In this document: positions 1 to 45,307 of the stretch, piece by piece
How positions within the stretch are numbered: the first letter of the stretch is position 1
Layout of the letters: the number at the start of each line of letters is the position of its first letter
Assembly (NCBI GenBank): GCA_035540975.1
Contig: DATLFN010000048.1
Coordinates: 1-45,307 of the forward strand
Direction of reading: 5' to 3'
Length of the DNA: 45,307 nt
DNA from: Acidimicrobiales bacterium
Lineage (GTDB): Bacteria > Actinomycetota > Acidimicrobiia > Acidimicrobiales > GCA-2861595
The notes under the pieces: model-generated
The model's input: the letters and a program-made list of their open reading frames with translations, nothing else
The model's database searches: none
Told to the model about the DNA's origin: nothing
Made by a program: the position numbers and the translations under genes

Positions 1-130
1 GAGGAGGCGCAGCGTCGGGGGGCGGAGGAGCGGCTCCGGCTTCGCCCGCGCCGTCGGGCGGCGATCCGGCAGCCTCCGGGGCGGAGGCGTCGGCGTCGCT
101 GCGGGAGCCGGGCGGACGGAGCTCAGACAC
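1..130 (-). CDS. N-terminal fragment of an unidentified Ala/Pro-rich protein
   Basis: A minus-strand frame opens with GTG at 130-128 and stays open to the window edge (43 residues visible). The residues are Ala, Pro, Gly, Asp and Glu rich, with no hydrophobic segment or recognisable domain, so this looks like a disordered N-terminus. An AGGG-type ribosome-binding site lies about 8 nt upstream. The other reading frames here look equally low in complexity, so the gene call is tentative and no function can be given. Confidence 0.3.
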   Translation of the reverse strand, partial: MSELRPPGSRSDADASAPEAAGSPPDGAGEAGAAPPPPDAAPP

Positions 131-303
131 GGGCGATCACCCTGCCACCGTACCCTGCTCGGCGCGGGCCGTCGCGTTCGCCGCGGGTCCCGTCGGAGGC
201 CTCGACGCGGCGGCGCCGTCGTGGGATGCTGGCGCCCGTGACCAGCGCGCCGCTCCGCCCGGCGCCCGCCCCCGTCCGGCCCGATTTCCGCCGCACATGT
301 GCA

Positions 304-333
304 TTGACCACCTAGCTGTAAAAAGACTATGGT
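304..333 (+). promoter_or_regulatory. Sigma70-like promoter of the small membrane-protein operon
   Basis: TTGACC (304-309) and TATGGT (328-333) are separated by 18 nt, in one of the few A/T-rich stretches of the window. A start codon with a strong GAAGGGGG ribosome-binding site follows at 364. This is the best canonical -35/-10 promoter seen in the window. Confidence 0.6.
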
Positions 334-363
334 GAATCAGCACCCAAACAGAAGGGGGATCGC

Positions 364-630
364 ATGGACGGCGGAGAAGCCGTACTCACCGGCTGGTACA
401 TCGGCTTCGTGATCGCACTGGTGGTCATCACGGTCGTGGTCATCCTCGCTGGCATGATCCTGGGCCTGGCCCGGCGGATCGGCGTCCAGGCCGAGCAGAT
501 CACGGCCGCGCTGGACGAGGGCCGGGTGAACACGCTGCCGCTGTGGGAGGTCGACAAGGTCAACGAGGAGCTCAACCTCATCATCCGTGATGCGGAGGCG
601 GCTCGGGCTGTGCTCGGAGGTGGACGGTGA
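364..630 (+). CDS. Small single-pass membrane protein 1
   Basis: The protein has 88 residues. A hydrophobic helix spans roughly residues 10-37 (WYIGFVIALVVITVVVILAG core), followed by a basic stop-transfer segment and a cytoplasmic, helix-prone tail of about 50 residues rich in Glu and Asp. No enzymatic motif is visible. The ATG is preceded by GAAGGGGG at good spacing. It is first in a tight operon: its TGA overlaps the GTG of the next gene, and three consecutive genes share the same plan (short N-terminus, one membrane helix, amphipathic tail). The plan recalls the membrane anchor and HAMP-like portion of signalling proteins, but no family is recognised and the function is unknown. Confidence 0.8.
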   Translation: MDGGEAVLTGWYIGFVIALVVITVVVILAGMILGLARRIGVQAEQITAALDEGRVNTLPLWEVDKVNEELNLIIRDAEAARAVLGGGR

Positions 631-914
631 TCGGCGCACTGCTGGCGCTCCAGTCGGAGCACGTGACGTTCTGGTGGATCACCCTCGGCATGGGTGCCGT
701 CGTGATCGTCGCCGTCATCGTCCTCCTGTCGCTCCTCGTGAGCTTCGTCGACGACATCGACCGCAACCTGAAGGACGTGTGGGACACCGCCACCCGTCTG
801 GCCGCCAACACGGCGACCACCTGGATGCTCCAGCAGACGGCGGTTCGCGCCGAGGAGCTGGGCAACGAGGTCCGTCGACATTCCGACCTCCTGGCGGCGA
901 AGGGCGGGCGTTGA
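627..914 (+). CDS. Small single-pass membrane protein 2
   Basis: The protein has 95 residues. A membrane helix spans about residues 15-42 (WWITLGMGAVVIVAVIVLLS), then comes a soluble tail with heptad-like spacing (DDIDRNLKDVWDTATRLAAN) and a basic C-terminus. GTG overlaps the preceding TGA (GTGA), so translation is probably coupled. The topology matches its two neighbours, which suggests a hetero-oligomeric membrane assembly made of three tiny subunits. That is inference. No known domain is recognised. Confidence 0.8.
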   Translation: MIGALLALQSEHVTFWWITLGMGAVVIVAVIVLLSLLVSFVDDIDRNLKDVWDTATRLAANTATTWMLQQTAVRAEELGNEVRRHSDLLAAKGGR

Positions 915-915
915 C

Positions 916-1170
916 ATGACCCTGCGCATCTTCCTCACCGTCCTCGAGATCGTGCTGTTCGTGGCCGTCCTCGGGTTCTTCCTCAACCGGATCACCGGTC
1001 AGCTGGTGAGCGTCAACCGGACGCTGGCCAAGATCACCTTCGGCGTCCGCGCCGTCGAGACGCAGTGCCACGTGATCGGCCCGGCGGCCGACCGCCTCAA
1101 CTCCAACCTCGCGTCCGTGGCCGCCGGCCTCGAGGACGCGGCCGCCCGGGCGGAGCGCCTGGGCCGTTAG
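916..1170 (+). CDS. Small single-pass membrane protein 3
   Basis: The protein has 84 residues. An N-terminal membrane helix (about residues 4-25) is followed by a conserved-looking tail with the stretch VETQCHVIGPAADRLNSNL. Start is ATG 916, one base after the previous stop. It has one Cys in the tail and no catalytic motif. It is the third member of the gene triplet with identical architecture, and the tail has amphipathic heptads suitable for coiled-coil pairing with the other two. Function unknown. Confidence 0.8.
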   Translation: MTLRIFLTVLEIVLFVAVLGFFLNRITGQLVSVNRTLAKITFGVRAVETQCHVIGPAADRLNSNLASVAAGLEDAAARAERLGR

Positions 1171-1180
1171 CACCGAACCG

Positions 1181-1639
1181 GTGACCGGCGGGCTCCTCCC
1201 TCCGTACGGGGAGCCCGCCGGCGACCGGGTCGACGACGCCGCCGTGCTCGCCGCGTTCCTGCGGGACGAGCCGGCGGCGGTCTGGTCTCCCCAGTTCCAC
1301 ATGGAGGGGACCGCTCTGGTGGCGGGGGGCGACCGGGCTCTCGGCCTGCGGATCGGTCGCCGCTCCTTCCTCGTGCGGGTCGACCTGCCCGGCGAGCTGG
1401 TGCCGGCCCGCCAGGCGTTCCAGGACGCCCTGACCGCCGAGGGCATCGGGTTCCTCGACGGGGAGACCCTGCTCGCCGCCCCCGTCGCCATCCAGGTGCT
1501 CGGGTTGCGCACGTCGCTGTGGGACCTGTGGGGTGCCGACATCGACGAGGCGTTCGCCGACCTCCGTGCCGCCGCCGCCGGCGACTGGGACGACCTGTTC
1601 CCGGGCGGGCCACCGCCGGTCGGGGGCCCGCCGTCTTGA
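1181..1639 (+). CDS. Hypothetical soluble protein
   Basis: The protein has 152 residues, with no membrane segment or signal peptide. It is mildly acidic, with a Pro/Gly-rich C-terminus, and shows an alpha/beta pattern (ALGLRIGRRSFLVRVDLPGE) but no motif that I can name. GTG 1181 starts 10 nt after the third membrane-protein gene, so it is probably co-transcribed. It might be the soluble partner of the membrane triplet, but nothing in the sequence proves that. Confidence 0.65.
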   Translation: MTGGLLPPYGEPAGDRVDDAAVLAAFLRDEPAAVWSPQFHMEGTALVAGGDRALGLRIGRRSFLVRVDLPGELVPARQAFQDALTAEGIGFLDGETLLAAPVAIQVLGLRTSLWDLWGADIDEAFADLRAAAAGDWDDLFPGGPPPVGGPPS

Positions 1640-1640
1640 C

Positions 1641-1656
1641 ATCGGCGATCGCCGAT
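1641..1656. repeat. Perfect 16-bp palindrome before the CbbY-like gene
   Basis: ATCGGCGATCGCCGAT is a perfect inverted repeat lying directly between the stop of the preceding gene (1637-1639) and the TTG start of the next (1656). It could be an operator or a processing/attenuation site. Its core GCGATCGC is also a common palindrome in GC-rich genomes, so function is uncertain. Confidence 0.5.
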
Positions 1657-2432
1657 TGAGCCCGACGTCGGCCGGTGGCGCCGCCCCGGCGCGCCTCGAG
1701 GCCGTGGTGTTCGACGTGGACGGCACGCTGGTGGACAGCGAGCGCCACGGGCACCGGGTGGCGTTCAACCTGGCCTTCGAGGAGTTCGGCCTGCCCTACC
1801 GGTGGGACGAGGAGGAGTACGGGCAGCTCCTGCGCACCACCGGGGGCCGCCGCCGCATCGAGCAGTACCTGGCCCGCCACGGGGTGGGGGAGGCGGAGCG
1901 GGCGGACCTGGCGGCGGAGCTCCACGATCGCAAGACGGCGGTCATGAAGGAGCTGATCGCCGAGGGGCGGGTGCAGGCGCGCCCGGGTGCCACCCGACTG
2001 CTGGGCGAGCTGGCGGGGGCCGGCGTGGCCCTGGCCGTCGCCACCACGGGCAGCCGGGGATGGGTGGGCAACGTGCTCGAGAAGTGCGCGCCGGGCGTGG
2101 AGTTCGCGGTGACCGTCGCCGGGGACGAGGTGTCCGCCCGCAAGCCGGACCCCGAGGCGTTCTCGCGGGCCGTCGAGCTGCTGGGCGTCGCCCCGGCGTC
2201 GGTCGTCGCCGTCGAGGACTCGGCGGAAGGCCTGGAGTCGGCGACCGGCGCCGGCCTGCGGTGCGCCGTGGTCGTGAACGCGTACACGGCCGACCACGAC
2301 CTCGGTGCCGCCGACCTCGTGCTCGACGGCTTCGGCGAGCCGGGGCGTCCGGCCACCGTGGTGGCCGACCGCCGTGACACCGGCTGCACCGGCGTGCTCG
2401 ACCACGCCACGCTCGCCCGCCTGCTCCGCTGA
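1656..2432 (+). CDS. cbbY: HAD-superfamily phosphatase, CbbY-like (xylulose-1,5-bisphosphate phosphatase type)
   Basis: The protein has about 258 residues. HAD motif I is FDVDGTLVDSE, motif II is the Thr in AVATTGSR, motif III is the Lys in SARKPDPEAF, and motif IV is VEDSAEG. The cap segment HRVAFNLAFEEFGL..W followed by LLRTTGGRRRIEQY matches the CbbY subgroup rather than generic phosphoglycolate phosphatases. CbbY removes the RuBisCO inhibitor xylulose-1,5-bisphosphate, and the Calvin-cycle genes downstream support that role. The start is uncertain: TTG 1656 is the first in-frame candidate, with GTG at 1704/1707 as alternatives directly at the catalytic strand. Confidence 0.8.
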   Translation: MSPTSAGGAAPARLEAVVFDVDGTLVDSERHGHRVAFNLAFEEFGLPYRWDEEEYGQLLRTTGGRRRIEQYLARHGVGEAERADLAAELHDRKTAVMKELIAEGRVQARPGATRLLGELAGAGVALAVATTGSRGWVGNVLEKCAPGVEFAVTVAGDEVSARKPDPEAFSRAVELLGVAPASVVAVEDSAEGLESATGAGLRCAVVVNAYTADHDLGAADLVLDGFGEPGRPATVVADRRDTGCTGVLDHATLARLLR

Positions 2433-2540
2433 CGTCGGCGGCGGCGCGCACGCGGGCGGGCGCGGGCTTCAGGCCGTGCCGTGAGACGGTTCCCGGCGAT
2501 CGGGGCAGGCCCACTGGTTTCATCATCGGTCCGTTCACGA

Positions 2541-2575
2541 TTGGCCCGTGGCCGATATGAAAGCCTGATATATAT
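2541..2575 (+). promoter_or_regulatory. AT-rich promoter region of the LysR gene
   Basis: TTGGCC at 2541-2546 and a TATATAT run at 2569-2575 stand out in otherwise GC-rich DNA just before the ATG at 2582. The region also holds GATAT repeats and a GGCC-CGT-GGCC dyad, as expected for an autoregulated LysR gene. Exact boxes are not certain. Confidence 0.4.
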
Positions 2576-2581
2576 CCGGGC

Positions 2582-3511
2582 ATGACCCTGGGGCAGCTGC
2601 GAACCTTCCTGGCCGTGGCCGACGCCGGGTCCGTCCGGGGCGCCGCCGAGCGGCTGGTGGTGACGCAGCCGGCCGTGTCGTCGGCCCTGGCCTCGCTCGC
2701 CGCCGAGATCGGGGTCCCGTTGGTCGCCCGCGAGGGGCGCGGCCTGCGGCTCACCCCGGCCGGGCTGGCGTTCGCCCGCTACGCCCGCCAGGCCCTCGGC
2801 CTCCTCGACGAGGCCGTCAACGCCGCCGCCGGGCACGACCACCCCGAACGGGGGCGGGTCCGCCTGGCGGCCGTCACCACCGCCGGCGAGCGCATCGTGC
2901 CCCGCCTCCTCGCCTCCTTCCGGCGCCGGTACCCCGAGGCCGGCGTGGTGCTGGAGGTCGGGAACCGGCGCCGGGTGTGGGGCCTGCTGGCCGCCCGCCA
3001 GGTCGACCTCGCCATCGGCGGCCGCCCGCCGGCCGGCGAGCCCTTCGCCACCCTCGCCACCCGGCCGAACCACCTCGTCGTCGTGGCGCCCGCCGAGCCC
3101 GGCGCGGGGGAGCCCGTCCGCCACGTCTCCCTGGACGAGCTCGCCCGCGCCACCTGGCTGCTCCGCGAGCAGGGATCGGGGACCCGGGGGACGACCGAGG
3201 AGCTCCTCCGCGAACTGGAGCTCGACCCCCGCGTCCTCACCGTCGGCTCCAACGGCGCCATCCTCGAGAGCGTCGCCGTCGGGCTCGGCATCACGCTGAT
3301 CTCGCGGGACGCCGCGGCCGGCGAGCTCGAGGCGGGAACGCTCCAGGAGTGGCGCCACGGGCGCCTCCCGCTGCGCCGCGAGTGGCACCTCGTCGGCCGG
3401 GCGGGGGGGGAGCTGGACCCGACGGCGAGGCTCATGCTCGAGCACATCGGTATAGCAGGCGACGGGGCCGAGCGATTCACCCTCCGCCAGCCGCTGTCGC
3501 CGAGAAGGTGA
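2582..3511 (+). CDS. LysR-family transcriptional regulator, CbbR-like
   Basis: The protein has 309 residues. The N-terminal winged helix-turn-helix (residues 1-60, LRTFLAVADAGSVRGAAERL then QPAVSSALASLAAEIG) is followed by the two-lobed effector-binding domain (about 90-295). The length is typical of the family. CbbR members sense Calvin-cycle intermediates and activate cbb genes. Here the gene lies between a CbbY-like phosphatase and an aldolase, with epimerase and phosphoribulokinase a few kb on. The CbbR role is an inference from context, because LysR effector specificity cannot be read from the sequence. Confidence 0.85.
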   Translation: MTLGQLRTFLAVADAGSVRGAAERLVVTQPAVSSALASLAAEIGVPLVAREGRGLRLTPAGLAFARYARQALGLLDEAVNAAAGHDHPERGRVRLAAVTTAGERIVPRLLASFRRRYPEAGVVLEVGNRRRVWGLLAARQVDLAIGGRPPAGEPFATLATRPNHLVVVAPAEPGAGEPVRHVSLDELARATWLLREQGSGTRGTTEELLRELELDPRVLTVGSNGAILESVAVGLGITLISRDAAAGELEAGTLQEWRHGRLPLRREWHLVGRAGGELDPTARLMLEHIGIAGDGAERFTLRQPLSPRR

Positions 3512-3530
3512 CACGGACGGGACCGGCTCG

Positions 3531-3536
3531 TAGGAT
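3531..3536 (+). promoter_or_regulatory. -10-like element (TAGGAT) before the aldolase gene
   Basis: TAGGAT lies 34 nt before the proposed aldolase start, leaving a leader of roughly 28 nt that contains the ribosome-binding site GAGGAGG (3555-3561). The same hexamer precedes the epimerase gene. Confidence 0.4.
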
Positions 3537-3570
3537 TCCGCGCAGGAGACACACGAGGAGGACGACGACC

Positions 3571-4575
3571 ATCAGTGCGAACGATCTGAACGCCGTGGCC
3601 CGGGCCATGGTGGCGCCCGGCAAGGGCATTCTTGCCGCGGACGAGAGCTCCGGGACCATCACCAAGCGCTTCGAGGCCATCGGTGTCGACTCCACCTTCG
3701 ACAGCCGCCGCGACTACCGACAGATGCTCCTCACGACCCCCGGACTCGAGGAGTTCGTGAGCGGCGTGATCCTCTACGACGAGACGCTCCGTCAGTCCAG
3801 CACCGACGGCGTGCCGTTCCCCAAGCTCCTCGAGGGCCTCGGCATCCTCCCGGGCATCAAGGTCGACACGGGCGCCAAGCCGTTGCCGTTCTCACCGGAG
3901 GAGAAGATCACCGAGGGGCTCGACGGCCTTCCCGACCGGGTGAAGGAGTACGTGTCGCTCGGCGCCAAGTTCGCCAAGTGGCGGGCCGTCATCACCATCG
4001 GCGACGGCATCCCCACCGACTACTGCATCGAGGCCAACGCCCACGCGCTGGCCCGGTACGCGTCCATCTGCCAGGAGGGCGGCCTGGTGCCGATCGTCGA
4101 GCCCGAGGTCCTCATGGACTGGGAGAACGACATCGACACCTGCTACGAGGTCACCAAGGCGGCGCACGTGGCGGTGTTCAACGCCCTGCGGCTCCACCGC
4201 GTCCGGCTCGACGGCATGATCCTCAAGCCCAACATGGCCATCTCGGGCAAGAAGTGCCCGACCCAGGCGGGCGTCGAGGAGGTCGCCGAGAAGACCGTCA
4301 AGCTCCTCCGGGAGACCGTCCCGGCGGCGGTGCCCGGCATCGCCTTCCTGTCGGGTGGCCAGAGCGCCGACGTGGCGACCCTCCACCTCAACGCCATGAA
4401 CAAGCTCGGCCCCCATCCCTGGCAGCTGAGCTTCTCCTACGGCCGTGCCCTCCAGGACGACGCCCTCAAGGCGTGGAAGGGCGAGGCGTCCAACAACGAG
4501 GCCGGCCAGACGGCGCTGTACCAGCGGTCGAAGGACAACAGCCAGGCGACGTCGGGCAGCTTCGCCGCCGCCTAG
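3571..4575 (+). CDS. fda: Class I fructose-bisphosphate aldolase
   Basis: The protein has 334 residues. Class I signatures are clear: VAPGKGILAADESSGTI near residues 14-30, the KWR strand (136-138), and the Schiff-base lysine in MILKPNMAISGKK (Lys219). It catalyses reversible condensation of dihydroxyacetone phosphate and glyceraldehyde-3-phosphate in glycolysis, gluconeogenesis and the Calvin cycle. The family N-terminus (MS..L...A.A.VAPGKG) places the start at 3571, where the codon is ATC. A strong GAGGAGG sits 9 nt upstream. The next conventional codons (GTG 3595, ATG 3607) have no ribosome-binding site and would trim the first helix. A non-canonical AUC start is therefore proposed. Confidence 0.93.
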   Translation: MSANDLNAVARAMVAPGKGILAADESSGTITKRFEAIGVDSTFDSRRDYRQMLLTTPGLEEFVSGVILYDETLRQSSTDGVPFPKLLEGLGILPGIKVDTGAKPLPFSPEEKITEGLDGLPDRVKEYVSLGAKFAKWRAVITIGDGIPTDYCIEANAHALARYASICQEGGLVPIVEPEVLMDWENDIDTCYEVTKAAHVAVFNALRLHRVRLDGMILKPNMAISGKKCPTQAGVEEVAEKTVKLLRETVPAAVPGIAFLSGGQSADVATLHLNAMNKLGPHPWQLSFSYGRALQDDALKAWKGEASNNEAGQTALYQRSKDNSQATSGSFAAA

Positions 4576-4600
4576 GCGACCGGCACGCGTACGAGCACCC

Positions 4601-4626
4601 GGAGCCCCCGCCGAGGCGGGGGCTCC
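4601..4626. terminator. Bidirectional hairpin between convergent genes
   Basis: A 12-bp perfect inverted repeat (GGAGCCCCCGCC / GGCGGGGGCTCC) is separated by GA. It sits between the aldolase (ends 4575) and the convergent histidine kinase (ends 4640). There is no clear U-tract. Confidence 0.7.
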
Positions 4627-4639
4627 GTCGCACCACCGG

Positions 4640-5869
4640 TCACGAGCCGTTGCCGCGGGGCACGTCGACGGTCACGGTGGTCCCCTCGCCGGGCGTCGAG
4701 GCGACGGTGACGCGCGCACCCACCAGCGCGGCGCGCTCGGACATCCCGGCCAGGCCGTAGGCGTCGGCGCGGCGCGCCTCGCGCTCGACGTCGAAGCCGC
4801 GGCCGTCGTCCGCCACCACCAGGCGGGCGCCCGAGGCGGTGGCCGTGAGCGCCACGTGGACCGAGGTGGCGGCCGAGTGCTTGGCCACGTTCTGGAGCGC
4901 CTCCTGGGCGATCCGGAACAGCGCCGTCTCCACGTGGGCGGGGACGTCGCACGCCTCGACCTCGACCACCGCGCTCACCCCGGGGAGGGTGGCGGCCAGG
5001 CTCTCCAGGCCGGGCCCGAGGCCGAGGTCGTCGAGCACGGCGGGGCGCAGCCCCACGATCGTGCGCCGCGCCTCCTCGAGGGCGGCGGTGGTGAGCTCCT
5101 TGGCCGAGGCGAGCTCGGCGGCGACCTGGGAGGGGTTCGACGCCAGGTTTTCCTCGGCGGCGGAGAGGTGGTACCAGAGGCTGACCAGGCGCTGGCTGAT
5201 CCCGTCGTGGACGTCGGCCGCCACCCGCCGCCGCTCGAGCTCCTGGAGCTCGATCGTGCCGGCGGCGAAGCGCTCCAGCTCGGCCTCCCGCTCCGCCAGC
5301 CGGGAGTACAGGCGGGCGTTGTCGACGATGCCGGCGAGGAGGCCGGCGACGTCGCTCAGCACGGCCAGCTCCTCGGCCGAGACGTGGCGGCGCTCCTTGG
5401 AGTGGACGTTCACCACGCCCACGACGTGGCGGCCGCGGCGCACCATGGGCAACGACACCAGCGACGCGTAGTCCTCGCCCCGCAGGGCCGGGATGTACTT
5501 GTAGCGGGGGTCCTGCCACTTGTCCTCGACGACCAGGGGCTGGCCGTGCTCGGCCACCCAGCCGGCCACCCCTTCCCCGATGGCGAGCTCGATGGTGCCG
5601 GCCAGCTCGTCGAACGGCGGGGTGGCGCCGGTGAGGACCAGGCAGGTCCGCTCCTCGTCGACCAGGTGCACGAAGCACACGTCCGCCGCCGTCGCCTCCA
5701 CGATGAGGGCGGCGACCCGGCGCACGACCTCCCGGAGGTCGAGGTCCTCGGCGGTGATCTCGATGATGCGCCGCAGGAGCCCGACCCAGGCCAGCCGCTG
5801 GTGGTCGTCCGCCGGGTGGACGGCGGCCGCCTCACCCGCCTGGGCCTCGGCCGCTCCGCCGGCCGTCAG
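4640..5869 (-). CDS. Sensor histidine kinase, GAF plus HisKA_3/HATPase (NarL/DevS type)
   Basis: The protein has about 409 residues. A GAF domain occupies residues 40-190, followed by a dimerisation/phosphoacceptor helix with HDGISQRL (His221) typical of HisKA_3, and a C-terminal ATPase with the N-box EALQNVAKH and G-box DDGRGFD. There is no membrane segment, so it is a cytosolic sensor of a small ligand, redox state or gas. No ATG, GTG or TTG exists between the regulator's stop and the GAF domain. A CTG overlapping that stop (CTGA, 5869-5866) lies 8 nt after GAGGGG and is the likely start. GTG in REVVRR would cut the domain. It is translationally coupled to the response regulator upstream. 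Confidence 0.9.
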   Translation of the reverse strand: MTAGGAAEAQAGEAAAVHPADDHQRLAWVGLLRRIIEITAEDLDLREVVRRVAALIVEATAADVCFVHLVDEERTCLVLTGATPPFDELAGTIELAIGEGVAGWVAEHGQPLVVEDKWQDPRYKYIPALRGEDYASLVSLPMVRRGRHVVGVVNVHSKERRHVSAEELAVLSDVAGLLAGIVDNARLYSRLAEREAELERFAAGTIELQELERRRVAADVHDGISQRLVSLWYHLSAAEENLASNPSQVAAELASAKELTTAALEEARRTIVGLRPAVLDDLGLGPGLESLAATLPGVSAVVEVEACDVPAHVETALFRIAQEALQNVAKHSAATSVHVALTATASGARLVVADDGRGFDVEREARRADAYGLAGMSERAALVGARVTVASTPGEGTTVTVDVPRGNGS

Positions 5870-6510
5870 TGGAACAGCCCCTCGCGGAGGGCGGCGGCGA
5901 TGGCCTGGGCGCGGTCGGCCACGCCGAGCTTGCGGTAGATGGCGCGGGCGTGCGTCTTCACCGTCTCCTCGCCCATCAGGAGCGTGCGCGCCACGGCGCG
6001 ATGCGAGAGCCCCCGCACCATCTGCTCGAGCACCTCGCTCTCCCGGTGGGTGAGGCCGAGGTGGGCGCCGGGCCAGTACTCCCCGCTGTGCAGCTTGGCG
6101 GCGGACAGGGCGACCCGGCCCATCAGCGCCGGGTCGATGGCGATCTCGCCGTCCATCACCCGCTCCAGGTGGCCGACCAGCTCCTGGCCGGTGACGCGTT
6201 TGAGGAGGAACCCCGATGCCCCGGCCCGCAGGGCCTGGAACAGGTACTGCTCGTCGTCGTAGACCGTGAGGAACACCACCCGCACGTCGGGAAGGCGGGT
6301 GAGCAGGTCCTGGCACAGGTCGAGGCCGCTGGCCCCCTTCAGGCGCACGTCGAGGAGGACGAGGTCGGGCTGCAGCGATGCCACCAGGTCGGCGGCGGCG
6401 GCGGCCGTGGTCGTCTGGCCGACGATCTCGATGCGGGCGGCATGGGGCCGCAGCATGGCGGCCAGACCGTCGAGGACCATCTGGTGGTCGTCCACCAGCA
6501 CGACGCGCAT
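5866..6510 (-). CDS. Response regulator, NarL/FixJ (LuxR-type HTH) family
   Basis: The protein has 214 residues from ATG 6510, which has GGGAGG 9 nt upstream. The receiver domain has acidic pair DD (7-8), phosphoacceptor Asp54 (LVLLDVRLKG) and Thr/Lys switch residues (VFLTVYDD, GFLLKR). The C-terminal LuxR helix-turn-helix (about 148-210) contains LTHRESEVLEQMVRGLSHR and ETVKTHARAIYRKLGV. It pairs with the GAF kinase downstream. An alternative ATG at 6546, 12 codons upstream, has a TAGGCT -10 element 7 nt before it and would give a leaderless mRNA. It is divergent from the epimerase gene and may control it. Confidence 0.93.
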   Translation of the reverse strand: MRVVLVDDHQMVLDGLAAMLRPHAARIEIVGQTTTAAAAADLVASLQPDLVLLDVRLKGASGLDLCQDLLTRLPDVRVVFLTVYDDEQYLFQALRAGASGFLLKRVTGQELVGHLERVMDGEIAIDPALMGRVALSAAKLHSGEYWPGAHLGLTHRESEVLEQMVRGLSHRAVARTLLMGEETVKTHARAIYRKLGVADRAQAIAAALREGLFH

Positions 6511-6553
6511 CGGGGCGGTCCTCCCGACAGCCGCCGCGTCCACCATCGGTCCA

Positions 6554-6559
6554 AGCCTA
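6554..6559 (-). promoter_or_regulatory. -10-like element for the response regulator
   Basis: TAGGCT on the minus strand ends 7 nt before the ATG at 6546. This fits a leaderless transcript starting at or near that codon. Confidence 0.4.
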
Positions 6560-6629
6560 CGCGTGGCGTGGGCCGGTCTCCCTCTGCGGTTCCCCGCCGC
6601 GGGGGAGGACCGGCGACGGGTCCCTTGCC

Positions 6630-6635
6630 TAGGAT
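6630..6635 (+). promoter_or_regulatory. -10-like element for the epimerase gene
   Basis: TAGGAT lies 9 nt before ATG 6645, which lacks a convincing ribosome-binding site. A leaderless or near-leaderless start is likely. Confidence 0.45.
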
Positions 6636-6644
6636 CGAGTGATC

Positions 6645-7352
6645 ATGTCTTCACCCTCCGCGTCTGCGAACGAGCGATTCAGCATCATCCCGTCGGTCCT
6701 GCCGTCCGACTTCGCCCGGCTGGGCGAGGAGCTCGTCGCCCTCGAGAAGGCGGGCGTCGACCGCGTTCAGTTCGACGTCATGGACGGGGTGTTCGTGCCC
6801 AACCTGACGTTCGGGCCGGACGTCATCAAGTCGGTCCGGTCGTGGGTGGAGGTCCCCTTCGAGGCCCACCTCATGATCGTCGAGCCCGACCGGATGCTCT
6901 CGACGTGGGTGGAGGCGGGCTGCGAGCTGGTCATCGTCCACGCCGAGGCGGCCACCCACCTGCACCGGACCCTGGCCTCGATCCGCGAGATGGGGGCGAA
7001 GGCGGCCGTCGCCCTGAACCCGGCGACGCCCATCGAGGCGGTCAGGCACGTCGTCGACCTGCTGGACCTCCTCCTGGTGATGACCGTCAACCCGGGCTTC
7101 GGCGGCCAGGACTACATCGCCACGATGGAGCCCAAGATCGCCGAGGCGGCCGCCCTCCTGCGCAACGCCGACCACTACGTGGAGCTGGAGGTCGACGGCG
7201 GGATCAGCGCCAAGACGGTGGCCGGCGCGGCCAGGGCCGGTGCCCGCGCCCTCATCGCCGGCAGCGCCCTCTACAAGGACCCCGAAGGCCTGGAGCACGC
7301 CGTGTCGGAGATTCGCGAGCGCGCTCGCCAGGCCTGCCCCGGCGTCGAGTAA
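6645..7352 (+). CDS. rpe: Ribulose-phosphate 3-epimerase
   Basis: The protein has 235 residues. The TIM-barrel signatures are complete: IIPSVLPSDF (14-23), QFDVMDGVFVPNLTFGP (42-58) with metal-binding Asp, FEAHLMI with metal His, VNPGFGGQ, and the second catalytic Asp in EVDGGI. The enzyme interconverts D-ribulose-5-phosphate and D-xylulose-5-phosphate in the pentose phosphate pathway and Calvin cycle. Phosphoribulokinase follows 56 nt later on the same strand, so the pair likely supplies ribulose-1,5-bisphosphate. ATG 6645 is preferred over GTG 6639. Confidence 0.96.
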   Translation: MSSPSASANERFSIIPSVLPSDFARLGEELVALEKAGVDRVQFDVMDGVFVPNLTFGPDVIKSVRSWVEVPFEAHLMIVEPDRMLSTWVEAGCELVIVHAEAATHLHRTLASIREMGAKAAVALNPATPIEAVRHVVDLLDLLLVMTVNPGFGGQDYIATMEPKIAEAAALLRNADHYVELEVDGGISAKTVAGAARAGARALIAGSALYKDPEGLEHAVSEIRERARQACPGVE

Positions 7353-7408
7353 CGCCCTTTCCTTTCCCGTCCCGTCCCCGCCCGTACCCAACCCCCGAGG
7401 TCGACCCG

Positions 7409-8374
7409 ATGCCCGACAAGCAGATCGCCATCCAACGAGCCTGGCAGCGTGACAACGGCAACAGCCGCAGCCGGCCGGCCATGCTGGCCATCGCCGGCGA
7501 CAGCGCCGCCGGCAAGACCACCCTCACCCAGGGCCTGGTCGCCGCGTTGGGCGTCTTGCACTGCACGTCGATCTGCACCGACCACTACCACCGCTTCGAC
7601 CGCGAGGAGCGCAAGGACAAGCCGTTCACGCCGCTCCACCCCGACTGCAACTACGTCGAGGTGATGGAGCAGCACCTCCAGCTGATCGCCCTGGGCCAGC
7701 CCATCCTCCAGCCGGTGTACGACCACAGCAACGGCACGCTGACCCGCCCGATCCTGATCGAGCCCCGGGACTACGTGATCATCGAGGGCCTGCTCCCTCT
7801 GCACTCCAAGCTGTCGCGGGCGTGCTTCGACATCGGCGTGTACCTGGACCCGCCCGAGGAGATCCGCTACGACTGGAAGATCAAGCGGGACACGTCCAAG
7901 CGGGGCTACACCGAGGAGCAGGTGCGGGCCGACCTGGAGAAGCGGGAGCCCGAGTCGGCCGAGTTCATCCGTCCCCAGCGGGCCCACGCCGACATCGTCG
8001 TTCGCTTCGCGCCGATCGAGGAGCGCGGCGAGTCGGCGGACGACCCGCTCAGCGCCACCCTGCTGCTCCGGCCCACGGCGCCGCACCCCGACCTGGCCAG
8101 CATCCTCACCGAGGACGTGAGCAAGGCCATCCACATGAAGCTGACCCGCGACGACGACGGCAAGCCGGTCGACGCCGTCCACATCCACGCCTACGCGGAC
8201 CCCGAGGTCACCGAGAAGGTGAAGCAGGCCATCTGGGACCAGCTCGGCGTGGCGGAGCCGCTGCCCGACACCCTGGGCGAGCTCGAGCCGGGCGGCCCCC
8301 GCAGCGAGCCGCTGGCGCTCACCCAGCTGCTCCTCCTCTTCCACCTCATCCAGGCGCGGAACTCGACCGCGTAG
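7409..8374 (+). CDS. prk: Phosphoribulokinase, class II (cyanobacterial/plant-like)
   Basis: The protein has 321 residues. P-loop GDSAAGKTT is at 30-38; DHYHRFDREERKD, LHPDCNYVEVMEQHL, PVYDHSNGTL and IIEGLLPLHS follow in the family order, then YDWKIKRDTSKRG. It phosphorylates ribulose-5-phosphate to ribulose-1,5-bisphosphate, the RuBisCO substrate. Length and the WKI.RD..KRG segment resemble class II enzymes more than proteobacterial CbbP. The paired regulatory cysteines of plant enzymes are not obvious. ATG 7409 has GAGG 8 nt upstream. A hairpin repeat and a strong terminator follow directly. Its presence strongly suggests CO2 fixation elsewhere in the genome. Confidence 0.93.
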   Translation: MPDKQIAIQRAWQRDNGNSRSRPAMLAIAGDSAAGKTTLTQGLVAALGVLHCTSICTDHYHRFDREERKDKPFTPLHPDCNYVEVMEQHLQLIALGQPILQPVYDHSNGTLTRPILIEPRDYVIIEGLLPLHSKLSRACFDIGVYLDPPEEIRYDWKIKRDTSKRGYTEEQVRADLEKREPESAEFIRPQRAHADIVVRFAPIEERGESADDPLSATLLLRPTAPHPDLASILTEDVSKAIHMKLTRDDDGKPVDAVHIHAYADPEVTEKVKQAIWDQLGVAEPLPDTLGELEPGGPRSEPLALTQLLLLFHLIQARNSTA

Positions 8375-8378
8375 GTTT

Positions 8379-8517
8379 CGCCGTCGCAGCCGGAGGCTGC
8401 TCGGCGAGTCCGGTGGGGAGAAGGGCGCCGGCGGAGCCGGCGCCCTTCTCGCTGTCACCTCGTTCTCGGCCGGCAGCCGGGGGGCCGCCTGCGGCGGCGT
8501 CCGGCGGCCGCCGGCCT
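8379..8517. repeat. Composite intergenic repeat, copy 1 (after prk)
   Basis: This shares two blocks with 42664-42800. Block A (8379-8406) folds as a two-step hairpin, CGCCG / GCAGCC with a GGA loop / GGCTGC / CGGCG. Block B (8467-8517) includes GGGGCCGCCTGCGGCGGC and GGCCGCCGGCCT. Spacing between the blocks is 60 nt in both copies. Copy A begins 4 nt after the prk stop codon. Confidence 0.75.
8418..8450. terminator. Strong intrinsic-type hairpin after prk
   Basis: A 15-bp perfect stem (8418-8432 with 8436-8450) is closed by a GGA triloop. It lies between prk and the convergent CooC-like gene and can serve both strands. No long T-run follows. Confidence 0.75.
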
Positions 8518-8584
8518 CCTGGCCCGTTCGGTCGCGTTGGCGACTGCTCTGCCCTTGCCTTTGCTTCGCTCGGCTCGCCTCGCT

Positions 8585-9322
8585 CTACGCGGGGACGGGG
8601 AGGAGGCTTCTGGCCAGGTTGCAGAGGGCTTGGACGGCGGGGGCCTCGGGGGCGAGGTCGAGGGGGGCGACGCCCTTGCGGTCGGCCTCGACGATGGCGG
8701 GGTCGTCGGGGATCGCGACGATCTCGACGTCCGGGAAGTGCTCCTCCATGGTGGCCAGGTCGGCGTCGCCGCGGATGCGGCTGGCCACGACCACGATGCG
8801 GCCCAGCTGCTTCTCCTTGGCCAGCACCACGGCCCGCTGGCCCACCTCGATCGACTTCGGGGTCGGCTCGACCACGACCAGCACGGCGTCGACCCGCTGG
8901 TCGCCCAGGCGGGTGAGCGTGCCGATGCCCGCCTCCAGATCGGCGATCACGGTGACGTCCTGGAAATCAACGGACCCGAGCAACTGCTCGGGAGACAGCC
9001 CGCATCAGAGTCAGCCTGGTTCGGGGTTGTCGATGCGGGTGACCACCGCCAGGCGCACGCCGTCGGGGGCGTCCGAGCCGAAGCGGGAGATGAGGTCGTC
9101 CCAGCCGGGCGCGTGCTCCTCGCCGCCCTCGTCCAGCCCCTCCCGCATGCCGACCAGCCGCTCGGTCTCGAAGTCGCCCACACCGAGGGAGATGCCCAGG
9201 TTGGGGTTCGAGTCGCAGTCCAGCGCGACGACCGACAGCCCGTGACGGGCCAGCGTGCGGGCGACCACGGCGGAGGTGGTGGTCTTCCCCGACCCGCCCT
9301 TTCCGACGACGGCAACCCTCAT
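8585..9322 (-). CDS. CooC-like ATPase with two in-frame TGA codons at the CxC position; candidate selenoprotein
   Basis: The frame spans 246 codons from ATG 9322 to TAG. Deviant Walker A GKGGSGKTT is at 7-15, Asp in ALDCDSNPN, and a C-terminal VEPTPKSI segment, as in CooC/MinD-type metallochaperones. Codons 104 and 106 are TGA (9013-9011 and 9007-9005) followed by Cys107. The frame continues perfectly with PEQLL and ADLEAGIGTL. CooC proteins bind metal at the dimer interface through a CxC motif (112/114 in the Carboxydothermus protein), and here that position reads U-x-U-C. The hairpin at 8975-8992 lies where a bacterial SECIS should. ATG overlaps the stop of the upstream paralogue (ATGA). 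The alternative is a pseudogene with two nonsense codons. Confidence 0.75.
8975..8992 (-). promoter_or_regulatory. Candidate bacterial SECIS hairpin
   Basis: On the coding strand CCCGAGCAGTTGCTCGGG forms a 7-bp stem with an AGTT loop (or 6 bp with CAGTTG). The loop starts 18-19 nt after the second TGA and 24-25 nt after the first, with G among the first two loop bases. This agrees with the bacterial SECIS rules as I know them. Codons around it are unusually A/T-ending for this genome, suggesting RNA-level constraint. Confidence 0.6.
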
Positions 9323-10077
9323 GCGATGCGCTCCTCGCTCATCTGGTCGACCAGGGATTCTACCGCCTGTACGGCGGCTGAATCGGGCGCCAGGTCGATG
9401 GGCGCCGCCATCTTCTCCTCCGCCTCCGCCAGCGCCTCGTCCCACGGCACGGCGCCGACGACCTCGAGGCCGGTCCGCCGGGCGATCAGCTCGACGTCGC
9501 CTTCCTCCCGGACCTTGTTGGCGACGGCCACGACCCGGCGGGGGTGCTCCTCGTCCAGCGAGAGCCGCGACAGCCGGCGGGCGGTGAGCAGCGACTTGGC
9601 CGTGGGCTCCACCACGATCAGGACGGTGCGGGCGTAGTCGCCCCAGCCGGTGAAGGCCTGGCGGGTGCCGCCGGGCAGGTCGCCCACCACGTTCCAGCGG
9701 TCGTCGGGCAGCTCGCGGAGGATCTGGCGGAAGGCGACCTGGGACTTGAACAGCGAGCGCGTGTCGCCGCGGTGCTTCCCGAACTGGAGGAAGCGGACGC
9801 CGTCGGGGGCGACCGCCGCGTAGCGGTCGATGGCGTCGGCGGCGGTGAGCCCGGTGGCCAGCTGCCAGCGGGGGCGCTCCCCCTCTGGCCGCTCCTCGAT
9901 CGCCTCGTCGGGGAGGGGGGCGTCGGAGATCTCCAGGCCCAGCGAGAAGGCGAGGCCGGGCAGGGGGTCGGAGTCGATGGCGAGGACCGGGTCCCCGCGC
10001 CGGGCCAGCGCCCGGCAGAACGTGCCGGCGATGGCCGACTTCCCCACGCCGCCCTTGCCCACGAATGCGATACGCAC
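9319..10077 (-). CDS. CooC-like ATPase, paralogue lacking the CxC motif
   Basis: The protein has 252 residues from GTG 10077, with AAGGAG 7 nt upstream. Deviant Walker A GKGGVGKSA is at 7-15, followed by IDSDPLPG, GDLPGGTR and VEPTAKSL. It aligns along its length with the downstream gene, but the metal-binding Cys position is replaced by the segment HRGDTRSLFKSQ. CooC-family ATPases insert nickel or other metals into target enzymes such as CO dehydrogenase; the target here is unknown and no such enzyme is in the window. The stop overlaps the next gene's ATG, so the two products probably form a heteromer, with only one bearing the metal site. Confidence 0.85.
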   Translation of the reverse strand: MRIAFVGKGGVGKSAIAGTFCRALARRGDPVLAIDSDPLPGLAFSLGLEISDAPLPDEAIEERPEGERPRWQLATGLTAADAIDRYAAVAPDGVRFLQFGKHRGDTRSLFKSQVAFRQILRELPDDRWNVVGDLPGGTRQAFTGWGDYARTVLIVVEPTAKSLLTARRLSRLSLDEEHPRRVVAVANKVREEGDVELIARRTGLEVVGAVPWDEALAEAEEKMAAPIDLAPDSAAVQAVESLVDQMSEERIA

Positions 10078-10102
10078 ACCACGCTCCTTGCCGGTGACGG
10101 CG

Positions 10103-10108
10103 ACTCTA
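10103..10108 (-). promoter_or_regulatory. -10-like element for the CooC-like pair
   Basis: TAGAGT on the minus strand lies 25 nt before GTG 10077, leaving a short leader that carries AAGGAG. Confidence 0.35.
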
Positions 10109-10166
10109 GCAACGCCCGTACGGGCCGCCCGCCGCGTGGACGACCATTGTCACTATGTGGTCGGCG

Positions 10167-10172
10167 GCGTAT
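10167..10172 (+). promoter_or_regulatory. -10-like element for the haloperoxidase-like gene
   Basis: TATAAC is one of the closest matches to TATAAT in the window. It lies 42 nt before ATG 10215, which has its own GGGGG-type ribosome-binding site. Confidence 0.45.
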
Positions 10173-10214
10173 AACGTCCGGGCGGGACCGAGCGAGCAGG
10201 GGCAGGGGGACGAG

Positions 10215-11696
10215 ATGGGAGCGGACCGCGGGAGCGCCGTCGTGCGCGGCGCGCGGCGCGTCGGCGCGCTGGTCGTCGTGCTCGCCCTGGCCGGCGTGGC
10301 AGCCGGGTGCGGCGGCGGCGACGAGTCGGCCACGTCGACCACGGCGGCCACCGCCACCTCGGCGGCGTCGGTGGACGAGGTCGCCGGGTGGCCCACCTGG
10401 GTGCTGACCGGTCCCGACCGCATCGAGGTGCCGCCGCCCCCGGCCGAGGGGTCCCCCGAGCGGGAGGCGGAGCTGCGGGAGGTGGAGGACCTGGCCACCA
10501 GGCGGACGCCCGAGGTGATGGCCCGGGTGGCGCGGTGGAACGGGCCGGTCGCCACCGAGCCGTGGACGGTCGTCAACAACGAGTACATCGCGTCACGGGC
10601 CAAGGACCCGCCCATGTCGTCGCGGAACCTCGCCTACACCCACGTGGCCATGTACGACGCGCTGGTGGCGGCGTACCACTGGAAGGCCCGGTACGAGCGG
10701 CCGGCGCCCGAGGGCGCCGAGCCGCTGGTCGACGCCGGCGACGTGCCGTCGTACCCGTCGGAGCACGCCGCCATAGCCGCGGCGGCGTCGAGGGTGCTCG
10801 CCCACCTGTACCCGGACAAGCCGGCGCTCCGGCTGGAGGAGATGGCCGACGAGGCCGCCCAGTCGAGGGTGGAGGCGGGCGTCAACACCCGCAGCGACGT
10901 CGACGCCGGCCTGGCCCTGGGCCTGGCCGTCGCCGACGCGGTGATCGCCAAGGCCGACGCCGACGGCTCGGACGTCGTGTGGGACGGCCGGCGCCCGCCC
11001 GGCATCGGCCGAGGCCCGCAGTACTGGGAGCCGCCGCCGGGGACGGTCTCTCCGCCGATCCAGCCGTTGGCGGGCACCTGGAAGACGTGGGTCCTCACGT
11101 CGGGCAGCCAGCTGCGGTCGATGAGCCCGCCGCCACCGCCGTTCGGCTCGGAGGGGTTCCGGAAGTCGGTGGACAGCCTGCTCGCCATCACCGGGTCGCT
11201 CACCGACGAGCAACGACGCATCGCCAAGTTCTGGGAGGGTGCCGAGGGCACGCCGCTGCCGGCGGGCATCCTGAACCAGGTGGTGCTCGAGGACGTGCGC
11301 AAGCTCCGTCTGGGCGTACCGGAGACGGCGCGCGTGTTCGCGCTGGTCAACATCGCCATGGCCGACGCCGGCGGCGGCGTGTGGGACGCCAAGTACGTCT
11401 ACTGGTACCCCCGGCCGGAGCCGGCGATCAGCGACGCCGGGATCGTCCCCGGGTGGACGCCGCCCCTGCCCACGCCCCGGTTCCCGGCGTACCCGTCCGG
11501 CAGCGCCGGGTACGCGGGGGCCGTCGAGGGGGTGATGTCGGCGCTCTTCCCGTCGGACGCGGCCCGGTTCCGGGCCCGGGCCGAGGAGCAGGCGCGGTCA
11601 CGCCAGATGGCCGGCATCCACTGGGACTTCGACTCCGTCAGCCTCGACCTCGGCCGCAAGGTGGCCGAGATGGTGGTCGAGCGCCAGGGGCTCTGA
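10215..11696 (+). CDS. Lipoprotein of the vanadium haloperoxidase / PAP2 superfamily
   Basis: The protein has 493 residues. A basic N-terminus and hydrophobic core end in the lipobox VAAGC (Cys32), then a Thr/Ala/Ser linker, so it is a surface lipoprotein. Two PAP2-like halves follow. The N-terminal half has PSYPSEHAA and SRVEAGVNTRSD, where the expected catalytic His is Asn. The C-terminal half has K-x6-RP (KYVYWYPRP), PAYPSGSAG (PSGS instead of PSGH) and a complete SR-x5-H-x3-D (SRQMAGIHWDFD). Vanadate or phosphate binding in the C-terminal half is plausible, whether as haloperoxidase or phosphatase. It is monocistronic, with its own promoter and a downstream terminator. Confidence 0.85.
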   Translation: MGADRGSAVVRGARRVGALVVVLALAGVAAGCGGGDESATSTTAATATSAASVDEVAGWPTWVLTGPDRIEVPPPPAEGSPEREAELREVEDLATRRTPEVMARVARWNGPVATEPWTVVNNEYIASRAKDPPMSSRNLAYTHVAMYDALVAAYHWKARYERPAPEGAEPLVDAGDVPSYPSEHAAIAAAASRVLAHLYPDKPALRLEEMADEAAQSRVEAGVNTRSDVDAGLALGLAVADAVIAKADADGSDVVWDGRRPPGIGRGPQYWEPPPGTVSPPIQPLAGTWKTWVLTSGSQLRSMSPPPPPFGSEGFRKSVDSLLAITGSLTDEQRRIAKFWEGAEGTPLPAGILNQVVLEDVRKLRLGVPETARVFALVNIAMADAGGGVWDAKYVYWYPRPEPAISDAGIVPGWTPPLPTPRFPAYPSGSAGYAGAVEGVMSALFPSDAARFRARAEEQARSRQMAGIHWDFDSVSLDLGRKVAEMVVERQGL

Positions 11697-11737
11697 CGCT
11701 TCGGGGGCGCCGGGTGACCGGCGCCGCCAGGGGAGTC

Positions 11738-11859
11738 GGAGACTGGTGTCGAACCCGGCTCCTCCTGCCGGACGGTGACGGGGCGGCCGAGAAACCGCTG
11801 CTCAGGCCACCCGAGCCGTTCGGCCGCGTCAGCGGCCGACCCGTTTGACACCAGTCTCC
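11738..11859. repeat. 122-bp element bounded by 13-bp perfect inverted repeats
   Basis: GGAGACTGGTGTC (11738-11750) is repeated in inverted orientation at 11847-11859, with similarity continuing inward (RAAC). The interior is non-coding and contains CGGCCG dyads. It could be a MITE/REP-like element or two opposed copies of a site. No target duplication is seen and no transposase is near. Confidence 0.5.
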
Positions 11860-11885
11860 TCGGCCGCGCCGGGAGTGAAGACGCG

Positions 11886-11917
11886 GCGAGGCCCGCAGCG
11901 ACCGCTGCGGGCCTCGC
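11886..11917. terminator. Bidirectional terminator hairpin
   Basis: A 14-bp perfect stem with loop GACC (arms 11886-11899 and 11904-11917) sits between the plus-strand haloperoxidase-like gene and the minus-strand sigma/anti-sigma operon. Confidence 0.75.
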
Positions 11918-11934
11918 TCGCTGAAGCGCTCGGA

Positions 11935-12843
11935 CTACGGGCGGCCGGCGGGAGGCCCGGCGGGGATGGAGCTCGGCACGTAGTCGGCGGCCGGGGTCTG
12001 CGTGGCCGTGTCGGTTCCCGTGGAGCTCTCGGAGCCGGCGTCGGAGGGCGGCGTCTCGCTCGGCGGGCCGGCGGGGACGGCCTCGGGCAGGTGCCCGGCG
12101 GCGGGGGTGCCGGCGGCGGTGTCGGTGCCGGTGGAGCCCTGGGTGCCGGCGGTGGCCGGCTTGCCGGCGGGGACCGACGAGGGGACGTGGCCGGCGGCCG
12201 GGGTGGTGTTGGCCTGGTCGAGGCCGTTCTGACCCGGGGCCGCCGGGCGGCTGCCGTCGCCGTCGCCGTCATCTTCGCCGTTGTTCTTGGCGTCCTCGGC
12301 CACCGTCCTGCCGTCGACGCCCCCGTCGGTGGCGTCGGTGCTCACGCGCCCGCCGAAGTCCGCCTTGTCGGAGGCCTTGTCGGGGAACGAGAACGGGGTC
12401 ACCGCCTCGACGGCGGCGGACACCGCGTTCTGGGCCGGCTCGGGCAGCGCGCCCGCCGCCCCGGCGGCCGTCACGCTGGCCGCCGCCATGGAAATGCCGA
12501 AGGCCGCCTTGGCGGCCACGCTCAGCCCTGCAATGAACTCAATCATCTTCCTCTTCCTCCACTTCGGTAGTCCGGCCGCCTGCGGCGCAGGCCCGGGGAC
12601 GTTGCTCGCTGCCGTCGCCGGCAGGTCGCCTTGTTCGGTGGAGAAGCCCTCGGCAATCATCGCCGCCAGCTGCGCCGAGGGGGCCGGACCCGGCCCGCTC
12701 GTCATGGTGCGCAGGTCCTCGGCGAACGCCGCCAGCGCGGGCAGCTCTCCGGCGTCGTTGCCGGTGAGGTGCGCCTCGAAGGCGGCGTCGTCGATGTGGG
12801 TGCGTCGGATCATCTCGGGGTCGTAATCGACGGCGTCGCTCAC
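11935..12843 (-). CDS. Putative membrane-bound anti-sigma factor
   Basis: The protein has 302 residues. The cytoplasmic N-terminus (1-110) has an acidic region and the ALAAFAEDLR..T motif common to actinobacterial sigma-partner proteins. A hydrophobic Ala-rich stretch (about 118-150) may span the membrane. The rest is Thr/Pro/Gly/Asp rich, with three degenerate repeats of the form TPAAGHVPSSVPAG. GTG overlaps the sigma gene's stop (GTGA), which is the usual sigma/anti-sigma arrangement. No zinc-finger anti-sigma motif is seen. The assignment rests on context and topology. Confidence 0.7.
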   Translation of the reverse strand: MSDAVDYDPEMIRRTHIDDAAFEAHLTGNDAGELPALAAFAEDLRTMTSGPGPAPSAQLAAMIAEGFSTEQGDLPATAASNVPGPAPQAAGLPKWRKRKMIEFIAGLSVAAKAAFGISMAAASVTAAGAAGALPEPAQNAVSAAVEAVTPFSFPDKASDKADFGGRVSTDATDGGVDGRTVAEDAKNNGEDDGDGDGSRPAAPGQNGLDQANTTPAAGHVPSSVPAGKPATAGTQGSTGTDTAAGTPAAGHLPEAVPAGPPSETPPSDAGSESSTGTDTATQTPAADYVPSSIPAGPPAGRP

Positions 12844-13427
12844 CGTGGTACGCCCTCCTGCTCGAAAATCCTCCGCAGGCTGGCCACGCCCCGGCGCTGG
12901 AGGGCCCGTACGGCGCCCGGCGACTTGCCCAGGGCGGCGGCCACTTCCTCCGAGGTGAGCCCGCCGACGAGGCGCAGCAGCAACACGTCGCGCTGGTCGG
13001 GCACCAGCCGCTCGCACACCCGCCGGACCCGTTCCTCGCTCAGGCGCCGGAGCGCCTCGTCTTCGGCGCTGGCGGAGGGCGACGCTCCGCCACGTTCGTC
13101 GTCGTCGAGCGGGGAAGCGGGCGGGCGCCGGGCCAGCCGGCGGCGCTCGTCGACGAGGCGGCGGTGGGCGATGGTGAAGACCCAGGAGCGGAACCGCTCC
13201 TCGTCGCCGGAGAACGACCCCAGGCTGCGCAGGACCCCGATGAACACCTCGCTGGCCAGGTCGTCGGGCTCGGGCGCCCCCTGGGCGCGCAGGTAGCCGG
13301 CCACCTGGGCGCCGACGGAGGCCCACAGTCGTCCCGCCGCCCAGCCGGCGCCCGAGCGGGCTGCGGTGAGGACGGGATCGAACTGCTGGCCCAGCCGTCC
13401 CGGCGGGCGGCGGTCGTCCTCGCTCAC
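12840..13427 (-). CDS. ECF-type RNA polymerase sigma factor
   Basis: The protein has 195 residues from GTG 13427; an in-frame ATG at 13478 would add 17. Region 2 is seen in DDLASEVFIGVLRSLGSF and RFRSWVFTIAHRRLVDERRR. Region 4 is LVPDQRDVLLLRLVGGLTSEEVAAALGKSPGAVRALQRRGVASLRR, with a clear helix-turn-helix. The linker is Asp/Ser/Ala rich. It binds core RNA polymerase and directs a small regulon. The gene is coupled to the putative anti-sigma gene downstream. Neighbouring Tad pilus genes on the same strand are possible targets, but no promoter motif ties them together. Confidence 0.92.
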   Translation of the reverse strand: MSEDDRRPPGRLGQQFDPVLTAARSGAGWAAGRLWASVGAQVAGYLRAQGAPEPDDLASEVFIGVLRSLGSFSGDEERFRSWVFTIAHRRLVDERRRLARRPPASPLDDDERGGASPSASAEDEALRRLSEERVRRVCERLVPDQRDVLLLRLVGGLTSEEVAAALGKSPGAVRALQRRGVASLRRIFEQEGVPR

Positions 13428-13567
13428 GTGGGTGCATATCGGCAGATTGGGCCGAGACCTGAGCGATTCCCGCGGCATCGGTCGCGCACGCGCAGGGTGC
13501 AGGGCACTCCGGCGAGGTCCTCGTTCCGCCCGCCGCCCACCGTGAATCGAACCCGGGCTTCAGGTCA

Positions 13568-14497
13568 TCAGAGCGACTGGGCTACCGACTGCATGGCCGG
13601 CCCCAGGATCACGACGAGCACGGCCGGGAAGATGAACACCACCAGCGGGAAGAGGATCTTCACCGGCAGGCGGGCCGCCTTCTCCCGGGCCCGGGCCCGC
13701 CGCTTGTTGCGCATCTCGCCGGCCTGGGTGTGCAGGATGCGCCCGATCGGCATCCCCAGGGCGTCCGCCTGGGTGAGGGCCAGGACGAAGTTCGACAGGT
13801 CGGGGACCTCGGTGCGGCGCTTCAGGTTCTGGAGCGCCTCCCGCCGGGGCAGGCCGAGCTCCATCTCCTTGAGCGTGCGGGACAGCTCCTGGGCCAGCGG
13901 TGAGTCGAAGTGCTGGCACACGATCTCGAGCGCCCCCTCGAAGCCGACGCCGGCCTCCACCGAGATGGCGAGGAGGTCGACGACGTCGGGGAGCTCGTTG
14001 AGGATGGCGTCCTTGCGCTCCTGGACCTTGCGGGCCAGCCAGCTGGACGGCAGGAGGGCGCCGATGCCCGGCAGCAGCACCATCACCAGCACCGCCTTGC
14101 CCGTCGAAAGGGTGAAGAACGACAGGGTCACCATCGCCGCGACGAGCCCCAGGGCGGTGGCGACGACCTGACCGGTGACGAACTCCTCGGCTTTGATCGA
14201 CGTGCTGAGACCGCTCTGCAGCAGCTGGCGGTGGACCTTCAGGACGTGGTTGCGGGGCGTGAGGCGTGTGACCCGGTCGAGGACACCGCTACCCAGTGGG
14301 CGCATCACCCGGGCCAGGAACGGCAGGTGCATGCGCCGGGTGAACGTGTCGGCGTCGCTCTCGTCGAACACGTCGTTGTCCAGCTCGGCGAGATAGGCCG
14401 ACGGATCGGATGCCAGGCGCCGCTGGGACACCCCGGCCAGGACGGCGGCGATGCCGCCCAAGGCGAGGCCGACGGCGAGGAGCACAGGAAGGGTCAC
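13568..14497 (-). CDS. tadC: Tad pilus inner-membrane platform protein TadC-like
   Basis: The protein has 309 residues from GTG 14497, one base after the tadB stop. There is one N-terminal membrane helix, then paired helices around residues 110-155 and a C-terminal helix (LFPLVVFIFPAVLVVILGP). The T2SSF/GspF domain is marked by LPDVVDLLAISVEAGVGFEGALEIV and PLAQELSRTLKEMELGLPRREAL. TadC pairs with TadB to form the platform driven by the TadA ATPase for type IVc pilus assembly. It is the last gene of the minus-strand operon. Confidence 0.9.
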   Translation of the reverse strand: MTLPVLLAVGLALGGIAAVLAGVSQRRLASDPSAYLAELDNDVFDESDADTFTRRMHLPFLARVMRPLGSGVLDRVTRLTPRNHVLKVHRQLLQSGLSTSIKAEEFVTGQVVATALGLVAAMVTLSFFTLSTGKAVLVMVLLPGIGALLPSSWLARKVQERKDAILNELPDVVDLLAISVEAGVGFEGALEIVCQHFDSPLAQELSRTLKEMELGLPRREALQNLKRRTEVPDLSNFVLALTQADALGMPIGRILHTQAGEMRNKRRARAREKAARLPVKILFPLVVFIFPAVLVVILGPAMQSVAQSL

Positions 14498-14498
14498 G

Positions 14499-15458
14499 TC
14501 ACACCTCGATCTTGACCATGCGGAGGATGACTGCAACGCCGGCTGCGATGGACAGGCCGGTACCGGCGAGGACGGCCAGCCCCCACCCGCGGTAGAAGGG
14601 CGCCGCGTAGCCGGGGTTCATCAGCTGGATGGCCAGGAGCAGGCCGACGGGCAGCGCCCCGAGGACCCAGGCCGAGATGCGACCCTCGGCGGTGAGGACC
14701 TTGACCTCCCGCCGCACCTCTTCCCGGCTGCGGATGAAGTCCGCCAGGGTGTGGAGGATGTCGGCCAGCTTGCCGCCGACCGTCTGCTGGACGCGGATGG
14801 CCTGGACCACCCACTTGAGGTCCTCCACCTCCAGCCGCACGGCCATGCGCTCCAGGGCGTCGACCACCGGGTCGCCCAGGCGGGTCTCCGAGATCACCCG
14901 CCCGAACTCCTCGGCGATGGGGTCCTCGGCCTCCTGCGTCATCATCTGGATGGCTCGCAGGAAGGTGTGGCCGGCGGACAGCGACGAGGCGATCAGGGAC
15001 AGGGCCTCGGGGAGCTGGGCCTCGAATGCCTGGCGCCGCTTGGTGATCTTGACGCGGGGCACGCCAGCGCCGGCGCCCACGGCGCCCAGGGCGCCGACCA
15101 CGCCGAGGACGATCGAGGCGGTGATCACGCCCAGCAGGGCGCCGGCCACGATGGCCCCTGCGCCCACGACGATCACGTACTCGCCGGGCTTCAGCGGGAT
15201 GCGGGCCCGCTCGAGGGTGCGGGCGAGGGAGCCCTTGGCGTCGAACTGTCCGACCACGCGGCCGGCGACGCTGACCGCCCCGGTGTGGAACAGGCTGTGG
15301 CTCTCGGTCACGGCGTCGACGGGCACGTCGCGCTCGCCGTAGGGCAGGTCGAGGATGTCGGCCAGCGCCTGGTCGCGCTCGCGGGTGCGCAGGAGCACGC
15401 CGACGACCACGAAGGCGATGCCGAAGCCGACGAGGATGGCGACGACGGCGGCGCTCAT
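14499..15458 (-). CDS. tadB: Tad pilus inner-membrane platform protein TadB-like
   Basis: The protein has 319 residues. Membrane helices lie near the N-terminus, at about 95-135 and at the C-terminus. The T2SSF domain contains FEAQLPEALSLIASSLSAGHTFLRAI and DPIAEEFGRVISETRLGDPVVDALERMA. ATG overlaps the tadA stop (ATGA), so expression is coupled. It forms the inner-membrane base with TadC. Length and order (tadA-tadB-tadC) are typical. Confidence 0.92.
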   Translation of the reverse strand: MSAAVVAILVGFGIAFVVVGVLLRTRERDQALADILDLPYGERDVPVDAVTESHSLFHTGAVSVAGRVVGQFDAKGSLARTLERARIPLKPGEYVIVVGAGAIVAGALLGVITASIVLGVVGALGAVGAGAGVPRVKITKRRQAFEAQLPEALSLIASSLSAGHTFLRAIQMMTQEAEDPIAEEFGRVISETRLGDPVVDALERMAVRLEVEDLKWVVQAIRVQQTVGGKLADILHTLADFIRSREEVRREVKVLTAEGRISAWVLGALPVGLLLAIQLMNPGYAAPFYRGWGLAVLAGTGLSIAAGVAVILRMVKIEV

Positions 15459-16936
15459 CGGGCCCGCTCCAGCTCTGCCAGCTCGCGGGCCCGGGGGACC
15501 CGCATCCGCCCGGGGCGCTCGCCGGCGGAGGCGACGCGGCCCGACTTCGACTGGAACACCTTGGCCGGGATCTCGATGCCGGCGGCCGCCAGCTTGTCGA
15601 TGAACTTGGGCCGCAGGCCGGTGGGCACCAGCTCGCCGCCCGGTCTGCCGTTGGCGCCGACGCCCGGCTGCCAGCGGAAGATGTCCTGGAGGAGGATGAT
15701 GTCGCCCTCCATGCCCTGGACCTCGGTGACGGCCGTCACGACGCGGCGCCCGTCGGGCCGGCGGTCGACCTGCATGATGACGTCCAGGGCGGCGTTGACC
15801 TGCTCGCGGATCGCCCGCATGGGAAGCTCGAAGCCCGACATCAGGACCATGGTCTCGAGGCGGCTGAGGGCGTCCCGCGGGCTGTTGGCGTGGACGGTCG
15901 TCATCGACCCCTCGTGGCCGGTGTTCATGGCTTGGAGCATGTCGAGGGCCTCGGCGCCGCGGACCTCGCCGACGATGATGCGGTCGGGCCGCATGCGCAG
16001 CGAGTTCTTCACCAGGTCCCGGATGCGCACCTCACCCACGCCCTCGGCGTTGGGCGGGCGGGACTCCAGGTTGATGACGTGGGGCTGCTGGAGCTGGAGC
16101 TCGGCCGAGTCCTCGATGGTGACGATGCGCTCGCCTTCGGGGACGAAGGACGAGAGCACGTTGAGGTTGGTCGTCTTGCCGGTACCCGTGCCGCCCGAGA
16201 CGAGGATGTTGAGCTTGCCCCGGACGCACGCCTCCAGCAGCACGGCGAGGTCGAGTGTGTAGGCCCCGAAGTTGATGAGGTCCTTGACGGTGTACGGGTC
16301 GGCGGCGAACTTCCGGATGGTCAGGACCGAGCCGTGGATGGCGAGCGGCGGGATGATGGCGTTGACGCGGCTGCCGTCGGGGAGGCGGGCGTCCACCATG
16401 GGCGAGCTCTCGTCGATGCGCCGGCCCACGGCCGAGACGATCTTCTCGATCACCTGGCGGTACTGGACGTCGTCGGTGAACGCCAGCTCGGTGGGCTCGA
16501 TGCGCCCGTCGCGCTCGACCCAGATCTCGTCGAAGGCGTTGCACATGATCTCGGTCACGGTGACGTCCTGGAGGAGCGGGTCCAGGGGCCCGTAGCCAAG
16601 CGTGTCCTGGATCACCTCCTGGACGAACTTGCGGCGTTCCAGGGGCGACACCTGGACCTCCTGGCGCTGCAGGATGCGGTCCAGGGCGGCCTTGAGCTCG
16701 GCCGTGAGGGCGTCGCCCTTCAGCTTGCCCATCTTGGGAGCGACCTCGGCCAGCACCAGGGTGCGCACCTTGCGCTTCGACTCCTCCCACGAGGAGTTGT
16801 CCCGCTTGGGTTTGGGTTTGGCACCGTTCGCGCCGGCCGAGCCCCGGCGGCGGGCGGGGCGGGTGTTGATGTCGGCCTTGGCCTCCTCCTTGCGCTCCTG
16901 CTCCTCGAGCGCGGCGAGCCTTTCCGAGAGCTTCAC
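15455..16936 (-). CDS. tadA: Tad pilus assembly ATPase TadA/CpaF
   Basis: The protein has 493 residues from GTG 16936 with AGGAGG just upstream. The N-terminus is charged and variable (1-60), followed by the N-domain and RecA-like core of type II/IV secretion ATPases. Visible motifs are VTEIMCNAFDEIWVE, Walker A GGTGTGKTT (248-256), the Asp box TIEDSAEL, Walker B RIIVGEVRGAEALDML, and the His box GHEGSMTTVHAN. It is the cytoplasmic motor for type IVc (Flp) pili. Only one such ATPase is present, as in classical Tad loci. Confidence 0.96.
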   Translation of the reverse strand: MKLSERLAALEEQERKEEAKADINTRPARRRGSAGANGAKPKPKRDNSSWEESKRKVRTLVLAEVAPKMGKLKGDALTAELKAALDRILQRQEVQVSPLERRKFVQEVIQDTLGYGPLDPLLQDVTVTEIMCNAFDEIWVERDGRIEPTELAFTDDVQYRQVIEKIVSAVGRRIDESSPMVDARLPDGSRVNAIIPPLAIHGSVLTIRKFAADPYTVKDLINFGAYTLDLAVLLEACVRGKLNILVSGGTGTGKTTNLNVLSSFVPEGERIVTIEDSAELQLQQPHVINLESRPPNAEGVGEVRIRDLVKNSLRMRPDRIIVGEVRGAEALDMLQAMNTGHEGSMTTVHANSPRDALSRLETMVLMSGFELPMRAIREQVNAALDVIMQVDRRPDGRRVVTAVTEVQGMEGDIILLQDIFRWQPGVGANGRPGGELVPTGLRPKFIDKLAAAGIEIPAKVFQSKSGRVASAGERPGRMRVPRARELAELERAR

Positions 16937-16944
16937 GGGGCCTC

Positions 16945-18222
16945 CTAGTGGACCTGAGCGGCGGGCTGGCGGCGGAACAGGCGTCGACCGCGACGCCCGT
17001 TGTCGGCGGGGGGCTCGGCGGCGGTGGCCATGGCGGGCGGCCGGTCGCCGGCCGGGAGGAACGTGCCGAAGCCCTGCAGGATCAGCTTGCTGATGGGGGC
17101 GCCGGGCGACGACGCGAGCACCGGCACGCCCAGGTTGATGGAGCGGCTGACCTCCTTGGAGTACGGGAGGACGGCCGTGAACCCCTGGGGGAAGAGCCGG
17201 GTGATCTGGGCGACATCGATGCCGACGTCGGTCTCCGCCTTGTTCAGCAGGAGCTTGATGTTGTCGCTCGGGATCTTCAGGCGCTCCAGGGCGCTCAGGA
17301 AGACGCCCATGTTGCGGACGCTGGGCAGGTCCAAGGTCGCCATGGTGAAGAGCGTGTCCGACAGGTCGAAGGCGGCCAGCACGATCTCGTTCAGCGCCGA
17401 GGGCGTGTCCACGACGACGTAGTCGAAGCGCTTGCGGGCGGCGGTGATGATCCTGCCCACGTCCAGAGGGTCGATCCGGTCGGCCTCGGCGGGGTCCTTG
17501 GGCGCCGCCAGCACGGCGATCCCGGACTCGTGGGTGACCATGTACTCCTCGAGGTGCGCCTCCAGGTCGGCCTCGTCGGCGTCTTCGCGCTGGAGGGCGT
17601 CGGAGATGGTGAACCTGGGCCGCAGCCGCAGGGCGGTCGAGACCTCCCCGAACTGGAGGTCGAGGTCGATGATGCAGGCCCGCTTGCCGGTGTAGTGGCC
17701 GAGCAGGAAGGCCAGGTTGGTGGCGATGAAGGTCTTGCCGCAGCCACCCGTCGCCGACGACATCGTGAAGACCTTGCCCAGGTGGTCCCGGGTGCCGTTG
17801 GCGACCCCCGGGACGGGCGCCGGCGCCGTCGCCGCGGACTTCTTCCTCACCATGTCGAGGATGCGGTTGAGGCTGTCCTTGAGCGCCTCGTCGTCGGCCG
17901 GCAGCTGGACCAGGTCCACGGCGCCCGTGCGGACGATGTCGCGCAGGGCGGCGTCGGGCCGGCGGCCGAACGCCAGCAGCAGCTCCATGTCCGGGAGCTC
18001 GTCGTGGATCACCTCGAGGCGGGCCAGCCCCGTACGGGTGGCCAGGCTCGGCCCGGCCACCAGCACGTCGAACGGCCCGTCGGCGCTCAGCACCTCGGCG
18101 ACCACGCCGACCCGGGTGGCCGTCGTGATCTCCGGCCGGGGGCGGAGGTCGCCGAGCACCCGCTCCAGCTGCTCGGCGAGGGCCCCGCTGCGGTCGAGGA
18201 CGAGGATCTTGGGGTTGCGCAT
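16945..18222 (-). CDS. cpaE: Tad pilus ATPase/localisation protein CpaE (TadZ)
   Basis: The protein has 425 residues. The N-terminal receiver-like domain (1-120, ILVLDRSGALAEQLERVLGD) has a degenerate phosphorylation site. A linker is followed by a ParA/MinD-type ATPase starting near residue 150, with Walker A-like SATGGCGKTFIA, IIDLDLQFGEVS and VVVDTPSALNE. CpaE/TadZ places the Tad machinery at its cellular site. A Gly-rich basic C-terminus closes the protein. It sits between rcpC (14 nt gap) and tadA (8 nt gap) in one operon. Confidence 0.93.
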   Translation of the reverse strand: MRNPKILVLDRSGALAEQLERVLGDLRPRPEITTATRVGVVAEVLSADGPFDVLVAGPSLATRTGLARLEVIHDELPDMELLLAFGRRPDAALRDIVRTGAVDLVQLPADDEALKDSLNRILDMVRKKSAATAPAPVPGVANGTRDHLGKVFTMSSATGGCGKTFIATNLAFLLGHYTGKRACIIDLDLQFGEVSTALRLRPRFTISDALQREDADEADLEAHLEEYMVTHESGIAVLAAPKDPAEADRIDPLDVGRIITAARKRFDYVVVDTPSALNEIVLAAFDLSDTLFTMATLDLPSVRNMGVFLSALERLKIPSDNIKLLLNKAETDVGIDVAQITRLFPQGFTAVLPYSKEVSRSINLGVPVLASSPGAPISKLILQGFGTFLPAGDRPPAMATAAEPPADNGRRGRRLFRRQPAAQVH

Positions 18223-18236
18223 CTGCCCCTGCCCGC

Positions 18237-18788
18237 TCACGCGATGTTCTGCGTGGTGCGACCGGGGGTGGCCGGGAGGCCGGGAGCGTTCTCCGGCGTC
18301 AGCGACAGCCAGAGGCCCTCGAACGAGGCGAGGTAGATGACCTGCTCGGCGGCACCCGGGTTCACGGCCAGGAGGTAGGTCGTGTTGCCACCCTCGGCGC
18401 CGGCGGCCGGCCCGGTGACGGCCAGCACCTCGGCGTCGGCGATGATCAGCTTGGTGGCGGGCACGCCCTTGGCCGCCGAGTTGGGCTGGCGGTCCTTGAA
18501 GGTCCCGTAGACGTTGACCCGGTCGCCGGCCTTGGCGTAGCCGGCGAGCCCGGCGATGGCGGGGACCTGGACGGCGACCCCCTCCTTGCCGTTCGGCACG
18601 GCGACGGTGGGCGCCGAGCCGGTCGAGGCGGCGGGCACCGTGGCCACGCCGCCCGAGGGGGCGGCGGCGGTCACCTTGCCCTCGCTCTGGCCGCCGTCGT
18701 CCCGCACCAGCAGGAAGGTGAGGGCGGCACCGACGACGAACACGGCGGCGCCGACGGCGATGAGAGCGGTGGAACGGTTGCGGGCCAT
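18237..18788 (-). CDS. cpaB: Flp pilus assembly protein RcpC/CpaB-like (SAF domain)
   Basis: The protein has 183 residues from ATG 18788, with GGAGG 5 nt upstream. An N-terminal signal-anchor helix (STALIAVGAAVFVVGAALTF) is followed by a Ser/Ala/Gly linker and a SAF-like region with AVQVPAIAGLAGYAKAGDRVNVYGTF, typical of RcpC/CpaB. These proteins sit in the envelope and help the Tad secretin. The protein is shorter than CpaB of Gram-negatives (about 260-300), in keeping with the absence of an outer-membrane secretin here. It is the first gene of the minus-strand Tad operon. Confidence 0.85.
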   Translation of the reverse strand: MARNRSTALIAVGAAVFVVGAALTFLLVRDDGGQSEGKVTAAAPSGGVATVPAASTGSAPTVAVPNGKEGVAVQVPAIAGLAGYAKAGDRVNVYGTFKDRQPNSAAKGVPATKLIIADAEVLAVTGPAAGAEGGNTTYLLAVNPGAAEQVIYLASFEGLWLSLTPENAPGLPATPGRTTQNIA

Positions 18789-18886
18789 GCGTCCTCCGTT
18801 GCGGTTCGGGAGCCAGGGATCGGCCAAAGGGTTCTTCGGCAGGGCAAACGGCGGTCTGGATGGCGCTGGCGGGCCCTTTCCGCGTG

Positions 18887-18976
18887 GCCCGATCGGGCTG
18901 GTCACGGCCGGGCCACCTACCCCCCGGTCGGGCCACGGGGGCCCACGACGGCGCCGGCAAATGAGCCGATCGGGCT
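18887..18976. promoter_or_regulatory. Divergent Tad control region with repeated CGATCGGGCT
   Basis: The 253-bp gap between the divergent rcpC and tadE genes holds two copies of CGATCGGGCT, at 18890-18899 and 18967-18976. A related CGGTCGGGCC lies between them. The first copy extends to GCCCGATCGGGC, a perfect dyad. They are candidate operator sites for coordinated control of both Tad operons. No factor is known. Confidence 0.35.
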
Positions 18977-19041
18977 ATGCAGAACCGGTCGGTGACGTGC
19001 CGATAGTCCCCCCGAAGGACGAGGCGGATCGGAGGGCCGGT

Positions 19042-19500
19042 GTGAGGGGTCGAGGTGCGAGGGGCGCCGGAAGGCGCACGAAGCGGGCGGAACGGGGCAG
19101 CGTCCTCGTGGAGTTCTCGCTGGTGTTCGCCCTGTTCGTCCTGGTGATCTACGCCCTCATCAGCTTCGGCGTGATCCTGGCGGCGAAGAACAGCCTGACC
19201 CACGCCGCCGCCGAGGGCGCCCGGGCCGCCGTGGCCGTGGTCGACGACCCCATGACGGCCGACGACGAGCGGGTCGTGCGGGCGAGGGAGAAGGTCGACC
19301 AGGCGCTCGACTGGTTCGGCACCAAGTACGAGCCGGGCGACACGACGGCGTCCATCGCGCCGTGCGGGGCGGCCGAGTGCATCACCGTGAAGATCGTCTA
19401 CCCCTACTCCACCCGGCCCATCGTGCCGCCTGCCCCCGGCCTCGGGCTCGTCATCCCTTCCAACCTCACCTCGACGGCGGTCGTCGAGCTCACCGACTAG
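19042..19500 (+). CDS. tadE: TadE-like pseudopilin / envelope protein
   Basis: The protein has 152 residues from GTG 19042, which has GGAGGG 6 nt upstream; an in-frame ATG at 18961 would add 27. The basic N-terminus and motif ERGSVLVEFSLVFALFVLVIYALI are the TadE signature (G..hVEF..), including the Glu at +5 recognised by prepilin peptidases. The segment NSLTHAAAEGARAA is also typical. The C-terminal domain has Cys residues in PCGAAEC that could form a disulfide. It acts as a minor pseudopilin for Tad pili. TadG follows after 13 nt. Confidence 0.88.
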   Translation: MRGRGARGAGRRTKRAERGSVLVEFSLVFALFVLVIYALISFGVILAAKNSLTHAAAEGARAAVAVVDDPMTADDERVVRAREKVDQALDWFGTKYEPGDTTASIAPCGAAECITVKIVYPYSTRPIVPPAPGLGLVIPSNLTSTAVVELTD

Positions 19501-19513
19501 GAGACGAGCAGAC

Positions 19514-21277
19514 GTGAGAAGGTCGCTGTTCCTCAACCGGGCGCGGCGCGACCAGCGGGGCGTCGTCCTGGTTCTGGCCGTTCCCGCCCTCGTCCTCGCT
19601 CTGGCCTCCATGGCCCTGTCCGTCGACATCGGCCGCCAGGTGCTGGAGAAGCGCGATCTCCAGAAGATCGCCGACCTCGCCGCCCTCGACGCCGCCCGGG
19701 ACGTCGACAACGCACAGACGGCGGCGGAGGCGTCGGCCGACCGCAACGGATTCGACCCCACCGAGGAGGGCGCTTCCCTCGTGGCCGAGCGGGGCGCCAT
19801 CGACTCCTCCCGCGCCTTCACGGTCGACCCGGCCGGCGACTCGGTGCGCGTCACCCTCACGGCGAGGATCGACTACATCTTCGCCCCCGGCTCCAGGAGC
19901 GTGACGGCCACGGCCGTGGGCCAGCGGGAGGCCCCGACACCGCCGCCGACCACGCCCACCACCACCACGTCGACAGCGACGCCGGTCCCGACCGCCGGGT
20001 TCACCATCGGGTCCACCCTGGCGTCCGTCGACACCACCAAGGCGTCGCTGCTGAACAAGGTGCTGGGGGCGTGGATGAAGGGCACCGCCTCGGGCGGAGG
20101 CACCGCCGACGTCGTCGGCTGGCAGGGGCTGGTGGACGCAAGAATCACCCTGGCGGACCTGCAGAGCCAGCTCGAGCTCCTCGAGTCAGGCGTGCAGTTC
20201 GGCACCGTCGACGAGCTGCTGGCCGCCGACCTGAAGCTCGCCGACCTGGCGAAGGCCACCGCCAACGCCCTGAACGCCGCCGGCGAGCCGTCGCAAGCCG
20301 CCCTGTACGCGGGGCCCCTCGGGATCACGGCGCAGGCCACGAGCACGGCCACGTTCCAGCTGGACGACCTCATCACGGTCGCCGCGGGCTCGGGGGACGC
20401 CGCCCTGGCCACCGAGCTCAACGCCTGGGAGCTCCTGGTCGGCAGCGCCATGGTCGCCAACGGGACCAACCTGGTCAGCATCCCAGACATCGGGATCAGC
20501 ATCCCGGGGCTGGGGACCACCAGCCTGAGCCTCAAGGTCATCGAGGCCAAGCGCACCTACATCGGCCCCGCCGGCAGCGGCGTCAGCACGGCCCAGGTCG
20601 AGATGACGATCACCCCGACCCTCGACCGGCCCCTGGTGGTCACCGGCCTGACCGACGCCCGTCTCGTCGGCTCGTTCCCCTTCACGCTCCAGAGCGCGGG
20701 CGCCACGGGCACCCTGTCGGCGATCACCTGCTCGGGGACGAGCCCGGGCATCGGGGTCACCACCGACCTGAAGGCCTTCTCGGCGTCGACGTCGGCCACC
20801 CTCGGCGTGAACGCGACGGTGCTGCTCGCCAGCGTGCCGGTGGCGACGGTGGCCACCAGCGGTGGAGTGGCGCTCACCGACCCGACGTCGGAGAACGTCG
20901 AGTTCGCCTACCCCGGTCAGTTCACGCCCAGCTCCACCGGCAAGCGGGTGGGCTCGTCGCCCCTCGGGCTGTCCACCGGGTCGTCGTTCGACGCCACGGT
21001 GACCTCGCTCGGCGTGGTCGCGCTTGCCGCCGACCTGGACGTGACGATCGAGAACGACCTCAAGGAGGTGGCCGGGCTCCTGGACGAGCACATGATGGCG
21101 CACCTGCACAAGAACCTGGGCGTGAGCATCGGCGTGGCCGACCTGGCTGCCCTGAAGAAGGACTTCGACTACGGCTGCGCCAACCCGATCGTCCCGACCA
21201 CGACCGCGACCACCACGGTGACCACCACGGGGCCGACCACGACCACGACCATGGCGCCGCCCAAGCTGGTGGGGTGA
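19514..21277 (+). CDS. TadG-like pilus-associated protein with extended beta-rich ectodomain
   Basis: The protein has 587 residues from GTG 19514. The N-terminal motif RRDQRGVVLVLAVPALVLALASMALSVDIGRQ followed by LQKIADLAALDAARDV is the TadG signature (putative Flp pilus-assembly TadE/G-like). After a Thr/Pro linker (about 145-160) comes a large Thr/Ser/Gly-rich, beta-prone domain with no named family, ending in a Thr-rich tail. The bacterial TadG ectodomain often has a von Willebrand A fold, but no MIDAS motif is visible here. It ends 10 nt from the convergent gene, with no hairpin between them. Confidence 0.85.
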   Translation: MRRSLFLNRARRDQRGVVLVLAVPALVLALASMALSVDIGRQVLEKRDLQKIADLAALDAARDVDNAQTAAEASADRNGFDPTEEGASLVAERGAIDSSRAFTVDPAGDSVRVTLTARIDYIFAPGSRSVTATAVGQREAPTPPPTTPTTTTSTATPVPTAGFTIGSTLASVDTTKASLLNKVLGAWMKGTASGGGTADVVGWQGLVDARITLADLQSQLELLESGVQFGTVDELLAADLKLADLAKATANALNAAGEPSQAALYAGPLGITAQATSTATFQLDDLITVAAGSGDAALATELNAWELLVGSAMVANGTNLVSIPDIGISIPGLGTTSLSLKVIEAKRTYIGPAGSGVSTAQVEMTITPTLDRPLVVTGLTDARLVGSFPFTLQSAGATGTLSAITCSGTSPGIGVTTDLKAFSASTSATLGVNATVLLASVPVATVATSGGVALTDPTSENVEFAYPGQFTPSSTGKRVGSSPLGLSTGSSFDATVTSLGVVALAADLDVTIENDLKEVAGLLDEHMMAHLHKNLGVSIGVADLAALKKDFDYGCANPIVPTTTATTTVTTTGPTTTTTMAPPKLVG

Positions 21278-21287
21278 GCGCCGGTCC

Positions 21288-21917
21288 TCAGCGAGGGGCC
21301 GACGCCAGGAAGCGGTCCATGTCCTCGGCCCGGTAGAGGTTGTGCATGGCGGGGTGCTGGGGGGCCTTGCCGACGACCGTCCCGTCGGCGGTGGCGCCCC
21401 AGAAGCCCTCGTACACCTGCTGCGGCCGGTGGGGGTCGGGGACGTGGTGCGGGTCCCGGTCGACGTCCATGCCCGCCGCCACCCAGGACGGCTCGTCGAG
21501 GAACAGCACGACGTGCGGGCGCATGAGTGACCGGGCCCAACCCAGCCGCCCGGCGTCGTCGCCGACGTGCAGGAGCGTCGTGACGGCTAGGGCGTCGGAG
21601 GTGGACCACTCGGGCCGGCGGGTGCGCACGACCACGGTCGCCCACCGGCGGACCTCGGCCCAGAAGCCGAGGGGGTCGGGGTAGAAGAAGCCGTGGTGGG
21701 GCTGGCCGAGGGCGGGCGGGTCGTCGGGCCAGAGCACGAGCGTGTCCCGCCAGGTCGGGGGCTTGGTCGTCACCAGGAGGAGCCAGGCGTTGAGCGCCCC
21801 CGGGCTGTGGTCCGGCCATCCCCCGGCCCGGTGCCGCAGCGCCCGACGGCCGAGCCGACCGAGGCGCAGAGCCGCCTCGCGTCGCTCGGCCGGGTCCGGC
21901 GAGTAGAGGTCGGCGAT
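21288..21917 (-). CDS. Hypothetical cytosolic protein with unusual start
   Basis: The protein has about 209 residues, beginning ADLYSPDPAERREAALRLGRLG. It is Trp and His rich, with HVVLFLDEPSW and DPHHVPDPHRPQQVYEGFWG, and has no signal peptide or membrane helix. No family is recognised. In this coding frame no ATG, GTG or TTG occurs before sequence that looks non-coding; the best candidate start is ATC 21917, 5 nt after a TATCAT -10-like element. A far-upstream GTG (22043) would add residues encoded by codons unlike the rest. The ATG at 21924 is out of frame. A one-base assembly error near 21918 is another explanation. Confidence 0.7.
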   Translation of the reverse strand: MADLYSPDPAERREAALRLGRLGRRALRHRAGGWPDHSPGALNAWLLLVTTKPPTWRDTLVLWPDDPPALGQPHHGFFYPDPLGFWAEVRRWATVVVRTRRPEWSTSDALAVTTLLHVGDDAGRLGWARSLMRPHVVLFLDEPSWVAAGMDVDRDPHHVPDPHRPQQVYEGFWGATADGTVVGKAPQHPAMHNLYRAEDMDRFLASAPR

Positions 21918-21963
21918 GGGCCATGATAGGAGCGCTCCGGGGGGTGGCCGCCCCGGCCCCGGG

Positions 21964-21979
21964 CCCCTTGTAGGGGCTT
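21964..21979 (+). terminator. Possible intrinsic terminator reading plus
   Basis: GCCCC-TTGTA-GGGGC is followed by TTT and a pyrimidine-rich tract. No plus-strand gene ends here, so it may stop read-through from tadG or act inside the leader of the CAP gene. Confidence 0.35.
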
Positions 21980-22041
21980 TCGTCGTGTCCTTTCCTTTTG
22001 CGGTCGTCGCGACTACGTTCTCGGGCCAGGGAAAGGGGAGC

Positions 22042-22103
22042 ACCCGAGGCGGACCGCCGGCGACAGGCTCGATCGGCGCGTCGGTCCGCGGGCTGCTCCG
22101 GGT
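22042..22103 (+). promoter_or_regulatory. Structured 5' leader upstream of the CAP/repeat protein
   Basis: The arms ACCCGAG and GCGGACC (22042-22055) pair with GGTCCGC (22083-22089) and CTCCGGGT (22096-22103). They form a long interrupted hairpin 27 nt before ATG 22131. Cell-envelope genes of actinomycetes are often preceded by c-di-AMP riboswitches. I could not match that consensus, so only the structure is claimed. Confidence 0.35.
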
Positions 22104-22130
22104 CGCCACAGAGGGGAGCCGCACGCGCCG

Positions 22131-23561
22131 ATGCCGCCGGGAGGACGAGAACGCCGACGCACAGCCGCCGAGTGGCGACCCCGGGTGGCGGCGGGGGCGT
22201 TGGCCGCGGTCCTGGTGCTGGCCTTCACGCTGCCCGAGCTGGCGACCGCCGGACCGGCCGCCGGCGTGGTGCTCAGCGCCCGGGCCGACGCCGGGCTGCC
22301 GGCCGTCGCCGAGCACGACGGTCTCGACTCCGTGGCGGCCAGCCACGCCGCCACCATGGCGGCCAGGGCGTCGCTCTACCACCTGCCCGGCCTGGCCGAC
22401 GCCATCGGGGCGGTGGTGCCCGACTGGACCCGAGTCGGCCAGAACGTGGGCGTCGGCGCGTCGATCGGCGAGGTCGAGGCCGGTCTGCTGGCGTCGGCCC
22501 CGCACCGGGCCAACATCCTCGGGGACTTCACCCTGGTCGGCACGGGGGCGGTCACCAGCGCCGACGGGCGGGTGTGGGTGGCCCAGATGTTCGCCAAGAC
22601 GGCGGCCGCGGCGACCGCGGCGCCGGCGGCGGTGGCGCCCGCTCCGGCGGCTGCTCCGGCTGTACCGAGGGCGTCCCGGTCGGCGCCGCGCACGCCGCCT
22701 GCGCCGCGGCCGGCGCCCGTCCGGCCCCCCGAGGCGGCGCCCGTCGCTCCCGTCACCACGCGCGGGATCGTGGCCGCCGCCTCGGCCCGCGTCCGGCGCT
22801 GGGGCCTGCCCACGCGCGGCGGGTACTGGCTGGCCAGCGCCGACGGCGGCGTGTTCGCCTACGGCCGGGTGCCCGTTTTCCCGTCGCTCGCCGACGCCGC
22901 CCTCAACGCGCCGGTCGTGGCCCTGGTCCCGCTCAAGGGCGCCAACGGGTACTGGCTGGCGTCGGCCGACGGCGGCGTGTTCGCCTTCGGCGCCGCGCCC
23001 TACCTCGACTCGCTGGCCGGTCGCCCGCTGAACGCCCCCATCGTCGCCATGGCGGGCGCGGCAGACGAGAACGGCTACTGGCTGGCCGGGGCGGACGGGG
23101 GGGTCTACGCCTTCGGCTCCGCTCCGTACCACGGCGGCCTGGGCGGCGCCGGGACGGGCGCCGCGCCGATCGTCGCCCTGGCGCCCACCCCGTCGGGACA
23201 GGGGTACTGGCTGGTGGCGTCGGACGGCGCCGTGTACGCCTTCGGCGACGCGCCGTACCTGGGCGGGCTGACCGGCCGGTCGGGCTCCGGTCGCGTCGTC
23301 GGCCTCGAGCCCACCCGTACCGGGGACGGCTACCTGCTGGTGTCGGCCGACGGCGGGGTCTTCGCCTTCGGCGACGCCCACTTCGCCGGCTCCATGGCGG
23401 GCCAGGCGATGAACGCGCCGGTCACGGCCGTCGACCTCACGGCGAGCGGCCGCGGCTATCGACTCGTGTCCGCCGACGGCGGGGTCTTCGCCTTCGGGGA
23501 CGCCCGCTTCGCCGGCGCCGTCGCCGGCCTCCCGCTCAACCCCTGGCTGCCGCGCCACTGA
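22131..23561 (+). CDS. Secreted CAP-domain protein with six GYWL..DGGVFAFG repeats
   Basis: The protein has 476 residues. A basic N-terminus and hydrophobic stretch (about 22-40) form a signal peptide. A CAP/SCP domain (about 45-160) contains HAATMAARASLYHLPG, VGQNVGVG and HRANILGDFTLVGTGAV. A Pro/Ala linker (165-210) leads to six repeats of about 48 residues built on GYWLASADGGVFAFG, probably beta-propeller or beta-solenoid blades on the cell surface. This repeat is common in actinobacterial secreted proteins. The CAP domain may bind lipid or peptidoglycan-linked ligands. It ends just after the sixth repeat. GAGGGGAG precedes the ATG. Confidence 0.88.
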   Translation: MPPGGRERRRTAAEWRPRVAAGALAAVLVLAFTLPELATAGPAAGVVLSARADAGLPAVAEHDGLDSVAASHAATMAARASLYHLPGLADAIGAVVPDWTRVGQNVGVGASIGEVEAGLLASAPHRANILGDFTLVGTGAVTSADGRVWVAQMFAKTAAAATAAPAAVAPAPAAAPAVPRASRSAPRTPPAPRPAPVRPPEAAPVAPVTTRGIVAAASARVRRWGLPTRGGYWLASADGGVFAYGRVPVFPSLADAALNAPVVALVPLKGANGYWLASADGGVFAFGAAPYLDSLAGRPLNAPIVAMAGAADENGYWLAGADGGVYAFGSAPYHGGLGGAGTGAAPIVALAPTPSGQGYWLVASDGAVYAFGDAPYLGGLTGRSGSGRVVGLEPTRTGDGYLLVSADGGVFAFGDAHFAGSMAGQAMNAPVTAVDLTASGRGYRLVSADGGVFAFGDARFAGAVAGLPLNPWLPRH

Positions 23562-23605
23562 CAGAACGGCCCGGTGGGCGGTCCGGAGCCCCCGGCGGGC
23601 TGTAG

Positions 23606-23611
23606 CAGACT
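23606..23611 (+). promoter_or_regulatory. -10-like element (CAGACT) for the GCS2 gene
   Basis: CAGACT ends 6 nt before GTG 23618. There is no ribosome-binding site, so a leaderless mRNA is likely. Confidence 0.4.
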
Positions 23612-23617
23612 CCGGCG

Positions 23618-24781
23618 GTGCACATCCCGTTCCAGCCGTCGCAAGGCGCCACCCTGGGCGTCGAGATGGAGCTGGAGGTGGTCGACGGGCGGACCCGCCA
23701 GCTCCACGGGGCGGCGTCGGAGATCCTCGACGTGCTGGGCCGGGGCCGCCCCGGCGGCGCCCACCCCAAGGCGAAGCACGAGCTGCTGGAGTCGACGGTC
23801 GAGATCATCACCGGCATCTGCTCGACGGTGGCGGAGGCGCGCGCCGACCTGGAGGTGACCCTGGCCGAGCTGCGGGCGGAGACGGACCGCCGCGGCCTGG
23901 AGCTGCTGTGCTCGGGCACCCACCCGTTCTCCACGTGGGACGAGCAGAAGATCAGCCCCGACCCCCGCTACCACCGGCTCATCGAGGAGATGCAGTGGCC
24001 GGCCCGGCGACTGCAGATCTTCGGCATCCACGTCCACGTCGGCGTGCGGTCGGGGGAGCGGGCCGTCGCCATCGCCAACGCCCTGGCGTCGTACATCCCG
24101 CACTTCCTGGCCGTGTCGGCCTCGAGCCCTTTCTGGATGGGCGGCGACACCGGGCTGGCGTCCACCCGCTCCAAGGTGTTCGAGGCGCTGCCGACGGCGG
24201 GGATCCCGTACCAGATGGACGGATGGGCGGAGTTCGAGCGCTTCATGACGACACTGATCTCGGCCCGCGCCATCAGCTCGATCCGCGAGGTGTGGTGGGA
24301 CATCCGCCCGCACCCCGACTTCGGGACGGTGGAGCTGCGGATCTGCGACGGGACGCCGACCATGTCCGAGGTGGCGGCGGTGGCCGCCACCAGCCAGTGC
24401 CTGGTCGAGTGGATGAACGGGGTCTACGACCGCGAGGGCTCCCTTCCCGTGTCGGCGGCGTGGATCGTCCGCGAGAACAAGTGGCGGGCCGCCCGCCATG
24501 GCGTGGACGCGCAGATCATCGTCGACGACGAGGGCCACCTCGTCCCCCTGCGCGACGCCGTCGCCGACCTCGTCGTTCGACTGGGGCCGGTGGCGGCCCG
24601 CCTCGGCTGCGAGGCCGAGCTGGGCGACCTGCTGGTGATGGTCGAGCGCCCGAGCTACGTGCGCCAGCGGGAGGTCGTGTCGAACGGGGGGACGCTGGTC
24701 GACGTGGTCGACAGCCTGGTCGCCGAGCTCCGCAGCGACCACCCGTGGACGCCGCCGGGCGGTCCCCACCACCAGCATTGA
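23618..24781 (+). CDS. Glutamate-cysteine ligase family 2 (YbdK-type carboxylate-amine ligase)
   Basis: The protein has 387 residues. The GCS2 signatures are LGVEMELEVVD (metal/glutamate site), KHELLESTVEI, CSGTHPF, FGIHVHVGV, and DIRPHPDFGTVELRICD. The family joins glutamate to an amine (gamma-glutamylcysteine in E. coli YbdK, weakly). In actinobacteria related enzymes serve mycothiol-lacking or ergothioneine-type pathways, so the true substrate is open. GTG 23618 is chosen because it lies next to the promoter element and the domain begins at once. It is followed 20 nt later by a small coiled-coil gene. Confidence 0.88.
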   Translation: MHIPFQPSQGATLGVEMELEVVDGRTRQLHGAASEILDVLGRGRPGGAHPKAKHELLESTVEIITGICSTVAEARADLEVTLAELRAETDRRGLELLCSGTHPFSTWDEQKISPDPRYHRLIEEMQWPARRLQIFGIHVHVGVRSGERAVAIANALASYIPHFLAVSASSPFWMGGDTGLASTRSKVFEALPTAGIPYQMDGWAEFERFMTTLISARAISSIREVWWDIRPHPDFGTVELRICDGTPTMSEVAAVAATSQCLVEWMNGVYDREGSLPVSAAWIVRENKWRAARHGVDAQIIVDDEGHLVPLRDAVADLVVRLGPVAARLGCEAELGDLLVMVERPSYVRQREVVSNGGTLVDVVDSLVAELRSDHPWTPPGGPHHQH

Positions 24782-24788
24782 GGGCCTC

Positions 24789-24794
24789 TACCCT
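24789..24794 (+). promoter_or_regulatory. -10-like element (TACCCT)
   Basis: TACCCT ends 7 nt before GTG 24802, consistent with a leaderless start for the small coiled-coil gene. Confidence 0.35.
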
Positions 24795-24801
24795 CGTCGG
24801 G

Positions 24802-25167
24802 GTGGACGAGAGCGGCGTGCCGAGCAACGAGGGCCAGGGGGGCGACGGGGTGATCGCCGTGCTCCACGGCATGTTGGCGTCGTTCTCCGAGGCCCTCGAC
24901 GGCTTCGACCACCGCCTGGCCGCCATCGAGGTGGCGCTCCGGGCGGGCCCCGGCGAGACGACCGAGCGGCTGGCGGCCATCGAGGCGCGGGCCGCCGCCC
25001 TCCAGCGGACGCTCGACGAGCTGCGCGTGACGCTGCAGGCGCACGCGGACGAGACCTCGCACTCGCTCGGTCGCCGTGCCGGCGAGGCCGGCCGGCGCCT
25101 GGCCGCCGACCTGGGCCTGCGGGGCCGGCCCCGCCCCGGCGGCGGACCGCCGCCGGCCGGCGGTTAG
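24802..25167 (+). CDS. Small coiled-coil hypothetical protein
   Basis: The protein has 121 residues. Residues 20-100 are heptad-rich (HGMLASFSEALDGFDHRLAAIEVAL, then RLAAIEARAAALQRTLDELRVTL) and predict a long coiled coil. The C-terminus is Gly/Pro/Arg rich. There is no membrane segment, and no family or function is recognised. It is likely transcribed with, or just after, the GCS2 ligase. Confidence 0.65.
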   Translation: MDESGVPSNEGQGGDGVIAVLHGMLASFSEALDGFDHRLAAIEVALRAGPGETTERLAAIEARAAALQRTLDELRVTLQAHADETSHSLGRRAGEAGRRLAADLGLRGRPRPGGGPPPAGG

Positions 25168-25174
25168 CCGCTCG

Positions 25175-25342
25175 CTACAGGGCCCGTTCGCCCGCCTCCC
25201 ACAAGGTGGGAGCGAGCCACAGCAGGAGGCCGACGGGCAACAGGGCGGCCGGGTTGGCGCCCTTCCTGGCGCCGCCCAGGGCGGCGAGGAGGAAGCAGCC
25301 GGCGGCGGCCAGGTAGAGCAGGAACTCGACGGCGGGGTCCAT
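25175..25342 (-). CDS. Small two-helix membrane protein
   Basis: The protein has 55 residues: MDPAVEFLLYLAAAGCFLLA forms helix one, and a second hydrophobic helix (ALLPVGLLLWLAPTLW) follows a short KG-rich loop. The size and pattern resemble a small hydrophobic protein widespread in actinobacteria, with no known role. A CAGACT -10-like element lies 8 nt before the ATG on the minus strand. It converges with the coiled-coil gene 8 nt away. Confidence 0.65.
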   Translation of the reverse strand: MDPAVEFLLYLAAAGCFLLAALGGARKGANPAALLPVGLLLWLAPTLWEAGERAL

Positions 25343-25350
25343 GGCCGCCG

Positions 25351-25356
25351 AGTCTG
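25351..25356 (-). promoter_or_regulatory. -10-like element (CAGACT) for the small membrane protein
   Basis: The minus-strand CAGACT ends 8 nt before ATG 25342. It is the same hexamer as upstream of the GCS2 gene. Confidence 0.4.
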
Positions 25357-25432
25357 GCGCAGCCGACCGCACCGGGGGGCGACCCCGGGTGGGCCGCGGC
25401 GCCGGCGCTGGTCGGCGGGCGCCGGCGGGTGG

Positions 25433-25438
25433 CAGGCT
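25433..25438 (+). promoter_or_regulatory. -10-like element (CAGGCT) for the PPOX gene
   Basis: CAGGCT ends 6 nt before ATG 25445. The identical hexamer in the same context (GTGGCAGGCTG) precedes tyrS. Confidence 0.4.
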
Positions 25439-25444
25439 GGCCCG

Positions 25445-25855
25445 ATGGACATCGAGCAGGCACGGGCGTTCCTCGCTGACCACCACCGCGCCGTGCTGAT
25501 CACCCTGCGCACCGACGGGCGGCCCCAGGCCTCTCCCGTGATGGCCGCCGTCGACGCCGACGGCAAGGTGGCGATCAGCACCAGGGAGACGGCGATGAAG
25601 ACGAGGAACGCCCGCCGCGACCCGCGCGTGTCGCTGTGCGCCCTCTCCGACGGGTTCGTCGGTCCGTGGGTCCAGGTCGACGGGAGGGCCGAGATCGTCC
25701 CGCTCCCCGAGGCCATGCAGGGGTTGATCGACCTCTACCGCCGGGCGGCCGGCGAGCACCCCGACTGGGACGACTTCCGTGCCGCCATGGACCGGGAACG
25801 CCGGGTGCTCCTCCGCATCGATATCGAGCGGGCCGGTCCGGAGCGCAGCGGGTGA
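25445..25855 (+). CDS. PPOX-class (pyridoxamine-phosphate-oxidase-like, F420-type) oxidoreductase
   Basis: The protein has 136 residues with a split-barrel flavin/F420-binding fold: ARAFLADHHRAVLITLRTDGRPQASPV, followed by KVAISTRETAMKTRNARRDPRVSLC and WVQVDGRAEI. This pattern belongs to F420-dependent PPOX proteins of actinobacteria. It probably reduces or binds a cofactor-linked substrate in the cytosol; the substrate is unknown. A leaderless-type -10 lies directly upstream. Its TGA overlaps a possible GTG start of the kinase gene (GTGA at 25852). Confidence 0.88.
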   Translation: MDIEQARAFLADHHRAVLITLRTDGRPQASPVMAAVDADGKVAISTRETAMKTRNARRDPRVSLCALSDGFVGPWVQVDGRAEIVPLPEAMQGLIDLYRRAAGEHPDWDDFRAAMDRERRVLLRIDIERAGPERSG

Positions 25856-25914
25856 GCGTCCCCGGCGCATCCGAGGCGCATCGCGGCGAGCGCCCCGGGG
25901 TACGGGTAGCCGCA

Positions 25915-27405
25915 ATGGGATCGGCGGAGGTACCGGTGAGGGCCCGCCTTCTGGGCGGGCGCTACCGCCTGGGGCCGCGGTTGGGCCGAGGCGGCATGGC
26001 GGAGGTCTACGAAGGCCACGACGAGCGGCTCGACCGGGCCGTGGCCGTCAAGGTGCTGCGGCCCGAGATGGCGGCGGACACAGGCGTCCGCGAGCGGTTC
26101 GAGGCCGAGGCCCGCTCGGCCGCCCGCCTCTCCCATCCCAACGTGGTGGCGGTCTTCGACACCGGCGAGGACGAGGGGACGCCGTACCTGGTCATGGAGC
26201 GCCTGCCCGGGGAGACGCTGGCCGACCGCATGGCCGCCGGCCCGGTGGACCAGGCGTGGCTCCGGCGGGTGGCGGGCGACGTCCTCGGCGCGCTCGGTGC
26301 CGCCCACGCGGCCGGGCTGGTGCACCGCGACGTGAAACCCGGCAACATCCTTCTCGCCGCCGACGGGTCCGCCAAGGTGGCCGACTTCGGCATCGCCAAG
26401 AGCCTGGAGCTGGCCGGCGACCTCACCGGCACGGGGCTTTTGGTCGGGACGCCCGCCTACCTCGCCCCCGAGCGCCTGGAGGGCCGACCGGCCACCGAGC
26501 GGTCGGACCTGTACGCCCTGGGTGTCGTCCTCTACGAGGCGCTGGCGGGCACCAAGCCGTTCGTCGCCGACACGCCGGTGGCGATGGCGCAGGCCGTCCT
26601 CCACGACGTCCCGCCCCGGCTGGTCGACCTGCGACCCGACGTCGAACCCGACCTCGCCGCCGCCGCCGAGCGGTCGATGGCACGGGACCCGTCGTCCCGC
26701 CCGGCGTCGGCGCGGGAGATGGCGCGCCTGCTCGCGGGCGACGACCCGGCCGGCGACGACCCGGCGGGCGACGACACCGTTGCCCTGGTGCCCACCGCGA
26801 GCCCCGATCCGTCCGGCGCCGGCGGGCCGGGCGACGCCACCCTGGTCGGAGACCCCGGCTTCGCCGCCCCGCCGCCTGCCCCGGCGCGGCAGGTGGGCGC
26901 CGGCCGCCGGCCGTTCGCGCCCAGACGCCTCGCCGTCCTCGCCGTGTTGTTGCTCGGCGTGTTCCTCGTCGTCGCCCTCGCCGCCGGGCGGGGCTCGGAC
27001 GACGCCTCGGCGGGCGACGCCGTGGTCACCGCCTTGCGGGACCTGGCCGGTCGTGTCCGCACCGGCGACGGGCCGATGGGGCCGGAGGCGGGCGACCGGC
27101 TGGAGAAGGTCGCCGACCAGGTGGAGGCCGGTGGCGGAGCGGGGGAGGCCAACGCCCTGCTGCGCGACGCGGCCCAGTGGAGGGCCGAGGGCCGCCTGTC
27201 CGACGCCGCCTTCCGCGCCATGAGCGCGTTGCTCGGCCGCATCGACGGCGTCGACCCGTCGCAGGCGACCACCACCACGGCGGCGACGACCACCACGACC
27301 ACGACCACGACCACTGCACCGCCCCCGGCGACGGACGACGACGACGGCGGCGGCGGGGACGACGACGACGACCGCGGCAAGAAGAAGGGCAGGGGCAGGG
27401 ACTGA
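25915..27405 (+). CDS. Pkn-type transmembrane Ser/Thr protein kinase
   Basis: The protein has 496 residues from ATG 25915; GTG 25852, coupled to the PPOX stop, would add 21. The kinase domain (12-280) has a Gly loop GRGGMAEVY, Lys46 in AVAVKVL, the HRDVKPGN catalytic loop, DFGIAKS and APER. A disordered juxtamembrane region with GDDPAGDD repeats is followed by one membrane helix (RRLAVLAVLLLGVFLVVALAAG). The extracellular part has about 100 residues, without PASTA repeats, then a Thr tract, an Asp/Gly tract and a Lys-rich tail. It senses an external cue and phosphorylates intracellular targets. Confidence 0.93.
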   Translation: MGSAEVPVRARLLGGRYRLGPRLGRGGMAEVYEGHDERLDRAVAVKVLRPEMAADTGVRERFEAEARSAARLSHPNVVAVFDTGEDEGTPYLVMERLPGETLADRMAAGPVDQAWLRRVAGDVLGALGAAHAAGLVHRDVKPGNILLAADGSAKVADFGIAKSLELAGDLTGTGLLVGTPAYLAPERLEGRPATERSDLYALGVVLYEALAGTKPFVADTPVAMAQAVLHDVPPRLVDLRPDVEPDLAAAAERSMARDPSSRPASAREMARLLAGDDPAGDDPAGDDTVALVPTASPDPSGAGGPGDATLVGDPGFAAPPPAPARQVGAGRRPFAPRRLAVLAVLLLGVFLVVALAAGRGSDDASAGDAVVTALRDLAGRVRTGDGPMGPEAGDRLEKVADQVEAGGGAGEANALLRDAAQWRAEGRLSDAAFRAMSALLGRIDGVDPSQATTTTAATTTTTTTTTTAPPPATDDDDGGGGDDDDDRGKKKGRGRD

Positions 27406-28460
27406 GCCGGGAGGACACGCCCCCGACGGCGCCGGGCCCACGGCCGCTCGGTCCGGTGGAGGCCCTCGAGCGGATCGCCGAGCTGCTCGAGCGCATGCGC
27501 GAGCCGACCTACCGCGTGCGCGCCTTCCGCACGGCCGCCGCCTCGGTGAAGGCCCTGGGGCGCGACGAGCTGGCCGGCCTCGCCGCCACCGGCCGCCTGC
27601 GCAACCTGGCCGGCGTGGGGGAGAAGACCGAGCGGGTCGTCCTCCAGGCGCTGGCCGGCGAGGTGCCGTCCTACCTCGCCCGGTTGGAGGGGGAGCTGCC
27701 CGACACGACCACCGGCCCCGGAGCCGAGCTGCGGGCGGCCCTTCGGGGCGACTGCCACACCCACTCCGACTGGTCGGACGGTGGCAGCCCGATCGACGAG
27801 ATGGCCCGGGCCGCCCGCGACCTCGGGCACGAGTACGTCGCCCTGACCGACCACTCGCCCCGCCTCACCGTCGCCAACGGGCTCTCGCCCGAGCGGCTCC
27901 GCCGCCAGCTCGACGTCGTCGCCGAGCTCAACGAGGACCTGGCGCCGTTCCGGATCCTCACCGGCATCGAGGTCGACATCAACGAGGACGGCTCCCTCGA
28001 CCAGGAGCCGGAGCTGCTGGCCCGCCTCGACGTGGTGGTGGGGAGCGTCCACTCCAAGCTGCGGATGGAGGCGCCCCTGATGACGGCGCGGATGGTGCGG
28101 GCGCTGGCGAACCCCCACCTCGACGTCCTCGGCCACTGCACGGGCCGGATCGTCGTCGGACGCGGCCGCCCCGAGTCGACGTTCGACGCCGCCGCCGTGT
28201 TCGCCGCCGCCGTGGAGCACGACAAGGCCGTGGAGATCAACAGCCGACCGGAGCGGCTCGACCCGCCCCGGCGCCTGCTGCGCCAGGCGGTGGAGGCCGG
28301 GTGCCGTTTCGCGGTGGACACCGACGCCCACGCGCCCGGCCAGCTCCACTGGCAGCCCTACGGCTGCGCCCGGGCCGCCGAGTGCGGCGTCGACGCGACA
28401 CGCGTCGTCAACACCGCGGGAGCGGACGCGCTGGTGGCGTGGACGGCGTCGCACGAATGA
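27402..28460 (+). CDS. PHP-domain phosphoesterase with N-terminal HhH region (PolX-like C-terminal half)
   Basis: The protein has 352 residues. The N-terminal helical/HhH region (ALERIAELLER..EPTYRVRAFRTAA, NLAGVGEKTERVV) resembles the PolX 8-kDa domain. The PHP domain then shows all metal motifs: GDCHTHSDWSDGG, ALTDHS, GIEVDI, GSVHS, DVLGHCTGR, EINSRP and DTDAHA. The polymerase palm is absent. A histidinol-phosphatase-like or nuclease activity is likely. CTG 27402 overlaps the kinase stop (CTGA) and follows AGGGG by 6 nt. GTG 27456 is the first conventional start and lacks a ribosome-binding site. Confidence 0.88.
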   Translation: MSREDTPPTAPGPRPLGPVEALERIAELLERMREPTYRVRAFRTAAASVKALGRDELAGLAATGRLRNLAGVGEKTERVVLQALAGEVPSYLARLEGELPDTTTGPGAELRAALRGDCHTHSDWSDGGSPIDEMARAARDLGHEYVALTDHSPRLTVANGLSPERLRRQLDVVAELNEDLAPFRILTGIEVDINEDGSLDQEPELLARLDVVVGSVHSKLRMEAPLMTARMVRALANPHLDVLGHCTGRIVVGRGRPESTFDAAAVFAAAVEHDKAVEINSRPERLDPPRRLLRQAVEAGCRFAVDTDAHAPGQLHWQPYGCARAAECGVDATRVVNTAGADALVAWTASHE

Positions 28461-28478
28461 CCACCGGGTCGCGGTGGG

Positions 28479-28484
28479 TACGAT
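28479..28484 (+). promoter_or_regulatory. -10-like element (TACGAT) for the DUF2905 gene
   Basis: TACGAT ends 7 nt before ATG 28492, with no ribosome-binding site. A leaderless mRNA is likely. Confidence 0.45.
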
Positions 28485-28491
28485 CCCGACG

Positions 28492-28710
28492 ATGGACGCT
28501 TCTCGGATCGGACGCGCGCTCCTGATCGTGGCGCTCGTCGCCGGCGTCGCCGGCGGGCTGCTGGTCGCCGCCTCCGCCCTCGGCCTCCGTCGCCTCCCCG
28601 GTGACGTGTCGTTCGGCAAGGGCAACGTGCGTGTCTACGTTCCGCTGGCCACGAGCATCCTGGTCTCGGTCGTCGCCACGGTGGTCCTCAACCTGCTGTT
28701 CCGCCGATGA
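28492..28710 (+). CDS. DUF2905 family small membrane protein
   Basis: The protein has 72 residues with two hydrophobic helices (ALLIVALVAGVAGGLLVA and VPLATSILVSVVATVVLNLLF) around the family hallmark RRLPGDVSFGKGNVRVYVPLATSI. DUF2905 proteins are widespread in bacteria and have no known function, though they are often found near ruvC/ruvB or tRNA-processing genes. Here the stop overlaps the ATG of the SirB1-like gene (ATGA), so the two are co-translated. Confidence 0.9.
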   Translation: MDASRIGRALLIVALVAGVAGGLLVAASALGLRRLPGDVSFGKGNVRVYVPLATSILVSVVATVVLNLLFRR

Positions 28711-29492
28711 TCGACGCCACCGAGCGCTTCGCCGAGGTCGTGCGCCGCCCCGAGGCGGACATCCCCCTCGACGAGGCGGCGCTGCTCATCGCCGCCCACG
28801 CCTACCCGGACCTCGACGTGGGAGCCCAGGTGGGCCGCCTCGACGGCCTCGCCACCGGCTGCGCCGAGCCGACGGTCGAGGCGCTGCGCCGCCATCTCTT
28901 CGACGAACTCGGCTTCCGCGGCGAGGCCCGCCGCTACGGCGACCCGCGCAACTCGTTCCTCAACGACGTCATGGACCGCAAGGTGGGCATCCCGATCTCG
29001 CTGTCGGTGCTCACCATCGAAGTCGGCCGGCGGCTCGGCCTCACCCTGGTCGGGGTGGGCATGCCCGGTCACTTCCTGGTGCGCCACGAGGACGGCGGCG
29101 AGATCCTCGACCCGTTCGGCGGCGGGCGCACCCTCGACCCCGACGACTGCCAGCGGCTGTTCCGCAACGTCCACGGCCCGGGGCCGGCCTTCGGGCCCCA
29201 GATGCTCGCCACCGCCGGCCCGCGGGCCATCCTCGTGCGGATGCTCACCAACCTGCGGCACCTCTACCTGTCCGCCGGCGACGCGCCGTCGTCGGGTTGG
29301 GTGTACCGCCTCCGGGCGGCCGTCCCCCCCGAGACGGCCGCCGACCGGGCCGACGTCGCCCGCGCCCTCGCGTCCATCGGGCGCTTCGTCGAGGCGGCCG
29401 AGACGCTCGACGAGCTGGCCGACCAGATCTCGGGCGACGGCACCGGCCAGGCCCGCGCCCGCGCCGTCTCCCTCCGCGCACTGCTGAACTAG
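28707..29492 (+). CDS. SirB1/YchA-like transglutaminase-fold protein
   Basis: The protein has 261 residues. The SirB1 N-domain is transglutaminase-like, with LFDELGFRGEARRYGDPRNSFLNDVMDRKVGIPISLSVLTIEVGRRLGL, then GMPGHFLVRH and ILDPFGGG. A helical TPR-like C-terminus follows (RADVARALASIGRFVEAAETLDEL). The usual catalytic Cys is not present in the transglutaminase position, as in most of the family, so it may be a binding protein. The role is unknown. It is co-translated with DUF2905 and ends 250 nt before amtB. Confidence 0.88.
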   Translation: MIDATERFAEVVRRPEADIPLDEAALLIAAHAYPDLDVGAQVGRLDGLATGCAEPTVEALRRHLFDELGFRGEARRYGDPRNSFLNDVMDRKVGIPISLSVLTIEVGRRLGLTLVGVGMPGHFLVRHEDGGEILDPFGGGRTLDPDDCQRLFRNVHGPGPAFGPQMLATAGPRAILVRMLTNLRHLYLSAGDAPSSGWVYRLRAAVPPETAADRADVARALASIGRFVEAAETLDELADQISGDGTGQARARAVSLRALLN

Positions 29493-29522
29493 TCCACGTC
29501 GTCTCCCCGGGCCGGGGAACTC

Positions 29523-29549
29523 GAAACAGCGTGTTCACGGGACAGAGAC
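29523..29549 (+). promoter_or_regulatory. GlnR-like nitrogen-regulator site upstream of amtB
   Basis: GAAAC (29523-29527), TTCAC (29534-29538) and GAGAC (29545-29549) are spaced by exactly 6 nt each. This matches three units of the actinobacterial GlnR box (gTnAC-n6-GaAAC, repeated). It lies about 195 nt before amtB, whose family is a classical GlnR target. Confidence 0.5.
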
Positions 29550-29742
29550 GGCGTCGACACACAGCCGTCGTACGGTCGCCGGCAGTGAGCCCCGAGGGCT
29601 GGTCGGCGGTGTCACACGGCGCGAGGGGCCCGATGCCACCCGTGGGCCTCGGCCTCCCTGCGCCCGTGCTCCCGACCGTCTCCCCGTGGCCCCGTGGCAT
29701 CTCGCCGGCGGCGAAGCGGAGCACGACGAAAGGACGGCAGCG

Positions 29743-31155
29743 GTGAAGCGAACGAGAAGGTGGGCCCTCGGCGGGGCGCTCACGACCGGCCTCCTCCTGC
29801 TCAGCAGCGAGGCGGCCTGGGCCCAGGAGGCGACCATCTCGGCCGAGGACGTGCAGACGAACCTGGACAACGTCTTCGTCCTGGTGGCCGCCGTGCTGGT
29901 GATCCTGATGCAGGCCGGCTTCGCCCTGGTGGAGGCGGGCCTCACCAGGGCCAAGAGCGTGGCCAACATCATGATGAAGAACCTGATGGACTTCAGCGCC
30001 GGCGCCGTCGCCTTCTTCGCCGTCGGCTACGCCATCGCCTTCGGCGCCGACGGCAACGACTTCTTCGGCGCCGGGGGCTGGTTCCTCGGCGACGGGGCGT
30101 TCCAGTACGGCACGCTGACGGTGCCGGTGACGTTCCTCTTCCAGGTGGCCTTCGCGGCGACGGCCGCCACCATCGTGTCCGGCGCCATGGCGGAGCGGAC
30201 CAGGTTCAAGAGCTACTTCATCTACTCGATCGTCCTTTCCGCCCTGATCTACCCGGTGGTCGTGCACTGGAACTGGGGCGGCGGGTGGCTGGCCCAGCTG
30301 TCCACGCCGTTCCACGACTTCGCCGGGTCCACCATGGTCCACCAGACCGGCGGCGTCGCCGCCCTCATGGGGGCCATCTTCCTCGGGCCCCGCATCGGCA
30401 AGTACGGTCCCGACGGCAAGCCCCGGGCCATCCCCGGCCACAGCATCCCCTTCGCCGTCCTCGGCACGTTCGTGCTGCTCGTCGGCTGGTACGGCTTCAA
30501 CCCCGGCTCGGAGCTGGCGGCCGACGGCGCCATCGGCGGCATCGCCGTCACCACCACCCTGGCCGCCGTGTCGGGCGCCATCATGGCCATGCTCACCATC
30601 TGGGCCAAGACCGGGAAGCCCGACGTGGCCATGACGGCCAACGGCATGCTGGCCGGGCTGGTGGGCGTCACCGCCGGGTGCGCCGCGGTCAGCAACGTGG
30701 GTGCCATCGTCATCGGTGCGGTGGCCGGCGTCCTCGTCGTCGCCGCCGTGTTCTTCTTCGACCGGGTCCGCGTCGACGACCCGGTCGGCGCCATCTCGGT
30801 GCACGGCGTGTGCGGCGCCTTCGGCACCATCGCCGTGGGCCTGTTCGCCACCGAGGACTCCGACTTCTGGAAGCAGGGCCTGCTCTACGGCGGTGGCACC
30901 GACCAGCTGGTCAGCCAGGTCATCGGCGTCGTCGCCGTGGGCGCCTTCGTGGCGGTCACCGCCGGCATCCTCTTCGCCGTCATCAAGGCCACCGTCGGGC
31001 TGCGGGTCTCGGAGGAAGAGGAGCTGGCCGGGCTCGACGTGCCCGAGCACGGCGTCCCCGGTTACGGTCCCGACATCACCCCAGTGCTCAGGCCGACGCC
31101 CCTGGTCGGCGACCGGGCGGCGGCGTCCGTGCCGACGGCGGGAGCGACCCCGTGA
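29743..31155 (+). CDS. amtB: Ammonium transporter Amt
   Basis: The protein has 470 residues from GTG 29743, with AAAGGA 9 nt upstream. A cleavable signal peptide (KRTRRWALGGALTTGLLLLSS...AWAQ) precedes eleven expected membrane helices. Family motifs include MQAGFALVEAG, the pore His in VVHWNWGGGW, GSTMVHQTGGVAALMGAI and the second pore His in ISVHGVCGAFGTI. It conducts ammonium/ammonia across the cytoplasmic membrane and is gated by the PII protein encoded next, whose GTG overlaps its stop. A GlnR-like site lies upstream. Confidence 0.97.
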   Translation: MKRTRRWALGGALTTGLLLLSSEAAWAQEATISAEDVQTNLDNVFVLVAAVLVILMQAGFALVEAGLTRAKSVANIMMKNLMDFSAGAVAFFAVGYAIAFGADGNDFFGAGGWFLGDGAFQYGTLTVPVTFLFQVAFAATAATIVSGAMAERTRFKSYFIYSIVLSALIYPVVVHWNWGGGWLAQLSTPFHDFAGSTMVHQTGGVAALMGAIFLGPRIGKYGPDGKPRAIPGHSIPFAVLGTFVLLVGWYGFNPGSELAADGAIGGIAVTTTLAAVSGAIMAMLTIWAKTGKPDVAMTANGMLAGLVGVTAGCAAVSNVGAIVIGAVAGVLVVAAVFFFDRVRVDDPVGAISVHGVCGAFGTIAVGLFATEDSDFWKQGLLYGGGTDQLVSQVIGVVAVGAFVAVTAGILFAVIKATVGLRVSEEEELAGLDVPEHGVPGYGPDITPVLRPTPLVGDRAAASVPTAGATP

Positions 31156-31493
31156 TCAAGCTCGTCACCGCCATCATCAAGCCCCACATGCTCGAGTCGG
31201 TGAAGGACGGCCTGAAGAGCACCGGCGTGCAGGGCCTCACCGTCACCGAGGTGAAGGGTTTCGGCCGCCAGGGCGGCCACACCGAGACCTACCGCGGCGC
31301 CGAGTACACCGTGGACCTCATCCCCAAGCTCAAGGTCGAGGTCGTGTGCTCCATCGACGACGCCGAGCGGGTGATGGACGTCATCCGCAAGACGGCCCAC
31401 ACCGGCAAGATCGGCGACGGCAAGGTGTGGATCGTCGACGTCGAGCGCCTCATGCGGGTCCGTACCGGGGAGATGGGCGAGGAGGCGATCTAG
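31152..31493 (+). CDS. glnK: Nitrogen regulatory protein PII (GlnK)
   Basis: The protein has 113 residues. The PII signatures are complete: IKLVTAIIKPHMLESVKDGL, GLTVTEVKGFGRQGGHTETYRGAEYTVD with the T-loop Tyr52 (the site uridylylated or adenylylated in relatives), and TGKIGDGKVWI. It binds ATP/ADP and 2-oxoglutarate, and blocks AmtB when nitrogen is ample. GTG overlaps the amtB stop (GTGA). No glnD follows, unlike in streptomycetes. Confidence 0.97.
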   Translation: MIKLVTAIIKPHMLESVKDGLKSTGVQGLTVTEVKGFGRQGGHTETYRGAEYTVDLIPKLKVEVVCSIDDAERVMDVIRKTAHTGKIGDGKVWIVDVERLMRVRTGEMGEEAI

Positions 31494-31512
31494 CCCATCC
31501 ATCCCATCTGGC

Positions 31513-31545
31513 GCCGGGCGGCCTCCCTGCGGCATCTCGCCCGGC
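31513..31545 (+). terminator. Hairpin after glnK
   Basis: GCCGGGCG (31513-31520) pairs with CGCCCGGC (31538-31545), 20 nt after the stop codon. This is a GC-rich terminator-like stem with a 17-nt loop and no T-run. Confidence 0.45.
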
Positions 31546-31730
31546 ACGCCGCAAGGCGGGCCGTCTGACCAAATGAGCGGGCCACCTACGGTGGTCTGTT
31601 CCGGAAAGCCTGGTCGGCGACGGGTCAGCGCCGGACCAATGGATTTCCCGTGGCCTCTCTCGCGGCACCCGGGGCATTTCGCCGGACTTCACACGCCAGG
31701 TGTCGGTCGGTGCCGCCGACTACGTCGTGC
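31546..31730. other. Intergenic stretch without a convincing gene
   Basis: This holds a small CCACC-TAC-GGTGG hairpin at about 31580 and short open frames without ribosome-binding sites or plausible composition. No RNA family or promoter could be identified. Confidence 0.4.
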
Positions 31731-31898
31731 TCAGGGATGCGGGCAGGCGCCACCGCCCTGCGGGCCCGCATGCTTCGAGTTGCCGTGACATGGGCGATCG
31801 TTGGTACCGGGCTTTTCGGCCATGGCCGGTGTGGCAAACCCAGCGGTCAAGACCCCGGCGATGAGAGCTGCAGCGACCTTGCGTACCAGTCGATCCAT
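31731..31898 (-). CDS. Small secreted peptide
   Basis: The protein has 55 residues from ATG 31898, with GGGAGG 5 nt upstream. The signal peptide (DRLVRKVAAALIAGVLTAGF, then ATPAMA with an AxA cleavage site) leaves a mature peptide of about 28 residues. That peptide is rich in His, Gly, Pro and Asn and has two Cys (RPCHGNSKH, GGGACPHP). It might bind metal or form a disulfide. It lies alone in a 620-bp gap of lower GC content. No homologue is recognised. Confidence 0.6.
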   Translation of the reverse strand: MDRLVRKVAAALIAGVLTAGFATPAMAEKPGTNDRPCHGNSKHAGPQGGGACPHP

Positions 31899-32115
31899 CG
31901 AACCTCCCAACGTAGCCTTGTAAAGGAGAATGAAAGGTGCGAACCGGCTTTTCAAGCGCGGACCTCGCATTTTGTGATCGAGTTTCTCCCCCGAAGTCGT
32001 CGACTCTGCTATTCCGGCGCTCCATTGGCGCGCCAAATCACGCCTATCGGTCGTCCCGGTGTGCTCTGCTGCGGTCCTCCGCAGCCAGCGAGATGTCCCG
32101 CCCGCCGCAGCCGGT
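31899..32115. other. Lower-GC intergenic region, promoter of the small peptide
   Basis: This stretch has markedly more A/T than the rest of the window. TACAAG and TACGTT hexamers on the minus strand, just before the GGGAGG of the small peptide, may hold its promoter. No other gene is supported here. Confidence 0.35.
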
Positions 32116-33681
32116 TCAGCCGACGGCGGCGCTCGGCGCCTCCCTGCCGGCGGCCGCCCAGTACCGGTCGCGCAGCAGGCGCTTGTAGAGCTTGCCCGTC
32201 GGGTGGCGGGGCAGCTCGGCTTCGAAGTCGACCGACCGGGGGCACTTGTAGGCCGCCAGGTGCCGGCGGCACCAGGCGATGAGCTCGGCCTCCAGCTCGG
32301 GGCCGGCGTCGCCCGGGTCGGCCGGCTGGACCACCGCCTTCACCTGCTCGCCCAGGTCGTCGTCGGGGATGCCGAACACGGCGGCGTCCAGCACCCGGGG
32401 ATGGGTGACCAGGACGTCCTCGGCCTCCTGGGGGTACACGTTCACGCCGCCGCTGATGATGGTGTAGGCGGCCCGGTCGGTGAGGTACAGGTAGCCGTCC
32501 TCGTCGACGTAGCCGATGTCGCCCAGGGTCGTGCGGCCCCGGGCGTCGTGGGCGGCGGCCGTCTTGGCGGGGTCGTTGTGGTACTCGAAGTCGGGACCAC
32601 CGGCGAAGTACACGCGGCCCACCTGGCCGGGCGGAAGCTCCTCGCCGTCGGGGCCGAGGATGTGCAGGGTGGGGCCGCCCAACGAGCGCCCGACCGTCCC
32701 CCGGTGGGCCAGCCACTCCTCGGAGTTGCAGGCGACGAACCCGTTGGCCTCGGTTCCGGCGTAGTACTCGTGGACGATCGGCCCCCACCAGTCGATCACC
32801 GCCTCCTTCACCGCCACCGGGCAGGGGGCGGCGCCGTGGACGCAGCAGCGCAGGCTGGACACGTCGAAGCGGGCCCGGTCCTCGTCGGCCAGCTTCACCA
32901 GCCGGACGAGCATGGTGGGCACGACGAGGGTGTGGGTCACCCGGTGGCGCTCGACCAGGGCGAGGAACTCGACGGGGTCGAAGTGCTCCATGACCACCGC
33001 CGTACCGCCGATTCGATGGACGGCCATGGTGAACCACAGCGGGGCGGCGTGGTACAGCGGCGCCGGCGACAGGAACACCATGTCGGGGTCGTAGCCGTAG
33101 AGCATGGTGCCGAGGCCGAGCACCGAGTCGAAGCCCTTGGTGCCGAGGGGAACCCGCCCCAGCTCCTTCTTCACGCCCTTGGGGCGACCGGTCGTCCCCG
33201 ACGAGTAGAGCATGCTGCGCCCCTCTAGGGGCTCGGCCGGCGGGTCGGCCGACTGGGCGCCCACCACCTCCTCGTAGGGCTCGAAGCCGTCGACGACGCC
33301 GCCCACCATGAGGCGGGTGTGCAGCCCGGGGAGGCGGTCGACGACCTCGGCGGCGACCCGGCGGCACTCGTACGAGGTGACCAGGGCCCGGGCGCCGCAG
33401 TCGTCGAGGATGTAGGCGACCTCGCCGGCCGTCAGCCGGGAGCTCATGGGCGTGTAGTACAGGCCCGACCGCTGGGGCGCCCACGCCACCTCCAGATAGG
33501 TGGCGTTGTTCTCCATCCACAGCGCCATGGAGCCGCCGGGCCCGAGCCCGCGGGCGTGCAGGAGGTTGCCCAGCCGGTTGGCCCCGGCGTCGAGCTCGCC
33601 GTAGGTGACCACGGCACCCGACCGGGCCATGATCACCGCCGGCTTGGCGGGGTCGGTGGCGGCGTGCGCTCCGGGGTGCAT
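32116..33681 (-). CDS. Acyl-CoA synthetase, FadD-type (ANL superfamily)
   Basis: The protein has 521 residues. P-loop MLYSSGTTGRPKGVKK, motif EYYAGTEANGF, the hinge/ATP region TTLGDIGYVDEDGYLYLTDRA, and the C-terminal catalytic Lys in HPTGKLYKRLLRDRYW are all intact. It activates a carboxylic acid as acyl-AMP and then acyl-CoA, and resembles the mycobacterial FadD4-like group. The chain length or type of substrate cannot be told. ATG 33681 begins the typical N-terminus. It runs in the same direction as the FAD oxidoreductase upstream, 21 nt away, and is probably in one operon with it. Confidence 0.93.
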   Translation of the reverse strand: MHPGAHAATDPAKPAVIMARSGAVVTYGELDAGANRLGNLLHARGLGPGGSMALWMENNATYLEVAWAPQRSGLYYTPMSSRLTAGEVAYILDDCGARALVTSYECRRVAAEVVDRLPGLHTRLMVGGVVDGFEPYEEVVGAQSADPPAEPLEGRSMLYSSGTTGRPKGVKKELGRVPLGTKGFDSVLGLGTMLYGYDPDMVFLSPAPLYHAAPLWFTMAVHRIGGTAVVMEHFDPVEFLALVERHRVTHTLVVPTMLVRLVKLADEDRARFDVSSLRCCVHGAAPCPVAVKEAVIDWWGPIVHEYYAGTEANGFVACNSEEWLAHRGTVGRSLGGPTLHILGPDGEELPPGQVGRVYFAGGPDFEYHNDPAKTAAAHDARGRTTLGDIGYVDEDGYLYLTDRAAYTIISGGVNVYPQEAEDVLVTHPRVLDAAVFGIPDDDLGEQVKAVVQPADPGDAGPELEAELIAWCRRHLAAYKCPRSVDFEAELPRHPTGKLYKRLLRDRYWAAAGREAPSAAVG

Positions 33682-33702
33682 GGGCGGAAGGGTAGGCCGC
33701 GC

Positions 33703-35133
33703 CTACGCCGCCCCGGCAAGGCGCTGGAGCAGCTCGGCCCGGTCGGGACCGAGGCGGGGCGGCGGCGGCCGGTCGCCCCGCGACTGCCACGCGGCCATCA
33801 CCCGCATCACCACCTCGGGGTCGCGCATGAGGGCGTCGGGCGGGTCGAGGAGGTTGAAGGTCCGGATGAAGGCCCGCCACACCAGCGGGTCGGTGCCGGC
33901 GGCGGGCAGCAGCCCGTGGCGCATCAGCGACCCGACGCCGACACCGCCGCTCTCGTCGTCGTCCCCGTCGTCGCTGCGGGCCCGCCGGTCATGGCGGTCC
34001 TGGGCCACCGACGCGCCGTACCACGGCCCGATGGTCGACCGGGTGGCCTCGGCGAAGGCGACGGCCGCCTCCACCGGATCGCCGCTGCCGGCCAGCGTGT
34101 CGGCCAGGGCGACGGCGTGCACCAGCGCCAGGGCGCAGCCCCGTCCGTAGAGGGGGTTGGTGCAGATGGACGCGTCGCCGACGGCGTGGACGCCGGTGGC
34201 GAGCGGGCGCCCGTCCACCGTGAAGCGCCGCCTGCGGTTCACCAGGCCACCCATGACCTCGACGCCGGTGAGGGGCTCGCACCGGCCCGGCTCCACCCAC
34301 GGACGGGTGGCGGGGAGCTCGGCGGCGAGGGCGGTGAACGGCCCGGGCCGGAGCAGCCGGCGCACGTCGGCGTCGTCGGCATGGACGCCGTAGGTGATCG
34401 ACAACGTGCCGTTGTCGCCCGGGAAGACGGCGTACTTGAGGTAGCCGAGGTCCCCCACGACGAGGCCGTGGGCGGCGGCGTCGTAGCCACCCTCCACGCG
34501 ATAGAACCGGGACGAGTAGACGATCCCCGTGTCCTCCTCGGACTCGGGGACGGGGTCGGCGCCGATGTCGGTCAGCCATCGGGGGAGCGCCGACCGGCGC
34601 CCGCCGGCGTCCACCACGAGGTCGGCCGGCAGCACGGCCCCGCCGGCCAGGGCCACGCCGGCGACGTGGGGAATGCCGCCGGCGACGTCGCCCGCCACCA
34701 GCCCGGTGACCTCGCCGGGCACGAAGGTGACCCCGTCGGCGGCGAGGGCCGACCGGCGCAGGACCCACTCGAAGGTCGTGCGCCGGCAGGCCAGGCCGAC
34801 CAGGTCCTCGTCGCCCGGCTCCCGCTCCAGGGGGTGCAGGGCGGGCGGCGGGTGGCGGGTGAAGTCGATCTCGGTGACGCCGGCGTCCAGCAGGTCGGCC
34901 AGGACGTCGGGGAAGCGGTCGCGGAGAACGTTGCGCAGGCGGGCCAGGAAGGCGTGCGAGTGGCGGGTCTGCGGCGCGCCCCGCCGGCGCCAGTGCTCGA
35001 AGGCGGCGTCGGGCGAGTCGGCCGGAGGGACGGCGTCGCGCTCGACGACCGTCACCCGGTGGCCGGCGCGGGCCAGGGCGAGGGCGCTGCCCAGGCCGGC
35101 GACGCCCGCCCCGACGACGACGACCTCCGCCAC
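33703..35133 (-). CDS. FAD-dependent oxidoreductase (geranylgeranyl reductase / monooxygenase-like)
   Basis: The protein has 476 residues from GTG 35133. An N-terminal Rossmann motif VVVVGAGVAGLGSALALARAGHRVTVVERD binds FAD. DLVVDAGGRRSALPRWL and the second FAD motif GVHAVGDASICTNPLYGRGCALAL are as in the PHBH/geranylgeranyl-reductase superfamily. The segment RRRGAPQTRHSHAFLARL is typical of a group of actinobacterial flavin enzymes. Substrate unknown. The transcript appears leaderless (TACGTT 7 nt before the GTG) and probably continues into the acyl-CoA synthetase gene. Confidence 0.88.
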   Translation of the reverse strand: MAEVVVVGAGVAGLGSALALARAGHRVTVVERDAVPPADSPDAAFEHWRRRGAPQTRHSHAFLARLRNVLRDRFPDVLADLLDAGVTEIDFTRHPPPALHPLEREPGDEDLVGLACRRTTFEWVLRRSALAADGVTFVPGEVTGLVAGDVAGGIPHVAGVALAGGAVLPADLVVDAGGRRSALPRWLTDIGADPVPESEEDTGIVYSSRFYRVEGGYDAAAHGLVVGDLGYLKYAVFPGDNGTLSITYGVHADDADVRRLLRPGPFTALAAELPATRPWVEPGRCEPLTGVEVMGGLVNRRRRFTVDGRPLATGVHAVGDASICTNPLYGRGCALALVHAVALADTLAGSGDPVEAAVAFAEATRSTIGPWYGASVAQDRHDRRARSDDGDDDESGGVGVGSLMRHGLLPAAGTDPLVWRAFIRTFNLLDPPDALMRDPEVVMRVMAAWQSRGDRPPPPRLGPDRAELLQRLAGAA

Positions 35134-35140
35134 GTCTGCC

Positions 35141-35150
35141 AACGTAGGCC
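35141..35150. promoter_or_regulatory. Overlapping divergent -10-like elements
   Basis: AACGTAGGCC holds TACGTT on the minus strand, 7 nt before GTG 35133 of the FAD oxidoreductase. On the plus strand it holds TAGGCC, just before the GTG of the acetyltransferase. The two start codons are only 17 bp apart. Confidence 0.4.
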
Positions 35151-35585
35151 GTGCGCGTGCGACAGGTGGAGGCAGGGGCGACCCACGACCTGCGCCGGCG
35201 GGTGCTGCGCGGGCACCTCCCGGGCGCGTCGGTCGAGTACCCGGACGACGACTGCCCCGGGACCGTCCACCTGGCCCTCGAGGACGCCGACGCTGCGGTC
35301 GTCGCCATCGCCACGACCTTCCCGGAGGCCACGCCGCACCGGCCCGGCGCCCGTGCGACCCGGCTGCGGGGCATGGCCGTCGACCCGCTGTGGCAGGGCC
35401 GCGGCGTCGGCGCCCGGCTGCTGGAGGCGGTGGTCGACCGGGCCCGCCGGGACGGCTACGAGGTGCTCTGGGCCAACGGCCGTGACGTCGCCCTCGGGTT
35501 CTACGCCCGCCACGGGTGGGAGGTGGTGGGTGAGGGCTTCGAGGCCATCGGCCTGCCGCACCACGTGGTCGTGCTCGACCTGTAG
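35151..35585 (+). CDS. GNAT-family N-acetyltransferase
   Basis: The protein has 144 residues from GTG 35151 (or GTG 35157). Acetyl-CoA binding motif A is seen in LRGMAVDPLWQGRGVGARLLEAVVDRA, and motif B in YEVLWANGRDVALGFYARHGWEVVG, ending FEAIGLPHHVVVLDL. It transfers an acyl group from CoA to an amine; substrate unknown. It is divergent from the FAD oxidoreductase with nearly no spacer, and convergent with the AlkA-like gene 47 nt away. Confidence 0.9.
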   Translation: MRVRQVEAGATHDLRRRVLRGHLPGASVEYPDDDCPGTVHLALEDADAAVVAIATTFPEATPHRPGARATRLRGMAVDPLWQGRGVGARLLEAVVDRARRDGYEVLWANGRDVALGFYARHGWEVVGEGFEAIGLPHHVVVLDL

Positions 35586-35632
35586 GCACCGGCGAGGGCC
35601 GCTGCGGCGCGCCGGCGGCGGGTCGGATCGGC

Positions 35633-36547
35633 TCAGATCCCGGCGATCGATCGGACCTCGGCACGGGGGCCGAAACGCGGCGCGGTGACGCCGGCGGCCA
35701 CGACCAGGCGGACGACGCGGCCGCGGTGGCCGGCGAACGGCTCGAGCAGCTCGAGCATCCGGGCGTCGTCGCCCCGGGCCTCGCCCGCCAGTGCCCAGGC
35801 GACCTGGTGGGGGAGGTGGTAGTCGCCCACCGGGACGGCGTCGCGGTCCCCGAGGGCGACCAGCGCCACCTCGGCGGCCGTCCACGGCCCCACCCCGGGG
35901 AGCGCGCACAGGCGCCGGCGGGCGGCGGCCGGAGGGAGCGCGATGAGGTGCTCGAGGGCGGGGGCGACGGCGGCCGCCCGGCGGATGGTGTCGGCCCGCC
36001 TGCGCTCGACCCCGAAGGGGTGGAAGGCGTACGACGGCGTCGCCGCCAGCCGCTGCGGCGCCGGCGGCACCAGGAGGCCGCCGTCGCCCGCCGGCCCGGG
36101 TGCCCGCTCGCCCAGGCTGCGGACGAGCGCCCGCAAGGAGCGCTCGGCCTCGATGCCGGTGACCTTCTGCTCCAGCACGATCGGCACCAGCGCCTCCAGC
36201 ACCGAGCCCGAGCGCGGGATGCGGATGCCGGGGAGACGGCGGTCGAGGGCGGCCACGACGGGGTGGTGGTGCGGCTCGAAGCCGGACCGGTCGTCGTCGG
36301 CGCCGACCAGGTCGGGTACGGCGTCGAGCGCCTCCGCCCCGCCCGGGCCCCAGGCCCGGGCCCGCACGCCGTGGCGCCCGGGCGTGAGGTGGACGCTCGC
36401 CGGTCCCGTGGCCATGCGGGTGACCCGCCACACGCCGTCGGGCCCGATGCGCATCGTGGGGTCGAACCCGCCGTGGCGGAGCGGGGCCAGCGTGCGGCGG
36501 AGGTCCAGCGGTCCCGCCACCGCCACGCAGCGCTCCAGGAGGGCCAC
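35633..36547 (-). CDS. AlkA-like DNA-3-methyladenine glycosylase (HhH-GPD)
   Basis: The protein has 304 residues from GTG 36547. The N-terminal AlkA_N-like domain is followed by an HhH-GPD domain with ALVPIVLEQKVTGIEAERSLRALV, the hairpin LPGVGPWTAAEVAL, and the catalytic Asp in AVPVGDYHLP. There are no FeS cysteines. It removes alkylated bases and starts base-excision repair in the cytosol. The segment FHPFGVERRRADTIRRAA is typical. A TACCAT element 6 nt before GTG suggests a leaderless transcript divergent from tyrS. Confidence 0.9.
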   Translation of the reverse strand: MALLERCVAVAGPLDLRRTLAPLRHGGFDPTMRIGPDGVWRVTRMATGPASVHLTPGRHGVRARAWGPGGAEALDAVPDLVGADDDRSGFEPHHHPVVAALDRRLPGIRIPRSGSVLEALVPIVLEQKVTGIEAERSLRALVRSLGERAPGPAGDGGLLVPPAPQRLAATPSYAFHPFGVERRRADTIRRAAAVAPALEHLIALPPAAARRRLCALPGVGPWTAAEVALVALGDRDAVPVGDYHLPHQVAWALAGEARGDDARMLELLEPFAGHRGRVVRLVVAAGVTAPRFGPRAEVRSIAGI

Positions 36548-36553
36548 GGCCGC

Positions 36554-36559
36554 ATGGTA
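36554..36559 (-). promoter_or_regulatory. -10-like element (TACCAT) for the AlkA-like gene
   Basis: The minus-strand TACCAT ends 6 nt before GTG 36547. Confidence 0.4.
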
Positions 36560-36600
36560 CGGCTGCGGAAACGCGCCGGTCGGGCGGGCCGGGGGCGTGG

Positions 36601-36606
36601 CAGGCT
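36601..36606 (+). promoter_or_regulatory. -10-like element (CAGGCT) for tyrS
   Basis: CAGGCT ends 8 nt before ATG 36615, with no ribosome-binding site. Confidence 0.4.
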
Positions 36607-36614
36607 GCGCGGCG

Positions 36615-37886
36615 ATGCCGACGCTGTCCGAGGACCTCGCGTTCCGTGGCCTGATCCACCAGATGACCGATCCGGCCCTGCCGGCGCGGCTGGACGGCGA
36701 GCCGCTCACCGCCTACGCCGGCTTCGACCCGTCGGCGCCGAGCCTCCAGCTCGGGAACCTGGTCGGCGTCCTCAACCTGGTGCGCCTCCAGCGGGCCGGG
36801 CACCGCCCCATCGCCCTGGCCGGCGGGGGGACCGGGATGGTGGGCGACCCCAGCGGCAAGACCGAGGAGCGCAGCCTCCTGGAGGCCGAGGCGCTGGAGG
36901 CCAACGTCGCCGCCATCCGGGCCCAGCTGGAGCGCTTTCTCGACTTCGACGCCGGCGCCCTCCTGGTCGACAACGGCGAGTGGCTGTGGGACGTCGGCCT
37001 GCTCGAGTTCCTCCGCGACGTGGGCAAGCACTTCACCGTCAACGCCATGATCGCCCGGGAGTCGGTGAAGGCCCGCCTGGAGGGCCGCGAGCAGGGCATC
37101 TCCTACACCGAGTTCAGCTACATGCTCCTCCAGGCCTACGACTTCCTCCGCCTGTTCGACCGGCACGGCTGCCGCCTCCAGCTCGGAGGGAGCGACCAGT
37201 GGGGGAACATCGTGTCGGGCGTCGAGCTCATCCGGCGGGTGCGGGGCGGCCAGGCCTACGGCCTGACCACGCCCCTGCTGGTGGACGAGCAGGGGCGCAA
37301 GCTGGGCAAGACGGAGACGGGCACGGTCTGGCTGGACGCCGGCCGCACCAGCCCGTACCAGCTGTTCCAGTACCTGCTGAACACGCCCGACGACCGGGTC
37401 GGCCCCTACCTCCGAGCCCTCACGCTGCTGCCCCGCGAGCGGGTCGAGGAGCTGGACGCGGTGACGGCCGGGCACCCCGAGCGCCGGGAGGGCCAGCGGG
37501 CGCTGGCGCGCGAGGTGGTGACCCTCGTCCACGGCGGGGCGGAGGCGGCCGCGGCCGAGCGGGCCGGGCGGGCCCTGTTCGGCGAGGAGATCGCCGAGCT
37601 GGACGAGGCCAGCCTGCTCGCCGTGTTCGCCGAGGCGCCGTCGACCGTTTTGCCCCGCTCGGCGCTGGAGGGCGAGGGCCTCTCCCTCGTCGAGGCGCTG
37701 GCGGAGTGCGGGCTCACCCCGTCACGGTCGGCCGCCCGCAAGGCGGTGGAGCAGGGCGGCGCCTACGTCAACAACCGGCGCGCCAGCGGGCTCGACCACC
37801 GGCTCACCAGCGCCGACCTCCTGCACGACCGCTACGTCGTCCTCCGCCGCGGGCGGCGGGACCACCACCTGCTCCGGGTCGGCTGA
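36615..37886 (+). CDS. tyrS: Tyrosyl-tRNA synthetase
   Basis: The protein has 423 residues. The class I Rossmann catalytic domain has LTAYAGFDPSAPSLQLGNL, GGGTGMVGDPSGKTEER, YMLLQAYDFLRL, QLGGSDQWGNI and a KMSKS-type loop KLGKT (229-233). The C-terminal S4 RNA-binding domain has SRSAARKAVEQGGAYVNN. It charges tRNA-Tyr. The normal HIGH motif reads QLGN (45-48), so both histidines are replaced; HxGN forms exist in other TyrRS, but Gln at the first position is unusual to my knowledge. Length is normal and everything else is intact. Confidence 0.96.
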   Translation: MPTLSEDLAFRGLIHQMTDPALPARLDGEPLTAYAGFDPSAPSLQLGNLVGVLNLVRLQRAGHRPIALAGGGTGMVGDPSGKTEERSLLEAEALEANVAAIRAQLERFLDFDAGALLVDNGEWLWDVGLLEFLRDVGKHFTVNAMIARESVKARLEGREQGISYTEFSYMLLQAYDFLRLFDRHGCRLQLGGSDQWGNIVSGVELIRRVRGGQAYGLTTPLLVDEQGRKLGKTETGTVWLDAGRTSPYQLFQYLLNTPDDRVGPYLRALTLLPRERVEELDAVTAGHPERREGQRALAREVVTLVHGGAEAAAAERAGRALFGEEIAELDEASLLAVFAEAPSTVLPRSALEGEGLSLVEALAECGLTPSRSAARKAVEQGGAYVNNRRASGLDHRLTSADLLHDRYVVLRRGRRDHHLLRVG

Positions 37887-37997
37887 CGGCGCCGTGCCGC
37901 GACCGCCACGGCGCCATGGCGTGGCAAGGCCGGTGGCCGCACTCGCCGCCGGAGGCGGCCTCTGCGGCTGCGGGCCACCGAGAAAGGACAGTGCGGA

Positions 37998-38022
37998 GGC
38001 GGGCGAGCTCCGCTCGCCCGCC
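37998..38022. terminator. Terminator hairpin between tyrS and a convergent gene
   Basis: An 11-bp perfect stem (GGCGGGCGAGC / GCTCGCCCGCC) has a 3-nt loop that reads GGA on the minus strand. It is the main feature of a 194-bp gap. A shorter GCCGCC-GGA-GGCGGC dyad lies about 40 nt before it. Confidence 0.7.
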
Positions 38023-38080
38023 GGAGCACGATCCAACTCGACCGAATGGAGCGAGCGAAGCGAACGAATGAGGTCGAAGA

Positions 38081-38719
38081 CTACGGCGTGGTGACCCGGC
38101 AGTTGGCCTGCTGGCCCTGGGTGAAGTAGGTGAACCGGGTGAAGCGCACCGACTCGTACTTCCGCGGGGTCGTGAGCCGGTCGGCCGTGAAGCTGGCACT
38201 CGTGCCCGGCGCGATCACCGTGCCGGTGGTGGTGAACCTCACCGTGCGGACGTCGTTGCCCGGGTAGACGACGTCGAGGATGATCTCCTCGACCTCGATG
38301 GCCTGGGTCACCTTGTTGTCGACGGTGGCCTCGGGCGTGAACGACGAGTTGATGGCGGTGGTGACGAGGTCCTTGGCCGTGAACGCCACCGACGCCTGGC
38401 CCGTCCCGCAGGCCGACGGCGACGCCGACAGCGTGGTCGACGTCGAGCTGGTGGTCGTGGCCGCCCGCGTGGTGGTGGTGGTCGCCGGCCTCGTGGTGGT
38501 GGTGGCGGCCGCCGCCGTGGTGGTGGTCGTGTCGCCGGTGACGGGCGGCGCCGTGGTGGTGGTGAAGGGGAACGTCGTGGTCGTGGTGACGGCCGCCTGG
38601 TCGCCGTCGTCCTCGTCGCCGATGTTGCCCAGGCCGAAGGCGACGGCGGCGACGCCGAGGGCCACGACGGCGATCACGGCGACGAAGAGGAGGGTGCGTC
38701 GGGGACCGGAGAGGTTCAC
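38081..38719 (-). CDS. Single-pass membrane protein with Thr-rich linker and small ectodomain
   Basis: The protein has 212 residues from GTG 38719. One N-terminal membrane helix (LLFVAVIAVVALGVAAVAFGLG) is followed by an acidic patch, a long Thr/Ala linker (about 43-100), and a beta-rich C-terminal domain with two Cys (SACGTGQA and QANCRV) that could form a disulfide. It is probably exposed outside the membrane. No family is recognised. It lies 12 nt after the HIT gene on the same strand and is likely co-transcribed. Confidence 0.8.
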   Translation of the reverse strand: MNLSGPRRTLLFVAVIAVVALGVAAVAFGLGNIGDEDDGDQAAVTTTTTFPFTTTTAPPVTGDTTTTTAAAATTTTRPATTTTTRAATTTSSTSTTLSASPSACGTGQASVAFTAKDLVTTAINSSFTPEATVDNKVTQAIEVEEIILDVVYPGNDVRTVRFTTTGTVIAPGTSASFTADRLTTPRKYESVRFTRFTYFTQGQQANCRVTTP

Positions 38720-38731
38720 GCCCCTATCGTG

Positions 38732-39154
38732 TCATCCCGCCGCCAGCGCCGTACGGATCCGCCGTGCGGTCTCCGCCATCTCGCCGTCGCTCGCGTAGCG
38801 GTGCCGCGGCCAGAAGAAGCCCCGGAGCCCGTCGCCCTTCGTCCGGGGCACGACGTGGACGTGCAGGTGGGGCACGCTCTGGCTCACGACGTTGTTCAAG
38901 GCCACGAACGTCCCCTGGGCGCCCATCGCGGTCGGGACGGCGCTGGCCAGCCGCTGGACGGCGGCGAAGAGGGCCCCGAGCTCCCCGGCGGGCACGTCGA
39001 CGAGGGTCGGGCGGTGCTCCCGGGGCAGGACCAGGACGTGCCCCGGGAACAGGGGGCGGTGGTCGAGGAAGGCGAGGATGGCCGGCTCGTCGAGCACGAC
39101 GGCGGCGGGGACGTCGCCGTCGCGTACGCGGCAGAACGTGCAGGCGTCGCCCAT
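38732..39154 (-). CDS. HIT-family nucleotide hydrolase/transferase
   Basis: The protein has 140 residues. The zinc-like CTFC near the N-terminus, HVLVLPREHRPTLVDV and the histidine triad SVPHLHVHVVPR (His96, 98, 100) identify the family. HIT proteins hydrolyse nucleoside phosphoramidates, dinucleoside polyphosphates or adenylated products in the cytosol. The minus-strand TAGGCT lies 9 nt before the ATG and overlaps the -10 of the divergent DUF3151 gene. Confidence 0.93.
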   Translation of the reverse strand: MGDACTFCRVRDGDVPAAVVLDEPAILAFLDHRPLFPGHVLVLPREHRPTLVDVPAGELGALFAAVQRLASAVPTAMGAQGTFVALNNVVSQSVPHLHVHVVPRTKGDGLRGFFWPRHRYASDGEMAETARRIRTALAAG

Positions 39155-39163
39155 GGACGGGCG

Positions 39164-39173
39164 AGCCTACGAT
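39164..39173. promoter_or_regulatory. Overlapping divergent -10-like elements between HIT and DUF3151
   Basis: AGCCTACGAT holds TACGAT on the plus strand (6 nt before ATG 39180) and TAGGCT on the minus strand (9 nt before ATG 39154), sharing bases. The start codons are only 25 bp apart. Confidence 0.5.
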
Positions 39174-39179
39174 TCCCCC

Positions 39180-39617
39180 ATGTCCCAGTCGCCCGTCAAC
39201 CTCGGCTCCGGCCTGCCCGAGACCGTCCTGCCGCCCGCGCCCGCCGAGGCGGCCCGGCGGCTGGAGGCGGCCCTGGCCGAGCCGCCCGACCGGCGGCGGG
39301 ACGCGGTGAGCGCCGTCGCCGCCACCTTCCCCCGGTACCTCGCCGCCTGGGCGCATCTGGGCGAGCTGGCCCGGGACGACGTGGAGGCCTACGCCTGCTT
39401 CCGCGTCGGCTACCACCGGGGCCTGGACGCCCTGCGCCAGGCCGGGTGGCGCGGCTCGGGCTACGTGCGCTGGGGCCACGAGTCGAACCACGGGTTCCTG
39501 CGGTCGCTGGACGGGCTGCGCCAGGCCGCCGGCGCCATCGGGGAGGCCGACGAGGAGGACCGCTGCCGCCAGTTCCTCCGCCAGCTGGACCCCGAGTGGA
39601 GGCCGTCGGCCGGCTGA
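39180..39617 (+). CDS. DUF3151 family protein
   Basis: The protein has 145 residues. It matches the actinobacterial DUF3151 pattern: VNLGSGLPETVLP, AAWAHLGELARDDVEAYACFRVGYHRGLDALRQAGWRGSGYVRWGHESNHGFLRSLDGLRQAAGAIGE, and ERC-like RCRQFLRQLD. It is soluble and probably all-helical. The function is unknown, although the family is almost restricted to actinomycetes, which supports the host assignment. Confidence 0.92.
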   Translation: MSQSPVNLGSGLPETVLPPAPAEAARRLEAALAEPPDRRRDAVSAVAATFPRYLAAWAHLGELARDDVEAYACFRVGYHRGLDALRQAGWRGSGYVRWGHESNHGFLRSLDGLRQAAGAIGEADEEDRCRQFLRQLDPEWRPSAG

Positions 39618-39648
39618 CGGTCCTGCCCCGGTAGGCGCAGGCGGGCCG

Positions 39649-39654
39649 TACGCT
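39649..39654 (+). promoter_or_regulatory. -10-like element (TACGCT) for putA
   Basis: TACGCT ends 7 nt before GTG 39662; no ribosome-binding site is present. Confidence 0.45.
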
Positions 39655-39661
39655 CGATGCC

Positions 39662-42649
39662 GTGGGCTCTCCCCCCGACGCCGAGGTCGCCGCCCTCGCC
39701 CGTCGCATCGCCGACCTGGGCGCGGGGGAGAAGGCGCGGGTCTACAACCTGTCGTGGTGGAGCGAGCGCATGCTCGGGTGGGCCATGGCGCACCCGAGCT
39801 TCAAGACCCAGCTGTTCCGCTTCGTGGACGTGTTCCCCGCCACCGGCGACGACGCCGACGTGCTCCGCCACATCGACGAGTACTTCGAGGGCGCTGACGC
39901 CCCCAGGGTGATGGAGCTCGGGATCGACCTGGCCGAGCGCATGCCCATGGGCGACAGGATCTCCGCCGGCGTCGCCCGCCGGAACATCGAGCGCATGGCC
40001 CAGCAGTTCATCGCCGGGCCGACCCCGGCGGAGGCGGTGTCGGTCCTCCACCGCCTGTGGCGGCAGGGGAGCGCGTTCACCGTCGACCTGCTCGGCGAGA
40101 AGACCGTCACCGAGGCCGACGCCGACCGGTACGCGGCGCGGGTGGAGGAGCTGTTGCGGGCGCTGGTGAGGGGAACGGCGTCGTGGGCGCCGGACGACCA
40201 CCTCGAGCGCGACGACCTGGGCCCGCTGCCCCGGGCCAACCTGAGCATCAAGCCCACCGCCCTGGCGTCGCTCTACTCGCCCCTCACCCGGGCCGAGGGC
40301 CTCGCCCAGGCCCGGGCCCGGCTGCTCCCCCTCCTGCGGCTGGCCGCCGAGCACGGGGCGTTCGTGTGGTTCGACATGGAGCACTACGACGTCAAGGACC
40401 TGACGCTCGAGCTGTTCCGCGGCCTGCTGGACGAGCCCGAGCTGGCCGAACTGCAGGCCGGCGTCGTCCTCCAGGCCTACCTCAAGGACTCCCGCGACGA
40501 CCTGGCCGACCTCATCGCCTGGGCGTCCTCGCCGGCGCCGGGCGGCGCCCGCCGGGCCCACCCGGTCGGCATCCGGCTGGTGAAGGGCGCCTACTGGGAC
40601 TCCGAGACGATCACGGCCCGGGCCGAGGGCTGGCCGTCGCCGGTGTACTCCCGCAAGGCGGAGACCGACGCCAACTTCGAGCGCTGCGTGCGCCTGCTGC
40701 ACGACCACCACGCGACGGTGCGGGCGGCGTTCGCGTCGCACAACCTGCGGTCCCTCGCCTACGCGGTGAGGTACGCCCAGGCCAACGGCATCCCCGACAC
40801 CGGCTACGAGATCCAGATGCTCTACGGCATGGCGGAGCCCATCCAGGCCGCCATCCGCCGGCTCGGCCTGCGCCTGCGCATCTACGCCCCCGTCGGGGAG
40901 CTGGTCCCCGGCATGGCGTACCTGGTGCGGCGCCTGCTGGAGAACACGTCGAACGAGAGCTTCGTGCGCCACCGCTTCGCCGAGGGGCGCGGGCTGGACG
41001 AGCTCATCGCCGCCCCCGCCGTCGACCGCCTGCCCGACCGCGAGGACCCGGCCCGCCGCCCGGCCACCGACCCCGCCGAGCCGGGGCCCTACGCCCACGA
41101 GCCACCGGCCGAGTGGCGCCGCCCCGACGTCCGGGCCCGCATGGCTGCGGCCGTGGTGGCGGCGCCGTCCGGCTTCGGCGCAGAGGTCCCGGCCGTCATC
41201 GAGGGCAGGCGGGTGACGACGGAGCGCACGATCCAGTCCGTCGACCCGGGGGACCCCGAGACGGTGGTCGCCGTGTCGGCGTCGTGCGGGGCGGCCGAGG
41301 CCGACGCGGCGGTCGCCGCCGCCGAGAAGGCGTGGGAGCGGTGGCGGCGCACGCCGGCGGACGAGCGGGCGTCCGTGCTGTTCCGGGCGGCCGAGTGGAT
41401 GCGCGCCCGCCGCGACGAGTTGTCCGCCCTCCAGGTGTTCGAGGCGGGCAAGCCCTGGGGCGACGCCGACGGCGACGTGTGCGAGGCCATCGACTTCTGC
41501 GAGTACTACGGGCGGGAGATGCTGCGCCTCGACGAGGGCGGCGTGGTGGAGTCGCCGCCGGGCGAGTCGAACGTGCTGCGCTACCAGGGCAAGGGAGTGG
41601 GGGTCGTCATCGCCCCGTGGAACTTCCCCCTCGCCATCCCCACCGGGATGGTGACGGCGGCGCTGGTGGCCGGCAACGCGGTCGTCTTCAAGCCGGCCGA
41701 GCAGACGCCGGCCGTCGCCTACCGGCTGGTGGAGGCGCTGGAGGCGGGGGGCCTGCCGCCGGGGGTTCTCGGCTTCGTTCCCGGCGTGGGCGAGGAGGTG
41801 GGCGCCCACCTGGTCGAGCACCCGGGCGTGGCCTTCGTCACCTTCACCGGTTCCAAGGACGTCGGCCTGCGCATCAACGCGGCGGCGGCCGCCTTCCGTC
41901 CCGGCCAGCGCCACATCAAGCGGGTGGTGGCCGAGCTGGGCGGCAAGAACGCCCTGGTGGTGGACGCCGACGCCGACCTCGACCAGGCCGTTCCCGCCGT
42001 GGCCGCGTCGGCCTTCGGGTACGCCGGGCAGAAGTGCTCCGCCGCGTCCCGGCTGGTCGTCGTCGACGCGGTGTACGACGAGACGGTGGACCGCTTGGTG
42101 CGCCACGTGCGCGAGCTGCCCGTGGGCCATCCCCGGGAGATGGCGGTCAAAGTCGGCCCGGTCATCGACGCCGAGGCGTGGAAGCGCATCCGGGGATGCG
42201 TGGAGCGGGCGCCGCGGGAGGGGACGGTGCTGCTGGCACGCCAGGACGTCCCCTCCGAGGGGTACTTCGTGGGCCCCACCATCGTGGCCGACGTCGCCAC
42301 CACCTCGCCCCTGGCCCGCGACGAGATCTTCGGCCCCGTGCTCACGGTCTTCCGGGCCAGCACCTTCGACCACGCCCTGGAGATCGCCGACGACACCGAC
42401 TTCGCCCTCACGGCCGGGGTGTTCTCCCGCTCGCCCGCACACGTGCGCCGGGCCGCCGCCGAGCTGCGGGCGGGGAACGTCTACGTGAACCGGGGCATCA
42501 CCGGTGCCGTCGTCGGTCGCCAGCCCTTCGGCGGGTACGGGATGTCGGGCGTGGGCTCGAAGGCGGGCGGCCCCGACTACCTCCTCCAGTTCCTCGACCC
42601 CCGCGTCGTCACCGAGAACACCATGCGCCAGGGGTTCGCACCCTCGTAG
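39662..42649 (+). CDS. putA: Bifunctional proline dehydrogenase / P5C dehydrogenase (PutA)
   Basis: The protein has 995 residues. The N-terminal PRODH barrel (about 20-470) has [25 protein letters not shown]-like [28 protein letters not shown] and [21 protein letters not shown]. The C-terminal aldehyde dehydrogenase (about 500-990) has [31 protein letters not shown] and the catalytic Cys in [11 protein letters not shown]. It oxidises proline to glutamate using FAD and NAD with channelled P5C. There is no DNA-binding N-terminus, so it is not a PutA autorepressor. The composite repeat follows the stop. Confidence 0.96.
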
Positions 42650-42663
42650 TCGCCGTCGCAGGT

Positions 42664-42800
42664 CGCCGTCGCAACCGGAGGTTGCTCGGCGAGTTTGATG
42701 GTGCTCCGGCCCGGCCTGTGCCGCCGGGCCTCCGCCCTGACCCCTCCTTGGCCGGCATCCATCGGGGGCCGCCTGCGGCGGCTGGCGTGGCCGCCGGCCT
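42664..42800. repeat. Composite intergenic repeat, copy 2 (after putA)
   Basis: Block A (42664-42691) folds as CGCCG / GCAACC with a GGA loop / GGTTGC / CGGCG. Compared with copy 1, both G>A in the left arm and C>T in the right arm are changed, so pairing is preserved. Block B (42750-42800) shares GGGGCCGCCTGCGGCGGC and GGCCGCCGGCCT with copy 1 at the same spacing. Confidence 0.75.
42708..42730 (+). terminator. Possible terminator hairpin after putA
   Basis: GGCCCGGC (42708-42715) pairs with GCCGGGCC (42723-42730) around a 7-nt loop, between the two blocks of the composite repeat. Confidence 0.45.
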
Positions 42801-42845
42801 GGGGCCGGCCTCTCAACTGCTCAGGGTGTGTTTGCCCTTACGGCC

Positions 42846-42851
42846 TAGCAT
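42846..42851 (+). promoter_or_regulatory. -10-like element (TAGCAT) for ilvA
   Basis: TAGCAT ends 9 nt before ATG 42861, again without a ribosome-binding site. Confidence 0.45.
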
Positions 42852-42860
42852 CCTGCTCAA

Positions 42861-44111
42861 ATGGCGGAGCTCCTCACTCCCGATGCGATCGCCCATGCGG
42901 CCAAGCGGCTGGCCGGGGTGGTCCGGCGCACGCCGTTGCAGGCGAGCGACCGGCTGGGCGCGGTGGTGGGGCAGCCCGTGCTGTTGAAGCGGGAGGACAT
43001 GCAGGTGTGCCGGTCCTACAAGGCCCGCGGCGCCTACAACCTCATCGCCTCGCTCGGGCCCGAGGAGCGCGGGCGCGGGGTGGTGTGCGCCAGCGCCGGC
43101 AACCACGGACAGGGCCTGGCGTACGCCTGCGCCCAGCTCGGGATCAAGGGCCGCGTCTTCCTGCCGACCAACACGCCCCGCCAGAAGCGCCAGCGCATCC
43201 AGACCATCGGTGGCCGGTGGGTCCAGCCCGTCGTCGTCGGCCACTCCTACGACGAGGCCAGCGCCGCCGCCCACCGGGACAGCGAGCGGAGCGGCGCCGT
43301 GTACGTCCACCCGTTCGACGATCCCCGCACCATCGCCGGCCAGGGCACCGTGGGCGTGGAGGTCGCCGAGCAGTCCGACGGCGAGCTCGACACGGTGGTC
43401 GTCCCCGTCGGCGGCGGCGGGCTGATCGCCGGCATCGCCACGTGGATCCGCGGGCACGTGCCGAACGTCCACATCGTGGGCGCCGAGCCGGCCGGCGCGG
43501 CCAGCATGCGGGCCGCCCTCGACGCGGGCGGCCCCGTCACCCTCGACGAGGTCGACACGTTCGTGGACGGGGCGGCCGTGGGCCTGGTGGGCTCGACCAC
43601 CTACCCGGTGGTGCGGGACCTCGTCGACGAGGTCGTGGCCGTGCCCGAGGGCGCGGTGTGCACCGAGATGATCGACCTGTACCAGACGGAGGGGATCATC
43701 GCCGAGCCGGCCGGCGCCCTGGCCAGCGCCGCCGCCCGCTCGTTCCTCTCCCGTGCGCCCGAGGGCCCGGTGGTATGCGTGGTGTCGGGCGGCAACAACG
43801 ACCTGAGCCGCTATGCCGAGGTCATCGAGCGATCGCTCCTGTACGAGGGGCTGCGCCACTACTTCCTGGTGACCTTCCCCCAGGAGCCCGGTGCCCTCCG
43901 CCACTTCCTGGACGAGGTACTGGTCCAGGGCGAGGACATCGTGGTGTTCGAGTACGTGAAGAAGAACAACCGGGAGACGGGGCCGGCCCTGGTCGGCATC
44001 GAGCTGGAGCGGGCGGCGGACCTGCCCGGACTGCTCGGGCGCATGGACGCCAGCCCGCTCCACATCGAGCGCATCCCGCCCGGGTCGCCGCTGTTCTCGT
44101 TCCTGCTGTAG
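42861..44111 (+). CDS. ilvA: Threonine ammonia-lyase (threonine deaminase)
   Basis: The protein has 416 residues. The PLP fold type II domain has the Schiff-base Lys54 in SYKARGAYN, CASAGNHGQGLAYACA, the phosphate cup PVGGGGLIAGIA and EPAGALASAA. A short ACT-like C-terminal domain (about 335-416, YFLVTFPQEPGALRHFLDEVL) suggests feedback control by isoleucine or valine. It deaminates threonine to 2-oxobutyrate, the first step to isoleucine. Length matches the short biosynthetic group found in actinobacteria. Confidence 0.95.
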   Translation: MAELLTPDAIAHAAKRLAGVVRRTPLQASDRLGAVVGQPVLLKREDMQVCRSYKARGAYNLIASLGPEERGRGVVCASAGNHGQGLAYACAQLGIKGRVFLPTNTPRQKRQRIQTIGGRWVQPVVVGHSYDEASAAAHRDSERSGAVYVHPFDDPRTIAGQGTVGVEVAEQSDGELDTVVVPVGGGGLIAGIATWIRGHVPNVHIVGAEPAGAASMRAALDAGGPVTLDEVDTFVDGAAVGLVGSTTYPVVRDLVDEVVAVPEGAVCTEMIDLYQTEGIIAEPAGALASAAARSFLSRAPEGPVVCVVSGGNNDLSRYAEVIERSLLYEGLRHYFLVTFPQEPGALRHFLDEVLVQGEDIVVFEYVKKNNRETGPALVGIELERAADLPGLLGRMDASPLHIERIPPGSPLFSFLL

Positions 44112-44163
44112 GAACGGGGGACGCCCGTCCGAGGGCGCCGCCACGTCCGTACATCGGAGCGAC

Positions 44164-44964
44164 ATGCCCAACGCCGCCGTCAACGGAGCCACCCTCGAGT
44201 ACGAGGAGACGGGCACGGGGCCGACCTGCCTGGTCCTCCCCGGGTGGATCGGGGTGGGGCACCAGTACCTGCGGCCCGGGCTCGACTGCCTCGCCCCGCA
44301 CCTCCGCCTCGTCTACTACGACCACCGGGGCGAGTTCACCGTCGAGCGGGCGGCGGACGACGCCGCCGGGCTGGCGGCCGCCGTCGGGCCCCGACCGGTG
44401 CTCCTCCTCGGCCACCACGCCGGGGCCAGCGTCGCCGTCGAGGCGGCGCTGCGGCACCCGGACCGGGTAGCCGGGCTGATCCTGGTGGGCGCCACGCCCG
44501 GCGAGCTGGGGGCGAGCGAGAGCCTGGCCGACGCCTTCGAGGCTCCACCCACACCCCCCGAGGTGGAGGTGCTCCAGCGGGTGCCGCCGGGTTCGGACGA
44601 GGAGCTGGAGTCGACGATGCGCGGCGTCGAGCCGTTCTTCTTCCACCGTCTCGGCCGGCCGGAGGCGGGCAGCATCTTCGCCCGGGCGAGCTTCTCGGCC
44701 GCCGTCTCCCGTGACGCCTACATGCCCCTGGCGTGGTGGAGCGCCGTCGACCGGCTGGAGTCGCTGGCCGTGCCCGTCCTGGTCCTGGCCGGGCGGTCGG
44801 ACGTCTTCAACGGACCGTTCCAGTCCGCCCGCATCGCCCGCAACGCCCCCCGGGCGACTTCGGTGGTGCTGGAGGAGAGCGGCCACCTGCCGTGGATCGA
44901 GGAGCGCGACGCCTTCGTGGGCGCCGTCGCCGAGTGGTTGGGGGCGGAGGGCCTCACCCGCTGA
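44164..44964 (+). CDS. Alpha/beta-hydrolase fold protein lacking the nucleophilic serine
   Basis: The protein has 266 residues. The fold is clear: LVLPGWIGVGHQYL oxyanion region, YYDHRGEFTVERAADDAAGLAAA, LVLAGRSDVFN with the acid, and LEESGHLPWIEERDAF with the catalytic His. The nucleophile elbow, normally G-x-S-x-G, reads GHHAG (83-87), so Ser is replaced by His85. It may be non-hydrolytic (a binding protein, or a cofactor-free reaction type) or inactive. ATG 44164 is 52 nt after ilvA. Confidence 0.85.
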   Translation: MPNAAVNGATLEYEETGTGPTCLVLPGWIGVGHQYLRPGLDCLAPHLRLVYYDHRGEFTVERAADDAAGLAAAVGPRPVLLLGHHAGASVAVEAALRHPDRVAGLILVGATPGELGASESLADAFEAPPTPPEVEVLQRVPPGSDEELESTMRGVEPFFFHRLGRPEAGSIFARASFSAAVSRDAYMPLAWWSAVDRLESLAVPVLVLAGRSDVFNGPFQSARIARNAPRATSVVLEESGHLPWIEERDAFVGAVAEWLGAEGLTR

Positions 44965-45021
44965 TCCGGGCCGGGCGCCCGGGCGGCCGTGCCCTGGCGG
45001 CTGCGGCACCGGGCCGGGCGA

Positions 45022-45307
45022 TCAGCGGTAGGCCAGGGCCGGGCGGCGGACCGGGCGGCGGCCCAGGGCCAGGGCGCCGGCGAGGAACATCGCCGTGCCG
45101 ATGAGTGCCACCTGGAACTGCGTGACGGGGGCGCCGGCCTGGCGCACGGAGGATGCCGGGCGGGCGGCGAGCACGGGCTGCTCGGCGGCGGCGACAGCGA
45201 GAAGCTCGACGGGAGCGGCCACCGGGGCGGCCGGCGTCGCCGGCTCGATCGGCGCCGCCGGCACGGCGGCGGGTACGGCCGCGGCCGCGGCGGCGGGGAG
45301 CGCCACG
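45022..45307 (-). CDS. C-terminal part of an Ala/Pro-rich surface protein with membrane anchor
   Basis: About 94 residues are visible on the minus strand, running off the window edge (GTG 45306 could be a start, but the frame may continue). A low-complexity Ala/Pro/Val region is followed by a hydrophobic C-terminal helix (FQVALIGTAMFLAGALALGRR) and a basic tail, the pattern of a C-terminal cell-surface anchor. No LPxTG is present. Function unknown. Confidence 0.6.
   Translation of the reverse strand, partial: VALPAAAAAAVPAAVPAAPIEPATPAAPVAAPVELLAVAAAEQPVLAARPASSVRQAGAPVTQFQVALIGTAMFLAGALALGRRPVRRPALAYR

Follow-up and report, generated by a model that had tools for sequence, protein, structure and literature searches.

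Paired in-frame UGA codons in a CooC-like ATPase gene of an acidimicrobial bacterium: a predicted selenoprotein with a probable role in hydrogenase maturation

Why would a gene for a CooC-like ATPase carry two TGA codons, one codon apart, at precisely the metal-binding motif of its family? The gene in question lies in a window of 45,307 nucleotides (the whole stretch of DNA analysed here) from an Acidimicrobiales bacterium, a soil-type actinobacterium. A sequence-only reading had proposed that both TGAs encode selenocysteine (Sec) and that the product is a selenolate-ligated metallochaperone of a new selenoprotein type. We examined this proposal by comparison with relatives of the gene, the decoding machinery of the genome, and the genes that accompany the family elsewhere.

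The gene, its partner, and its likeness to CooC1

The gene occupies positions 8585-9322 on the minus strand; the strand was missing from the sequence-only reading, and a plus-strand reading of the same interval was rejected because the plus frame there encodes nothing relevant. Read on the minus strand, the frame opens with ATG at 9322 and closes with TAG at 8587-8585, giving 245 codons plus the stop and a CooC/MinD-type P-loop ATPase of 245 amino acids with the motif U-L-U-C. Its internal stops are exactly two, TGA at codon 104 (9011-9013, minus) and TGA at codon 106 (9005-9007, minus), with a TGC codon directly after at 107; the earlier description of a frame intact over 246 codons save for these two TGAs, with a Cys codon following, was thus borne out. 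A deviant Walker A motif, GKGGSGKTT, spans residues 7-15 (9278-9304, minus), and G7, K8, G9, G10, G12, K13 and T14 were invariant in our alignment A1, in keeping with the GKGGxGKT signature.

Immediately upstream on the same strand (9319-10077) is a paralogue that lacks the CxC motif and is likely the partner subunit. Its TGA stop overlaps the start codon of the Sec gene as ATGA, so that the two genes are translationally coupled, and the two products are 34% identical across their full length, in line with the similarity noted earlier. In 29 of 32 cases a paralogue without CxC lay immediately upstream. Comparison of the gene with its two nearest relatives gave dN/dS values of 0.10-0.14 before the TGAs and 0.26-0.33 after them; purifying selection acts on both sides.

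Assignment of the protein to the CooC group came from sequence profiles. Pfam returned general P-loop domains alone (such as CbiA and AAA_31), NCBIfam 20.0 held no specific model whose cut-off the protein reached, and the HypB model TIGR00073 was not among its NCBIfam matches. A profile built from 37 relatives found CooC1 (3kje) as its best PDB sequence match (E 1.9e-47), followed by MinD (3e-20), with the nearest Fe protein at 9.5e-12. In that alignment residue 104 fell on Cys112 and residue 106 on Cys114 of CooC1, exactly the CxC of the Carboxydothermus protein to which the TGAs had been assigned by eye; the two-residue metal motif of the CooC-type ATPases is therefore occupied by UxU here and by CxU or CxC in orthologues. 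An AlphaFold model based on the relatives' alignment (mean pLDDT 88.9; 65-78 around residues 91-120) had the common MinD/NifH/CooC fold by Foldseek and VIA. Structural matches alone do not tell CooC from MinD, FleN or NifH; the sequence profile does.

Decoding of the UGA codons

The window belongs to a genome of 3.45 Mb in 171 contigs, 97% complete. All four components of Sec synthesis and insertion that the earlier reading had suggested looking for were present: SelA (410.9 bits), SelB (270.8 bits) and SelD (328.7 bits), each above its curated cut-off, and a tRNA-Sec with anticodon UCA (67.2 bits, above the Rfam cut-off). Within the window, a search with Rfam at its gathering threshold returned no match.

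A search for a SECIS element downstream of the TGAs had also been suggested, and a conserved SECIS-like hairpin was found there, CCCGAGC-AGUU-GCUCGGG at 8975-8992 (minus), with a core, GAGCAGTTGCTC, that starts 15 nt after TGA106. The core pairs as GAGC-AGUU-GCUC and was invariant in all 27 distinct Sec-coding sequences. The codons GAG CAG TTG CTC stood at this site in 28 of 28 Sec genes, and TTG is a minority leucine codon in these genes (71 of 662 Leu codons, 28 of those 71 at the hairpin). Among the 27 distinct sequences the next pairs outward covary (CG, UG and UA at one; CG and GC at another), and sliding the partner columns by 1-3 positions lowered the pairing from 95% to 21-48%. In all three Cys genes the motif was altered (GAGCAACTGCTC, GAGCAGTTGTTG and GAGAACCTCATT). 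Across the whole 3.45 Mb genome, the pattern TGA-N(12-20)-GRGCAGTTGCTC matched twice, here and in a CooC-like paralogue on contig C2; a reversed control pattern had no match. The folding energy of the hairpin is not distinctive (z -0.6), and conservation and covariation were used as evidence in place of RNA minimum free energy. The GU of the loop is one nucleotide off its place in the fdhF SECIS of E. coli. The distance to the hairpin is 6 nt longer for UGA104 than for UGA106.

Relatives were read codon by codon in 19 cases from a species-genome collection and in 12 genomes of a 396-genome sample of the phylum, the latter including the window's own. Among these 31, residues 104 and 106 were U/U, C/U or C/C (UxUC, CxUC or CxCC), with Sec at 106 in 28; no other position carried a stop codon, and no frameshift was found. 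The Cys homologues read CPCC (L011), CQCC and CYCC (L102) at the Sec site. When the motif was masked for tree building, the tree required at least five changes between U and C at 104 and two at 106. Both TGAs recur in many metagenome-assembled genomes (MAGs), and the isolate Pseudonocardia kunmingensis DSM 45301, which has the motif CPUC, carries TGA at 106. The one departure from TGA strengthens the case for Sec: Modestobacter sp. DSM 44400 has TAG at codon 106, together with a tRNA-Sec whose anticodon is CUA. The TAG lies at L026:5316-5318 (see also L048) and marks this CooC-like gene as a further candidate UAG-coded selenoprotein.

A tRNA-Sec was detected in 16 of the 19 genomes of the first set and in most other Sec-form genomes, and none was detected in G400, all of whose copies are Cys forms. 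It was also not seen in the Sec-form MAGs G159, G219, G036, G160, G006, G007 and others, which may reflect assembly gaps; these are mainly fragmented assemblies, yet G159, G219, G036 and G160 are more than 90% complete.

Many paralogues in the phylum have Sec at the same site, a point that the sequence-only reading had no means to see. Four further CooC-like paralogues are present in the window's genome, at C2:1094-1813 (L098), C77:4867-5613 (L099), C63:22944-23651 (L101) and C90:3740-4486 (L100). In three of them an in-frame TGA takes the place of the first motif Cys (GUGG, GUTG and GUTC), and the remaining one has Cys throughout (GCLC); two of the paralogues have Gly instead of the second motif Cys. 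Separate CooC-like groups with UxC (GULCAAHARV, GUMCSSHATV; L070-L080, L094, L097, L105 and L106) occur in other Actinomycetota families, several of them beside hydrogenase genes, with what appears to be a different hairpin after the TGA.

Two readings would do away with selenocysteine. The window comes from a fragmented assembly, which lends some color to the idea that the gene is decaying and that its TGAs are nonsense mutations or errors of sequencing, but many independent genomes, one of them an isolate, have these stops at the same two positions, and the selection is purifying, the hairpin conserved and the tRNA-Sec anticodon a match. The argument that random nonsense mutations would hardly strike these two codons gains from the relatives, whose stops fall at 104 and 106 alone and whose lone TAG is matched by a tRNA-Sec(CUA). 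We therefore regard the pseudogene or error reading as refuted on comparative grounds, with next to no probability left to it. Equally slight is the chance that the whole genome assigns TGA to some other amino acid, for instance Trp. Most window genes examined, the upstream paralogue included, end in TGA, so there is no general change of code; that reading is further refuted by the tRNA-Sec(UCA) and by the relatives, which have Cys and not Trp at these sites. From the comparative evidence it is near certain that the gene encodes a genuine selenoprotein, into which selenium would be incorporated. In the mechanism we propose, SelB and tRNA-Sec would decode both UGA104 and UGA106, guided by the downstream hairpin, a single SECIS presumably serving both codons.

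Hydrogenase context and proposed function

The second element of the early proposal, a metallochaperone, has a different footing from the first: Sec was upheld by comparison, and the function draws on homology and gene context. The context, also unseen in the sequence-only reading, is that of [NiFe]-hydrogenase maturation, mostly without HypB. In several Actinomycetota, orthologues adjoin hypF or share a cluster with hydrogenase structural genes and hypC-D-E, and the neighborhoods examined held hydrogenase genes. The genome of the window has at least four matches to the [NiFe] large subunit, along with HypC, D, E and F; the hydrogenase and hypCDEF genes are on other contigs, one set adjoining the CLC-type paralogue L100, and no hydrogenase subunit gene adjoins the Sec gene on its own contig. 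No HypA or HypB was found in this genome; sub-threshold HypB matches there (contig C12) and in G308 and G255 were rejected, being UreG.

Four small ORFs lie on the plus strand of the window at 364-1639 (364-630, 627-914, 916-1170 and 1181-1639). ORF 627-914 has no Pfam match, and in other genomes relatives of some of the four are recurrent neighbors of [NiFe]-hydrogenase genes. At about 2582-8374 (plus) are genes that by eye are probably of the Calvin cycle, including a LysR-type regulator, fructose-bisphosphate aldolase, ribulose-phosphate epimerase and phosphoribulokinase; these would suit H2-driven carbon fixation.

Association tests on the 396-genome sample rest on incomplete MAGs and are uncorrected for phylogeny. 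A divergent type of [NiFe]-hydrogenase, presumably "group 1h-like" judging from its divergence and motifs, was present in 10 of 12 genomes with an orthologue and in 48 of 384 others (p=1e-7, phylogeny ignored). Among hydrogenase genomes, HypB accompanied the orthologue in 1 of 10 cases and was present in 118 of 147 genomes that lack it (p=1e-5, phylogeny ignored), the single case being the all-Cys G400. When the comparison was widened to single-Sec UxC paralogues, HypB was present in 2 of 17 versus 29 of 41 genomes (phylogeny ignored). Replacement of HypB is not strict, since HypB is present in the Sec-form genomes G009, G013, G014 and G018. At the thresholds used, neither HypA nor HypB was matched in G100, G133, G219, G255, G308, G230 or G412; the first five of these, unlike G230 and G412, yielded a [NiFe]-hydrogenase large subunit and so imply a route of Ni insertion other than HypAB.

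The linkage to hydrogenase genes, the associations, and the lack of HypA and HypB in the window's genome lead us to infer both the metal and the client, that is, a role in inserting Ni into [NiFe]-hydrogenase. Our preferred explanation, to which we assign a probability of about 0.7, is that the protein is a selenolate-liganded, ATP-driven metallochaperone, probably for Ni, in [NiFe]-hydrogenase maturation. The two selenolates and the neighboring Cys (U-x-U-C) would sit at the position of the Ni/Zn site of CooC1, at the dimer interface, and would bind the metal there; the Sec protein probably pairs with its coupled paralogue, perhaps as a heterodimer. ATP would drive the loading and the release of a soft metal ion, with Ni(II) the most likely, for hydrogenase maturation in Actinomycetota that mostly lack HypB. 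Compared with thiolates, selenolates may hold the metal with higher affinity and be easier to restore after oxidation, in cells that are probably aerobic.

Two other functions were considered for the selenoprotein. The UxUC motif might hold an Fe-S cluster or redox center, in which case the protein would donate electrons at the expense of ATP, as NifH, BchL and CfbC do. The fold is common to the Fe proteins, which reach VIA Z scores (about 21-22) similar to that of CooC1 (20.7), and a redox function is assumed for most known selenoproteins (PMC13188914). By sequence, however, CooC1 is far ahead (E 1.9e-47 versus 9.5e-12) and the motif position matches it exactly, and no catalytic partner of a reductase was recognized in the neighborhoods, which held hydrogenase subunits and hyp genes only; we consider this function unlikely. 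Slightly more unlikely is a Sec metallochaperone for another metal center, for example Mo/Cu CO dehydrogenase or another Ni enzyme. MoxR and VWA-like ORFs, named by eye, occur in the L093 cluster, the gene lies apart from hydrogenase genes on the window's contig, and the UreG of the genome could in principle supply Ni, but the repeated adjacency to hypF and the co-occurrence with hydrogenase speak against it.

More broadly, many Actinomycetota may insert Ni without HypB, and often without HypA, by way of selenolate CooC-like ATPases (UxUC, CxUC or UxC) with a partner that lacks CxC, and with one SECIS for a pair of UGAs one codon apart; we would put even odds on this generalization. If true, the HypB-less selenolate route would be new both as a class of selenoprotein and as a branch of hydrogenase biogenesis, and it suggests how H2-oxidizing actinobacteria could load Ni without HypB. 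It is unusual for an ATPase that delivers metal to have Sec as its metal ligand, and two such residues right at the site of delivery. The natural series of UxUC, CxUC, CxCC and UAG-coded Sec offers a test of why selenium is used. A practical implication is that the annotation of public genomes probably shows members of this family as truncated genes or as pseudogenes.

Comparison with known systems

The most complete inventory found, from 2026, lists 119 prokaryotic selenoprotein families and subfamilies (PMC13188914); neither a CooC/MinD-type ATPase nor a UxUC motif is among them. Term searches of the open-licence literature found no CooC-like selenoprotein in PMC12013277, PMC9312934 or PMC1794560. 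The nearest concept is the CobW-related selenoprotein (NF041053; PMC13188914), which is likewise the Sec form of a P-loop NTPase from a metallochaperone-type family but belongs to a different NTPase class and has one Sec, in a UxxC motif. The UAG-coded selenoproteins of Geodermatophilaceae use TAG for Sec with a tRNA-Sec(CUA), as does the Modestobacter orthologue; they include FDH, UGSC proteins and AhpC, with no CooC-like ATPase named among them (PMC5330540).

HypB, with HypA, performs the same step that we propose for the Sec protein, NTP-dependent delivery of Ni, and CooC and HypB are alike in overall architecture (PMC9164220). HypB, however, is a GTPase of the HypB/UreG family, whereas the Sec protein is of another P-loop class, and genomes with the latter mostly lack HypB. 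In hypB mutants, rescue by an excess of Ni is a classical observation (PMC12134894). The closest known relative is CooC1 of Carboxydothermus hydrogenoformans (3kje/3kji), the ATPase of Ni-CODH maturation, which has the same deviant Walker A and the same position of the metal motif. CooC1 binds one Ni per dimer at the interface site formed by Cys112 and Cys114, where Zn competes, and ATP-driven release of Ni has been attributed to it (PMC6006190). The predicted selenoprotein differs from CooC1 in having Sec at one or both ligands and an extra Cys (UxUC), a coupled paralogue without CxC, and a hydrogenase gene context.

Follow-up and report, generated by a model that had tools for sequence, protein, structure and literature searches.

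A family of composite hairpin repeats of the REP/MITE kind, probably mobile, adjoins stop codons in Acidimicrobiia

Descriptions of short bacterial repeats usually place them somewhere between genes. The MIRU units of Mycobacterium overlap stop and start codons. They are interspersed actinobacterial units between neighbouring genes, which one paper presents as 40–100-bp units in variable tandem arrays (PMC2734929). REPs, which comprise the GTAG and CGTC super-families, are short imperfect palindromes outside genes that reach high copy numbers, lie mostly downstream of coding regions and in some cases stand no more than 15 nt from a stop codon (PMC12306157, PMC3733652). For E. coli REPs at this distance, ribosome stalling and reduced translation have been reported, and REP hairpins can shield RNA from exonucleases (PMC12306157). 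A second account likewise has REPs lying mostly downstream of genes and reports no dedicated transposase for the CGTC REPs (PMC3733652).

In a window of 45,307 nucleotides (the whole stretch of Acidimicrobiales DNA analysed here) and in the draft genome from which it comes, we identified a real, abundant repeat family of the REP/MITE kind. Our literature search returned no description of this repeat and no paper joining Acidimicrobiia with REPs, or Acidimicrobi- with miniature inverted repeats. Unlike REPs, the present repeat is a three-hairpin composite with interchangeable left ends and without a constant GTAG foot, and a Y1 transposase was not found in six genomes of the family. It shares with MIRU its interspersed position between actinobacterial genes and differs, as far as the two were compared by description only, in consisting of hairpin composites instead of tandem units. 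What is unusual is how closely at least two left-end types, which share one core, sit behind stops: most copies adjoin a stop codon, including copies between ribosomal protein genes.

Three copies at gene ends in the window

The features of the window are listed below with their basis in brackets where given. Genes were called with a codon-usage caller made for this analysis and trained on the window, and some misses in relatives may be gene-call failures. R2 denotes a covariance model of the hairpins H2 and H3.

8372–8374, + strand: TAG stop codon of the gene at 7409–8374, PRK/uridine kinase family (gene call, Pfam)
8378–8407, + strand: H1 (alpha type), two-step hairpin of copy 1 (sequence, fold)
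8418–8450, + strand: H2, middle hairpin of copy 1, with a 15-bp stem and GGA loop (sequence, fold, R2 match 8409–8530)
8468–8516, + strand: H3, two-step hairpin of copy 1, the second GC block of the original prediction (sequence, fold, R2)
37914–38036, − strand: H2 and H3 of the third copy (model R2, 74 bits)
38037–38079, − strand: beta-type left end of the third copy, with a terminal-repeat pattern match at 38060–38078
38081–38083, − strand: TAG stop codon of the gene at 38081–38719, which has no Pfam match
42647–42649, + strand: TAG stop codon of putA, 39662–42649 (sequence, gene call, Pfam)
42650–42662, + strand: 13 nt repeating part of the left arm of H1 (sequence)
42663–42692, + strand: H1 (alpha type) of copy 2, which carries the compensatory pair change (sequence, fold)
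42708–42730, + strand: H2 of copy 2 (sequence, fold, R2 match 42694–42813)
42750–42799, + strand: H3 of copy 2 (sequence, fold, R2)

The original prediction had described two copies, each with a two-step hairpin and a second GC block at the same spacing. Both are present in the sequence, copy 1 at 8378–8516 and copy 2 at 42663–42799, and H3 starts 90 and 87 nt, respectively, from the start of H1. The 30-nt H1 pattern has two matches in the window and none in 100 shuffles, which rules out chance similarity of the two copies. The change from GCAGCC/GGCTGC to GCAACC/GGTTGC, on which the predicted selection for RNA or cruciform structure rested, is genuine and keeps the pairing. Both copies also lie behind stops as had been stated, copy 1 3 nt past a TAG and copy 2 13 nt past the TAG of putA, where the intervening 13 nt partly repeat H1 itself. 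The middle hairpin H2, a third copy on the minus strand with a different left end and the abundance of the family had been missed. The third copy, of the beta type, lies in the gap between two convergent genes whose ends are at 37886 and 38081.

When copy 1 was folded as a whole, all three hairpins appeared and the energy was well below that of shuffles (z −4.57). Copy 2 folded as a whole was weakly better than shuffles (z −1.43), and its H1 stretch alone gave z −2.53. No known Rfam RNA family matched the window above its gathering score, and we found no evidence for the suggestion that the element is an sRNA source.

Pairing in the hairpins and spread of the family

The alpha form of the repeat is a composite of the two-step hairpin H1, the middle hairpin H2 and the two-step hairpin H3; the latter two emerge from an alignment of 28 copies behind H1. 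In the drawn H2+H3 structure, 89.3% of cells pair compared with 82.1 in shuffles, and two-sided changes occur at 15 of 29 pairs (6.6 when shuffled) and in 46 cells (13.1 when shuffled). The covariation score of 0.182, against 0.069 for shuffles, was reached by 0 of 500 shuffles, and shifting the partner by 1–3 columns removed most of the signal. The 28 copies were picked by eye as well formed, a choice that biases these values towards the drawn structure. Unconstrained RNAalifold placed 22 pairs in the same hairpins H2 and H3, 14 of them with two-sided changes. For H1, the 19 copies of the own genome hold nine cells of two-sided change at 2 of 12 pairs; across all genomes, 108 distinct strings, each required to form 9 or more of the 11 pairs, show such changes at 11 of 11 scored pairs and in 158 cells. 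All three hairpins therefore show pair-preserving two-sided changes.

Selection on the RNA strand is expected to leave more G-U than A-C intermediates. The observed ratios were 13:10 in H1, 5:5 in H2 and 5:8 in H3, with a lean to G-U (12:4) confined to the weak outer stem of H2. Because the two kinds of intermediate are about equally frequent, the pairing changes are no proof that selection acts on RNA; inverted repeats can also stay paired through template correction at the DNA level. The paired changes show that complementarity is maintained, without indicating whether this happens in RNA or in DNA.

The draft of the own genome comprises 171 contigs totalling 3.45 Mb and is 97% complete. It contains 19 matches to the 30-nt H1 pattern at up to three mismatches, with none for the reversed control. 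The genome-wide covariance-model search that the original prediction had proposed as its check returned many further copies: R1, the model of H1, has 37 matches at E ≤ 0.01 and 47 at E ≤ 1, and R2 has 72 at E ≤ 0.01. The union, which took the best 32 R1 matches and the 55 beta-end matches with up to two mismatches, amounts to about 88 loci carrying at least one mark, of which 38 combine R2 with a beta end, 22 combine R1 with R2, 11 have a beta end only, 9 have R2 only and 8 have R1 only.

R1 matches at E ≤ 0.01 are present in six of six family genomes (37, 7, 21, 5, 20 and 33 matches), which are drafts of 85–98% completeness. Across the class, R1 found matches in 2 of 198 genomes (E ≤ 1e-6), namely the own genome and one further genome of its family, and R2 in 1 of 119 (E ≤ 1e-4); both searches ran stricter filters that lose weak matches, and the beta-bearing genome G287 was probably in neither sample. 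With an exact-pattern scan of species genomes, we recovered 54 loci from 18 named assemblies (distinguished by accession prefix), whose titles read Acidimicrobiia, Acidimicrobiales, Acidimicrobiaceae, Actinobacteria, Actinomycetes or Actinomycetota, with one exception titled Acidobacteria. The beta left end, at up to two mismatches, matched in 11 of 118 genomes, including G287 from another family with 51 matches, where the two loci inspected both carry H2 and H3. In one locus of that genome (L315), two H2+H3 copies lie close together. One scan of viral contigs gave no match to the alpha pattern.

Placement behind gene ends and interchangeable left ends

A coding stop between −6 and 20 nt ahead of H1 was found for 102 of 143 testable alpha copies, compared with 44 of 2593 random positions. 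The family and named groups share genomes, and copies in the same context were counted once. By group, a sense stop precedes 22 of 29 copies in the own genome, 45 of 76 in the family and 35 of 38 in named assemblies, mostly at 0–6 nt, against 11 of 477, 18 of 1413 and 15 of 703 random positions in the same loci; antisense stops number 0, 5 and 3, respectively. Sense orientation is strongly preferred. The stops ahead of alpha copies are TGA, TAG or TAA, and the bases before H1 vary. The core behaves alike, with 52 of the 71 R2 copies that have a locus (one of 72 has none) lying 60 nt or less from a sense stop. Alpha copies also stand a few nucleotides behind tRNA-Tyr in the own genome (L017) and behind tRNA-SeC in two relatives of different genera (L141, L199). 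By eye, one alpha copy lies between divergent genes (L009) and two are antisense (L014, L005). The predicted dispersed, REP-like family at gene 3' ends with covarying pairs is thus borne out by its copies, by their adjacency to stops and by the two-sided changes.

About half of the 72 R2 places are without an alpha H1 and start instead with the unrelated beta sequence TTCGACCTCATTCGTTCGCTTCGCTCACTCCATTCGGTCGAG, and a few start with a third left-end type, gamma. The beta left end has 61 matches at up to three mismatches in the own genome. The two ends of beta copies are inverted, the left reading CTAG-NNC-TTCGACCTCATTCGTTCGC and the right GCGAACG...GGTC-ANGGNN-CTAG. Well-kept beta copies, also in G287, have these inverted ends with CTAG on both sides, as does the copy between rplR and rpsE of the own genome (TTCTAG-TGCTTCGACC...GGTCACGGCA-CTAG), where the empty sites hold a single CTAG. 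Such copies resemble MITEs: they are about 200 bp long and numerous, with no gene inside. Unlike MITEs, they have no autonomous partner among the own beta ends inspected, where the leftover matches are partial copies, again mostly behind stops, and they show a tight sense preference for the bases right past a stop. The alpha copies differ further from MITEs, as judged by eye, in having no clear right terminal repeat or target duplication and no consistent end after H3.

For beta, a coding stop accompanies 29 of 38 copies (41 rows less three non-beta rows removed by hand), in 20 cases at a distance of exactly 3 nt, and 9 of the 38 have no coding stop. Of the 29 copies that have a coding stop, 10 show CTAG there, compared with 34 of 361 background gene ends, and several beta left ends read GTAG or CTGA instead. 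The window contains 11 CTAG in total, five at stop codons, four between genes and only two inside genes, so an element that targets CTAG would tend to lodge at stops. This leaves part of the placement unexplained, as CTAG is found at only 10 of the 29 copies and the sense bias exists although CTAG is a palindrome.

Long direct repeats flanking beta copies, considered as a possible rule, were ruled out as such, being clear in only 2 of 39 copies (control scores ran up to 14) and not clearly so in 37. One beta copy (L224, G000:C75:6694–6815, + strand) is flanked by 32-bp direct repeats that include the upstream gene end and its stop codon, and another (L221, G000:C157:7413–7534, + strand) by 17–20-bp direct repeats that likewise include the upstream gene end and stop.

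Filled and empty sites, and the origin of the family

The 3' end of putA is filled in the own genome (G000) and empty at the four long orthologues of G001, G002, G003 and G005 (74–85% identity), G004 having no full-length match. Between genes that we take, by recognition of the proteins, to be rplN and rplX, an alpha copy follows TGATG in the own genome and in G004, whereas G002 and G003 have an overlapping TGATG junction and G001 and G005 have short gaps. Between the genes presumed on the same basis to be rplR and rpsE, the own genome carries a beta copy, G001–G005 have gaps of 12–106 nt without the element, and alpha copies lie behind the same stop in two named assemblies. Gene ends that are filled here and empty in relatives indicate that copies come and go, and the beta copy here at a site with alpha copies elsewhere indicates that one site can take different subtypes. 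The pattern of presence and absence could also arise through losses instead of gains. In the rplR-rpsE gap of G005 (L313), we observed a different short tandem repeat.

That the family is mobile is quite likely. The reading that we prefer as a whole, and consider likely, is of REP/MITE-like non-autonomous mobile repeats in an Acidimicrobiia family that lie mostly directly behind genes. The elements are about 100–220 bp long and carry the conserved H2+H3 core behind an alpha (H1), beta (the inverted terminal sequence NNCTTCGACCTCATTCGTTCGC beside CTAG) or gamma left end. Copies, which mostly lie in sense 0–6 nt past a stop and in a few instances immediately after a tRNA gene, would be gained one by one, moved by a putative transposase. 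The beta form would target CTAG, which in this DNA of 74% GC would be met mainly at stop codons or between genes. IS630, IS5 and IS701 are transposase families that favour CTAG.

A 3'-UTR effect may, tentatively, be the reason why copies persist behind genes. In mRNA, a hairpin beside the stop codon would protect the 3' end or slow ribosomes as they terminate, effects that have been reported for REPs of E. coli, and such an effect is plausible because the element has the same stop-adjacent geometry. Less likely is a terminator role, in which H2 and H3 would end transcripts behind genes, or serve in 3' processing, and copies would be kept for that purpose. The sense position directly past stops, the strong GC stems and a T/C-rich stretch about 12–16 nt past the H2 stem agree with this unlikely role, but none of the three window copies has a T-tract terminator-like site, with a T tract at once after the stem as in intrinsic terminators. 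Moreover, copies sit inside the gene strings rplN-rplX and rplR-rpsE, and convergent ends are not enriched (30 co-directional to 22 convergent, against 31:16 for window gene ends, a small baseline; Fisher p 0.42).

It is improbable that the element is instead an ancestral structured 3'-UTR RNA, possibly protein-bound, that was inherited vertically and lost in places. The rplN and rplR sites are occupied in several genera, and the sequence and pairing of H1 are strongly conserved, in keeping with such an RNA; against it, G004 and G005 belong to one genus and have a filled and an empty rplN site, respectively, the rplR-rpsE site holds different subtypes in different genomes, and the own genome and G004 have different H2 sequences at rplN. 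We give a similarly low probability to insertion aimed at gene 3' ends as such, in sense and a few bases from TAG, TGA or TAA stops as well as behind tRNAs. Target choice may then read the ends of transcription or translation and not a fixed DNA word, because the same gene end would have been hit independently by different subtypes, the stops vary and tRNA ends are included. Classical REPs moved by a RAYT (the GTAG-tagged, IS200/IS605-type transposase) would account for short palindromes that occur many times behind coding regions, and some of the REPs in E. coli are likewise reported to stand no more than 15 nt from a stop codon, but this origin is very improbable given that Y1_Tnp was found in 0 of 6 family genomes (drafts), with a control positive in 5 of 14 known genomes, that GTAG is not a constant foot and that alpha copies follow TGA, TAG or TAA.

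The REP/MITE-like, probably mobile family poses the question of how stop-adjacent placement arises without a known transposase. Its numerous natural insertions, some of which have unoccupied counterparts in relatives, bear on the effect of a hairpin at the stop codon on translation, mRNA decay and downstream genes. As a separate observation, the window contains six tandem copies about 126 bp apart within coding sequence at 22821–23553.
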